Shown in pieces: positions 1 to 42,580 of a DNA stretch of 42,580 nt. Made by a program: the position numbers and the translations under genes. Where the stretch lies: the IMG/VR virus record IMGVR_UViG_3300006332_000004, positions 1 through 42,580 of that record. One strand, given 5' to 3'. The number at the start of each line of letters is the position of its first letter. Within the stretch, counting starts at the first letter, position 1. The notes beneath the pieces are model-generated. The model had not been told where the DNA came from and did not search any database. It was given only the letters and a program-made list of their open reading frames with translations. This stretch comes from a virus.

Positions 1-155
1 GCTTGTGTTTGCACAGTGAGTAGTTTACTTAAAGAGCGTTTCATAAAGATTAACTCTTCAGTTTCATATAGAAACGGATTGTCATCCGATGCTTTAATTG
101 CCTCCTTAAGACGTTTTATTCTCTTGGTAAGCAATTCAGTTTCATTAAGACGCAT
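1..155 (-). CDS. Small conserved phage protein, 3' end outside window
   Basis: The first 51 residues of an ORF beginning MRLNETELLTKRIKRLKEAI are visible; the rest runs off the window. The start ATG (153-155) lies inside the last codons of the downstream-reading methyltransferase gene, whose stop is at 145-147, so the two overlap by 11 bases and are probably translationally coupled. The visible part is rich in Lys, Arg, Glu and Leu and looks helical. I do not recognise the family. It resembles the many small basic/acidic helical proteins of T4-like cyanophages in style only. Confidence 0.6.
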   Translation of the reverse strand, partial: MRLNETELLTKRIKRLKEAIKASDDNPFLYETEELIFMKRSLSKLLTVQTQ

Positions 156-1002
156 GGTCTACCTCAACTAGATTGTTTAGTAAATGTGGAGTGTTATCTA
201 ACACTCTTTGTTCACACATTGTATGATATTGTGTATCAATTTCAAACCCAATGTAATTGCGTTCTTCTTCAATACACACTTGAGCAGTAGTGCCTGACCC
301 CATAAAGGGATCTAACACTAAGTCACCCTTGTTAGACCACGTGAGTATATGCCCACGTGCTAACTCTTCTGGCATTGTTGCTGGATGTTTATATGCTGCT
401 TTACTTGACTGACCAAATCCACCACTATTCTTAATCCTCCAAATATTAGTTCTTACACCATATTCTCTAATTGGGTTACTCTTTCTTCCAGGATTATTCT
501 GTGTGCCATCTTTCTTTCTACTTGTTGCCTCACCCCATGATTGTATACCTGCCCACTTATTCTTCTTATCTTGAATAAGATTAATTGTCTTAGGTTTACC
601 CTTACTAAGTATAAAACAATACTCAAATATCTGTGTATATCTAACACTCTTCGGACCAGATGCAAATGCAGTGCCAGTCTTCTCATATATCATAGTATCA
701 TGCAACCTGAAACCTTTATCCATAAAGTATAAACATTGCCTGAAAGATGATCCTGTCTCACTACCATTTACTGTGGCATCACCCACATTCCACATAACAA
801 CACCACCATCTGCAACCTTACATTCTATTAGTGTTGCAACATCTTTGAATACATTATAATCCCATTTACTACTATCATTATAAGTTCTTAGATCATCATA
901 AGGTGGGGATGTAACAACCAAGTCGATACATCCATCATCCAATTTTGACATACCGTCAATACAACTCTCGTTGTATATGTTATTAATAGGCAACATTGAC
1001 AT
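145..1002 (-). CDS. Beta-class DNA methyltransferase (N4-cytosine or N6-adenine)
   Basis: This 285-residue protein should transfer a methyl group from S-adenosylmethionine to an exocyclic amino group in DNA. The catalytic motif TSPPY is at residues 31-35 and the SAM-binding motif DPFMGSGTT is at about 231-239. Motif IV before motif I is the beta-class order. The Ser-Pro-Pro-Tyr form occurs in both m4C and m6A enzymes, so the modified base cannot be decided by eye. Residues 60-90 contain another block common in this class (GGVVMWNVGDATVNGS). It overlaps the upstream 216-residue gene by 20 bases and the downstream small gene by 11, so all three form one operon, probably read from the sigma-70-like promoter at 1657-1685. 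Likely roles are protection from host restriction or self-modification. The neighbouring protein is a candidate nuclease partner. Confidence 0.88.
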   Translation of the reverse strand: MSMLPINNIYNESCIDGMSKLDDGCIDLVVTSPPYDDLRTYNDSSKWDYNVFKDVATLIECKVADGGVVMWNVGDATVNGSETGSSFRQCLYFMDKGFRLHDTMIYEKTGTAFASGPKSVRYTQIFEYCFILSKGKPKTINLIQDKKNKWAGIQSWGEATSRKKDGTQNNPGRKSNPIREYGVRTNIWRIKNSGGFGQSSKAAYKHPATMPEELARGHILTWSNKGDLVLDPFMGSGTTAQVCIEEERNYIGFEIDTQYHTMCEQRVLDNTPHLLNNLVEVDHAS

Positions 1003-1633
1003 AATCAGTTTGTACGTAAGTGCATAGTCTCTTTTGATTCTTTACATTAGTCCTAGCAGTGCCATAGATGGGTGTAACACAATCAATATCACTAACATGT
1101 ACCTTAAGACCAGAGAATCCGTTATTGTTCTTACCTGATGATGTTACTTTATCATCCCATCCACTATCTTTATGCTTTAGATTTGGCACATCAACTAATG
1201 CTGCAAAGACCTCAGTAAATATATTACCATCATGCTTCAACTTTAATACAAAGTGAAGTGAATTCTTTACCTTACTGTGATTATTACCTGTTGCGAATTT
1301 ACCATCATCATCACCTAGAGTCATTTTCTCTTCAATAGTGATAACTCCATTATCATCCATTTCTACATCATATCCGTTACCATCAACAAACTTGTATGGT
1401 ATGCCCACTATCTCTGCTGCATCCTCAAATGCGAATGGTGCAAAATTTGCTAATAGTTTAGTCTTTTGTACTGTAGAATTACCACCAGTACCATAAATTG
1501 TTGTTAGTGTGACTTTTCTACCACCAGCAAGAATCTCTAGTGATTTGTCAAGTCTCTCTGTAAGTAATCGTAATGCTTTAGGGATGATTGAATGATAGTC
1601 ATCACGAATCTTAGAATAATCTCTTAGTGTCAT
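983..1633 (-). CDS. Unknown protein paired with methyltransferase; possible PD-(D/E)xK nuclease
   Basis: This is a 216-residue protein I do not recognise. Its 3' end overlaps the methyltransferase start by 20 bases, a very tight pairing. Residues 89-103 hold D89, E91, D93 and then E101-E102-K103 after a short beta-hairpin-like stretch. That could be the acidic-x-Lys core of a PD-(D/E)xK restriction-type nuclease. An N-terminal helix (residues 5-35) and several predicted strands follow. The pairing with a DNA methyltransferase is what makes a restriction endonuclease role attractive, but a single ExK match is weak evidence. An alternative is an accessory protein of the methylase. ATG start at 1631-1633, with the sigma-70-like promoter ending about 25 bases upstream. 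Confidence 0.6.
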   Translation of the reverse strand: MTLRDYSKIRDDYHSIIPKALRLLTERLDKSLEILAGGRKVTLTTIYGTGGNSTVQKTKLLANFAPFAFEDAAEIVGIPYKFVDGNGYDVEMDDNGVITIEEKMTLGDDDGKFATGNNHSKVKNSLHFVLKLKHDGNIFTEVFAALVDVPNLKHKDSGWDDKVTSSGKNNNGFSGLKVHVSDIDCVTPIYGTARTNVKNQKRLCTYVQTDYVNVAY

Positions 1634-1656
1634 TGGAAAGTTGCTTCAATAATAAT

Positions 1657-1685
1657 ATAATAAAGGATAGATGAGATTATGTCAA
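1657..1685 (-). promoter_or_regulatory. Sigma-70-like promoter, TTGACA-N17-TATTAT
   Basis: On the minus strand the -35 TTGACA occupies 1685-1680 and the -10 TATTAT occupies 1662-1657, separated by exactly 17 bases. This is one mismatch from consensus. Transcription would begin near 1650, just before the start of the 216-residue gene at 1633. The -35 box lies in the apical part of the terminator hairpin for the gene behind it. Confidence 0.6.
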
Positions 1686-1697
1686 TCCCATCTATCC
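1665..1697 (-). terminator. Rho-independent terminator of DGQHR gene
   Basis: On the minus strand GGATAGATG pairs with CATCTATCC. An inner GATT/AATC pair continues the stem across a G-T wobble, leaving a five-base loop, GACAT. A TTTATTATATT tract follows (1664 downward). It sits 18 bases after the stop of the DGQHR-motif gene. On the plus strand no T-run follows, so it is directional. Confidence 0.75.
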
Positions 1698-1714
1698 AGT
1701 TTGCCAAGTGGCAC

Positions 1715-2686
1715 TTACTTATCCTTTGCTGGATAAGCAAACCTAGAGTTGCCACCTAGTGCCTTGTTGGATAACTTATCCAACAACTTAGTGCCTAGAG
1801 TAACATTGTTATTCTGAGCATAAGGAGTGTCATTATACCATCCAATTATATCATATAAGATAAATTGTGCAGATGCTCCTGTTGCTCTACCTTTAGTAAG
1901 TGCCTTAAGTGTTTTGAAATTTGGTAAGTCATCACGAACAAACTTTTCAAATGCAACCTTCTTACCATTGGTAAGAGCATCAATAAACTCTGCTAACAAA
2001 CAAAATGCTCTAAGTGCATCACCTTTAACAGTAGTTTCTTTATCGTATAACTTATCCAATAATTCAAATCCAGCACGAATCTTACTTACTTGAGTAGGAT
2101 AATCTTGAAGGCATAGTAAATGGAAATGTGTAAACACCTCTAATTGTCTAGCATTATCCTTTTCAGATCCAAGATTATCAATAGTAAGATTAAATGTCTC
2201 TAACATATCAAGTATGTGTAGAGATTTAGGATCTTCAGCATATATGCCAGCACGTACTTCATCTAACTTAGTAGGTTTCTTACCTAAAGTATTCAACTGA
2301 TGAAATAAAGATGCCTCTTCTTTAATGCACTCTTCAAGTGTAAAAGTTTCTGGATGATAAACTATAGCAGCATCTATCTTACCAGTAAATGAACTTGCAC
2401 ATACTCTAACACAACGGTGTTGCCCATCAATAACAAAATCACCTTGATCTTCTACATCAAGATGATTGGGTCTCCTTGCTATAACAGGAGTTACAAGTTT
2501 TCTTAAATCTAATGCTCCACCTTTACGAATATACGCAGGTGAAATACCTCTTTGATATTTTTTATCGACCTTACACTTTCTTACATCTATTTTTTCGATT
2601 GGTAGAAAGTCACCACTATAGTCTTTAGAAAGTTTAAGTTTATAAGAACCTAATACGTCCTTAATCCAGACATTCTGATTTGCCAT
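1715..2686 (-). CDS. DGQHR-motif protein (DndB/ParB-like fold)
   Basis: This 323-residue protein carries the exact signature D87-G88-Q89-H90-R91 preceded by a hydrophobic strand (DFVI). This is typical of the DGQHR/DndB and phage DUF6551-like families, related to ParB/sulfiredoxin-type nucleotide-binding folds. Just before it, around residue 40-70, is a YQRGIS...LVTPVIARR stretch as in ParB-like proteins, where a ring of basic residues contacts DNA or nucleotide. The C-terminal half is helical. DndB controls phosphorothioation genes in bacteria. In phages the role of such proteins is not established, so regulation or DNA-modification interference is only an inference. It is a single-gene unit with its own late promoter (2751-2758) and terminator (1665-1697). 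Confidence 0.7.
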   Translation of the reverse strand: MANQNVWIKDVLGSYKLKLSKDYSGDFLPIEKIDVRKCKVDKKYQRGISPAYIRKGGALDLRKLVTPVIARRPNHLDVEDQGDFVIDGQHRCVRVCASSFTGKIDAAIVYHPETFTLEECIKEEASLFHQLNTLGKKPTKLDEVRAGIYAEDPKSLHILDMLETFNLTIDNLGSEKDNARQLEVFTHFHLLCLQDYPTQVSKIRAGFELLDKLYDKETTVKGDALRAFCLLAEFIDALTNGKKVAFEKFVRDDLPNFKTLKALTKGRATGASAQFILYDIIGWYNDTPYAQNNNVTLGTKLLDKLSNKALGGNSRFAYPAKDK

Positions 2687-2750
2687 TTAAATAAACGAGT
2701 TAATATCTCGTGTGATACAACGATGAAGAAGTTAATATCCTCTTCAACAC

Positions 2751-2758
2751 TATTTATA
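2751..2758 (-). promoter_or_regulatory. T4-type late promoter TATAAATA
   Basis: Perfect TATAAATA on the minus strand, about 65 bases before the ATG at 2686. A TTGACA at 2784-2779 lies 17 bases before GATTAT (2761-2756), a weaker possible early promoter overlapping the late one. Confidence 0.65.
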
Positions 2759-2769
2759 ATCGCATAAAA

Positions 2770-2791
2770 AAGAGGGTTTGTCAACCCTCTT
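2770..2791 (-). terminator. Rho-independent terminator of small-gene/oxygenase operon
   Basis: Perfect nine-base stem AAGAGGGTT/AACCCTCTT with four-base loop GACA, followed on the minus strand by TTTTTATG. It begins six bases after the stop of the 64-residue gene (2797). The loop and stem edge contain TTGACA. Confidence 0.85.
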
Positions 2792-2796
2792 AACAT

Positions 2797-2991
2797 TTAT
2801 ACATATTGGTCGTTAAGATGCAAGACTTCCACAATCTCACTTATCGTACCCATACTCTCGTCATACTCTTGTTGAGTAATCCTCTTTGTCTTATAGTATT
2901 TCCTTTGTACATCAGAGACATACTTGAAGATACATTGCCTAAGCACTTCTTTTTGCATTTTATTTAAAATGGCAGTCTTTAAAAATGTCAC
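2797..2991 (-). CDS. Small hypothetical protein, GTG start
   Basis: This 64-residue protein has no family I recognise. The GTG at 2989-2991 immediately follows the TAA of the upstream gene. It is preferred because GGAGA lies five bases upstream, whereas the internal ATG (residue 12) has no clear ribosome binding site. The sequence is helical with mixed charge (KMQKEVLRQCIFKYVSDVQR). It is the last gene before the terminator at 2770-2791. Confidence 0.6.
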   Translation of the reverse strand: MTFLKTAILNKMQKEVLRQCIFKYVSDVQRKYYKTKRITQQEYDESMGTISEIVEVLHLNDQYV

Positions 2992-3186
2992 TTATCTCCG
3001 TAGGGTAGTAAGATAATCTAATACATGTGCCCTTACATCCATTAGTTCATTAAAGCACTTTTGGTTATGAGCACAACCACGCAAGTGGTTATCTGGTTTA
3101 TGGACTGACTCTATGTATAGGTCAAGTCCACGATTCCATTTTTCATCAGGACTTTCATCCCCATGAATACTGTTTTGATCTTTCAT
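2992..3186 (-). CDS. Small hypothetical protein
   Basis: This 64-residue protein has a hydrophilic N-terminus (MKDQNSIHGDESPDEKWNRG) and a helical C-terminus. It has two cysteines in a CAHNQKC arrangement and two nearby histidines that could bind a metal, but the spacing matches no motif I know. Its ATG overlaps the TAA of the 31-residue gene upstream (TAATG), and its own stop abuts the next gene's GTG. Confidence 0.6.
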   Translation of the reverse strand: MKDQNSIHGDESPDEKWNRGLDLYIESVHKPDNHLRGCAHNQKCFNELMDVRAHVLDYLTTLRR

Positions 3187-3281
3187 TATTCCTGTGTGGT
3201 ATATTCAAGATCGTAGTCAATACAACCATCGTCATATTCTAGATCTTCATCTAGCATTTCTAGCATTTCTTCTTCATTCAT
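3186..3281 (-). CDS. 31-residue acidic protein
   Basis: The frame starts at ATG 3279-3281, reads MNEEEMLEMLDEDLEYDDGC and ends TTQE before TAA at 3186-3188. About half the residues are Asp or Glu. It overlaps the genes on both sides (upstream stop at 3274-3276, downstream ATG at 3184-3186), a coupling pattern typical of real small phage genes. The composition suggests a DNA mimic or a partner for a basic protein, which is speculation. Confidence 0.5.
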   Translation of the reverse strand: MNEEEMLEMLDEDLEYDDGCIDYDLEYTTQE

Positions 3282-3453
3282 AGTCTTTCACATCATAGGG
3301 TTGGTTTTTCGTTACTCTCTTTGTATTATGTGAATCTTTGTATTCCCATGAAGTGCTTTTGTTTGATGCACCTCTTTGACGCTTATCTCGGAGTGATTTA
3401 CCTGGAGAGGAATAACCCCTTTCAGCACCACCTCGTCTAAAAGTCTTGCCCAT
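3274..3453 (-). CDS. 59-residue basic protein
   Basis: The frame starts ATG 3451-3453 and reads MGKTFRRGGAERGYSSPGKS followed by an Arg/Lys-rich region, ending YDVKDYE before TGA at 3274-3276. It is strongly basic at the N-terminus and hydrophilic throughout. This composition and its overlap with the next gene favour this frame over the longer antisense-like frame at 3312-3539 in the same place. No known domain; it may bind nucleic acid. Confidence 0.6.
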   Translation of the reverse strand: MGKTFRRGGAERGYSSPGKSLRDKRQRGASNKSTSWEYKDSHNTKRVTKNQPYDVKDYE

Positions 3454-3495
3454 TGTTTAGTTGGAATTAATGCGTAACTACTGAATGTATATATG

Positions 3496-3735
3496 CTAGT
3501 TGTTTGTCTCAAGTGACCGTATAGGTGATACTTTATCACTTATAAGTTCTTCATAGTCATGGAAGTTATAATCTTGATAGTTATCAGGCATTTTAATGCT
3601 CAATTCATCAAAGACGAAACCAACACCCTGTAAGAAATCTGAGGTCTTATCAACCACATCCACTAGATAATTACTATCAAATTGTTTCTCTGATACAGTA
3701 CCATCTGAATCAATACACGTTAAAGTAAATTTCAT
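3496..3735 (-). CDS. Hypothetical protein, 79 aa
   Basis: An acidic 79-residue protein starting MKFTLTCIDSDGTVSEKQFD, with alternating hydrophobic strands followed by a helix (YLVDVVDKTSDFLQGVGF). It looks like a small folded alpha/beta protein. I do not recognise a family. It is separated from the oxygenase gene upstream by about 70 bases and followed by the 59-residue basic gene. Confidence 0.6.
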   Translation of the reverse strand: MKFTLTCIDSDGTVSEKQFDSNYLVDVVDKTSDFLQGVGFVFDELSIKMPDNYQDYNFHDYEELISDKVSPIRSLETNN

Positions 3736-3804
3736 GGTTAATATAAACTACTCGGTAAGTCTATCATGGAATTCATGAGATGCAAACTATTTGTGACAGT
3801 ATCC

Positions 3805-4446
3805 TCACTGTCCATCAGGATCATAAGCATAATGTGATCTAATACCATCTTTTAGAACATAATGGAAAAACATATTATGATGATATGATCCAGCAGGTGA
3901 CTCAGGAAAGAATGGTCGCCAATGTATTCTCTCAGTTCCTTTATATACAATACAATCACCAACATCTTGATATAATAAATGATCATTCCCATCACCATCT
4001 TCAATACCAAATGCCCATGGTTCTTTTAAATTAGATGATATATGTATTGAACATGATATTTCACAAGCATCTCTATCAGCATGAGGTGCTAAAAAAGATC
4101 CATTATAATAATACCTATCAAACCAATAACTATTATATAATTGTTTACCTATTTCTTTTTGAATACGTTGTTTAACTTTTAGATATGCTCTTGCGAATAT
4201 AGGAAAACTACGTCTTGAATGTCTGGTACCACGTATATCATCTACTCCTCCTTCTTCTCTTGATATTACATTACCATTTGAATGATCGTAGTAACCATAT
4301 CCTTCTGGTATCTCTTTATTAAAAGGACTTACATCTACAATATTCTTTATAACAAAGAAACCATCTCTATCAAATATATTATGATTAGTACGTGAAGTAT
4401 TTTTTATATCTTCAACTATTGATCTTAAATGATTTTCAACTTGCAT
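3805..4446 (-). CDS. 2OG-Fe(II) oxygenase
   Basis: A 213-residue double-stranded beta-helix dioxygenase. The iron ligands appear to be H122-x-D124 (in PHADRD) and a distal His near 175 (ERIHWRPF). It should couple oxidation of 2-oxoglutarate to hydroxylation of an unknown substrate. The N-terminal third (DGFFVIKNIV) is the usual entry strand/helix of prolyl-hydroxylase-like enzymes. Its ATG overlaps the end of the preceding oxygenase gene by 11 bases, so three oxygenases are made from one message. Substrate candidates include virion proteins such as the glycine-rich adhesin upstream. Confidence 0.75.
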   Translation of the reverse strand: MQVENHLRSIVEDIKNTSRTNHNIFDRDGFFVIKNIVDVSPFNKEIPEGYGYYDHSNGNVISREEGGVDDIRGTRHSRRSFPIFARAYLKVKQRIQKEIGKQLYNSYWFDRYYYNGSFLAPHADRDACEISCSIHISSNLKEPWAFGIEDGDGNDHLLYQDVGDCIVYKGTERIHWRPFFPESPAGSYHHNMFFHYVLKDGIRSHYAYDPDGQ

Positions 4447-5038
4447 AATTAAGTACCTCTATATTAAAAGAAATGGTAATCCGTGGATAAGTTGAAGGTT
4501 TACTTGGTCTTACTTCATGTGAAAGATATGATGGAAACATAATAAGATCTCCTTCTTCATATTTCAAATTAACTTTATCATTATATCCATTTGATTTCAT
4601 TTCTAATGAAAGTGCTCTTGTAGTTATTAATGGATCAATAAAAGTTACAGGAGTATGTATATCAGGATCAAATGAGAGAAAATGAATACATGCAAAATGT
4701 ATTGGTGATCCAATAGTTCCTGTATGTGTATGTTCTTCTTGCCATTCACCACCAGTATAAACATTATACCACATTTGACTCACATTAATATTAAATGTGT
4801 CATCAAAGAAATTATTTAATACTGCTTGATACTGTTGTTGAGTTTCTTTAATTAAAAAATCATAACAATTAACTTCTCTATTATTATATGAGGTGTTAAT
4901 ATTGTTAGTTAACCATCCTTCAGGTGGTCTATTACTATGTTTTGTTTCTTCTATAAATGGTATAATATTATTTTTTAACTTATCATTATCTTCTACCTTT
5001 CCATGAAAGATAGAAATTGGAAATAATTCTTTTCTCAT
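4436..5038 (-). CDS. 2OG-Fe(II) oxygenase (TIGR02466-like)
   Basis: The start is taken at ATG 5036-5038, giving 200 residues from MRKELFPISIF. This ATG overlaps the upstream TGA (ATGA) and follows GGAG. A longer reading from a TTG at 5062 is possible but less likely. H103 and H105 (EEHTHTG), the distal H174 (FPSYLSHEV) and R186 fit the iron and 2-oxoglutarate ligands of the phage oxygenase family that ends in RISISFN-type strands. It is the middle gene of the three-oxygenase cluster. Confidence 0.78.
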   Translation of the reverse strand: MRKELFPISIFHGKVEDNDKLKNNIIPFIEETKHSNRPPEGWLTNNINTSYNNREVNCYDFLIKETQQQYQAVLNNFFDDTFNINVSQMWYNVYTGGEWQEEHTHTGTIGSPIHFACIHFLSFDPDIHTPVTFIDPLITTRALSLEMKSNGYNDKVNLKYEEGDLIMFPSYLSHEVRPSKPSTYPRITISFNIEVLNYAS

Positions 5039-5646
5039 CTCCAACGAGGACCAGATACCCAACCAACCAATGCTTCTCTCTGCCCTTTAGTTATTTTAGT
5101 AACTCTGTGTCTATACCTAGAATCAAATATGAATAAAGTACCTTTTGTTCTTGGTGCAACAGTTTTTTTAATACCATCTTCGGTTTGTATTTCAAAATTA
5201 CCTCCTTCATAATCATATGGATCACTCAACTGAAATGAAAATGATAACTTCCTTGTCTTTTCTGCTTTTGATAATACATAATCAGCACCAGCATCCCCAG
5301 TATTTCCTTTACTCCACGTTTCTAAAGAAGTATCAGTATGCCATCTATAATGACCATCTAATCCATAATGAGTATATTGAATAGCATCATATTCAACACC
5401 TTCTATATCATATTTAAAATTATCTCTATTTGCTTTTAGAACATAAGAATATATAAAACCACCTATCCATGAAGTTGATGGTATCCATGAGGTTTCTGAT
5501 TTTCTTATATGCTCTGGTGCAGTTTCTTGAAGCATACCTACCTTTGAATGTTCCAAAGGATCCATATTATTTTTACAATCAGATATTACCTGATCAATTA
5601 CCATATCAGGTAAACCAGTATGGTACCATACTATAGTATCTGCCAT
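5035..5646 (-). CDS. PKHD-type prolyl-4-hydroxylase-like dioxygenase
   Basis: 203 residues from ATG 5644-5646. The TTG just before it is unlikely as a start because the ATG is better placed. The iron triad is H103-x-D105 with H180 (DSRYRHRV), and R190 would bind the 2-oxoglutarate carboxylate. The segment YEGGNFEI (147-154) is typical of PKHD/prolyl-4-hydroxylase enzymes. It is the first gene after the perfect consensus promoter at 5670-5698, so the three oxygenases are probably early or constitutive genes. It may hydroxylate prolines of phage or host proteins. Confidence 0.85.
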   Translation of the reverse strand: MADTIVWYHTGLPDMVIDQVISDCKNNMDPLEHSKVGMLQETAPEHIRKSETSWIPSTSWIGGFIYSYVLKANRDNFKYDIEGVEYDAIQYTHYGLDGHYRWHTDTSLETWSKGNTGDAGADYVLSKAEKTRKLSFSFQLSDPYDYEGGNFEIQTEDGIKKTVAPRTKGTLFIFDSRYRHRVTKITKGQREALVGWVSGPRWR

Positions 5647-5669
5647 CAATACACCACTAATTATATTAT

Positions 5670-5698
5670 ATTATATATTACTTCTACTTGATTGTCAA
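5670..5698 (-). promoter_or_regulatory. Perfect sigma-70 promoter TTGACA-N17-TATAAT
   Basis: On the minus strand TTGACA is at 5698-5693 and TATAAT at 5675-5670, with exactly 17 bases between. Transcription should start near 5663, about 17 bases before the oxygenase ATG. The -35 box lies next to the stop codon (5699-5701) of the glycine-rich protein gene. It should be recognised by the host primary sigma factor. Confidence 0.85.
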
Positions 5699-6577
5699 TT
5701 ATAAAGGTTGTATCCACTCAACTCGTGCGTAAGTACTACCATTACTTGATCCACCTGAAACATTTTGCATACTTAGATTACTTCCATGATATCCAGGAGC
5801 ATTACCATTTGGGAGACCTCCAGCGTAACCTGATCCACCGCCTCCGCCTCCAGGTTGACCATTGTTTCTTCCAGGTGACCAACCGCCACCTCCTCCACCA
5901 CCTCCGTAGTATCCATATCCTCCAGGAGATGTTCCTCGCCACTCTGTAAACCAAAATGTTCCTCCACTACCGTATGTTAAAAAACCTCCAGCATATGCGT
6001 TAGCACCAGGTCCAGGATAATATTGACCATGTTGTCCACCTTGACCAGATTGGTAACTCCAAGTTGTGCCTCCACAACCTCCACCGCCACCGCCCCAACC
6101 TTGGCGACCTCCACAGTTTCCACCACCACCACCTCTACCACCTTGAGGGTATCCACCAGGACCAGGACCACCACCAGAATGTGATGGTGCTCTAAGACCT
6201 GCCATCATAAACATTCTTGGAGTATAACTAGGAATACTATTTGGAGTTTGTCCAGTAGTCATTGCTGAACATGCCCAACCACTAGCACCTTGTCCTTGTC
6301 GCTGATAAGTAAATCTATCACCAACTCTAATTACAAACTCACCAACAGTATAACCATTATCAGATTCCATTCTTAGTCGTAATAATGCCTCACCACCAGA
6401 ACTACCTGTAACTACAATATTATTAGTCCAACTATAAGTATCCCAGTTTGTAGTATTAAAATCTAATACATTACCATTCCAATTAAGTTGTATATCAGGA
6501 GTAAGGTCTCTGGTGGGTCCACCAAAACCTCTCATCCTTGCTTGTCCACCGTGTGATAATTGAGAGAAAAATGACAT
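5699..6577 (-). CDS. Glycine-rich tail-fibre adhesin
   Basis: A 292-residue protein with two parts. Residues 1-125 are a compact beta domain (RMRGFGGPTRDLTPDIQLNW...). Residues 130-270 are dominated by glycine blocks (GGGPGPGGYPQGGRGGGGGN and several G6-G8 runs) interspersed with Trp, Tyr, Asn and Pro. Polyglycine-II bundles of this kind form the receptor-binding tips of T-even-like gp38 adhesins, so host recognition at the fibre tip is the likely role. It ends with a short beta tail. It lies at the end of a fibre operon just before the hydroxylase cluster. The family assignment is by composition, not by homology. Confidence 0.65.
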   Translation of the reverse strand: MSFFSQLSHGGQARMRGFGGPTRDLTPDIQLNWNGNVLDFNTTNWDTYSWTNNIVVTGSSGGEALLRLRMESDNGYTVGEFVIRVGDRFTYQRQGQGASGWACSAMTTGQTPNSIPSYTPRMFMMAGLRAPSHSGGGPGPGGYPQGGRGGGGGNCGGRQGWGGGGGGCGGTTWSYQSGQGGQHGQYYPGPGANAYAGGFLTYGSGGTFWFTEWRGTSPGGYGYYGGGGGGGGWSPGRNNGQPGGGGGGSGYAGGLPNGNAPGYHGSNLSMQNVSGGSSNGSTYARVEWIQPL

Positions 6578-6582
6578 AATCT

Positions 6583-7173
6583 TTAATTCATGTTAGTTTG
6601 GTTTGCTAATACTAACCAGTCGTAATTTCCTGTACCAGTAGCAATAATTGTAAATTGATAGACATCATACCCACCATCACCACCTCTTTCATCAGGTGCT
6701 TCACCATCTGCCCATTCAACAGTTTGACCATATCCATCTATATTACACCATGCAGTATAACCAGATCCAGTATTAGTAGGTGAGATTAAAGTTTGTACGA
6801 TAGCATCACGATCATTCATCTTTGCACGTAAACTGCTACCTTCAAACGTAAAATTAGGTGTCCAGTTTCCATTATTAGTGTTTGTATAACGATGGATTGA
6901 TCCTCTATTACAATAGATGGTAGTGCTACTATTAGTTGAACTACTGACCACATCCACTTTTTCTATCATTGGATGTGCTGCCAGATACATTCCATCTGTT
7001 CCTGAAACATGGAGATCCATCTCAGGTGATGATGTATTGATGCCTACACGATTGTTAGCAGTATCAATATATAAAGTATCAGTATCGAAGGCATAGTTAC
7101 CTCCTGTTAAAAATTCTAAAGCGGGACCAGTTCCTGCTCTGTTTTTAATTTGATCTACATTTAACTGTGACAT
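6583..7173 (-). CDS. Small tail fibre protein
   Basis: 196 residues, beginning MSQLNVDQIKNRAGTGPALE, a start typical of phage fibre proteins that attach to a larger shaft. A TADNRVGIN-like segment (LYIDTANNRVGINTSSPEMD, residues 53-72) is the widespread fibre repeat seen in phage tail fibres. The C-terminus (GGYDVYQFTIIATGTGNYDW) resembles that of the next gene, so the two are probably paralogous receptor-facing chains. It has its own late promoter at 7196-7203 and sits six bases before the adhesin gene. Confidence 0.72.
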   Translation of the reverse strand: MSQLNVDQIKNRAGTGPALEFLTGGNYAFDTDTLYIDTANNRVGINTSSPEMDLHVSGTDGMYLAAHPMIEKVDVVSSSTNSSTTIYCNRGSIHRYTNTNNGNWTPNFTFEGSSLRAKMNDRDAIVQTLISPTNTGSGYTAWCNIDGYGQTVEWADGEAPDERGGDGGYDVYQFTIIATGTGNYDWLVLANQTNMN

Positions 7174-7195
7174 GGATACTTACCTACTATAAATC

Positions 7196-7203
7196 TATTT
7201 ATC
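7196..7203 (-). promoter_or_regulatory. T4-type late promoter GATAAATA
   Basis: GATAAATA on the minus strand, 22 bases upstream of the 6583-7173 start codon. It overlaps the stop codon of the preceding fibre gene (7202). Confidence 0.55.
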
Positions 7204-7927
7204 AGTTTTGATGCCCAAAGGATCCCAATATTATCCAAGAAGCATTTCCAGTCTTTTCAATATAAAAAGTATATGAATCATAACCAGAAGTACCACCTGG
7301 ACCTGCGGTATCAGGAGTACCAGCAACTGGATTATCCTCACCATTCCATTGAATAGATGATGTTAAGTTAACACCATCAATAGAAAATCCACTACTAGTA
7401 AGTGTTCCTGAAGAACTATTAATTGGGAATACAATCTGCATCATAACAGCATCACCAGTCTGTAATCTGTCATTCAATGACATATTTGATCCACCACTAG
7501 TACCAGGAGCATTACTTATATTAAAAGTATAATTTCCACTTGGAGTACCAGAATAATACTGAGTGCTACCATATTCAAAATAATAATTAGCAATATTGGA
7601 AACAGCACCATTACTTCTATACGAATACTCTTTCAGGAAACGACCAGAGTTTACTCCAGTATTATCTACACCTCCAAATCTAAATCCTGTTCCTGATGCC
7701 ACAAATGACGCTCTATTCGTAGCAGTCATAGGAGCAGTGCTATCTCCCAACAATACTTTACCAGCAACACCAACTCCAGTTGAAGATTGAATATCAGCGT
7801 TAACTGCTGGAGTACCTGATCCTATTGGATTTAAATAAAAGTTAGTGCCAGCATTAGTAATCTCTAATCCAATTACTGCAGGATCCTTACTGTGCTGGAG
7901 TTTATCTACGTTTACTTGTGCTACCAT
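7202..7927 (-). CDS. Small tail fibre protein
   Basis: 241 residues beginning MVAQVNVDKLQHSKDPAVIG, which parallels the N-terminus of the neighbouring fibre protein. The body is Ser/Thr/Gly/Asn-rich beta sequence. The last 35 residues (GYDSYTFYIEKTGNASWIIL) align by eye with the end of the 196-residue protein. This supports duplication and divergence of a receptor-binding head. No enzymatic motif is visible. Confidence 0.7.
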   Translation of the reverse strand: MVAQVNVDKLQHSKDPAVIGLEITNAGTNFYLNPIGSGTPAVNADIQSSTGVGVAGKVLLGDSTAPMTATNRASFVASGTGFRFGGVDNTGVNSGRFLKEYSYRSNGAVSNIANYYFEYGSTQYYSGTPSGNYTFNISNAPGTSGGSNMSLNDRLQTGDAVMMQIVFPINSSSGTLTSSGFSIDGVNLTSSIQWNGEDNPVAGTPDTAGPGGTSGYDSYTFYIEKTGNASWIILGSFGHQN

Positions 7928-7937
7928 AATTGATTAC

Positions 7938-8363
7938 TTAGAAGATTGACCAGGTTACACCTTGACCAACAGTAACACTGAAACCATCAGCAACAGTGAT
8001 TATTGGACCTTTAGAGAAGGAGTTTTGGAATGTTGGATCTGTTGAAACATCAGGTATTACTAATGTTTCATCTATTAGTGCAGGGTTACCACGAATATAA
8101 CTATATTGCCCTAGTCCACCTCCACCACCTGCAACCTCTGTCCAACCAGGATTGCCATCACCATCTTCATCAGCAACATAGACTTCGCATTTATCCTCTT
8201 CAGTATTGAAACGCATAGTTCCAACACTAATACCAGTAGGTCTACTAGCAGTATCACCAGAAGGTAACCTAAACACACTATCAGTATTTAAAAAAGATAG
8301 TGTAGTAATTACTGCTTGTGTTGCGGTTGCTATTTGGTTGTCACTAACTCTTGTGATTGCCAT
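7938..8363 (-). CDS. Small fibre or fibre-associated virion protein
   Basis: 141 residues, MAITRVSDNQIATATQAVIT at the start. The middle segment PTGISVGTMRFNTEEDKCEV is a common phage fibre element in which simulated parameter-like strands form a trimeric shaft. The C-terminus is short and hydrophobic. It has its own late promoter at 8386-8393 and ends 11 bases before the next fibre gene. Confidence 0.65.
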   Translation of the reverse strand: MAITRVSDNQIATATQAVITTLSFLNTDSVFRLPSGDTASRPTGISVGTMRFNTEEDKCEVYVADEDGDGNPGWTEVAGGGGGLGQYSYIRGNPALIDETLVIPDVSTDPTFQNSFSKGPIITVADGFSVTVGQGVTWSIF

Positions 8364-8385
8364 TTATTTAATTACACCTATAGTT

Positions 8386-8393
8386 TATTTATA
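8386..8393 (-). promoter_or_regulatory. T4-type late promoter TATAAATA
   Basis: Perfect TATAAATA on the minus strand, 22 bases upstream of the ATG at 8363. It lies just before the stop of the large virion protein gene (8395), in a 31-base intergenic gap. Confidence 0.7.
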
Positions 8394-8394
8394 A

Positions 8395-11300
8395 TTATAT
8401 TGGTAATTCAAGGATGTGAATGGTATCAGTTGCTAATGGTGCATCACCAGCAGTGAATACAACATTAGATCCATTTGCATCTACTGTATAATTAGTACCT
8501 GCAATTTGTGCTACACCATTTAAGAACACAAGGACTGAATTCTCACTATGTTTAATATTGTTAGTATATGTAGAGATTGCAAATGTTAATGTGGATGCGT
8601 CACCAGTATATGTTTTAGTCACATACTTATCAGATCCAACACCACCTCTACCAGTAACAAGTAAGTTACCGTCAACTTTAGTATCACCTAAAACAGCAAG
8701 TCTAAAGTTTGCAATGGCATCTTGTCCAATACCAACATTAACCTGACCATTGAATGTCTGAATATCAAACACACCAGTATCAGTTAGACCAAACTCAACC
8801 CAACTGCCCTGATAATATATCCATCCAAGCATTTTACCTGGAGTCCAGTTAATATTATAAACTAAGTCACCATCAGCAGGAGTATCATATCCTGTGACAT
8901 TGGTAAAGTCAGGTTGATCGCTTGCATCAGATGGTGCTAGTAATGTTTGTTTAATAACAGTACCATCTTGGTTATAGTAAGAAATCCTCCTTGCTTGGAT
9001 TTGTTCAGTAAATGTAGTTAATGCTTGGAATGTAACAGGACCAGCGAATATAGATTCTAACTGGTTAGATGCTCCACCAATTACAGTTAACTTATCGGTT
9101 AATACTAACTCAGAGAATGTCTCAATCGTTGTATCCTCTTCACCAATAACATTCAACTGTGCAATATCCTCGTTAGTGATCTGTCCTGTAACTGGGTTAA
9201 TAACTTGGTTACCAATGAATAGGTCACCATTTGAGTTAAGACCAGAATAGAAAGCAACACCTGCTTCTTCCTTAATAGACTGAGAGAACTTAACCTGATT
9301 AGAGTCTAGTGTCTCAACTTGTGCTTGAGGGAAGGCAGTTGAATAGTTACCTGGACCAAAACCGAGATACTCAAACGTATGGTTACCTGATCTTAGAATT
9401 GAATGTCGTCTAAACTCAACAGGAATAGGAGCAACAGCACCTTGATTATCCTCACGGATATTAATCTTCCTTTCTTCCTCATCACCAATTCTATCTGTTA
9501 TTCTAACATTAGATAGTCTCTGGTTTACAGAGTCATAGTTTGGTGTTGTTCCTGGTTGTGTCCAACCAGAATCTGCTAATAGGAATAAAGTTGACTCCTT
9601 AGTAATAGATCTTTGTGGATCTTTTGCAGGAGTAGGTGTAGCACCATCAGTTGCATATACTAAACCGATAGTTTGGTTGTCAGCGACGGATACAGCAGGA
9701 TCAGGGTCACCAAGAGGGTTGTCTCTGTCAAACGTAGGATAGACTTCGTTGACGTTTTGACTGAACTTCCTGTCGTTAAAATTAGAAGTTGAAGGTGAAA
9801 TAGATGCACAAAGGAAGGTAATGTAATAGATTCCATCATTAACGCCTCTCTCGAATTCTTGTACAATTTCGATATCATATATGTAATAACACTTATCCAA
9901 CTTATAAGATGTTGAATCACTATTCAATGGTTGCATTACATAACCAGAGATAGGATCTCTTGGAAGTGGATTAGTCTTATCCTTATCGATTACATATCTT
10001 ACACGATATGTCCTATCTTGTAAATCTCTCTTGTCAGGTATTCTCTTAAAGAATGTAGTAGGAGTAAAGTTTGCGTTCTGATATAGTGTTGTGTTAGTTG
10101 TTATTGTTGTATAGATGTCATTGTTATTAGAATCAACTGTTAAATACCAACCACCAACAGACTCAGCAGTAGCATCTCCATCTAAATCATATAATGTAGC
10201 ATCATATTGTAATGGTGATCCAGCAACACCAGCAGCAAGACCAGAAACTGAAGGTCCATAAGGTGCAATGTTAGCAGTGTGTATGGTTGCCTCAGTAGCA
10301 CCATTAGCAGTCAACAATACATTTAACTTATCTGGTACTGCAGCATTTCCTTCACCGTCTTGTCTAGCACCTATTGTAAAACCCTGTACTCTAGTAGATG
10401 GTGGTGCATTTGAAACTGTATAACCATATAGATACAATCTTGTTCCTGGAACTTGACCTAATCCTGCTAATGCTTGGTTAACTTGAATTGTTCTTTGAAT
10501 ATCTATGTTTGTCCAGTTAACAGATACTTCCTCACCAAATATAATATTACCTGTAACTGTACCAGTATTATTAGCACTTAATGTAACCATCCTTGTGTTA
10601 GTGTTAAAACTAACAACTGTTGTAGATGCAGGAATATTCTCATTATGTACTGTCATTCCTTCTTGAAGACCTTCCACAGATCCATCATTTGCCAGTGTAA
10701 CTGTATTAGAACCCTGTGAACCAGTTGCAGTAGTTGAAATAACTCCTAATGCTTTAGGTGGAATGATGTGAGTTATAGCACCTGCTTTATCTTTAGAGAA
10801 TGATTTTGCTTTAAATCCAGCAGATCTAAGTGCAGTGTTACCAAAGTTAGAGTTACTATTGGTAATTGACATGTCACCACCTCTTTCAGCAGTGAAGTGA
10901 CCTTGGAATCCAACAGCGAAAACAGAAACTGCCTGAATGAAAGCATCATTAGATGCCATGATGTGTCTGTGTCCCCATCCCTTACGGTATTCAGCGAAAC
11001 CGTCTAGGTGAGCACCATCTCCAGCAGTTGCTACATCATAGTTACCAGTTGATGCGTTATATCTTACAAATGCTCTATCGTCTTTTTGTAGTGACAATCC
11101 AGTAAACTGTGCCACAACCATTGATTTGAAACCAGTTGCCTTAGCACCATCAGCGTGCATACCATTCATACCCCACACTGATCTTAGTGATAAGTTGAAA
11201 GCATAAGGTGATGCAGAGTCGACTGTATCAATCTCAGTCTTAACACTTATGTTTGAACCTACAGCATTACCTGTTGGTTCTGATTGCATTTGGTAAGTAA

Positions 11301-12366
11301 AGACGTTACCAGATGCAGATGTAACCGTGAAAGATCCGTTATAAACTCCTGCGTCTGCTTCAGATGACGGTCCAGTTGATCCAGTAACTCCAGAGATGTT
11401 AATGTTAACACCAACAGAGAATCCATGATCTCTTGGGTTATCGAACTCATCAACAGTAACAGCAGTTGCAGTTTGACCGTTTCTTGTAATCTGTAGGACT
11501 CTATATTCATCAGAAATAGGACCAACAATTCTGTTTTCCTCAACCCTTGCCTGAATCTGGTCAGTTGCTGGATCTCCAGAAGTATCAGGAATTGTAGCAA
11601 ACGCTTTAGATATCTTCTGATAATATATGTCTAAGTCTGTTCTTGAAAGTATATTAGGAACAGCAGAGTAATCTGCATTAGGAACAGTTCCTTGTGAAAT
11701 AAGAGATGATAATGGATTTAAACCATCAGCAAACTCAAAACATGTAAGTCTATGATGTGAATACTTAGGTGGTAATGTCTCTACACTATCAGGTTTGAAA
11801 TATACACCTTCTTCTGCACCATCAAAGAATGAGAATTGCCAGAAGTAAGTACCACCAGTTACTTTGAAGATTGCGGTTCTTGCAGGTACTTGCTCTTCTG
11901 TGTTTATACCTTTAGCAGCGTATGTTGTAGGATAAGGAACATACTTTGGAATTATTTTAGTTCTTCTAAGGTCAGTACCAACAACAGAACAACCTCTAGG
12001 TACAATGACACCACCTTCAACGGAGTTGTATTTGTATAGTACATTATTAGGGGATGTTAAGTCTAGGTTGGAATTAGCGTCAATAGGAGCAACGTTTGTA
12101 TATAATACATCACCAGGTCTGTTATCAATCTCGTAAGTAGCAGGATATAAGTAAATTGAAAATGCATCGAATTCGTCATTACTTAAACCAACTCTATATG
12201 AGAACCTTGCCACCTCAAGAAATGCACGTTGCAATGACTTGAAAGGACGCAATGCAGAGTTACCCCTATTATCAATAGCGTCTGACGCATCGAAATCGTC
12301 AGGGTTGACGTAGATAATACGTCCCGTACGGGACGTAATAATATTCTTTAACCTAGTTAGTGACAT
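8395..12366 (-). CDS. Large virion structural protein, baseplate or proximal fibre (1323 aa)
   Basis: The N-terminal 100 residues contain GRIIYVNPDDFDASDAIDNR followed by an ALRPFKSLQRAFLEVARFSY segment. This is the start of a right-handed beta-helix (pectin-lyase-like) as in phage spikes. The middle is a long series of Thr/Ser/Asn-rich beta repeats. The last 80 residues (SVLVFLNGVAQIAGTNYTVD) match the phage fibre module that ends many cyanophage fibres. It is probably a trimeric baseplate-attached fibre or a gp10-like wedge pin. It lies in the middle of the virion-protein operon, with late promoter 12392-12399 upstream. Exact T4 equivalence is uncertain. Confidence 0.7.
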   Translation of the reverse strand: MSLTRLKNIITSRTGRIIYVNPDDFDASDAIDNRGNSALRPFKSLQRAFLEVARFSYRVGLSNDEFDAFSIYLYPATYEIDNRPGDVLYTNVAPIDANSNLDLTSPNNVLYKYNSVEGGVIVPRGCSVVGTDLRRTKIIPKYVPYPTTYAAKGINTEEQVPARTAIFKVTGGTYFWQFSFFDGAEEGVYFKPDSVETLPPKYSHHRLTCFEFADGLNPLSSLISQGTVPNADYSAVPNILSRTDLDIYYQKISKAFATIPDTSGDPATDQIQARVEENRIVGPISDEYRVLQITRNGQTATAVTVDEFDNPRDHGFSVGVNINISGVTGSTGPSSEADAGVYNGSFTVTSASGNVFTYQMQSEPTGNAVGSNISVKTEIDTVDSASPYAFNLSLRSVWGMNGMHADGAKATGFKSMVVAQFTGLSLQKDDRAFVRYNASTGNYDVATAGDGAHLDGFAEYRKGWGHRHIMASNDAFIQAVSVFAVGFQGHFTAERGGDMSITNSNSNFGNTALRSAGFKAKSFSKDKAGAITHIIPPKALGVISTTATGSQGSNTVTLANDGSVEGLQEGMTVHNENIPASTTVVSFNTNTRMVTLSANNTGTVTGNIIFGEEVSVNWTNIDIQRTIQVNQALAGLGQVPGTRLYLYGYTVSNAPPSTRVQGFTIGARQDGEGNAAVPDKLNVLLTANGATEATIHTANIAPYGPSVSGLAAGVAGSPLQYDATLYDLDGDATAESVGGWYLTVDSNNNDIYTTITTNTTLYQNANFTPTTFFKRIPDKRDLQDRTYRVRYVIDKDKTNPLPRDPISGYVMQPLNSDSTSYKLDKCYYIYDIEIVQEFERGVNDGIYYITFLCASISPSTSNFNDRKFSQNVNEVYPTFDRDNPLGDPDPAVSVADNQTIGLVYATDGATPTPAKDPQRSITKESTLFLLADSGWTQPGTTPNYDSVNQRLSNVRITDRIGDEEERKINIREDNQGAVAPIPVEFRRHSILRSGNHTFEYLGFGPGNYSTAFPQAQVETLDSNQVKFSQSIKEEAGVAFYSGLNSNGDLFIGNQVINPVTGQITNEDIAQLNVIGEEDTTIETFSELVLTDKLTVIGGASNQLESIFAGPVTFQALTTFTEQIQARRISYYNQDGTVIKQTLLAPSDASDQPDFTNVTGYDTPADGDLVYNINWTPGKMLGWIYYQGSWVEFGLTDTGVFDIQTFNGQVNVGIGQDAIANFRLAVLGDTKVDGNLLVTGRGGVGSDKYVTKTYTGDASTLTFAISTYTNNIKHSENSVLVFLNGVAQIAGTNYTVDANGSNVVFTAGDAPLATDTIHILELPI

Positions 12367-12391
12367 TACTTATACGCTATTCCTATATGGT

Positions 12392-12399
12392 TATTTATT
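12392..12399 (-). promoter_or_regulatory. T4-type late promoter AATAAATA
   Basis: AATAAATA on the minus strand, 25 bases upstream of the 1323-residue gene start, in the gap after the 482-residue gene. Confidence 0.5.
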
Positions 12400-12407
12400 A
12401 GACAGTA

Positions 12408-13856
12408 TTATGCACCGCCAAATACTCTAGTTGATAATGCTGTTGAAGCATCTTCAAATCCAATAAGATTAAATGAGTTATTAGCAGTAGTACTATTAAC
12501 AATTAATCTCTCACCTGGTCCAACAACAATAGAAGTTATTCTATCAACTTCATTGTTACCATTGGTAGTGCCATTAACGAGATAACTCGCATCTTCAAGA
12601 GCAGTAGTTGCAACATCAACAGAACTTACAGTAACAGTAGATCTATCTGCACTTAACTGTCTGGGTGCATCTCTAAAGGTATCACTACCAGCAAAATCAG
12701 GAGAATTGATACCCTTAATTACTTTAAGATCAGTTCCACTATAACTACGAACATATCCGTATGGTTGGACATCTTGAGCAGTTACAGTAAATGTTGTACC
12801 TGCTGCGGTAAATGTTGAAGCACCATTAGTCCATGTTCCTTTTACATTATAAACAAACATATCAAGGTATGTAAAAGTAGTTGATATTGTCATATTACGT
12901 GTACTACCACCGTAAATATTATTACCAGCAGTACCAGTACCTCCATCATAGAAGTAAAGTAATCCAGTTAATGTTGTATTTTGACTAAAGTCATATTGAA
13001 TATAACCATTAGCACCATCACCTTCAGCACCACTCGAAGTCTTACCAGTGGTATATTCTGTACCATCATCAGCGTTACCAGCAATACCATCTAATCCCCA
13101 CTCACCATTAATATCAAGTGATATTTTAAAATCTCTACCACTCATAGAGGAATCACCAACATTAAATCTATAAATCCTATCCCCAAATACTTGTAAATTA
13201 TCCGTTTCGTAAGAATTATAAGTACCGCCAGCAGTTGTAACAGAGAAAACCCAAGTTTGAACACCTGTTGCAATACCACCAGTAGATACAGTTGCTGTAG
13301 CACCACCAGAAGCAGTTATAGAATCACCATCAGCGAATTCTGCACCAGATCCATTAATAGTTGAAGGTCCAAGACTAAGTATAGTACCAGTTACATTGTA
13401 AATAACTGCTGTTGTTGTATCACCACCAGTACCTTTGGTTATTGTTTCACCAACAGTAAACGTACCAGTTACTGATTCAGTAGTAACGTTTCTAAGTAAA
13501 ACATCTTTAACAAAATATTCTGTATAATCAGGTACTATAAAAGATTCAAAGAAAAAACTCTTTTCACTGTCATCACTTGTTATCTCATTTCCTGCCACTA
13601 AACCAGTAGCATCAGACATAGCGTTATTAACTGTTACTTTATATCCAGTAATTACATCACCTTCGTGAAGAAGAGCACCTGAACCAACAGTTAATTTTTG
13701 GTCATAATCCTTTATACCAACTTTATATGCTGAACCTGTTCCATCATTTGCGATAGTCAATACAGCACTTGCTGATTTATCAGTGTCAGCACCGTACAAA
13801 AGCACGTTGGTATTTGCTCCTGGTTTTGATTGTGCTAAGAGTCCTTGGTCTGCCAT
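12408..13856 (-). CDS. Virion structural protein, beta-rich (482 aa)
   Basis: This protein begins MADQGLLAQSKPGANTNVLL. It is almost entirely beta-prone Thr/Gly/Ser/Val sequence without enzymatic motifs and has few charged residues. Repeated TxTVGETITxG-like units around residues 130-200 resemble the phage motif in which fibre or decoration domains recur. Its position between two other large virion proteins supports a structural role in the tail or fibre. I cannot name a T4 counterpart. Confidence 0.65.
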   Translation of the reverse strand: MADQGLLAQSKPGANTNVLLYGADTDKSASAVLTIANDGTGSAYKVGIKDYDQKLTVGSGALLHEGDVITGYKVTVNNAMSDATGLVAGNEITSDDSEKSFFFESFIVPDYTEYFVKDVLLRNVTTESVTGTFTVGETITKGTGGDTTTAVIYNVTGTILSLGPSTINGSGAEFADGDSITASGGATATVSTGGIATGVQTWVFSVTTAGGTYNSYETDNLQVFGDRIYRFNVGDSSMSGRDFKISLDINGEWGLDGIAGNADDGTEYTTGKTSSGAEGDGANGYIQYDFSQNTTLTGLLYFYDGGTGTAGNNIYGGSTRNMTISTTFTYLDMFVYNVKGTWTNGASTFTAAGTTFTVTAQDVQPYGYVRSYSGTDLKVIKGINSPDFAGSDTFRDAPRQLSADRSTVTVSSVDVATTALEDASYLVNGTTNGNNEVDRITSIVVGPGERLIVNSTTANNSFNLIGFEDASTALSTRVFGGA

Positions 13857-13862
13857 TGTTAA

Positions 13863-15188
13863 TTAAAAACCTGCGTAAAAGAATTGTTGTAATCGTGTTC
13901 GTGAAGTTAAGTTTGCTGCACCAATACCAGCACCAAAGTTAACATCATCAACAGTAACGTTTTCCGTAGAAAGAAGAGTTGCGTCAGCATCAGGGAATCT
14001 AATTATCCTATTTGCCGTCAAGTTATCCACTTCAATAACAGCAGAACCGTTGTTATTATTTACACTCCTTATAGTAGGAGAGAAAATTGTCTTATTCTTT
14101 AGATCCTGAGCTGCTAACTCAACAACTAAAGTTGTAATGACGTTACCTGAATTATTTAGTAGAGATGTAGCTGGAAACTGATAATTTGTATTTGTTAATG
14201 CGTTCTGATTAGAAAGATTAAAATTAAGTTTCTTAGTTACATCAGTGCTGTCTTGAAGTATCAATCCACCAATACTCTTGTTAGTTAAAACCTGAGTAGC
14301 ATCTGTTCCAACTAAAGTTAAACTTAAGTCAGGAATAGTTATTGTTCTATTACCTGATAAACCACCAGTAGAAAATTGAGCATAACTTGTACCAACATCT
14401 GCATTAGAAACAAATCTTGGATTAACAAGAGTCTTACTTAAGACTGTTTGCTCAGTTTTAGTATCAAGTAAAGTAGATGAAGTAGCAGTAGGTTCTGTTG
14501 CTGTTGTTACAGCACCAGCATCAGGTAAGAAATAAGATCTTCTAGTACCTGAAGTCGTTGGCCAATTAATTTGGAAGATTGCTTCCTCTGTGCCATCAAC
14601 AATAACAAAGTTATCCTCATCAATAAGAACAGTTTTGTTTGTTAATGTTTGAGTAGTATCATCACCAACTATAGTAGTACCACTACCTTGAGTAATAGTT
14701 GGAAATGTAAATATCCTGATACTATTACCAGTTCCTACATTACCAACCTCAAATCTTGCTCTCGGACCTTGAGTATCTTCCAATACAAAAGAACCATCCT
14801 CAATTAAGAACTGACCTGTTACTTTAACAGCACCAGTACCCTTTGGAGCAAAAACTATATCAGTATTATTAGCAACATCATCAACAGCGTTTACATATAA
14901 TGATGTACTACTGTTACCATTATCAAGTCGTGTACAATATAAACCACCATCTCCAAAAGCAACACCTATTTGGTCATAGGCATTCTGGTATAAACCAGTA
15001 TCCCTATCAAGATCAAAGGTAAGACCAGGTTCCGCTTTGGTTCCCTGTGATACCCCTTTAAATAATTGATTTACTTTTGCTTTCCTGTTAGGAATCAATG
15101 GGTCAGATACAACAACAGGTAAAATTGCTTCACCCGATAGATTGGAGTCTGATATTGTTTCTAACTGTGATATCTTCTTAGTTGCCAC
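13863..15188 (-). CDS. Virion structural/fibre protein with GTG start (441 aa)
   Basis: The start is GTG at 15186-15188, preceded by AAAGG about 13 bases upstream; no in-frame ATG is nearby. The N-terminus MATKKISQLETISDSNLSGE is a frequent beginning for phage fibre-shaft proteins. DTQGPRARFE, TQTLTNKT and DATQVLTNKSI are repeated shaft elements. LTNK repeats recur at about residues 183, 250 and 300, consistent with triple-beta shaft repeats. It lies first in the block of late virion genes, with a GCTAAATA promoter-like motif upstream at 15215-15222. Confidence 0.68.
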   Translation of the reverse strand: MATKKISQLETISDSNLSGEAILPVVVSDPLIPNRKAKVNQLFKGVSQGTKAEPGLTFDLDRDTGLYQNAYDQIGVAFGDGGLYCTRLDNGNSSTSLYVNAVDDVANNTDIVFAPKGTGAVKVTGQFLIEDGSFVLEDTQGPRARFEVGNVGTGNSIRIFTFPTITQGSGTTIVGDDTTQTLTNKTVLIDEDNFVIVDGTEEAIFQINWPTTSGTRRSYFLPDAGAVTTATEPTATSSTLLDTKTEQTVLSKTLVNPRFVSNADVGTSYAQFSTGGLSGNRTITIPDLSLTLVGTDATQVLTNKSIGGLILQDSTDVTKKLNFNLSNQNALTNTNYQFPATSLLNNSGNVITTLVVELAAQDLKNKTIFSPTIRSVNNNNGSAVIEVDNLTANRIIRFPDADATLLSTENVTVDDVNFGAGIGAANLTSRTRLQQFFYAGF

Positions 15189-15213
15189 GAATAATCATAC
15201 CTTTGCTACATGT

Positions 15214-15852
15214 CTATTTAGCCATGTTAAGACTCATATGCTCATGGTCATTTGATTTAAAAGAATCATCAAACATAGGAACAATATCATCTAATTTGAA
15301 TATACTTGTTAATCTTATCTTAGCATCTTTACATACTTTGTCTGCCTCACCTTCTTCTTGCCTATCTACGATACAAACTATATGGTCTACAAAATATCCA
15401 GCATCACGAATCTTTTCAGCAGCAAATATAGCAGACTTTGCAGTAGTGATAACATCTTCTAATATTGTTACTACAGTTCCTTGAGGTGGAAGTGGTCCTT
15501 CTAACCATGCTCCAGTTCCATGCCCTTTAGGTTTCTTACGAACTATTATACCACCAGGAACCCCAAACTTAAATGCACTCTCATCCCAAAATCTATGAGA
15601 TGCCATAACAACACCACTAACTAATGGATCTGCACCTAAAGTAAGTCCAGCTACACAATTAGAACCAAGATGTATATGTTCTAATAATAAATTAGAAACT
15701 AAAGTTAATCCATCACCTCTTAAAATAACAGGTTTGCAATTAACATAGTGTTCACTTGTGCGACCTGAAGAAAGTTTAAACTCACCTTTACGATAAGCAT
15801 AAGATTTTAACAGATCTTTCAATCTTCTTCTATTTTCTGTATAATTCTTCAT
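15214..15852 (-). CDS. pyrE: Orotate phosphoribosyltransferase-like protein (PyrE family)
   Basis: 212 residues from ATG 15850-15852, chosen because it overlaps the TGA of the upstream 49-residue gene (ATGA). A longer frame to 15897 is not needed. The PRPP-binding motif is TILEDVITTAKS (129-140), matching the VxxxEDVxTTGxS pattern of type I phosphoribosyltransferases with Ala-Lys in place of Gly-Gly. KLSSGRTSEHYVNCK (26-40) and the flexible loop VRKKPKGHGTGAWLEG (104-119) are typical of orotate phosphoribosyltransferase. It would make orotidine 5'-phosphate for pyrimidine synthesis during infection, complementing ThyX at 39.3-39.9 kb. It is a metabolic gene sitting beside virion genes. Confidence 0.82.
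   Translation of the reverse strand: MKNYTENRRRLKDLLKSYAYRKGEFKLSSGRTSEHYVNCKPVILRGDGLTLVSNLLLEHIHLGSNCVAGLTLGADPLVSGVVMASHRFWDESAFKFGVPGGIIVRKKPKGHGTGAWLEGPLPPQGTVVTILEDVITTAKSAIFAAEKIRDAGYFVDHIVCIVDRQEEGEADKVCKDAKIRLTSIFKLDDIVPMFDDSFKSNDHEHMSLNMAK
15215..15222 (-). promoter_or_regulatory. Late-promoter-like motif GCTAAATA
   Basis: GCTAAATA on the minus strand overlaps the final codons and stop of the PyrE-like gene, 27 bases upstream of the GTG start of the 441-residue virion protein. It has one mismatch to NATAAATA. Confidence 0.35.
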
Positions 15853-15998
15853 AATAGAATAGCACCAATAATAAATCCTTTTGCAAAGCAAGCACAAAAC
15901 ATTTGATAGTTAGATAGTCCAAACTTACCTTGGAACTTAAATGCCCATCTTTTATCCCATTCCTTCAATGCATGAAATGTTCGTTTTAAACTAACCAT
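15849..15998 (-). CDS. 49-residue hypothetical, membrane-anchor-like
   Basis: It starts ATG 15996-15998 with MVSLKRTFHALKEWDKRWAF and ends QMFCACFAKGFIIGAILL before a TGA that overlaps the PyrE-like ATG. A basic amphipathic front and a hydrophobic tail suggest a peripheral or single-pass membrane peptide. Its own ATG lies inside the end of the 51-residue gene. No family recognised. Confidence 0.5.
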   Translation of the reverse strand: MVSLKRTFHALKEWDKRWAFKFQGKFGLSNYQMFCACFAKGFIIGAILL

Positions 15999-16146
15999 TT
16001 TTATTTTCTTGTTTTATATCATACTCGATAGTAATCTTTTTAGATGTTCTACCAGTACTATCATATGTAGTAGATGTTGTTAGGGTTCCACCAAGTAATA
16101 CAGTTAACCCTTCAATCTCAGACACTAAGTCAGTTGTTTTAGTCAT
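15991..16146 (-). CDS. 51-residue hypothetical
   Basis: It starts ATG 16144-16146 (overlapping the TGA of the oxygenase gene) with MTKTTDLVSEIEGLTVLLGG, and ends KQENKNG before TAG. It reads as a short helix followed by a Thr-rich beta strand and a charged tail. It overlaps both neighbours, so it is part of the PyrE/oxygenase operon. Function unknown. Confidence 0.5.
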   Translation of the reverse strand: MTKTTDLVSEIEGLTVLLGGTLTTSTTYDSTGRTSKKITIEYDIKQENKNG

Positions 16147-16865
16147 GCTCTATCAAAATTAATGTTAAATGCTAAACTTACCCTATCTTCTTTTGTTTCA
16201 TTAGTTGTTACACCATGATCTAAGTAAGCAGGGAATAATACCATTTTACCCACTTCTGCTAACATACTTTGCTTAAATGCATAATGAGCATAAACAAATG
16301 ATGTTACTGAAGAAGGTGCAGGTGAACTAAAATATATATTTCCTTCTGGTTGAGTACCCCAAGGAGTGTCAAAAGATGCTATCTCTTCACTAGATGGTGC
16401 TTTGAAATAGTACACTCCAGATACATCACTATTACCATGATTATGTACATGAGCATAATCTCTATGTCCAAATTTAGACCACCAAGATTGTGAGATTGTA
16501 TATTTTACATCCTCTATTTTAGTCTTACTACTCCTACCTCCATCCTGGGGAAATTTTATCCCTGTCATGTAATTACAAAGATGAAAATGGATTACTTGTT
16601 CAAATTCTTTTAATCCATGTTCAACTATAACATTACCAGAAAAAGTAGTATCTGACAACTGATGTGTCATCCCAAACTCTTCTTTATATGTAAAAGTAGT
16701 CTTTCTATAAGATCTACTGAGTTCTGTCTGAATTGCATCAAGATTATCTTTAATCCTAGTTGCGTATATCGGTGTCGAAAACGCATGGAACATTGTTCCA
16801 CTAGGAAATTGTGCTACCGTTGAGGCTAGCATATTATCTTGATAATACTCAGGAACTTCACTCAT
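16143..16865 (-). CDS. 2OG-Fe(II) oxygenase (TIGR02466-like)
   Basis: 240 residues from ATG 16863-16865; the TTG six bases further upstream gives a two-residue longer form. The block YAHVHNHGNSDVSGVYYF (137-154) with H139, H141, H143 and D147, the distal H217 in FPAYLDHGV and R228 match the TIGR02466 putative oxygenase pattern. Double-stranded beta-helix strands alternate in the C-terminal half. It should hydroxylate an unknown substrate using 2-oxoglutarate and O2. It overlaps the 62-residue gene upstream by eight bases. Confidence 0.8.
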   Translation of the reverse strand: MSEVPEYYQDNMLASTVAQFPSGTMFHAFSTPIYATRIKDNLDAIQTELSRSYRKTTFTYKEEFGMTHQLSDTTFSGNVIVEHGLKEFEQVIHFHLCNYMTGIKFPQDGGRSSKTKIEDVKYTISQSWWSKFGHRDYAHVHNHGNSDVSGVYYFKAPSSEEIASFDTPWGTQPEGNIYFSSPAPSSVTSFVYAHYAFKQSMLAEVGKMVLFPAYLDHGVTTNETKEDRVSLAFNINFDRA

Positions 16866-17046
16866 CTTCAACTCTCAAATGATCTTTAATACTATCAACT
16901 AGTATAAGATTATCTATCTGCATCATCATATCAGCAATATGCTTACTAATATATGATTCTTCATTACGAGCAGAATACGCAAGTGCATTCTTCAGATTTA
17001 GTTGTGCTTCTCTAAGAGAATCTTCAACTTGTTGTGTCAGTGCCAT
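16858..17046 (-). CDS. Small helical protein, 62 aa
   Basis: MALTQQVEDSLREAQLNLKN and onward is a continuous amphipathic helical pattern, with a dimeric-coil look up to about residue 55. It overlaps the gene on each side (upstream stop at 17024-17026, downstream ATG at 16863-16865). No function assignable. Confidence 0.62.
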   Translation of the reverse strand: MALTQQVEDSLREAQLNLKNALAYSARNEESYISKHIADMMMQIDNLILVDSIKDHLRVEDE

Positions 17047-17185
17047 AATCAGAGTTAGTTTTCTTTTTAAGTTTTTTGTGTTGTTTTTTTACTTGTTTTG
17101 CATAAAAAACATCCTTTTTGGAATACCAATCAGGATGTTCTTTTGCTAATTTTATTAATCTCTTTGCTGCTTTAAAGTCATTCAT
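17024..17185 (-). CDS. 53-residue lysine-rich protein
   Basis: It starts ATG 17183-17185 with MNDFKAAKRLIKLAKEHPDW and ends in a lysine-rich tail (QVKKQHKKLKKK) before TGA 17024-17026. It is strongly basic and helical, so nucleic-acid binding is plausible. It overlaps its upstream neighbour by eight bases and its downstream neighbour by 23. Confidence 0.55.
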   Translation of the reverse strand: MNDFKAAKRLIKLAKEHPDWYSKKDVFYAKQVKKQHKKLKKKTNSDYGTDTTS

Positions 17186-17408
17186 CTAACTGTATTGTGC
17201 CTTTCTTATCTCTTAGATAGGTATTTATTACTTCTATCTGGTCATGATAACGAGAGATCTTGTCTATTTCTACTTGAATTGCATCTGTTATATCTGAATG
17301 TTCACCTATACCAGCAGGATTACTAAGATATACTTCAACGTTTGCTCTGTGTCTTTCAATCTCACCTTTAGCATGGGCAGATATTGCTTTTAATAATTGA
17401 TCTCTCAT
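17178..17408 (-). CDS. Small hypothetical helical protein, 76 aa
   Basis: MRDQLLKAISAHAKGEIERH begins a long helix. A loop with AGIGEHSD and a second helix (AIQVEIDKISRYHDQIEVIN) suggest a helical hairpin. It is the first gene of the small-gene run after a structured 70-base gap that contains the inverted repeat at 17439-17482. Family unknown. Confidence 0.62.
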   Translation of the reverse strand: MRDQLLKAISAHAKGEIERHRANVEVYLSNPAGIGEHSDITDAIQVEIDKISRYHDQIEVINTYLRDKKGTIQLDE

Positions 17409-17438
17409 AGTAACATTTGATACGCTGGTTTATATAGG

Positions 17439-17482
17439 TAGAGGGCGTTCCTTCTAATCGGAAATCTTTTGTACTCCCTCTA
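17439..17482 (-). repeat. Intergenic inverted repeat after oxygenase stop
   Basis: On the minus strand TAGAGGG, which begins with the oxygenase stop codon itself, pairs with CCCTCTA across about 30 bases. Inside, TTCC and GGAA can form a second stem. No T-run follows (CCTATATAAACC), so it is not a standard terminator. It could be a processing site, an mRNA-stabilising hairpin or an imperfect terminator. Confidence 0.4.
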
Positions 17483-18112
17483 TTTGTTAATTGCTTTGCC
17501 TATTGTAGCAGAATTAAAATCTATGTCAAGTGTCATGTTAAAAGAAACTGATATTCTTTCTTCATCTGTTTGATTACTTTCCACATTATGATCCTGACAT
17601 GATGGAAAAATAATGCATTGTCCTATTGTAGGTTCAAATGTAAATTGGTCCCATAGATTATTAGAAGTTTTAAAATTGTCACTATAACATACACTTTCTT
17701 GAAATCTTGAATAGTTGTTAGAATCATCAAATACTAAAGAACCTATATTTGGACCAGATCCCTTAACCCAAAATACTCCAGACAAATCAGAATTAGGATG
17801 ATTATGTTTCATATTATAACAGTTAGTACCATTTATATTAATCCACATTGCACCAACTTCCATTTGAGTTCCTTTCTGAAGGATATCACCTTCAGACCAT
17901 TTATTTAATCCCTTCATAAGAGTTCTACTTAAGATATTATCAAACCTAGAATAATGATCTTGAGATTGCCACCCTCCTCTATTAGATTTTTGTTTTCCTT
18001 CTGGGTCTATCCTTTGTTCACCATAACAATACTTCTCTATAGCATCTGCATCAAAATCAGGAATATCAAACTGATGAATCAGCATTGGGAAAAGTGTTAT
18101 AAGATTACTCAT
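17480..18112 (-). CDS. 2OG-Fe(II) oxygenase (TIGR02466-like)
   Basis: 210 residues. MKHNHPNSDLSGVFWVKGSG (101-120) contains H103, H105 and D109, the family's iron-ligand block. The distal H175 (FPSCQDHNV) and R186 complete the set, followed by the RISVSFNM strand. It is the second member of this family in the region after the 16.1-16.9 kb gene, with clear sequence parallels (NSDxSGV, DH-V-SN/TN-T-E-R-S). It overlaps the end of the upstream 42-residue basic gene by eight bases and is probably transcribed from the perfect promoter at 18256-18284. Confidence 0.82.
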   Translation of the reverse strand: MSNLITLFPMLIHQFDIPDFDADAIEKYCYGEQRIDPEGKQKSNRGGWQSQDHYSRFDNILSRTLMKGLNKWSEGDILQKGTQMEVGAMWININGTNCYNMKHNHPNSDLSGVFWVKGSGPNIGSLVFDDSNNYSRFQESVCYSDNFKTSNNLWDQFTFEPTIGQCIIFPSCQDHNVESNQTDEERISVSFNMTLDIDFNSATIGKAINK

Positions 18113-18233
18113 TATAAAGTTTCTTCACGAATAATTTTGTACGTTTCTTTAATTGTCGTAAGCGAGCAGACGCTAGACGGGATTTGGTGTTGCGTCCTCG
18201 CTTTCTAGGAGTTTCATGGCTTTTAAGACGCAT
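18105..18233 (-). CDS. 42-residue Arg/Lys-rich protein
   Basis: It starts ATG 18231-18233 with MRLKSHETPRKRGRNTKSRL and continues ASARLRQLKKRTKLFVKKLYNE. About 40% of residues are Arg or Lys, so the predicted isoelectric point is very high. It is the first gene after the perfect sigma-70 promoter (18256-18284) and is coupled to the oxygenase. DNA, RNA or host-polymerase binding is plausible but unproven. Confidence 0.58.
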   Translation of the reverse strand: MRLKSHETPRKRGRNTKSRLASARLRQLKKRTKLFVKKLYNE

Positions 18234-18255
18234 CGGTCTGCTCAGTTACTAGATG

Positions 18256-18284
18256 ATTATAAGATATTTAGTTGGGATTGTCAA
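18256..18284 (-). promoter_or_regulatory. Perfect sigma-70 promoter TTGACA-N17-TATAAT
   Basis: On the minus strand TTGACA is at 18284-18279 and TATAAT at 18261-18256, spaced by exactly 17 bases. It overlaps the last codons and stop of the 72-residue gene (18268) and starts transcription near 18249. Short arms GGATT and AATCC flank the -35 box. Confidence 0.85.
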
Positions 18285-18486
18285 CAAAATCCTGTTGGAA
18301 TTCCTCAACTTGCTTCAGTACTTCCTCATCAACTGGAGGACCAGATTGAAGTACTGGTGACAACAAAGCAACCGCACCTTCTGGAGATTTAATTCTCCAA
18401 ACAGTACGATTCCTTTCAGTCATAGTCAAAAGAAATTTGAGGTTTTTACATGCCTCTTCTTCTGTTACATCTTGAATGTCAGTCAT
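18268..18486 (-). CDS. Small hypothetical protein, 72 aa
   Basis: Starts MTDIQDVTEEEACKNLKFLL and is an acidic, mostly helical protein with a short Pro/Gly middle segment (KSPEGAVALLSPVLQSGPPV). Its 3' end contains the promoter for the next gene. It overlaps the 53-residue gene upstream by eight bases. I do not recognise the family. Confidence 0.62.
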   Translation of the reverse strand: MTDIQDVTEEEACKNLKFLLTMTERNRTVWRIKSPEGAVALLSPVLQSGPPVDEEVLKQVEEFQQDFVDNPN

Positions 18487-18640
18487 TAGTAAATTCCACG
18501 TTTAATTTTGCATCAGATAAAGCACCTACCATGTTCCATGCGGTTTCCCCAGAGACCATGTTCTCATCACAAAAATATTGAATAGTATCCTCAAGTATTT
18601 CCTTGAGTTCTATTAGTTGTTGTTGTCGTAGTTCATCCAT
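18479..18640 (-). CDS. 53-residue hypothetical
   Basis: Starts ATG 18638-18640, MDELRQQQLIELKEILEDTI, and ends NVEFTND before TGA 18479-18481. Acidic, with an N-terminal amphipathic helix and a second helix after QYFCDENMVSGETAWNMVG. It lies about 20 bases after the gp5 stop and overlaps the next gene, so it is probably co-transcribed with gp5. Function unknown. Confidence 0.5.
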   Translation of the reverse strand: MDELRQQQLIELKEILEDTIQYFCDENMVSGETAWNMVGALSDAKLNVEFTND

Positions 18641-18663
18641 AACGATATTATACCACAGGTATT

Positions 18664-21600
18664 TTAATTTAGGAAAATAGAGGTGGCAGTTTGAGAAATG
18701 GCACCTGCAACTGAATTTATACCAATAGCACCCTTTGCCTTAATGGTTGCTGGTCCAGTCTTAGACTCCATACGAATAAGTCCATCATGTGCCATTACAT
18801 TATAAGCACCTTCCATTACATTCAAATTAAATCCAGTTGAACCGCACTGCATAGAAACTGGTCCTGAAGGATTAGCAACTGTAAATCTAGGAACATTATC
18901 AGTTGTAGAACCACCAGGCATAAGAGCAAGATCTACAGAACCATGACATATTGTACTAATACCAGACTTAGTAGCAGCAGGATTCTTATTAATATTAATC
19001 TTCTGATACAAAGCAGTAGTAACCATTTCAATAGAATTATCAGCACTGATAATACACTCTACACCAGAATACTTCTGTAGTTTTGATGCATTTTCAAATT
19101 CTTTACCTGTAATAGATGTCTTAGTTGCTGCCATTCTTAAATTTGCTGCTTGCATTTCAAATGCAGCACCAGCAACATTCATATCAACGTCAGAACCAAA
19201 ACTAATAACATGCTTTTGAATTTCTTTATTCTTAGGATGTCCATGTTTACTAACAGATTTTGGAGCACCTTGAGCACTAAAGAAGAATCCTCCTCCAACT
19301 TCAATATGACAGTCACCTGTTACCTTTAACCTATAGTCACCCTGAACTGTTCTACAATAATCATTATCAATAACCTTTGCATCATCTCCATGCACTTCTT
19401 CAGTTTTAGTTCCAGCCCAACTAATATGGTCAGCAAGTAAATTACCCTCATCTCCATTAGCAGCAGTACTAGGATGATATCTAACTGGGAATGAATCGAG
19501 AGATGTTTTTACAACTGTTCCTGTAGGATCTTTTAATGTCCATGCAATAGCAGCAGGATTTCTTTCCCATCCAGAACCAGCATTTTCAGTATATACATTG
19601 GTTATACTACCTTTAATAGTATGTGTACCTGCTTGTACATTCTCTATAGTAAATGTAGATGTTACATTATGAGATTGGAACATTGATGTCTGACCTAGAG
19701 TTACTCCATCCCATGAAATACTACCTTGATTATCCGCTTGAACATCAAAAGTATATGTTCCCTCAACAGTAACAACTACTTCCCATGTACCAGTATGTGT
19801 TCCTAGTAATGCTGAAGTATTAGATGGATAAACACCATAAGTTTTTAAGAAGTCACTCCATAAACCTTGTACACCATCTGGTAAATTGTCAGCAGATCTA
19901 ACCCAAGCAGTCTGTGAAGACGTTGTTCTAGTTGATGCTGCAACTGCCTCTGCTGCTGCAATACTAACTTCATCCTCTGATAGATCTGGGAAGTCTTCTT
20001 TAATCTTTCTCTTAGCCATCCACTCTTGGTGCATAGCATTATTCAAACTTACTGAAGTATGTGTAGTACCATTCTCCCTCTTTATAATAGTTGCTTGACG
20101 ACCAGGTGTACCAACATACAATTCAAATGAACCATTAACTTGTGTCTTAGCAGTAGTTAAATAAGGATCTGCTTCAGAGAATACAGAATCAAATAGTCCA
20201 CCAGCAATAGTAGTAGACTCTCCACACTTACCTCTAGTCTCACCTCTAAGTACTGCTATGGAAGCAAATTCTTCAGGAGTACAATGAGTTACACCAAATA
20301 AAGGGAACCATCCAACATTATCTTCTCCACTTTTAGGTGGTCTAACACAACCAGATTCAGAAAACTCAACAAATAACTTTATTAGTCCAGTTAATGTATT
20401 AACGTCTTTAGTAAATAAATTAGTCTTCTCAGAGAATATCTTATTACCTGCTTTCCAGGTATCTAATACTTCTTTTGCATCTTGGTAATTAGCAACTACT
20501 TCTTCAGTTTGTGATACTACTGTAGTAAGATTATTCAATAACTTTTCAACATTACATATTACAATACTAATAACACCTTCAACACCCTGAGTAACAAACG
20601 TTGGTTTATCAATCAGACTACCTAAGTATGAATCTAAATTAGATGTTACAGTAGTTAATGGTGTATTAATAAAATCTGTTAGATTATTATCAATAGCACA
20701 TAGACTAGATAATATTTTACTAACTTCTGCCTGTACTGTAGTTTGTATTACATAAGGTGCTCCAGTTGACTTATTCAATAAAACAGACAACTCCAAATCA
20801 TCAATAAGAGTAGAGGTTGCTGTACGCATAGCACTAACAACTTGAGTGAATACAGTACCTAAGAAATTTTGTATCTTTGCAGTAAGTTCTGCATTTGTTA
20901 CAAGAGTTCCAGTAATAACATTTAAATATTGACCATCACCCGATTTAACTAACAAACCTGCTTGGTCTGCAAGATCTTCTATAAGATATGATAATGTATA
21001 ATCTAAACTCTTCCAAGGTCCACCAACACCATTAGCAGCAGGTATTGGTTTCTCAGGTTGTCTTGGTTTTTGAGGATTACCAGCACTACCATTAATACCT
21101 GGAGTCATACCAACATTAAGTGGTGACCCCTTACCTCCAATCTCTGTAGTTGTAGTTGCTGCAACTGTTGATACACTATTATTTTGCAATCCTGGTCTTC
21201 TAAAATTATCTGACCCAATACCATTAGGGTCTCCTGGTCTATTTGATGCAGGATTTATAGTTCCAGTACTACTTGCTTTCATACTTTCACCAGTGAAAGC
21301 AAATTCCTTTATCTGTCTTGATTCTGTAGCTTTATTAACACGCATAACACCAATTACTATTGGCATCTGTGCATCATCACCATCCATAAAGAATCCCATA
21401 ACAACTGCACCAGGTTGCAACTGTCCTGAAGATTCTCCTTGCCCATCATTACCAGCTTGAGATGTATGTTGTAATACTGTTGCCCAAGGAAGATGGTCTG
21501 TCTTTAGATCTGCTGTAGTACCACCACGAACATTAGTATAGTATCCAAGCACACGAACTCTAACCCTACCCAATTCCATAGGGTCTTCATTATCTTCAAC

Positions 21601-21684
21601 TTCACCAACCCACCAGAAAAATCCGTCTTTCCCTACAAAGTTAATATTATTCTCATTGATTATACCATCGATTGTCTGGTTCAT
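18664..21684 (-). CDS. 5: gp5-like baseplate hub/central spike
   Basis: 1006 residues, against about 575 in T4 gp5. Residues 22-120 are the N-terminal OB-fold (VGEVEDNEDPMELGRVRVRV ... GFFMDGDDAQMPIVIGVMRV), which seats the spike on the gp27 hub. Residues 225-440 are a long helical/coiled linker. I see no T4-lysozyme catalytic segment. Around 625-720 (GTWEVVVTVEGTYTFDVQAD) is a beta-sandwich insert that looks PA14-like. From about 765 to the end are repeats such as YRLKVTGDCHIEVGGG and VDMNVAGAAFEMQAANLRM, the triple beta-helix needle. It has its own late promoter (21708-21715). Membrane piercing is the expected role. Confidence 0.85.
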   Translation of the reverse strand: MNQTIDGIINENNINFVGKDGFFWWVGEVEDNEDPMELGRVRVRVLGYYTNVRGGTTADLKTDHLPWATVLQHTSQAGNDGQGESSGQLQPGAVVMGFFMDGDDAQMPIVIGVMRVNKATESRQIKEFAFTGESMKASSTGTINPASNRPGDPNGIGSDNFRRPGLQNNSVSTVAATTTTEIGGKGSPLNVGMTPGINGSAGNPQKPRQPEKPIPAANGVGGPWKSLDYTLSYLIEDLADQAGLLVKSGDGQYLNVITGTLVTNAELTAKIQNFLGTVFTQVVSAMRTATSTLIDDLELSVLLNKSTGAPYVIQTTVQAEVSKILSSLCAIDNNLTDFINTPLTTVTSNLDSYLGSLIDKPTFVTQGVEGVISIVICNVEKLLNNLTTVVSQTEEVVANYQDAKEVLDTWKAGNKIFSEKTNLFTKDVNTLTGLIKLFVEFSESGCVRPPKSGEDNVGWFPLFGVTHCTPEEFASIAVLRGETRGKCGESTTIAGGLFDSVFSEADPYLTTAKTQVNGSFELYVGTPGRQATIIKRENGTTHTSVSLNNAMHQEWMAKRKIKEDFPDLSEDEVSIAAAEAVAASTRTTSSQTAWVRSADNLPDGVQGLWSDFLKTYGVYPSNTSALLGTHTGTWEVVVTVEGTYTFDVQADNQGSISWDGVTLGQTSMFQSHNVTSTFTIENVQAGTHTIKGSITNVYTENAGSGWERNPAAIAWTLKDPTGTVVKTSLDSFPVRYHPSTAANGDEGNLLADHISWAGTKTEEVHGDDAKVIDNDYCRTVQGDYRLKVTGDCHIEVGGGFFFSAQGAPKSVSKHGHPKNKEIQKHVISFGSDVDMNVAGAAFEMQAANLRMAATKTSITGKEFENASKLQKYSGVECIISADNSIEMVTTALYQKININKNPAATKSGISTICHGSVDLALMPGGSTTDNVPRFTVANPSGPVSMQCGSTGFNLNVMEGAYNVMAHDGLIRMESKTGPATIKAKGAIGINSVAGAISQTATSIFLN

Positions 21685-21707
21685 TTTTATTAGGGTCTTA
21701 TCATGTA

Positions 21708-21715
21708 TATTTATT
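21708..21715 (-). promoter_or_regulatory. T4-type late promoter AATAAATA
   Basis: AATAAATA on the minus strand, 23 bases upstream of the gp5 ATG at 21684. It overlaps the end of the CpeT-like gene (stop at 21711). Confidence 0.6.
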
Positions 21716-22169
21716 GAACTCTCAGGTACTTATAAATTTCATCTGCACCCCAGACAATCCTACCCTTAGAATCCAAAAATCTATCCCTCATAAAAAGTTT
21801 ATGTCCATAGACACCAAGTTCAGCATGACCTGTTATAACTTCCCCAGTTTCATCCATGCTAGTATCAAACTTACCTAACCATGCTACACCATCAAATTTT
21901 AATACCATATCACAATCTTCATTGCGTTGCAACCCACTATAGGTTCCACCCCAATGTTCTAAAATAACTTCTTTATCCGATACCTCTACTAATTTCTTAT
22001 AAGTTTTTAAATATGGATCATGAGGTGTTCTCCTACCCCAATGAATCGAATTTATAAACTCACCGTTTTGCTCCCATCTTACAGATACAGATTTGTATAA
22101 AGTAGGAGCTGACTGTGCTTGATGCTTATTAGACCAAGTTCCAAGTAACCATGATAAAAAATCTCTCAT
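21711..22169 (-). CDS. cpeT: CpeT/CpcT-like phycobiliprotein chromophore lyase
   Basis: 152 residues. The start MRDFLSWLLGTWSNKHQAQS, with the GxWSNxxQAxxxP signature and a following aromatic strand (YKSVSVRWE), is that of the CpeT/CpcT family. An EDCDMVLKFDG segment (around 94-105), commonly conserved in CpeT, is also present. Host CpeT attaches or chaperones phycoerythrobilin on phycoerythrin. Phage copies are common in cyanomyoviruses and may keep light harvesting running or alter it in infection. The protein is shorter than host CpeT (about 200 residues), as usual for phage forms. It lies between hub genes, and its TAATG overlap with the 75-residue gene upstream suggests late co-expression. 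Confidence 0.8.
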   Translation of the reverse strand: MRDFLSWLLGTWSNKHQAQSAPTLYKSVSVRWEQNGEFINSIHWGRRTPHDPYLKTYKKLVEVSDKEVILEHWGGTYSGLQRNEDCDMVLKFDGVAWLGKFDTSMDETGEVITGHAELGVYGHKLFMRDRFLDSKGRIVWGADEIYKYLRVQ

Positions 22170-22396
22170 TAATCGTCATACACTAGGCACTCTGGCTCAT
22201 CAGGATGCATTTCACAGAATAGTTCAATGGTATTAGGATCATGATGGTCACCAGCATTAATCTCTGCTATGTGATGCTCACGATAAGTTTCTAATTCATG
22301 TAACTCTTCTGCAACATGCCTACGAGCTGCAGGACTAATTGTTGGGTTATCAAGAATGTCTCTATCTGCCTTAATATGGTCTTCGATAGTTTTCAT
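22169..22396 (-). CDS. Small acidic hypothetical protein, 75 aa
   Basis: MKTIEDHIKADRDILDNPTI begins a mostly helical, His/Glu/Asp-rich protein ending EMHPDEPECLVYDD. The acidic, histidine-rich composition could coordinate metal but no motif fits. Its stop overlaps the CpeT ATG. Late promoter at 22429-22436. Confidence 0.6.
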   Translation of the reverse strand: MKTIEDHIKADRDILDNPTISPAARRHVAEELHELETYREHHIAEINAGDHHDPNTIELFCEMHPDEPECLVYDD

Positions 22397-22428
22397 AATT
22401 TTAATCTCCGTTACTAGGTAACAATAAC

Positions 22429-22436
22429 TATTTATT
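22429..22436 (-). promoter_or_regulatory. T4-type late promoter AATAAATA
   Basis: AATAAATA on the minus strand, about 33 bases before the ATG at 22396 and overlapping the end of the gp27-like gene (22435). Confidence 0.5.
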
Positions 22437-23814
22437 ATCCTAGTATACTATCTCGACCTAGCAACAGTTCTGTCTTCATTTTAAGACCATCTCCAGTATG
22501 ATGACGTACACCCATAATAATATATCTACCACTATACTTCCTATCATTCTGTACTGTCGTACCAGATCTGAAGGTTCCTGGTAACTTAACCTGTATACCA
22601 TGTCCAGCATAGAGATCTAAATTACCTGGAATAGTAATAGATAATTTAATATTTTTTAGTGTCTCTCTCCGTAAGTATTCGTATGCTTGAAGTTCAACAA
22701 CCTCTTCATAATTTTTTTGAGGATTCAATTTATATTTTGGATCAAATAACTGATTAGGTATCATAGTATATCTAACTCTCTTTGGTTGGTCAAGAACTTT
22801 TTGTATTTCTTTATCCATCAAAGTATTAGGATTGACATAATTTGTACCACCAACATGAGACATTTTTTTCCATACCTTTTTAAGAGCATAGTTATATTCT
22901 TTCTGTTTCATATCAGTACTAACACCAAGTCTTGATTGGTTTATAGAAACTGGATCGAACCCAATACTATATCCAGACCATGAACCATGTCTTAACCCCA
23001 TAAGATAACTTCTCTCTTCAGGGAAAATTACACTATCAATCTTATATTGGTCTTCACCTGCATCAACCTTCATACCTTTAGGTGAATATGTGTAAGTATA
23101 AAGTGCTGGTTTACCTTTTACATGATCTGTGTATTCTTCCTTCTGTTCATTAACATCATCTATCATCTTATCAATTGATTTAAAATGAAATCCTAAAGCA
23201 GATTCCCAGAAATTAAATCCATTCTGTAATACTCCACCTTTCTTAGATTTACGAACAGATCTTTCAGCAACCCAATAAATCACATCAATTGGTCTCCAAT
23301 TAGGAATAACCAACCTCTGTTTATTGATAGTCTGCTCTAAGAACATACGTTTCTTACTTCCTAAGTACTTCTTATCTCTTACCAACTTCCTAATAATCTG
23401 TGTTGCCTCTATAGAACCAGAAAATATCTTTTCAGTATGACCAAAAACATTTTTAATTTCATTCTTAATAAACTCATCAGAAACACAATTAACGATAAAA
23501 ACATCTGCTGTTTGTGCTGTTCTAACTCTATCCTCAATATGAACACACCTCAACCAATAATCCCTATTACCTGTGAAATGAAATATAGTTAATTTAAATA
23601 CTTCAGAACCAGTCAATGCTCCCATAAGTCCAGCAGCATCTTCAACAATAATACGTGCTTCAATAGTAGCAGATTCAACCGCTTCTACAATTTCAAAACC
23701 CTTGACAAATTCAGCAAGTTCATACTTACCAGAAGCATTCTCCATCCTCTTACCATTACGCCAGAGGCTAATTTTAAAATCGATTTCTGCTGTGTTAGCT
23801 CTCTTGCTACTCAT
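22435..23814 (-). CDS. 27: gp27-like baseplate hub protein
   Basis: 459 residues against 391 in T4. The first 110 residues (FEIVEAVESATIEARIIVED ... GSEVFKLTIFHFTGNRDYWL) form the beta-barrel of the hub family. A FKSIDKMIDDV segment (around 210-220) and later strands match the gp27/gpD-type hub fold. The hub trimer would hold the gp5 spike below and the tube above. Its place between the tape-measure-like genes and gp5 supports this. It starts two bases after the 956-residue gene's stop. Confidence 0.8.
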   Translation of the reverse strand: MSSKRANTAEIDFKISLWRNGKRMENASGKYELAEFVKGFEIVEAVESATIEARIIVEDAAGLMGALTGSEVFKLTIFHFTGNRDYWLRCVHIEDRVRTAQTADVFIVNCVSDEFIKNEIKNVFGHTEKIFSGSIEATQIIRKLVRDKKYLGSKKRMFLEQTINKQRLVIPNWRPIDVIYWVAERSVRKSKKGGVLQNGFNFWESALGFHFKSIDKMIDDVNEQKEEYTDHVKGKPALYTYTYSPKGMKVDAGEDQYKIDSVIFPEERSYLMGLRHGSWSGYSIGFDPVSINQSRLGVSTDMKQKEYNYALKKVWKKMSHVGGTNYVNPNTLMDKEIQKVLDQPKRVRYTMIPNQLFDPKYKLNPQKNYEEVVELQAYEYLRRETLKNIKLSITIPGNLDLYAGHGIQVKLPGTFRSGTTVQNDRKYSGRYIIMGVRHHTGDGLKMKTELLLGRDSILG

Positions 23815-23816
23815 AA

Positions 23817-26687
23817 TTATTTTTTCTTAGATGAACTTAGTTGTGTTGCTATTGACTTGAATACACTCATAAAGGCATTTCCTTTTGATTGTTGTGCCTG
23901 TTGAGATAATCTAGCAACAGCTTCTGCACCCATTCTTGCCTGACTAGCAGCAGATTTATTGGATGAGTTAACTGCTGATGTAATCTCTCTAGCATTTTGA
24001 CTAGCTTGGTCATGCAATCTAGACATGATATTACGTTTCTGCTGTGATGCTTCATACTTCATTATCTGTCTATGTCTTTCATTCTCTCTCTTCTTAAACT
24101 CCATCCTCTCTTCTTTCTTATCCTTTCCACCTTTACCACCAAATATACCTTGTAATACCTGTCCTAAACCACCAGACATAGAAGGTTTTTTATCCTTTTG
24201 TCCACCTCTCTGAGTAGGCATACCAAACATTCCAAATAAAGCATCCATCATTCCACCACCTTTACCTCCCTCTTTTCCAAACCCACCACCTAGAACTCCA
24301 CTAGCAAGTGTCATAATAAGATCTCTACCAAATCCACCATCTTTCTTTCCTCCGACTAGATTAGTAATCATAGTCATCATACCTTTCATCATTAATGGAT
24401 TCATTCCACCCATCAAAGCATTCATAGCATTAGATGGTTTATTCTGGAATGTATATTTACCAAATCTAACACCTCCACCACCAGTAAGTAATCCCATTAG
24501 TCCACCTTTATTTAAACCAGAACCAGGTTTGAATATGGTAGAAGTTAGTAATTGCTGCGTTTTAGCTGGATCTAATCCACTGTCACCTAAACGTTCTTTA
24601 AGTTTATGTGCTTCTTTTGCTAACTTCATAGCCTTACCAGCAGCATTCAACTCAGAATTAGAGAATGAACCCTTTATCTTACCACTTTCTACATTAGGAT
24701 ACTGACCTGGTGCATGTAATATATCATGGAAACTTCCACTCTTCGCTTTAAACATTTGGGGATTACCAGTCTTATCAATAGCAGCCTTTCTATTAAAGAT
24801 TGTTCTTGCTAATAATGCTGAAGTTAGTTCATCTCCACGATGAGAAGCAATCAATCTTTGTACCAATCCTAATCCACCTGAACCAGGTTCTTGATACTGC
24901 TGACCAAAGTTTGCACCTAATCCCCAGTTACCACCACTTCCTTTATCACCACCCCAACCTTTAAACATATTGGTGAACCAATTACCTCCTCCACCAGATT
25001 TAATTTTAGATTTTTCAAACCATCCTTTATCCTGAGATATTCTATATGTCTTATTATTCTTAAGATTAGCTAATCCTAATCCACCACCCTCAAATCCTGG
25101 TGGTCCATTTTTAAATCCAAGTTTCTTAGCTTGTGCTAACCTCACCATAGTTAACAATGGATCTTTTCTAGTTGCAGCATTATCAAATGGTACTATAAAT
25201 CCATCCTTACTACCAGGCTTAGTAAACAATCCTTCTAACCCGTGAGCAATTAATGGTTGCCCGTTATGAGCTGCAGGGTATCCACTATTAGGACCATTTA
25301 ACCACTGTCCACCCTTTTCAAAAGAACCAATTGGACCACCTTGTTCTCTAGATTGAACATCATGTCCTGCCCATTTTAAAAATTCACCAAGACTAGTCTT
25401 ATCACCATTAGCAACACCTGAAGCACTCTCAACAAGATTCTGAGTCTGCAGTTGCAGTTTTTGGAACATTTGGTTTTTACTACCCAATGCTGATTCAAGT
25501 GTAGCAGCAAGGTTAAGCATTAGTTCTGCTTTACCAGCACCATCAGCATCATTCATCTTACCGCTAAATTCTGAACTCTCTTCCTTAAATGTTTTAATCA
25601 GATGTTCAAACTGTTTATTTGCCGTATACATTCCAGCAAGAATTCCTAATGCATTAGGATCCTTACCATCCTTCTTAGATTCTTTATCTTTTTTACCCCC
25701 GAACCAATTCTTCGGGTTCCACATATTCTTCTTCTCTTTCTTCTTCTCATTAGGATTTTCTAATCCTAATGCATCGTACATAGCAGTGGTAAGATCTTCA
25801 CCATATTCCTGTATAGAGAATGCCCTATCTTTACCTCTATCAGCACCTCCACCAGAATTAGGAGTACTATCATCACCAGATTCTTCTTTCTCCTTCTTAC
25901 CTAATGCCCACTGAGCAAACTGCCAAAGTACAGTTGCACCAACAGCACCACCAAGTAACCATTTACCTCTAGCCCATTTACCACCAGTTAAGAATTTTTT
26001 CCTCTTAACTAATTGTGCCTTCGCTAATTTTGTTTTGATGGCAAGCATCCTGCCAACATTTGCTACAGATCTTAAGAGTTTAACTGGATTTCTTAAGAAC
26101 TTGATGGCCATGAAGCCAAGAGCAAATTTAATCCAAAGTTTAGTGAATGATGTTATCTTTTTCCAAACACTAGTTTCACCACTCAGAACATCATGGAGCT
26201 CATTTATAGCATGAACAAATTGACTACCAAGAAACTCAGTAATACCTTTTAATACCTTCCAAGTACCTTCTAATATCTTAACTAATTTTTGTTTATTCGC
26301 TGGATCTGATAACCAATTTAATATTGGTCTAATAATGAATATTTTAAGTAAACTTCCTAAGAATGAAAGCATACTCTCTAAGAATCCCTTAACTTTATAT
26401 GCTTTCACACTAAGCATTAAAGATTTGAATGGATTTTGTCTTTGCTTAGTATATTTCGGTTTAAATTTTTCTCGTGCTGCTTTCTCTTCTTGCTTTAATC
26501 TATGAAGAGCAATATTTTTTAAAGTTACGACAGTTTGAGCAATACCATTAATGGTACGACCCATATTGTTTAATGCTTGAGTCTGTACGTTAATACTTTT
26601 GGCAACAGGATCCGCAGATGCACCTTGATCGTCAGTATTGACGAACTTGTACATATTAATTTTTGATGACTTTTGGATACTTGCCAT
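23817..26687 (-). CDS. Tape-measure-like tail protein with SleB-like segment (956 aa)
   Basis: The N-terminal domain (to about residue 190) has the hydrophobic stretch FLGSLLKIFIIRPILNWLSD, found also in the neighbouring 1036-residue protein. A lysine-rich region and long low-complexity Gly/Lys helix-loop repeats follow. Around residues 610-665 HRGDELTSALLARTIFNRKA and SFHDILHAPGQYPNV resemble the core of SleB-type cell-wall hydrolases, with the usual catalytic Glu position read as Ser in my alignment. The C-terminus is a charged helix. By position between gp26/51 and gp27 it belongs with gp29-type tape measures. A lytic role is possible. Confidence 0.7.
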   Translation of the reverse strand: MASIQKSSKINMYKFVNTDDQGASADPVAKSINVQTQALNNMGRTINGIAQTVVTLKNIALHRLKQEEKAAREKFKPKYTKQRQNPFKSLMLSVKAYKVKGFLESMLSFLGSLLKIFIIRPILNWLSDPANKQKLVKILEGTWKVLKGITEFLGSQFVHAINELHDVLSGETSVWKKITSFTKLWIKFALGFMAIKFLRNPVKLLRSVANVGRMLAIKTKLAKAQLVKRKKFLTGGKWARGKWLLGGAVGATVLWQFAQWALGKKEKEESGDDSTPNSGGGADRGKDRAFSIQEYGEDLTTAMYDALGLENPNEKKKEKKNMWNPKNWFGGKKDKESKKDGKDPNALGILAGMYTANKQFEHLIKTFKEESSEFSGKMNDADGAGKAELMLNLAATLESALGSKNQMFQKLQLQTQNLVESASGVANGDKTSLGEFLKWAGHDVQSREQGGPIGSFEKGGQWLNGPNSGYPAAHNGQPLIAHGLEGLFTKPGSKDGFIVPFDNAATRKDPLLTMVRLAQAKKLGFKNGPPGFEGGGLGLANLKNNKTYRISQDKGWFEKSKIKSGGGGNWFTNMFKGWGGDKGSGGNWGLGANFGQQYQEPGSGGLGLVQRLIASHRGDELTSALLARTIFNRKAAIDKTGNPQMFKAKSGSFHDILHAPGQYPNVESGKIKGSFSNSELNAAGKAMKLAKEAHKLKERLGDSGLDPAKTQQLLTSTIFKPGSGLNKGGLMGLLTGGGGVRFGKYTFQNKPSNAMNALMGGMNPLMMKGMMTMITNLVGGKKDGGFGRDLIMTLASGVLGGGFGKEGGKGGGMMDALFGMFGMPTQRGGQKDKKPSMSGGLGQVLQGIFGGKGGKDKKEERMEFKKRENERHRQIMKYEASQQKRNIMSRLHDQASQNAREITSAVNSSNKSAASQARMGAEAVARLSQQAQQSKGNAFMSVFKSIATQLSSSKKK

Positions 26688-26709
26688 TAGAGAATATACC
26701 TCGTCATTC

Positions 26710-26717
26710 TATTTATT
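26710..26717 (-). promoter_or_regulatory. T4-type late promoter AATAAATA
   Basis: AATAAATA on the minus strand, 22 bases upstream of the 956-residue gene start (26687). It overlaps the 3' end of the 1036-residue gene. Confidence 0.55.
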
Positions 26718-29700
26718 TACCAAATCCCAATCGACTTAGAAGTCCACCAGATCCACTAGAGCCACCTCCACCTCCAGACTCAACTCCAACTGGTGTTGGA
26801 ATTGATAAAAGTTTTTGAATAACAACAGGGAAACTAACAACAGATATACTTCCAATCTCCTGCATAATTTTTTGCTTCTCTGATTCACCACCTTCCCTTA
26901 ACATTTGTAATGTATCAATAACACCAAACATTTCAGGACTTACACCCATTTCACTAGCAAGATCTATCATACCCTGTTCAAAATTACCTCCGACCATACC
27001 AAGAGCTGCCTTAACAAGTCCACCATAACCATGCTTTTCTGCCATACCAGTAATGAAACCAGCAGCAGAGAAATCACCTGTTAATAGACTTGAAATTCCA
27101 ACAACATCACCAAGACCCATATTCTGTAGGGTTGGTCCTAAGCCTGGTATGGCTCCAAGGACACCTCCGAGTCCCATTTCATCAACTTTATTACCAAGGT
27201 TAGCCAAACTAGCACCTAAAGATGTACCATCAATAGCAGCATTAAATGCAGCACCATAGTTACCAGAGAGTATCCCTACACCAATCTTACCCATCTTAGT
27301 ACTCAAGAATCCACCTGGTCCATTCAAGTTTGCCATAAAGTTACCAAACTTACTAAACCTCATAGATTGCATCCATTTAGGCATCGCTATAGCATTAACA
27401 GTATTAATACTACTAAATGCACCAGACAGAGACATTATAGCCCCTAATGGGTCACCACTTGCCAATGCCATAACAGCATTAATACCTTTCAATACTGGTC
27501 CCAACCAAGCAACAGCAGGGAACATTACTGGTAATGCCATCATCAAGATTTGTCCTAATGGACCACCTAAAACATCCTTTACTGTATTAATAATGCCACC
27601 AATAGCACCACCAATACCTTTAACTATACCACCAATCGCATTTCCAATACCTTTACCTATACCACCAATAAACTTACCAATACCTCCAAGAATAAATCCT
27701 CCACTACTACTCAAAGGTTTAGATGGTACTATATGTCTTCCACCTTTTTCCCATACTTTCCACCAAGGTTTCTTAGCCTTAAACTGAGGTTGATCAGCAG
27801 AAGAACCAGTACTATGTCTAGATGTGGTATCAGTATGTGAAGACCCTGAAGAAAATGAACCTGAAGGAACAGTATATCCATACTTTTTAACATCCTTCCT
27901 AACTTGCTTATCAGTTTGAGACTTATTTCTAAAGAGTTTTAAGAATCCCCAGCCTCTACCACCTGTTTTATCTTTTTCATAAGCAGCATCAGATTCTTCC
28001 TTGGTCATTCCTTCGCCATCACCCTGACCTTCAGTTATATGCTTTGTTTTTTGTGCTTCTTTATCAGCACCAATCCATTTATTAATACCATCAAATGCTT
28101 TACTTATCTGTGTTTTAGCACCTTGTACTAAATTTTTAGTACCTGAAAGAGCACTTTCAAACGTATTAGCCATTCCTGGGATAGCTTTAGTTCTCTCCCA
28201 TTCCATTATAGATTCACCTACACCACCAGGAATAATTCTAGAAAGTAAATACAGATCTATTGCCATACCAGCTGGTATTGCCCATTGCATACCTGGTACT
28301 AAATAACCAGCTAACTCTGCTCCACCAGCAATAGACTCTAATACACCACCAACAGTATCACCATTCTTAAAAGAATCAACAGCAAAGTAAAAATTGACAA
28401 GTGCTCCCAAAAGAGGTACATCTTTTAACCTTGAAGCACCTACCTTCTTTGCTCCTGCACCTCTAACAAGTTTACCAATAGGAGAATTTTTAACCGCATT
28501 ATTAAACGGTTTCGTCACATTGGAAACTTGTTTCTGAATCGGTTTTACTTTATTCCATACAGGTTCAAGGAACCTTTTAGAAACTTTATCAAATGCCTTT
28601 TTAGGAAGTTTACTTAGATAATCCCATCCATTACTACCCCACTTATTAATAGTACCAACACCAGCTTTAATCCCATCAACAGCCTTTTTCCACCTGTTAC
28701 TCAATGCCTTACCAAAAAGGTTTGGCTTCATTGGTTTAGGAACTTGGAAATTTTTAAAAGGTAATTTGTTTAATAAATTACCAAACTTACTTCCAGGTCC
28801 AAAGAAATTTTTAAGAGTTTGTCTAACTTGTTTTCCAGCTTCAAATGCCTTCCCACCCTTATTAGCACCAGTTGCTATATGAGGAAATAACGTATTAGTC
28901 GTCTTAGCAATATCTGCTGTCTTTGTTACACCCTTAAATCCCTTCCTAAAATTCTGAAACTGCTTCCCAATGAACTTAATCGGCTTCATTATGGGTCTGC
29001 CGAATTTCTTGATGGTTTGAACCATCTTCTTCAGACGTTTACTCTCTCGAAGTGCATTAAACCCTTTCTTTATCCGTCTACCCCAAAGCCTCTTTAATCC
29101 TTTTATCCTCAACGGTGGCAATCGCCAATTCATTATAAAGTCAAGTAACCCTACAATATCAGTTACTGCTGCAAATGGATTGAGCAACCATCGCATCATG
29201 GTAAGCCCAAACATGAGCTTACCTAGTCCTCTTACTCTATCCCAGAATGAATCCTTACCGTCTTTACCTCCAGCTCCAAACAGATCTGCGAGACCATCAA
29301 GAATATTATCTTTTACAATCCAAGATGCAAATGAATATAACTTCTTTACAACAAAAGTAAACTTCTTTAAAAATGTTTTTAATTGTTTTTTATTTTTCGG
29401 ATCTTGCAGCCAATTAAGAATATTCTTAATAAGGGTAACCTTAATTAACCACCCAAAAAATTCTACTATAGGTCTAAGGAACCCATTTAACCAACCAAAA
29501 TGCTTTTCGGCAAGACTCTTTTGTTTAGCGTCTGGTTTCTGTGCCTTTTTCGATTGTAACGATTTATCCAGTTCTGCTGCTTCCTCTGCTTCAGCATCCC
29601 TTTCTCTTTGTTCTGCTCTTCTTCGTGCCTGTTCTGCTAGTACTTTATTTGCTGCCGATTTGACAGCAATTTGCCTCATATCCCATACAACATTACCAAT

Positions 29701-29823
29701 ACTAGCTACTGTACTGCCTATCCTATTAGTAGCAGTAATAGATTTCCTTGCAGCAAAAAGTGCTGGTGTAAGTTTACCCTTTACTCCAGCATTTACAAAC
29801 TTATGTGTAAACTTATTTGCCAC
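26713..29823 (-). CDS. Tape-measure-like tail protein, GTG start (1036 aa)
   Basis: The start is GTG 29821-29823 (MANKFTHKFVNAGVKG); no ATG lies nearby and the Shine-Dalgarno signal is weak, so coupling to the upstream gp51-like frame is likely. An early charged helix (residues 60-105, RRRAEQRERDAEAEEAAE) precedes the hydrophobic stretch FFGWLIKVTLIKNILNWLQD, homologous to that in the 956-residue protein. Long basic helical repeats and glycine-rich hydrophobic runs (GGIGKFIGGIGKGIGNAIGG) follow, as in tail tape measures that insert into membranes. T4 gp29 is 590 residues. It is most likely a tape measure. Confidence 0.7.
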   Translation of the reverse strand: MANKFTHKFVNAGVKGKLTPALFAARKSITATNRIGSTVASIGNVVWDMRQIAVKSAANKVLAEQARRRAEQRERDAEAEEAAELDKSLQSKKAQKPDAKQKSLAEKHFGWLNGFLRPIVEFFGWLIKVTLIKNILNWLQDPKNKKQLKTFLKKFTFVVKKLYSFASWIVKDNILDGLADLFGAGGKDGKDSFWDRVRGLGKLMFGLTMMRWLLNPFAAVTDIVGLLDFIMNWRLPPLRIKGLKRLWGRRIKKGFNALRESKRLKKMVQTIKKFGRPIMKPIKFIGKQFQNFRKGFKGVTKTADIAKTTNTLFPHIATGANKGGKAFEAGKQVRQTLKNFFGPGSKFGNLLNKLPFKNFQVPKPMKPNLFGKALSNRWKKAVDGIKAGVGTINKWGSNGWDYLSKLPKKAFDKVSKRFLEPVWNKVKPIQKQVSNVTKPFNNAVKNSPIGKLVRGAGAKKVGASRLKDVPLLGALVNFYFAVDSFKNGDTVGGVLESIAGGAELAGYLVPGMQWAIPAGMAIDLYLLSRIIPGGVGESIMEWERTKAIPGMANTFESALSGTKNLVQGAKTQISKAFDGINKWIGADKEAQKTKHITEGQGDGEGMTKEESDAAYEKDKTGGRGWGFLKLFRNKSQTDKQVRKDVKKYGYTVPSGSFSSGSSHTDTTSRHSTGSSADQPQFKAKKPWWKVWEKGGRHIVPSKPLSSSGGFILGGIGKFIGGIGKGIGNAIGGIVKGIGGAIGGIINTVKDVLGGPLGQILMMALPVMFPAVAWLGPVLKGINAVMALASGDPLGAIMSLSGAFSSINTVNAIAMPKWMQSMRFSKFGNFMANLNGPGGFLSTKMGKIGVGILSGNYGAAFNAAIDGTSLGASLANLGNKVDEMGLGGVLGAIPGLGPTLQNMGLGDVVGISSLLTGDFSAAGFITGMAEKHGYGGLVKAALGMVGGNFEQGMIDLASEMGVSPEMFGVIDTLQMLREGGESEKQKIMQEIGSISVVSFPVVIQKLLSIPTPVGVESGGGGGSSGSGGLLSRLGFGK

Positions 29824-29835
29824 TATTGGTTAATG

Positions 29836-30036
29836 CTACGCTTTTTGTTGTTGCCTCTGGCTCTCCTCCATTCGCCTATTTTCTTCTTTAAGATAATTCA
29901 TTAAGAGATTCATATAGATCTCTTTTTCAAAGGGAATCAAGTTATCAATATAATCACATGGCCACTTATGATGATGCATAAGTGCAAAATTAACTTCATA
30001 GAAGGTCTGTAAATTTTGATGGAGTAGAGCTAACCG
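29836..30036 (-). CDS. 51: gp51-like hub assembly protein, apparently read by -1 frameshift from gene 26
   Basis: This frame encodes 66 residues from the slip point, RLALLHQNLQTFYEVNFALM continuing HHHKWPCDYIDNLIP and ending RRMEESQRQQQKA. This is the size and character of cyanophage gp51-like proteins, placed directly after gene 26. The open frame reaches back to a TGA at 30067-30069 but has no ATG, GTG or TTG before the conserved part. The first Met is only 46 residues from the end. The only codon-perfect entry is a -1 shift on T TTT TTC (30042-30036), giving a gp26-gp51 fusion of about 301 residues. An unusual ATT start at 30049-30051 is the alternative. Confidence 0.7.
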   Translation of the reverse strand, partial: RLALLHQNLQTFYEVNFALMHHHKWPCDYIDNLIPFEKEIYMNLLMNYLKEENRRMEESQRQQQKA

Positions 30037-30740
30037 AAAAAAGATGCTAATCCATCTAGAACTATGTCACTTACGACTTTAGTTTTAGGATTAGTAACCT
30101 TAACAGTATGAGATAGTTTAGGCATAGTATCAAAGAAGGCTTGTACTTCTTGGAACTGCTTACTACTCAACTGGTCAAAAAATTCTATCAATTCTTCTTT
30201 AGGAGTATCTAAAGCATCATATACTTGTTCAGCATCAGCAATTTGCTTTACACAACCTGCTGCCATTTCAAAAACAGAATCTACAGTAGGTTCTTCATCT
30301 TGGAAATTCATTTGAACAAATGTATCTAAACTAGGATAAGCCATAGTTAAGATAATATCTTCACCCAATTTAATCTCCTTCTTATGCTTCTTGTCTTTTT
30401 TGACTTTGATTTCATTCAAAGGTATTTTAACAGGTACTTCCGTTACTCCATCATCAGGACATGTCACGTTAACTTCAACAGCCTCACCAACAGATTTGGT
30501 ACGGATTTGAAGGAAGACATATTCAATATCAAAAGTTGGAAGGTCATCAATATCATGAATATCAGTACATTCAGCAATTATATTTTTAATTGCAGCAACA
30601 ATATCTTCTTGACTACCTGTCTCAGTTGCTAGAAGTAGCAATTTCTCTTCTTTTACAAGAAAAGGTCTAAAATTGACAGTTCTGCCATCAGAAGGCAGTT
30701 TCAGTTTGTACTTAGGTACAGTTAATGTAGGTAATGGCAT
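30030..30740 (-). CDS. 26: gp26-like baseplate hub assembly protein
   Basis: 236 residues (T4: 208). The opening PLPTLTVPKYKLKLPSDGRT and the FRPFLVKEEKLLLLA segment are the signature of the T4 base plate protein family containing gp26. The middle holds two strands around VTCPDDGVTEVPVKI and the C-terminus is helical (LIEFFDQLSSKQFQEVQAFF). It lies upstream of gp51 and the tape-measure-like genes, as in T4, in the position where long-tailed phages encode tail-assembly chaperones. The final codons TCT TTT TTC GGT TAG include a slippery heptamer. Late promoter at 30763-30770. Confidence 0.88.
   Translation of the reverse strand: MPLPTLTVPKYKLKLPSDGRTVNFRPFLVKEEKLLLLATETGSQEDIVAAIKNIIAECTDIHDIDDLPTFDIEYVFLQIRTKSVGEAVEVNVTCPDDGVTEVPVKIPLNEIKVKKDKKHKKEIKLGEDIILTMAYPSLDTFVQMNFQDEEPTVDSVFEMAAGCVKQIADAEQVYDALDTPKEELIEFFDQLSSKQFQEVQAFFDTMPKLSHTVKVTNPKTKVVSDIVLDGLASFFG
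30036..30042 (-). promoter_or_regulatory. Candidate -1 ribosomal slippery heptamer T TTT TTC
   Basis: In the gp26 frame the codons are TCT TTT TTC GGT TAG, giving the heptamer T TTT TTC that allows both tRNAs to re-pair after a one-base backward slip. The next -1 codons CGG TTA GCT CTA open directly into the gp51-like frame. About 20 bases further on, CAAAATT and AATTTTG can pair around an inner CTTC/GAAG hairpin, a possible stimulatory structure. Confidence 0.6.
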
Positions 30741-30761
30741 TGTAAATTCAATTCAGTAAAA

Positions 30762-30980
30762 TTATTTATGAAAGTTCTCGGAACCTCCGCCAGGCCAAGG
30801 ACTATGTTTTTCAACTGCTAAACGATAAGCAGTTTCGTGTGGTGTTTCTTCTTTCTCTTCATCTTGAGGTTCTACAGAACTTGGTGCAAGATCTAGAGGT
30901 TCATCAGTTGCAATAGGCATAGAGTCGTGGGGGTGAGGTTTATGAAACCAAGGGTCGTAATGTATTTCTGGTAGTGGCAT
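30762..30980 (-). CDS. Small Pro/Glu-rich hypothetical protein, 72 aa
   Basis: MPLPEIHYDPWFHKPHPHDS begins a proline-rich, acidic sequence with little predicted fold, ending HSPWPGGGSENFHK. It is found between gp54 and gp26. Its start lies six bases after the gp54 stop. It may be a flexible baseplate assembly factor, but there is no direct evidence. Confidence 0.58.
   Translation of the reverse strand: MPLPEIHYDPWFHKPHPHDSMPIATDEPLDLAPSSVEPQDEEKEETPHETAYRLAVEKHSPWPGGGSENFHK
30763..30770 (-). promoter_or_regulatory. T4-type late promoter CATAAATA
   Basis: CATAAATA on the minus strand, 22 bases upstream of the gp26 ATG at 30740 and inside the last codons of the preceding small gene. Confidence 0.6.
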
Positions 30981-30986
30981 ATTATT

Positions 30987-31901
30987 TTACCATATTCCGA
31001 GGGATTTTTGTGTTGCGTCTACTTCACCAAATATCTGTTGAGCATCAACAAGAGGATCATAATAATCATTATCTCGTGTTCCCATTCCAGGAATAGAGAT
31101 TTGTGTTCTTATACCAGGTTCATCGAAATCTGCTCCTGTATAGAATCTATAACGCTCAAAGAAGAATCCTACTGTAAACGTCATAGCACGTGCTGCTTGG
31201 TTATTTAACTGAGTAGATCCTAGATTATAAGGAAATGCTTGTTGCATCTCCCAACTAGCAGTTAACTTATAATTAAATGCTTTCTGTGGATGTCTATCAT
31301 TAGGATTCCATCCTTCTATCTTTGCATTTTGATTTCTAGTTTCAAATGTATAAGGTTCTTCACGTTGTCCACCTTTCTCCCATTTAAAAATCATCATTCT
31401 AGGAGCATTATAATAATCATAATAATCACTATACTGATTGGCATCAGGAGCCATCAATTGTATCCATCTTTCAAAGAAATTTCTACTATGTTGAGATTTA
31501 GGTGCAATAAAGGTTGCAGAAATTTGACTGAAAGCAGATCCTGTAGCATACTTAGTTGCAGTACCTATATTAACAAGTGAACCAGTTGTAACCTGTTTAC
31601 TTGGTATACTAATAGTTTGACAATAAAAATTTAAACATTTACCCAACATTCCTCCTTTACCACCTGCATCAGGCATAAATGTTGAATCTCTATATCCAAT
31701 AGTATCTGATATTGTATGACTTCCATCATCTCTTGCCTGCCAGTTTTTTAATAACGCTGGTGTTGTAATGTGTATTGTGAATAAATTAGTCGAAGCTGGA
31801 GAATAATCCTTATCTTTTAAGGAAAATGCCATCATCTCTTGCAAACTTGGATACCCCGATCTAGCTTGCTGTTTATGTGGTATGTCTGAACGCCAAGGCA
31901 T
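30987..31901 (-). CDS. 54: gp54-like baseplate tail tube initiator
   Basis: 304 residues (T4 gp54: 320). A tail-tube-like core is visible: CLNFYCQTISIPSKQVTTGS, then FSQISATFIAPKSQHSRNFF and ERWIQLMAP. The latter is the tube-family segment shared with gp19 and gp48. The C-terminal part includes NYKLTASWEMQQAFPYNLGS and a MTFTVGFFFERYRFY strand, as in gp54. It would cap the baseplate and nucleate the tail tube. It is directly followed by gp4 upstream and the 72-residue gene downstream. Clear but not certain separation from gp48, which is on the other strand. Confidence 0.8.
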   Translation of the reverse strand: MPWRSDIPHKQQARSGYPSLQEMMAFSLKDKDYSPASTNLFTIHITTPALLKNWQARDDGSHTISDTIGYRDSTFMPDAGGKGGMLGKCLNFYCQTISIPSKQVTTGSLVNIGTATKYATGSAFSQISATFIAPKSQHSRNFFERWIQLMAPDANQYSDYYDYYNAPRMMIFKWEKGGQREEPYTFETRNQNAKIEGWNPNDRHPQKAFNYKLTASWEMQQAFPYNLGSTQLNNQAARAMTFTVGFFFERYRFYTGADFDEPGIRTQISIPGMGTRDNDYYDPLVDAQQIFGEVDATQKSLGIW

Positions 31902-32323
31902 TATACTCTAAGCTCCTTTTCTGTAATGATCATAAACTCCATATTATAATCTTTGCAAAACTCGGTTGCTGCTTTCCACTTTGCATTGTTGACACTCCAA
32001 GTGACAACTTCATTAATATACTTTTTAGTAACCTTTTTCTGCGTTTTTGGTTCTTTAGTCTGTCTTAATGGTTTAACCTCTACTATATACTTTTTACCCT
32101 TAGATTTAACATAAAAATCTGGGTAGTATCTATGACGTTTACCATCAACAGGTGAAATATAAGGAATAATAATTTCTTCACTACCCCATTCGGTAATAGA
32201 AGAATTATAATCACAAAATTTCATGAACTTAAGTTCCCACCCTGACCTATAGACTATATTACGATAATCACCTTTATACTTATTAGGTTTTTTAGGAAAG
32301 TACTTTCCTCGCTTATAACGCAT
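31901..32323 (-). CDS. 4: gp4-like head completion protein, PD-(D/E)xK fold
   Basis: 140 residues (T4 gp4: 150). The N-terminus is basic (MRYKRGKYFPKKPNKYKGDY). The nuclease-like core has E30 (SGWELKF), D69 (YYPDFYV) and E82-x-K84 (VEVKP), a full TnsA/PD-(D/E)xK constellation conserved in T4-type head completion proteins. gp4 closes filled heads before tail joining and has been suggested to trim the packaged DNA. It ends at the gp54 ATG (one-base overlap) and lies next to divergent late promoters. Confidence 0.85.
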   Translation of the reverse strand: MRYKRGKYFPKKPNKYKGDYRNIVYRSGWELKFMKFCDYNSSITEWGSEEIIIPYISPVDGKRHRYYPDFYVKSKGKKYIVEVKPLRQTKEPKTQKKVTKKYINEVVTWSVNNAKWKAATEFCKDYNMEFMIITEKELRV

Positions 32324-32324
32324 A

Positions 32325-32332
32325 AATAAATA
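32325..32332 (+). promoter_or_regulatory. T4-type late promoter AATAAATA, gp48-gp53 operon
   Basis: AATAAATA on the plus strand inside CATAAATAAATA (32321-32332), 30 bases upstream of the gp48 TTG start. It overlaps the start codon of gp4 on the opposite strand. Confidence 0.6.
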
Positions 32333-32345
32333 CAGGTCACGTTAA

Positions 32346-32353
32346 TATTTAGG
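32346..32353 (-). promoter_or_regulatory. Late-promoter-like motif CCTAAATA upstream of gp4
   Basis: CCTAAATA on the minus strand, 23 bases upstream of the gp4 ATG. It would be divergent from the plus-strand promoter 14 bases away. Confidence 0.4.
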
Positions 32354-32361
32354 TAGTTAAA

Positions 32362-33450
32362 TTGTCAATTTTTAGATACCCATACCGAGCTCCTGTATCT
32401 CATGGTGAACGTCATAGAGATGCTGATGGTGCTACCTATGCAATTGACTGGGTTAGATTTAAAAGCTTCCAAATGTCATTCAAAAACAGTAATGAAGCAT
32501 TTTATGGTGGAAATATAGGTGCAGTTGAAGCAGATAAGGTATATGATAATGATACGGTATACATCAATATGCCACCAGCATTATCAACAACATATCAATC
32601 AAACTATAGAACAGTAGATCTCGGAGTTGGTGGTATTGCTCTTGCTAACGCAGCAGCAAATGTAGAAGGTGATATAAATTTTGATAAATTAGCAGAAACA
32701 ATCCAAATGGCTGCAAAAGCAGCAAATCCTGAATTTGGTGCAAGTGCAATGGTACAGGCAGCAAACAGTATTAGTGGATTTTTAGGATTACAAGGTAGTG
32801 TTGATATTAACAGTTTAGAGCAAATGACAAAGGGGAGAATATTTAACCCCTATACGGAACAAGTCTTCAATAACATGAGTTTCCGTAATCATAATTTCAG
32901 TTTTAAGATGCTTGCTAGAAACCCTACAGAAGCAGAAAATATATGGTCAATTTGTCAATGGTTTAAAATGGGTTCTCACCCAACATTTGAATCTGGTAAA
33001 TTAGCAAGAAAAGTACGAAAAAAGAAATCCCAAATTGGTAAAAAAGGAGCAAAATACGAACCATTTGATGAAACAATCAAAGCATTGAAAGATCTATTTG
33101 GATGGGATAACAGCGATGATGATCCTTGGACAGGAAAGAAACAATTGATGACAACTGCTGAAAGTCAGCGATATTTCCAAGTTCCAAGAAAATTTGATAT
33201 ACAATTCTGTCGTTTTGACTCTCAAGGAAATCTAGTATCAAGTGGTGGTGATTTAGATAGTAATCTACATTTTAAAATTCATCCTTCAGTATGCACAAAC
33301 GTTACAGTAAATTATACTCCAGATAACCAATACAATGCATTAAAAAGAGCAGGTGGTAATTCACTGCTCAATGTACCAGCATTAGTACTAAACGTACAAT
33401 TTACAGAGACTAAACTACTCACAACAGAAGATATCGTAGACGGTTACTAA
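32362..33450 (+). CDS. 48: gp48-like baseplate tail tube cap, TTG start
   Basis: 362 residues, almost exactly T4 gp48 (364). The start is TTG at 32362 (MSIFRYPYRAPVSHGERHRD). An AGG lies about nine bases upstream, and the next Met is residue 39, too far into the conserved region. The core IFNPYTEQVFNNMSFRNHNF and FKMLARNPTEAENIWSICQW is the tail-tube-family segment also present in gp19/gp54. The C-terminus (LKIHPSVCTNVTVNYTPDNQ in part) carries the closing strands. It would join the gp54 ring and start the tube. gp53 begins two bases after its stop. Confidence 0.85.
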   Translation: MSIFRYPYRAPVSHGERHRDADGATYAIDWVRFKSFQMSFKNSNEAFYGGNIGAVEADKVYDNDTVYINMPPALSTTYQSNYRTVDLGVGGIALANAAANVEGDINFDKLAETIQMAAKAANPEFGASAMVQAANSISGFLGLQGSVDINSLEQMTKGRIFNPYTEQVFNNMSFRNHNFSFKMLARNPTEAENIWSICQWFKMGSHPTFESGKLARKVRKKKSQIGKKGAKYEPFDETIKALKDLFGWDNSDDDPWTGKKQLMTTAESQRYFQVPRKFDIQFCRFDSQGNLVSSGGDLDSNLHFKIHPSVCTNVTVNYTPDNQYNALKRAGGNSLLNVPALVLNVQFTETKLLTTEDIVDGY

Positions 33451-33452
33451 AT

Positions 33453-34196
33453 ATGGCATATTTTTCACAATTACCAAATACCTATATTGGAGAAGGTCTT
33501 ACAGATGACGAATCCTTCAAATATCGCCTTGTCAAGAATATCTTCAGAAGATGTAAGATAAGAGATGATCTTGAAAAATACACAACTCTGTTTGAAACCA
33601 CATCTATCCCAGATGGGATTAAACCTTCAGATCTTGCATTAGCAGTACTTGGCAGTTCTGGACTTGATTGGGTAATACTTCTCGTAAACAACATTACAGA
33701 CGTATACGAACAATGGCCAAAATCCGAATATGACCTTCAAAACTACTGTGAGGAGAAATACACAGATTCCGATCAAGTCCATCATTACGAAACTAAAGAA
33801 ATACTGTACAATGATATAGTTTTCATTAAAAGGGGTATAGAGGTTAATTCCACATTTAGAGCAGTATTACCAGACGGAACAACTAAGACATCAGAAGAAT
33901 CAATATATCCAGTAAGTAATTATGAGCACGAATCGTATGAAAACGATATGAAGAGACTTATAAGAATTCCTACAGGACAATTAACAAATATGATTACTGA
34001 CGAATTTGCCAATTTGGTTGCATATGAACCACATGCAGAATTGGATGATCAAAACAATAAAAAAACTGTGCTAAATGTAGCACAGCGATTCATAGACACT
34101 AGAGGTTATATTAGTGCTAGTGTAAGTAATCAAGTAGAACTAGGAACTGTAACTTCTTATGATAATGGACCTGGTTCTTCAAGTATTGATGTTTAG
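33453..34196 (+). CDS. 53: gp53-like baseplate wedge protein
   Basis: 247 residues against 196 in T4 gp53. The start MAYFSQLPNTYIGEGLTDDE and the helix KNIFRRCKIRDDLEKYTTLF followed by GIKPSDLALAVLGSSGLDWV are the LysM-like/gp53 wedge signature. The later part adds an extended C-terminal domain not seen in T4. gp53 completes wedge assembly so that wedges join around the hub. It is in a two-gene plus-strand operon with gp48, converging with minus-strand genes. Confidence 0.83.
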   Translation: MAYFSQLPNTYIGEGLTDDESFKYRLVKNIFRRCKIRDDLEKYTTLFETTSIPDGIKPSDLALAVLGSSGLDWVILLVNNITDVYEQWPKSEYDLQNYCEEKYTDSDQVHHYETKEILYNDIVFIKRGIEVNSTFRAVLPDGTTKTSEESIYPVSNYEHESYENDMKRLIRIPTGQLTNMITDEFANLVAYEPHAELDDQNNKKTVLNVAQRFIDTRGYISASVSNQVELGTVTSYDNGPGSSSIDV

Positions 34197-34280
34197 GTAA
34201 AAAACCCTTTTTGCCAAAAAACATGCCGAGTTTTTTTTGCGGTTTCCTGGGAATCAAAGATCGAATAATATATGACCCCC
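34197..34280. other. Convergent intergenic region, possible bidirectional terminator
   Basis: This gap lies between the converging gp53 and 34281 genes. On the plus strand GGTAAAAA can pair with TTTTTGCC (34196-34218), and a T8 run occurs at about 34231-34238. The stems are AT-rich and weak. I see no other signal. Confidence 0.35.
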
Positions 34281-34484
34281 CTACTCTTGCATTGGACTAC
34301 CAGTCCTGTATCGTTCGTTGACTAACATAGATTCTATTTCTAGAATATAATTTGTATTATACCACCGAGATTCTTTAATCTCATCCATAGCCAGCGATGC
34401 TCTGCATTTCTGTTGTAGGTCACGTGCCTGTTCTACAGGTATAGGTGGTTGTTGATCATTATGTGAGAAAAAATCTCCTGACAT
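34281..34484 (-). CDS. Small hypothetical protein, 67 aa
   Basis: MSGDFFSHNDQQPPIPVEQA followed by a helix (RDLQQKCRASLAMDEIKESR) and a second helix ending SMLVNERYRTGSPMQE. A soluble helical protein of no family I recognise. It is separate from its neighbours and preceded by a terminator (34519-34547), so it probably has its own promoter in the TATAAAATA-containing gap. Confidence 0.58.
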   Translation of the reverse strand: MSGDFFSHNDQQPPIPVEQARDLQQKCRASLAMDEIKESRWYNTNYILEIESMLVNERYRTGSPMQE

Positions 34485-34518
34485 TTGTATTGTGTTGAAT
34501 CTTACACACTATTTTATA

Positions 34519-34547
34519 ATGAAACCCCCATAAAAAGGGGTTTTTTT
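34519..34547. terminator. Terminator-like hairpin, ACCCC/GGGGT
   Basis: AACCCC and GGGGTT form a stem around an ATAAAAA-type loop. On the plus strand a TTTTTTT run follows; on the minus strand GGGTTT follows. It lies just after the methyltransferase stop (34556), so it is probably its terminator and may also act on plus-strand read-through. Confidence 0.6.
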
Positions 34548-34555
34548 ATAATGAT

Positions 34556-35182
34556 TTAAGTTTTCCTTGATAGATGGTAATAATTACAACCGTTACCATG
34601 AGCACCGTACATAGGAGCATGAGTCCTTCTTGACACACGAAAATGATCTTCAATAAGAGTTTCAAATTCCTCAACAGTGTATCCGTAGACTGGTAAACTA
34701 TCTTTTGTTACATTAAAAATAGGTTCATATAATGAGTCATCTCCAGCAGAGAATACTCTAATGAATACTTTACCCGAAGACAAAAGAACTCTATGATACT
34801 CTTCTATAATAAAGAGAGCATCATCTGGATGATTAACATGAAGTGCTCCAGCATCAATAATATAATCAAAACTACCTTCAGCAAATGGTAATGATCTAGC
34901 ATCACCATACACAAAAGTTGCTTCAGGGATAGACTTAGCAGCTCTATCTATTACAGTCTTTGAAAAATCTAATCCAATTACTGTACAATTTCTAGTTGCA
35001 AGATACTTAGTGTTTCTACCATCAGCACAACCACAATCTAATATTCTTGCTGTGCTTGGTACATTATATTCTCTAATAAAATTTACTACAGATAGATCTG
35101 GAACATAATTATTCTCCACATCCCAAGGTCCACCATTAGGACGTTGTTGGAAATAGAAATCCCAATCTTGTTCTAGAGTCAT
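34556..35182 (-). CDS. Class I SAM-dependent methyltransferase
   Basis: 208 residues with motif I ARILDCGCADGRNTKYLATR (about 43-62), the acidic end of strand beta-2 (VIGLDFS), VYGDARSLPF (motif II region) and FDYIIDAGALHV (motif III/IV). This is the Methyltransf_11/25 pattern acting on small molecules or proteins. The substrate is unknown. Its ATG overlaps the TGA of the 107-residue membrane gene (ATGA). Confidence 0.82.
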   Translation of the reverse strand: MTLEQDWDFYFQQRPNGGPWDVENNYVPDLSVVNFIREYNVPSTARILDCGCADGRNTKYLATRNCTVIGLDFSKTVIDRAAKSIPEATFVYGDARSLPFAEGSFDYIIDAGALHVNHPDDALFIIEEYHRVLLSSGKVFIRVFSAGDDSLYEPIFNVTKDSLPVYGYTVEEFETLIEDHFRVSRRTHAPMYGAHGNGCNYYHLSRKT

Positions 35183-35502
35183 CGTATCCGTGGCATCTTC
35201 TTAACTGTATCCTGAACCATTGGCATAACATCAGTCTCTACTCTCTCTATTATATCATCTATTATATCAACGTCAATATCCATAAATGGTGGAATGATAC
35301 CAAGGATTCTCAACAAACCATCTACAAACAATGCTAGAACTGTAAACCCAAGTATCATACTAATGATAGTTGCATCTCTATTATGCTTACGCATAGACTC
35401 TTCATCAATTGCTCTCGCTTCATCTACAGCAGCCTTAATTAAAGCATCTACTTCTTTCTTTGTATAGAATCCACCTACACCAGGTATGTCATGTATATCC
35501 AT
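35179..35502 (-). CDS. Single-pass membrane protein, 107 aa
   Basis: The N-terminus is hydrophilic and acidic/basic (GFYTKKEVDALIKAAVDEAR). Residues 48-72 form a transmembrane helix (ATIISMILGFTVLALFVDGL), and the C-terminus is acidic (DIDVDIIDDIIERVETD). No enzyme motif. It is coupled by TAATG to the preceding secreted protein and by ATGA to the methyltransferase, so the three probably work at the same time. Role unknown; envelope interaction is plausible. Confidence 0.65.
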   Translation of the reverse strand: MDIHDIPGVGGFYTKKEVDALIKAAVDEARAIDEESMRKHNRDATIISMILGFTVLALFVDGLLRILGIIPPFMDIDVDIIDDIIERVETDVMPMVQDTVKKMPRIR

Positions 35503-35942
35503 TAGCCTCCATCAATATCACATCCAATGTGACTGCCAACGACAGCACCCAAAGGAATTGCCCACCATCTTCCATCTCCTCTTGAGATAGCAGCAGCAAG
35601 TCCACCACCTAATATACCACCAGCAATCTTACCATCACCACATTCGTTTCCATCACGTGAAGGTCTGTAAGGTCTGTATGGTGGTCTTGAAGGTCTTACA
35701 CCTATAGAATGAGGTTCTCTTCCTCCTCCTGTAATAACAGTATTGCAGGGAATCTCTACCCTGTCTTTAAATGTTTCAACGTAACCTGGATTGTTGTAAG
35801 TGCCTGGTACATACTCCTCTCTGTATACATTCTTGTAACAGATCTCAGACTCTGACCATCCTGGTTGAAAAAAATCTTTCCACCCAGCTTGTGCTGGTGT
35901 TGCAGACAAGAAGGGTATCAAAAGCAATGGTGTAAACTTCAT
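35502..35942 (-). CDS. Secreted glycine-zipper protein, 146 aa
   Basis: MKFTPLLLIPFLSATPAQAG is a signal peptide with a likely AQA-G cleavage site. The mature part has two cysteines (CYKN, IPCN), a Pro/Arg/Tyr-rich linker and a C-terminal glycine zipper (DGKIAGGILGGGLAAAI ... PLGAVVGSHIGCD), as in the Rickettsia 17 kDa antigen/Gly-zipper_2TM group that inserts in membranes. It probably acts at the host envelope, for instance in lysis or superinfection exclusion (inference). Good ribosome binding site (AAAGGAG). Confidence 0.72.
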   Translation of the reverse strand: MKFTPLLLIPFLSATPAQAGWKDFFQPGWSESEICYKNVYREEYVPGTYNNPGYVETFKDRVEIPCNTVITGGGREPHSIGVRPSRPPYRPYRPSRDGNECGDGKIAGGILGGGLAAAISRGDGRWWAIPLGAVVGSHIGCDIDGG

Positions 35943-35975
35943 AAATCTCCTTTAATATACTAATTATAACAGCAA

Positions 35976-35998
35976 AAGGAGGATATGTAGTCCTCCTT
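35976..35998 (-). terminator. Rho-independent terminator of gp32 gene
   Basis: On the minus strand AAGGAGGA pairs perfectly with TCCTCCTT across a seven-base loop, and TTTTGCTG follows. It begins 15 bases after the gp32 stop (36013). Confidence 0.85.
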
Positions 35999-36012
35999 GT
36001 GCCAGTTTATAA

Positions 36013-36924
36013 TCAGTCCTCCTCTGCTAGTGAAGCAAAGTATGACAATGTATCCTCTTCACCGCTTGCTGGAGCAGCAGCAACTGCTTTCGCTTTGAAA
36101 TCAGTAACTTCTTTACCCCAATTAGCAGGTACTACTTCCTCTTCACTCTCATCAACAACAGGTGCTGGTGTACGTGAAGATTTACCTAATACTAGATTCA
36201 ATCTTGCTTGTAGTTGCTCATAAGACTTAAAGTTCTTAGGTGCTTCAAACTCAGCAAGTGAGTAAGACTGTTTCCAAATCTCTTCTAGTTCTGTATCATC
36301 TAGTTTACCTAGAGTAGCAGGTGCAGCGAACTCTGACTTGTCATAGTTCCAGTACCCATCAACCTTTCTAATCTTTACCTTGAAGTCTGCACCTTTCCAT
36401 AGATTAAATGGATCAAGTGGAGTCTCGTCAGCAAATGCAGGTTGCATTGCTTCTACTAGTTTGTCAAATATCTTCTTACCGTAGCGGTATAAGAAGACTC
36501 TTCCTTCGTTCTCTGGATGTGCAGGGTCACTCACAACATAGATGTTAGAATAGTAAGAGAGTTTTCTCTTCTGTGTTCTAGCAGTTGCCTTGTCAGACTC
36601 ACGACCACTGTTCCATAGTTCCCTGTTCAATTCACCGACAGGATCATCCTTACCAATAGTAGTAAGAGAGTTCTCGATGTACCACTGACCACCAGGTCCT
36701 TTGAAGGAATGTGACCAGATTTTTGCCCAAGGCATGTCCTCTCCATCTGGAGCAGGAAGGAATCGGATAACGGCATAACCGTTTCCTGATTTATCCAACT
36801 CAGGTTTCCATAGACGCTCATCAGCACCTGTAGTCTGAGGTTGGTTTAGTTTTTCTATCTCTTGTGTCAGTTTACTAAGAGTACTACCTGCAGAGGCAGC
36901 TTTCTTTAGTGAAGCAAATGACAT
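36013..36924 (-). CDS. 32: gp32 single-stranded DNA-binding protein
   Basis: 303 residues (T4: 301). The start MSFASLKKAASAGSTLSKLT is the basic self-association region. The OB-fold core contains KSGNGYAVIRFLPAPDGEDM, SFKGPGGQWYIENSLTTIGK and KLSYYSNIYVVSDPAHPENE. The C-terminus is acidic (DESEEEVVPANW ... ASLAEED) for contact with replication and recombination partners. No cysteine occurs anywhere, so the His-Cys3 zinc site of T4 gp32 is missing. A sigma-70-like promoter (36970-36998), a strong ribosome binding site (CGGAGA) and a terminator give it an independent unit at high level. Confidence 0.93.
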   Translation of the reverse strand: MSFASLKKAASAGSTLSKLTQEIEKLNQPQTTGADERLWKPELDKSGNGYAVIRFLPAPDGEDMPWAKIWSHSFKGPGGQWYIENSLTTIGKDDPVGELNRELWNSGRESDKATARTQKRKLSYYSNIYVVSDPAHPENEGRVFLYRYGKKIFDKLVEAMQPAFADETPLDPFNLWKGADFKVKIRKVDGYWNYDKSEFAAPATLGKLDDTELEEIWKQSYSLAEFEAPKNFKSYEQLQARLNLVLGKSSRTPAPVVDESEEEVVPANWGKEVTDFKAKAVAAAPASGEEDTLSYFASLAEED

Positions 36925-36969
36925 AATCGTATTCTCCGTATTGAGTGTGTATTTGATTGCTACTGTGTA

Positions 36970-36998
36970 ATCGTAGCATACTATTTAGGTAAGGTCAA
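36970..36998 (-). promoter_or_regulatory. Sigma-70-like promoter of gp32, TTGACC-N17-TACGAT
   Basis: On the minus strand TTGACC at 36998-36993 and TACGAT at 36975-36970 are separated by 17 bases. CCTAAATA inside the spacer is close to a late motif, so the gene could be served by two classes of promoter. Confidence 0.5.
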
Positions 36999-37317
36999 GC
37001 TGTGATTTTTCTGCTTTTCCTAACGTGTCTACCATAGCATCCATACAGTCCAAGAGACTCTTGTATCCGAATGCTTGAGACAAGGCATCAATCCTTGTTC
37101 TCATGTCTGCTGCCTCGGCATCTTCCTTAGCAGCAAGAGACAGTCTGAAATAGAATGTCTTCTGCTTATCAATGAGTACCTTACAACTTTCTATATGCTC
37201 TAACCTATCCTCCTTTGACATGGTAGGTACTTGGTTAGTCACAGATGCTATCTCTTGATACGTGTTGAATATATCCTGTAAATTTTCCTGAACTTGATCT
37301 GATTTAAAAAAAGTCAT
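36985..37317 (-). CDS. DUF1825 family protein
   Basis: 110 residues, MTFFKSDQVQENLQDIFNTY at the start. The pattern of F-F-xS-x-VQ, then a long helix, and KVLIDKQKTFYFRLSLAAKE matches the cyanobacterial DUF1825 family (which has M-x-FFDSE-VQ and an MEALMDRYRIFMKR-type helix). It appears all-helical. Its function is unknown in cyanobacteria and phage. It lies between gp32 and gp33, overlapping the gp33 stop (ATGA), so a role with replication or late transcription is possible. Confidence 0.7.
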   Translation of the reverse strand: MTFFKSDQVQENLQDIFNTYQEIASVTNQVPTMSKEDRLEHIESCKVLIDKQKTFYFRLSLAAKEDAEAADMRTRIDALSQAFGYKSLLDCMDAMVDTLGKAEKSQLDLT

Positions 37318-37568
37318 AAAGGTAATACTCCTTTCGATGATTGTTTCATATAATTTAATCGTTGAGCTTCATACTTCAGTCTTTCTTTGAGAGGTTTAGC
37401 TAACAGTTTAGGTACTGTTTCCAATTCAATCTCTTTCTCTTGACAGTATGTTACTACTGCTTCGATGTAAGTTATTAATCCATTACTGTCATGTACTAAT
37501 CTCTCAATCTCTTGAGAGAATTTAGTAGGGGTTAGAAATTTATCTTCTAATACGTTTTCTTTAGGCAT
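37314..37568 (-). CDS. 33: gp33-like late transcription co-activator
   Basis: 84 residues from ATG 37566-37568 (MPKENVLEDKFLTPTKFSQE), chosen over a longer frame because it overlaps the end of the nuclease gene (ATGCCTAA). The helices SQEIERLVHDSNGLITYIEA and PKLLAKPLKERLKYEAQRLN match T4 gp33-like proteins, which bridge RNA polymerase and the sliding clamp at late promoters. T4 gp33 is 112 residues; cyanophage ones are shorter. Many NATAAATA promoters in this window would be its targets. Confidence 0.75.
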   Translation of the reverse strand: MPKENVLEDKFLTPTKFSQEIERLVHDSNGLITYIEAVVTYCQEKEIELETVPKLLAKPLKERLKYEAQRLNYMKQSSKGVLPL

Positions 37569-38241
37569 TTTTTCCCCTAACAAAGTCTTCAATGTAGGAT
37601 TTGAGTAGTTGTAGATAGTCATCAAGATTGTACTTCTGAAATACTTGAACAGATCCATCTTCAACCGCAATGAGTGTGACAATTTTCTTTACCTCAATAC
37701 CTGTGAGTTCGAGGAACATTGCTGCGTACGCAGTTTCTTGAACAAAATAATGTTCAACCCAATCTTCCTTCTTTTCTTTAGTGGAGGTTTTAAAATCAAT
37801 TACTGCTAACTCACCATCAAACTCTGCGATACAGTCTACACGACCAGCAAGTCCAAGGTAATGTGAGTATAGGAAGGTCTCCAAACAGTGAATGTTATCA
37901 ATGCGATCAAGAGTGGTCTTGGCCGACTGAAACATTCTAACAGATAATGGATTATTTTCCAAGTATATTTCAAGATTTAATTTATCTTTAATATAATCCT
38001 CAGTGATACTATGAAAGGCAGTACCCCTTTGTGTTGCTCTGGCAGTAATTTGATTAGCCTCTTGCTCACCTACTTTCTTTCTCCAACCTGCGAAGAATGC
38101 TGCGTTCTTAAACGATGTGATTGAGGTAACGCTCGGATAATATTTATCCGCACCAGGAATTGGGTAGAACCTTACCCCATCTTTATTAATTGGTTCAACA
38201 TCTATCGGTTTGATAGGATCATTAACGAAGGTAAAACTCAT
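37561..38241 (-). CDS. PD-(D/E)xK exonuclease, RecB/Cas4-like
   Basis: 226 residues. The catalytic core contains H57-type residues (GTAFHSITEDYI), GLAGRVDCIAEFDGELAVID with D in the metal position, and IDFKTS as the (D/E)xK element, followed by Q of YFVQETAYAAMF. This is the order seen in RecB-family nucleases. It starts one base before the stop of PhoH's gene and overlaps gp33. It probably processes DNA ends in recombination or host DNA breakdown. Confidence 0.82.
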   Translation of the reverse strand: MSFTFVNDPIKPIDVEPINKDGVRFYPIPGADKYYPSVTSITSFKNAAFFAGWRKKVGEQEANQITARATQRGTAFHSITEDYIKDKLNLEIYLENNPLSVRMFQSAKTTLDRIDNIHCLETFLYSHYLGLAGRVDCIAEFDGELAVIDFKTSTKEKKEDWVEHYFVQETAYAAMFLELTGIEVKKIVTLIAVEDGSVQVFQKYNLDDYLQLLKSYIEDFVRGKNA

Positions 38242-39012
38242 TTAGATACCAAGATTGTATTTTGTAATTAAGTATTGCTTGACTAGACCAGACCTTACGA
38301 TGTCATCTAAGCCAAACTCTATACAAGTAAAGTCCTTCATCTCCTGAAGGATACGAATGAAGTCTGAGATACCAGACTTATCTGATTCTCTTGTTAGATC
38401 TGTCTGAGTGATGTCACCACAGAACATAATCTTAGAGTCTTCACCTACTCTTGTTATTATACTATCTAATTCATGAAAATTCAAGTTACTAAACTCATCT
38501 ACAATAACAATAGCATTGTCAAGAGTAGTACCCCTGATAAAAGATGTAGACCAGAAGTCAATTGTTTCTTGCGTTCGTAAGTTATCATAGAGCATATTAA
38601 ATGAGTTGTCATCTGGCATACCAAACATATACCTCACCATATTCTTGTAAGGTATCTGATATAAGTATGACTTATCTTCATGGTCACCAGGAAGAAATCC
38701 AATCTCTCTTGTAGGTACAAGTGACCTTACCATGTATATCTTATCGTAAGGTGACACCTCATCCAATACTTCTTGGAGTGCTAGGTAAAGCATAATGAAT
38801 GTCTTACCTGTACCAGCAGCACCATGCAGCAGAAGATTCTTCCCCTTCTTATACTCATCAAACGCAAGTGTTTGATTGTCTGTAAGAGGTTTGATATCAG
38901 TCATGTATGACTTATCAATTGGTTTTTTCCTCTTCATCATCTTCTTTGACATGGGTTGTAGTGGTGCAGTACCATTACCGTTACCGTTAGATTTCTTTCT
39001 AGCTCTTGGCAT
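38242..39012 (-). CDS. phoH: PhoH-like P-loop ATPase
   Basis: 256 residues. Walker A GAAGTGKT is at 64-71, and Walker B VIVDEFSN lies around 165-175 with sensor-like FCGDITQTDL. The N-terminal 30 residues are very basic. The MVRSLVPTREIGFLPGDHED segment is diagnostic of PhoH. PhoH proteins are related to helicase superfamily 1 and RNA metabolism, and are very common in marine phages. Although it is in the Pho regulon in E. coli, no Pho box is visible here. Confidence 0.92.
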   Translation of the reverse strand: MPRARKKSNGNGNGTAPLQPMSKKMMKRKKPIDKSYMTDIKPLTDNQTLAFDEYKKGKNLLLHGAAGTGKTFIMLYLALQEVLDEVSPYDKIYMVRSLVPTREIGFLPGDHEDKSYLYQIPYKNMVRYMFGMPDDNSFNMLYDNLRTQETIDFWSTSFIRGTTLDNAIVIVDEFSNLNFHELDSIITRVGEDSKIMFCGDITQTDLTRESDKSGISDFIRILQEMKDFTCIEFGLDDIVRSGLVKQYLITKYNLGI

Positions 39013-39242
39013 TATGTAAAGCGACTCAAATTTGCAAGTGGATGTGCCTCTTGTACTTTAGACATAACTTCCTTAAATCCATCAGAGGATTTAGGTTTGC
39101 CGTAAGTAGCAGAGGTTGCTTGGTTTCCAAAGTATCTTTCCAACTCTGGATGTTCCTCTTTATACTGGTCAAGCTTAGTCATTGACATAGCAATCTCAGT
39201 AATCTCACCTGTTTCCTTATTAATAAAATCGTACGTAGGCAT
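39012..39242 (-). CDS. FmdB-like small protein, zinc ribbon lost
   Basis: 76 residues. The opening MPTYDFINKETGEITEIAMS matches the FmdB regulatory-protein family, whose members start MPTYEYxC and carry a Cys zinc ribbon. Here no cysteine is present, so the ribbon cannot bind zinc. The remainder (ELERYFGNQATSATYGKPKS) is a flexible tail. One-base overlap with PhoH's start. Role unknown. Confidence 0.68.
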   Translation of the reverse strand: MPTYDFINKETGEITEIAMSMTKLDQYKEEHPELERYFGNQATSATYGKPKSSDGFKEVMSKVQEAHPLANLSRFT

Positions 39243-39254
39243 TGTTGGTAAGTT

Positions 39255-39902
39255 CTATTGGGTGTGTACATAATCATGGGCCTCAGCAATGATTGGGAAC
39301 TGCTCTATAAAGATCTCCCTACATGCTTCAGCAATATCCATATGTTCTTTCTGAGTTCCATGTGCAGAACGCAAATCAATATAGTGCATCCATGAACGGA
39401 TACTACCTGACATATAGATTCTAGTGGGTGTTGCTAATGGAAGAACAAATCTTGCACATTCTTTTGCAACTCCTGCATCTAGTAATGAATTATATAGATT
39501 CATTGCATCATCAAAATGATTAGCAATGAGTGCTGAATACTCTTCCTTCTTCTCTTGAGGAATATCATCATTACTATTCTGTCTGTTCTTTAAGTCCTGA
39601 CTTCTTAATTCAGGTACATCAATCTTACTATCAAGTAGATTAGTGTCAGCATATCTCTGACTAAACTCTTGGAATGTAAATGACCTGTGCCTCAGTATCT
39701 GTGCTGCAAGACCTCGTGTAGTCTCAATCTCTAAGGTCATAAATGCTTGTTCAAATATAGACCAGTGCTGATGCTTAATACAATACTTAAGTAGTCCAGC
39801 TACATTAGGATTCTCCTGGTTCTTAGGGTTAGATACCCTTGCAACATAACCAATAGTCTTCTCTGCGTCAGGAGTCACAGAGATCAAACGAACGTTAGTC
39901 AT
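39255..39902 (-). CDS. thyX: FAD-dependent thymidylate synthase ThyX
   Basis: 215 residues. The ThyX signature RHRSFTFQEFSQRY is at 71-84 (RHRx7Sx-type motif with S81-Q-R83-Y84), and the fold begins VRLISVTPDAEKTIGYVARV. It makes dTMP from dUMP using FADH2 and methylenetetrahydrofolate. It is of usual length and starts overlapping the end of the 74-residue membrane gene. With the PyrE-like protein it increases pyrimidine supply for phage DNA. Confidence 0.93.
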   Translation of the reverse strand: MTNVRLISVTPDAEKTIGYVARVSNPKNQENPNVAGLLKYCIKHQHWSIFEQAFMTLEIETTRGLAAQILRHRSFTFQEFSQRYADTNLLDSKIDVPELRSQDLKNRQNSNDDIPQEKKEEYSALIANHFDDAMNLYNSLLDAGVAKECARFVLPLATPTRIYMSGSIRSWMHYIDLRSAHGTQKEHMDIAEACREIFIEQFPIIAEAHDYVHTQ

Positions 39903-40119
39903 AATCTATTTTAATTGGTTCGTGATTGAAAAGGATACGAGAGATTAGATATAAACCAAATGCTTTAACATATCCAATCGTTGCTAGTCCAAAAAGACCT
40001 GGCACTAACCAATTCCATAACAACATTAAGAACAATGGTTTAGTAAAAAATGACACCACTTCTGCTCCACGCTGGATATCTTTCCTATCAGCAGGGGTGT
40101 TCTTTGTGTATACACTCAT
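39895..40119 (-). CDS. Small two-helix membrane protein, 74 aa
   Basis: The start is ATG 40117-40119 (MSVYTKNTPADRKDIQRGAE), overlapping the upstream TGA (ATGA), rather than the longer reading to 40164. Residues 25-65 hold two hydrophobic segments (FFTKPLFLMLLWNWLVPGLF and GYVKAFGLYLISRILFN). It ends PIKIDYD, its stop overlapping the thyX ATG. Function unknown. Confidence 0.65.
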   Translation of the reverse strand: MSVYTKNTPADRKDIQRGAEVVSFFTKPLFLMLLWNWLVPGLFGLATIGYVKAFGLYLISRILFNHEPIKIDYD

Positions 40120-40379
40120 GATTTCTTTGGTTTCTTTGGGGGTTTCGCTTTCGGTTGATTCCATAACTTTGGATTAACTCTTCCAGAAGTTTGCTTAAGA
40201 AATTTAAAATCTTTTTTGTACTTATCATAGTACAAATCAAAAACTTCTACTGAACTAGATGACATAGCAATGTCATAAGCAATCCTATTCTCCTTAGTAT
40301 ACTCTACAACGTAAGTATTATAAGGTAGTTTAGTATCTTTTGCAAGCGTAGGGTCACAGTCTTCATGAAGAATGTTCAT
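40116..40379 (-). CDS. Small hypothetical protein, 87 aa
   Basis: MNILHEDCDPTLAKDTKLPY at the start and a Lys/Pro-rich tail (KPPKKPKKS). A middle alpha/beta part with Tyr and Lys (YTKENRIAYDIAMSSSSVEV). Coupled to both neighbours by ATGA-type overlaps. The composition suggests nucleic-acid binding via the tail, but no family is recognised. Confidence 0.6.
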   Translation of the reverse strand: MNILHEDCDPTLAKDTKLPYNTYVVEYTKENRIAYDIAMSSSSVEVFDLYYDKYKKDFKFLKQTSGRVNPKLWNQPKAKPPKKPKKS

Positions 40380-40846
40380 TATGAACGATTACCCCACTCG
40401 ATTTGTGGAAATGCTTCTTGTACTACTGCCTTAGTAATACGCTTATACTTCTTATTCATTTGTCCATCTTTAACTAAACATAATAACTCTGCTTCTTCTG
40501 CTGATAAACCTTCCAACAGTTGAACAAACATAGCCTCACGTTTTAAAGACTTCAAACTATCCTGACCACCTTTAACAAAGCGATAGAACCCTTTGGATTC
40601 TTGCTCTAAGCGTGTGTGATCTGTACCTACAGGTGCATCATTAGGTGTGTATGGAACATCACCTTCAGGAACCATAGAGATGACACTCTCATCGAAGTTC
40701 CAAATCAATAGCATCCGAAGTGCAGAAGAATTGTTCTCTCGAAGAAGTATTACCTTCTCTGCTTTTGTTTTTGCATTGGAGACCTTTCGTAAGATCTCAC
40801 TAAGAAGTAACCTAGAGTTACTATTTTCAAGTCCTTTAGCTACCAT
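40379..40846 (-). CDS. Conserved cyanophage hypothetical protein, 155 aa (DUF6433-like)
   Basis: The N-terminus (SNSRLLLSEILRKVSNAKTK) and the block EREAMFVQLLEGLSAEEAEL with LCLVKDGQMNKKYKRITKAV resemble a helical protein conserved in T4-like cyanophages. It ends FPQIEWGNRS. No catalytic motif. The location next to thyX and nucleotide genes in the middle/early region suggests a role in replication. Confidence 0.6.
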   Translation of the reverse strand: MVAKGLENSNSRLLLSEILRKVSNAKTKAEKVILLRENNSSALRMLLIWNFDESVISMVPEGDVPYTPNDAPVGTDHTRLEQESKGFYRFVKGGQDSLKSLKREAMFVQLLEGLSAEEAELLCLVKDGQMNKKYKRITKAVVQEAFPQIEWGNRS

Positions 40847-40848
40847 AA

Positions 40849-41079
40849 TTAATCATCATCCTCATCGAATTCAGTGTAAAAATCTTTTTCTTTGCGAAGG
40901 TAAATTAATTCATCGTGAATTATATTACCGTTGCCGTCTAACATTTCGGGATGTATAACAGCCCTAGCATAAGCAGCGTTTTCAACATAGTCTTCAACGT
41001 ATCCTTTTGCTAGCCATGATACCGTGACCCCTAAAAGGAATGCACCGATTACCATTAATACAGTTAATGCAATTTCCAT
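40849..41079 (-). CDS. Small N-anchored membrane protein, 76 aa
   Basis: MEIALTVLMVIGAFLLGVTV is an N-terminal transmembrane helix or uncleaved signal anchor, followed by a hydrophilic, acidic cytoplasmic or periplasmic tail (EKDFYTEFDEDDD). A good ribosome binding site (AAGGAGA) is present. It starts 20 bases after the gene ending at 41100. Function unknown. Confidence 0.62.
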   Translation of the reverse strand: MEIALTVLMVIGAFLLGVTVSWLAKGYVEDYVENAAYARAVIHPEMLDGNGNIIHDELIYLRKEKDFYTEFDEDDD

Positions 41080-41099
41080 AGGTCTCCTTACTACTGTTT

Positions 41100-41447
41100 T
41101 TATTTAGAGAGTTTCTTCCTCCCTGGTTTACGTGACAGTTCATACGTCCAAGCATCGCTCAGTATACGGTGAAGATAATTTTTTAACTTTCTTGCTCTAG
41201 GTTTACCTAGATGACCGTATGCTTCTCTAAGTTGGCAGTGTTCATTGTCTGAACCTCCTTTAATATATTGTTCTAGATCATACACTAAGAGAGCTAACTC
41301 TTTTGCTGTACTAGAATCAATAAATTCTTTAGCTTGTTTACGAGTTGCCTTCATGTGCTTTAGATAAGTAAGACAATCAAACAAGTACATTTCTCGTTCA
41401 AAAGCAGCATCTATAGCATGTTCAACAAGGTCGTAAAGTTCTTCCAT
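41100..41447 (-). CDS. Hypothetical helical protein, 115 aa
   Basis: The start is ATG 41445-41447, overlapping the glutaredoxin stop (ATGA); a TTG one codon upstream is less likely. All-helical appearance (EELYDLVEHAIDAAFEREMY), with a very basic C-terminus (ELSRKPGRKKLSK). No known domain. It is in one operon with glutaredoxin. Confidence 0.62.
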   Translation of the reverse strand: MEELYDLVEHAIDAAFEREMYLFDCLTYLKHMKATRKQAKEFIDSSTAKELALLVYDLEQYIKGGSDNEHCQLREAYGHLGKPRARKLKNYLHRILSDAWTYELSRKPGRKKLSK

Positions 41448-41686
41448 CAAATTAGATTTTTTTCTTGGAGGTATTTAACAGTGTCGGTGCATCCACCGAG
41501 TTTGTCTGAGTTTACCAGTACTTGCGGAAAAGTGCAACCCCTTCCAAATTCTCTTTGGAATGCTTCACGTGTATAATGCACTCCTAGCTTGTATTCTCGA
41601 TAAGGAATTGATTTCCCATCTAATACCTGTTTAATCTTTGAGCAGTAAGGACAATCATCCTTTGTATACACTGCGAAGTTTCTCAT
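41447..41686 (-). CDS. Glutaredoxin
   Basis: 79 residues, MRNFAVYTKDDCPYCSKIKQ with the redox active site C12-P-Y-C15. The cis-Pro loop TFPQVLV and the GG motif (KLGGCTDTV) bind glutathione. It resembles T4 NrdC-type proteins that reduce the phage ribonucleotide reductase, fitting a nucleotide-supply function with ThyX. Good ribosome binding site (GAGGAAAC). Confidence 0.92.
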   Translation of the reverse strand: MRNFAVYTKDDCPYCSKIKQVLDGKSIPYREYKLGVHYTREAFQREFGRGCTFPQVLVNSDKLGGCTDTVKYLQEKNLI

Positions 41687-41706
41687 AGTTTCCTCTACAA
41701 TAAAAA

Positions 41707-41725
41707 AGGGGAGCTATGCTCCCCT
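41707..41725 (-). terminator. Rho-independent terminator of secreted beta-rich gene
   Basis: Stem AGGGGAGC/GCTCCCCT with three-base loop, followed on the minus strand by TTTTTTATTG. It begins 25 bases after the stop of the beta-rich gene and 20 bases before the glutaredoxin ATG. Confidence 0.88.
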
Positions 41726-41749
41726 AGTTGTTTAGTTATTTAGTTCGAC

Positions 41750-42145
41750 TTAGAATGTGAACTTAACGCCTGCTTTAGCACCGTAGTTACGGATGGTATC
41801 GCCATCGCTGTCTTCGCCAGCAGTAGCACCAGATAGCTCAGCATAAACGCCTGTAGAATCAGACACGTTGAAAGAAGCACCGATCTTTGCAGAGATTTCT
41901 GTCTCTGTATCGTCAGCAGATTCTGTATGAACTAGTGAAGGACCACCTTGGACGTAGTAAGCGATTCCACCTTCAGCACCAGTTGTACCCTCGTATCCAA
42001 GATGTACATCTGTAGTAGCAGAAGAATAATCTCCATCAGGATAAGAAAGGTTAGATTCTACATTCACGTAAGGACCAGCAAAAGCTGCACCAGCGAGAAG
42101 GAATGGAGATGCTGCAACAGCAGCGATTGTTGATTTGATAGACAT
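41750..42145 (-). CDS. Secreted small beta-barrel-like protein
   Basis: 131 residues from ATG 42143-42145, MSIKSTIAAVAASPFLLAGA followed by AFAG, a signal peptide with an AFA-G cleavage site. The mature part has alternating hydrophobic strands (YVNVESNLSY, TTDVHLGYEG, AYYVQGGPSLV, AKIGASF, GVYAELSG), ending AKAGVKFTF with a terminal Phe. This is as in outer membrane beta-barrels, though only about eight short strands. It belongs to a small protein conserved among cyanomyoviruses. It probably goes to the host periplasm or outer membrane. Late promoter at 42265-42272; terminator at 41707-41725. Confidence 0.75.
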   Translation of the reverse strand: MSIKSTIAAVAASPFLLAGAAFAGPYVNVESNLSYPDGDYSSATTDVHLGYEGTTGAEGGIAYYVQGGPSLVHTESADDTETEISAKIGASFNVSDSTGVYAELSGATAGEDSDGDTIRNYGAKAGVKFTF

Positions 42146-42345
42146 GATTGTTTTTTTAAGTATCTCGCAAGAAAAAAATCCTGCGGATGATAGACTCCCC
42201 GACATGGGAATCTTTTTAACATCTACACAGGGTTACGATTCTTTCGAGTCCTTTGTATCAGTTTTATTTATACAACTGGCACATGTGACAGTTGCAAATA
42301 TATCTTAACACTAAGATAACCTACCGTCAAGCACCTAGAATGCGG
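42146..42345 (-). promoter_or_regulatory. Structured leader and promoter region of secreted beta-rich gene
   Basis: The late promoter TATAAATA is at 42265-42272 (minus strand), giving a leader of about 110 bases. Close to the ATG the RNA can form CGCAGGA/TCTTGCG (one G-U pair) around a T-rich loop at about 42165-42185. A further inverted repeat TATCTTA-N4-TAAGATA lies at 42301-42318. TTGACG-N17-TAAGAT (42330-42302) is a weak sigma-70-like match overlapping it. No clear ribosome binding site precedes the ATG. Confidence 0.5.
42265..42272 (-). promoter_or_regulatory. T4-type late promoter TATAAATA
   Basis: Perfect TATAAATA on the minus strand, about 120 bases upstream of the secreted protein's ATG. 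Confidence 0.65.
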
Positions 42346-42580
42346 TTAACCGCCTGGATTACTTACCTTCCCTAGGTACGGATCATAATCAGTCAAAGTC
42401 TTAACATCAAGAGTTGCCCCTTGTTGTTGCCACCAGTTCCATATACCATCATGACTTGCTCTATGGAATGAATCTATATGCTCTGGATGTATAGAAGATC
42501 CTAACTCCAATCTATACAATAGAATAGGAGTAGAGAATGTATTGCCAGAGTTGTATATTAAATCATCTGCAACAGGTCTT
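42346..42580 (-). CDS. C-terminal end of unknown protein (5' end outside window)
   Basis: The last 77 residues are visible, RPVADDLIYNSGNTFSTPIL and onward, with ASHDGIWNWWQQQGATLDVK and ending YLGKVSNPGG before TAA 42346-42348. Soluble, Trp-rich near the end. I do not recognise the family; the visible part has no membrane segment or catalytic motif. The stop lies in the perfect 12-base palindrome GCGGTTAACCGC (42342-42353). Confidence 0.6.
   Translation of the reverse strand, partial: RPVADDLIYNSGNTFSTPILLYRLELGSSIHPEHIDSFHRASHDGIWNWWQQQGATLDVKTLTDYDPYLGKVSNPGG

What the first reader, a model, noticed from the sequence alone, without database searches (positions are those of the whole stretch)
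5670..5698. Exact consensus sigma-70 promoter before the oxygenase cluster
Seen: TTGACA, exactly 17 bases, TATAAT. Perfect matches in both hexamers with ideal spacing are uncommon even in host genes, and the phage's virion genes use NATAAATA. It should be active on entry without phage factors, implying that the three dioxygenases are needed early.
Basis: partly seen in the sequence, partly recalled or inferred. Interest (0 to 1): 0.6.

Follow-up and report, generated by a model that had tools for sequence, protein, structure and literature searches.

The report
Host-type promoter for phage oxygenase genes
A marine cyanobacterial phage places a textbook host-type promoter in front of a small oxygenase operon inside its virion-gene block, and some related phages keep it in the same place; it looks real and fairly ordinary, and sequence alone cannot show that the enzymes are needed early.

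Summary
On the minus strand, 5698..5670 reads TTGACA, 17 bases, TATAAT. It is beyond chance: about 0.02 exact sites are expected in the window and two are found. Thirteen complete cyanomyovirus genomes hold 59 exact sites on the recorded forward strand and none on the other. The site has the layout of a recurrent class: TATAAT lies 23 nt before the ATG, and 48 of 90 sites outside ORFs in eight sequences fall at 20-29 nt. An exact site with the same 23-nt leader precedes the orthologous oxygenase cassette in S-SM2 and Bellamy, and an 11/12 site does so in S-RIM50 and ACG-2014g, although spacers and proteins have diverged. Nine other phages lack it. There is no late NATAAATA motif at about -30. 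Best reading: a SigA/sigma-70 promoter for an operon running to a terminator at 2791..2770. 'Needed early' is not established: in S-SM2 the same class precedes talC and hli, a kind of gene placed in the middle cluster by P-HM2 RNA-seq, and no terminator blocks late read-through from the upstream fibre gene. The window's other exact site (18284..18256) also heads an oxygenase island. New member of a known kind.

The parts
5670..5698 (-). Exact sigma-70/SigA-type promoter: -35 TTGACA 5698..5693, 17-bp spacer, -10 TATAAT 5675..5670
   Evidence: Direct sequence; same-position sites in L001, S-SM2 and Bellamy (exact) and in S-RIM50 and ACG-2014g (11/12)
5662..5664 (-). Predicted transcription start, leader of about 16-18 nt (inferred, not shown)
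   Evidence: 6-8 nt downstream of the -10; inference only
5035..5646 (-). ox1: 2OG-Fe(II) oxygenase, PKHD/PiuC-type (orthologues labelled T4-GC 412); ATG 23 nt after the -10
   Evidence: PF13640 E 1.1e-12; profile matches PiuC structures 3dkq, 9ghl, 9qn1; phrog_61
4436..5038 (-). ox2: 2OG-Fe(II) oxygenase; its ATG overlaps the ox1 stop codon
   Evidence: PF13759 E 2.4e-12; phrog_81
3805..4446 (-). ox3: annotated 'ferrochelatase' in databases (orthologues labelled T4-GC 615); invariant H122-x-D124...H175 suggests a 2OG-Fe(II)-like site; overlaps ox2 by 11 bp
   Evidence: phrog_2954; 13-member alignment; fold not confirmed
2797..3735 (-). Small ORFs completing the predicted transcription unit (3496-3735 phrog_935, 2992-3186, 2797-2991 phrog_712)
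2770..2791 (-). First strong intrinsic terminator downstream of the promoter; hairpin followed by a T run, with TTGACA in its loop region (fused terminator-promoter; -10 GATTAT at 2756)
   Evidence: RNA fold -13.1 kcal/mol, z -3.95
18256..18284 (-). Second exact promoter in the window, 22 nt before a 42-aa basic ORF (18233..18105) that runs into a phrog_81 2OG-Fe(II) oxygenase (17480-18112)

Best explanation
The site is a functional host-type promoter. Unmodified cyanobacterial RNA polymerase with its primary sigma factor (SigA/RpoD) starts near 5663 on the minus strand, giving a leader of about 17 nt and an operon of ox1, ox2, ox3 and small ORFs that ends at the hairpin 2791..2770. It lets an auxiliary-gene island lying among late virion genes be transcribed in the pre-late (early or middle) phase, without the phage late sigma factor gp55. 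Shown here: the sequence match, its excess over chance, the recurrent promoter-to-ATG distance, the strand bias, recurrence before orthologous cassettes in some related phages, and absence of a good late motif at about -30. Inferred: actual initiation, use of SigA, timing, and the extent of the transcript.
For: Exact match. Exact sites: 59 forward, 0 reverse in 13 complete cyanomyovirus genomes, 1 control match over all records searched. Sites of at least 11/12 number 21-29 on the recorded forward strand of six full genomes against 1-6 on the opposite strand. Of 90 such sites outside ORFs, 48 lie 20-29 nt before an ORF's ATG; opposite-strand controls gave none in that range. Orthologous cassette: exact promoter with 23-nt leader in S-SM2 and Bellamy, 11/12 in S-RIM50 and ACG-2014g. 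In S-SM2, sites outside ORFs precede gp55, the gp43 operon, talC, hli03, a sugar-epimerase operon and small-gene clusters. Group 1 cyanobacterial sigma factors use TTGACA/TATAAT. Early genes of S-PM2 and Syn9 are reported to carry sigma-70-like motifs (PMC2984593).
Against: No transcript data exist for this uncultured phage. Nine of 13 phages with the orthologous oxygenase lack a site of at least 11/12 within 140 nt upstream, so promoter and cassette are not inseparable. Two differences in about 46 nt against L001 is only modest conservation, because four-fold synonymous divergence there is only about 9-29%. One weak late-like octamer (TATAATTA, 7/8) lies at -19, off the usual -30 position.
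Confidence: 0.85

Rival explanations
1. Strictly early (immediate-early) promoter, meaning the oxygenases act in host takeover.
For: Near-perfect SigA consensus needs no phage factor; T4 early promoters resemble strong host promoters.
Against: [quoted passage not shown] In Ma-LMM01 both early and middle genes carry SigA-type promoters. There is no block to late read-through.
Confidence: 0.35
2. The operon is mainly expressed late by read-through from the upstream fibre genes, and the promoter adds only a minor pre-late supply.
For: Same strand; the fibre-gene stop lies just upstream of the -35; no terminator-like hairpin between; position inside the virion block.
Against: An own promoter in the same layout recurs before diverged cassettes, which would be unnecessary if read-through sufficed.
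Confidence: 0.3
3. Chance match in AT-rich DNA, helped by the TATAA repeat.
For: 36% GC; three overlapping TATAAT copies; only modest enrichment in the 2-mismatch shuffle test.
Against: About 0.02 exact sites expected against 2 seen; recurrence at the same gene and distance in related phages; L001 keeps the correctly spaced TATAAT while the next copy is broken.
Confidence: 0.04
4. A dual early/late promoter, with the AT-rich -10 region also read by gp55.
For: Reported for S-PM2d psbA, where the -10 motif contains the gp55 site; AT-rich -10 region here.
Against: No NATAAATA at about -30, where several virion genes of the window carry it; best octamer is 7/8 at -19.
Confidence: 0.1

Closest known systems
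Host-like (sigma-70/SigA) early promoters of marine T4-like cyanophages (S-PM2, Syn9)
   Same: TTGACA/TATAAT hexamers with near-17 spacing, before non-virion genes; described in PMC2984593 and predicted with BPROM in 16 genomes in PMC3037559
   Different: This copy is a perfect consensus and heads a 2OG-Fe(II) oxygenase island inside the virion block; I found no paper in the held library describing it at this locus
T4 early promoters
   Same: Recognised by host sigma-70 without phage activators; close to consensus
   Different: Cyanomyoviruses lack alt, modA and modB (PMC2984593)
PeSLs (promoter-early stem-loop cassettes of T4-like phages; Arbiol 2010, Comeau 2014, known to me only by citation and memory)
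   Same: The neighbouring elements at 2791-2756 and 1697-1657 combine a terminator hairpin with a promoter
   Different: The 5670 site itself has no stem-loop (z +1.28)
T4-type late promoter (TATAAATA, gp55)
   Same: The -10 sits at nearly the same distance from the ATG as the NATAAATA motif before several virion genes (about -30)
   Different: Different sequence, and it has a -35 hexamer

Membership tests
Cyanomyovirus host-type (sigma-70/SigA) promoter | -35 TTGACA and -10 TATAAT with 16-18 bp spacing | tested here: met
   12/12, spacer 17
Cyanomyovirus host-type (sigma-70/SigA) promoter | On the coding strand, between genes, a short fixed distance before an ORF | tested here: met
   23 nt from the -10 to the ATG; class peak 20-29 nt
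Cyanomyovirus host-type (sigma-70/SigA) promoter | Precedes a non-virion gene | tested here: met
   2OG-Fe(II) oxygenase
Cyanomyovirus host-type (sigma-70/SigA) promoter | Present before the orthologous gene in relatives | tested here: inconclusive
   Yes in L001, S-SM2, Bellamy, S-RIM50 and ACG-2014g; no site of at least 11/12 in nine others
Cyanomyovirus host-type (sigma-70/SigA) promoter | Early transcript 5' end, independent of phage proteins | not testable with these tools
   No RNA data for this phage
T4-type late promoter | TATAAATA/NATAAATA about 30 nt before the ATG | tested here: not met
   Best octamer TATAATTA, 7/8, at -19
T4 middle promoter | MotA box (TGCTTtA) at -30 with a -10 | tested here: not met
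   The region reads TTGACAATC, no TGCTT; cyanomyoviruses lack motA and asi (PMC2984593)
PeSL composite terminator-promoter | Stem-loop terminator joined to the promoter | tested here: not met
   No stable hairpin at 5640-5715 (z +1.28)
2OG-Fe(II) oxygenase (ox1) | Family profile match and HxD...H motif | tested here: met
   PF13640; invariant H103, D105, H180, R190; PiuC structures by profile
2OG-Fe(II) oxygenase (ox3) | Family profile match or fold | tested here: inconclusive
   Invariant H122-x-D124 and H175, but Pfam, PDB and hhalign comparisons were not significant and the model failed with pLDDT 31

The most novel reading that the evidence does not exclude
Cyanomyoviruses may carry self-sufficient auxiliary-gene islands: a perfect host promoter with a fixed 22-23 nt leader travels with, or is re-evolved before, oxygenase cassettes inserted among late virion genes, so that new enzyme genes gain pre-late expression wherever they land. 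Both exact promoters of this window head oxygenase islands, and a third in the related contig heads a putative tryptophan-halogenase-like gene.
Probability: 0.25. Interest if true: 0.45.

Novelty: new member of a known kind. Interest (0 to 1): 0.3.

Why it matters
The role of the many 2OG-Fe(II) oxygenases in marine cyanophages is still open. A recurrent promoter of their own points to use before virion assembly rather than as part of virion production, which helps choose time points for experiments. The recurrent anatomy (exact hexamers, 17-bp spacer, about 23 nt to the ATG, coding-strand bias) also gives a simple rule for finding host-driven transcription units in uncultured cyanophages.

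Tried and rejected
(1) A DNA pattern holding the full promoter and AT tail in viral contigs gave no match, so the exact sequence is not widespread. (2) A hairpin at the 5670 site, to make it a PeSL-like element: rejected; an apparent hairpin at the S-SM2 counterpart is also not significant. (3) TTGACA inside hairpins as a general rule in cyanophages: strong cases exist (S-SM2/Bellamy hli-type site, S-MbCM6 166379, window 1697 and 2791) but not most sites. (4) Conservation of the block against L001 as stand-alone proof: rejected as too weak, because the two phages are close. (5) Structure of ox3: prediction failed with a two-sequence alignment, so no fold search was run. (6) Expression timing of the orthologous oxygenase from published RNA-seq: main texts read here do not state it, supplementary tables were not available, and the Syn9 paper is not held. 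(7) The PeSL papers themselves are not held.

Full report
Observation. The minus strand at 5698..5670 reads TTGACAATCAAGTAGAAGTAATATATAAT, exact in both hexamers with a 17-base spacer. One other exact site exists in the window, 18284..18256, also minus. The window is a 42.6-kb viral record whose genes match T4-like marine cyanophages.

More than chance. In 13 complete cyanomyovirus genomes the exact pattern occurs 59 times on the recorded forward strand, where most genes lie, and never on the other; over all 15 records searched the reversed pattern occurs once. At 11 of 12 or better, six full genomes have 21-29 forward sites each against 1-6 on the opposite strand. Scaling the control to this window gives about 0.02 expected exact sites. 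The shuffle test at 2 mismatches is weaker (22 against 13), and the TATAA repeat at the -10 makes a local match easier, so chance alone deserved a check; the comparative evidence settles it.

Anatomy. From TATAAT to the likely start ATG (5646) is 23 nt. Among 90 sites of at least 11/12 outside ORFs in eight sequences, 48 lie 20-29 nt before an ORF's ATG, while opposite-strand controls gave none in that range. Several virion genes in the window carry an ATAAATA-type motif at about -30, so both promoter types would give leaders of similar length. Before ox1 there is no such motif at -30; the best octamer is TATAATTA at -19.

Comparative evidence. The related contig L001/L002 (oxygenase 79% identical) keeps both hexamers and spacing, and lacks ox2. 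That conservation is only modestly significant because four-fold synonymous divergence there is 9-29%. Stronger is the recurrence in diverged phages with about 40% protein identity and unrelated spacers: an exact promoter with the same 23-nt leader before the orthologous oxygenase plus 'ferrochelatase' cassette in S-SM2 (36829) and Bellamy (47672), and an 11/12 site in S-RIM50 and ACG-2014g. S-SSM5, P-RSM4, S-CAM8, S-MS29, S-MbCM6, ACG-2014b, Syn1, S-RIM44 and Sf-CH11 lack a site of at least 11/12 within 140 nt upstream.

What the class drives. In annotated S-SM2, sites outside ORFs precede gp55, the gp43 operon, talC, hli03, a sugar-epimerase operon, a helicase, small-gene clusters and the oxygenase cassette; I saw none directly before a virion gene, though this was read by eye against the annotation. 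[quoted passage not shown] Cyanomyoviruses lack alt, modA, modB, motA and asi, and how early and middle transcription differ is described as unclear (PMC2984593). The promoter class therefore supports pre-late expression, not specifically immediate-early need.

Transcription unit. ox1, ox2 and ox3 overlap at their starts and stops, suggesting translational coupling. The first strong terminator downstream is the hairpin 2791..2770, folding at -13.1 kcal/mol, z -3.95. No terminator lies between the fibre gene 5699-6577 and ox1, so late read-through into the operon remains possible.

The enzymes. ox1 is a PKHD/PiuC-type 2OG-Fe(II) oxygenase and ox2 a 2OG-FeII_Oxy_5 protein. ox3 carries an invariant HxD...H pattern over 13 orthologues but matches no known 2OG family significantly, and its structure model failed. 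'Three dioxygenases' is thus two by profile match and one likely.

Second site. The other exact promoter, 18284..18256, lies 22 nt before a 42-aa basic ORF that runs into a phrog_81 oxygenase. Both exact promoters in the window therefore head oxygenase islands; with two sites this is suggestive only.

Verdict. Real promoter by all sequence tests available; timing and use unproven; a new member of a known kind.

Noticed in passing
window 2791-2756 and 1697-1657 (minus): Fused terminator-promoter elements: TTGACA lies in the loop region of a strong terminator hairpin, with a -10 (GATTAT, TATTAT) 17 bp on. The second is also present in related contig G001 with its hairpin retained.
   Followed up: partly
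window 18284-18105 (minus): The second exact promoter precedes a 42-aa very basic ORF that overlaps the start of a phrog_81 2OG-Fe(II) oxygenase.
   Followed up: partly
window 3805-4446 (minus) and orthologues in L030-L037, L039, L041, L042: The family annotated 'ferrochelatase' has an invariant HxD...H pattern typical of 2OG-Fe(II) enzymes; the ferrochelatase label may be wrong.
   Followed up: partly
S-SM2 167151 and Bellamy 184228: Identical stretch AGAGGAACCCTTGACAGGGTTCCTTTTTTACTATATAAT: an exact promoter whose -35 sits in a terminator-like hairpin; in S-SM2 it lies 26 nt before hli03.
   Followed up: no
related contig G001 (reverse strand), 20327: An exact promoter upstream of a 496-aa ORF that looks like a flavin-dependent tryptophan halogenase (judged by eye from its start).
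   Followed up: no
window 16143-16871 and 17480-18112 (minus): Two further 2OG-Fe(II) oxygenases (phrog_81), bringing the window's total to four by profile match plus ox3.
   Followed up: no
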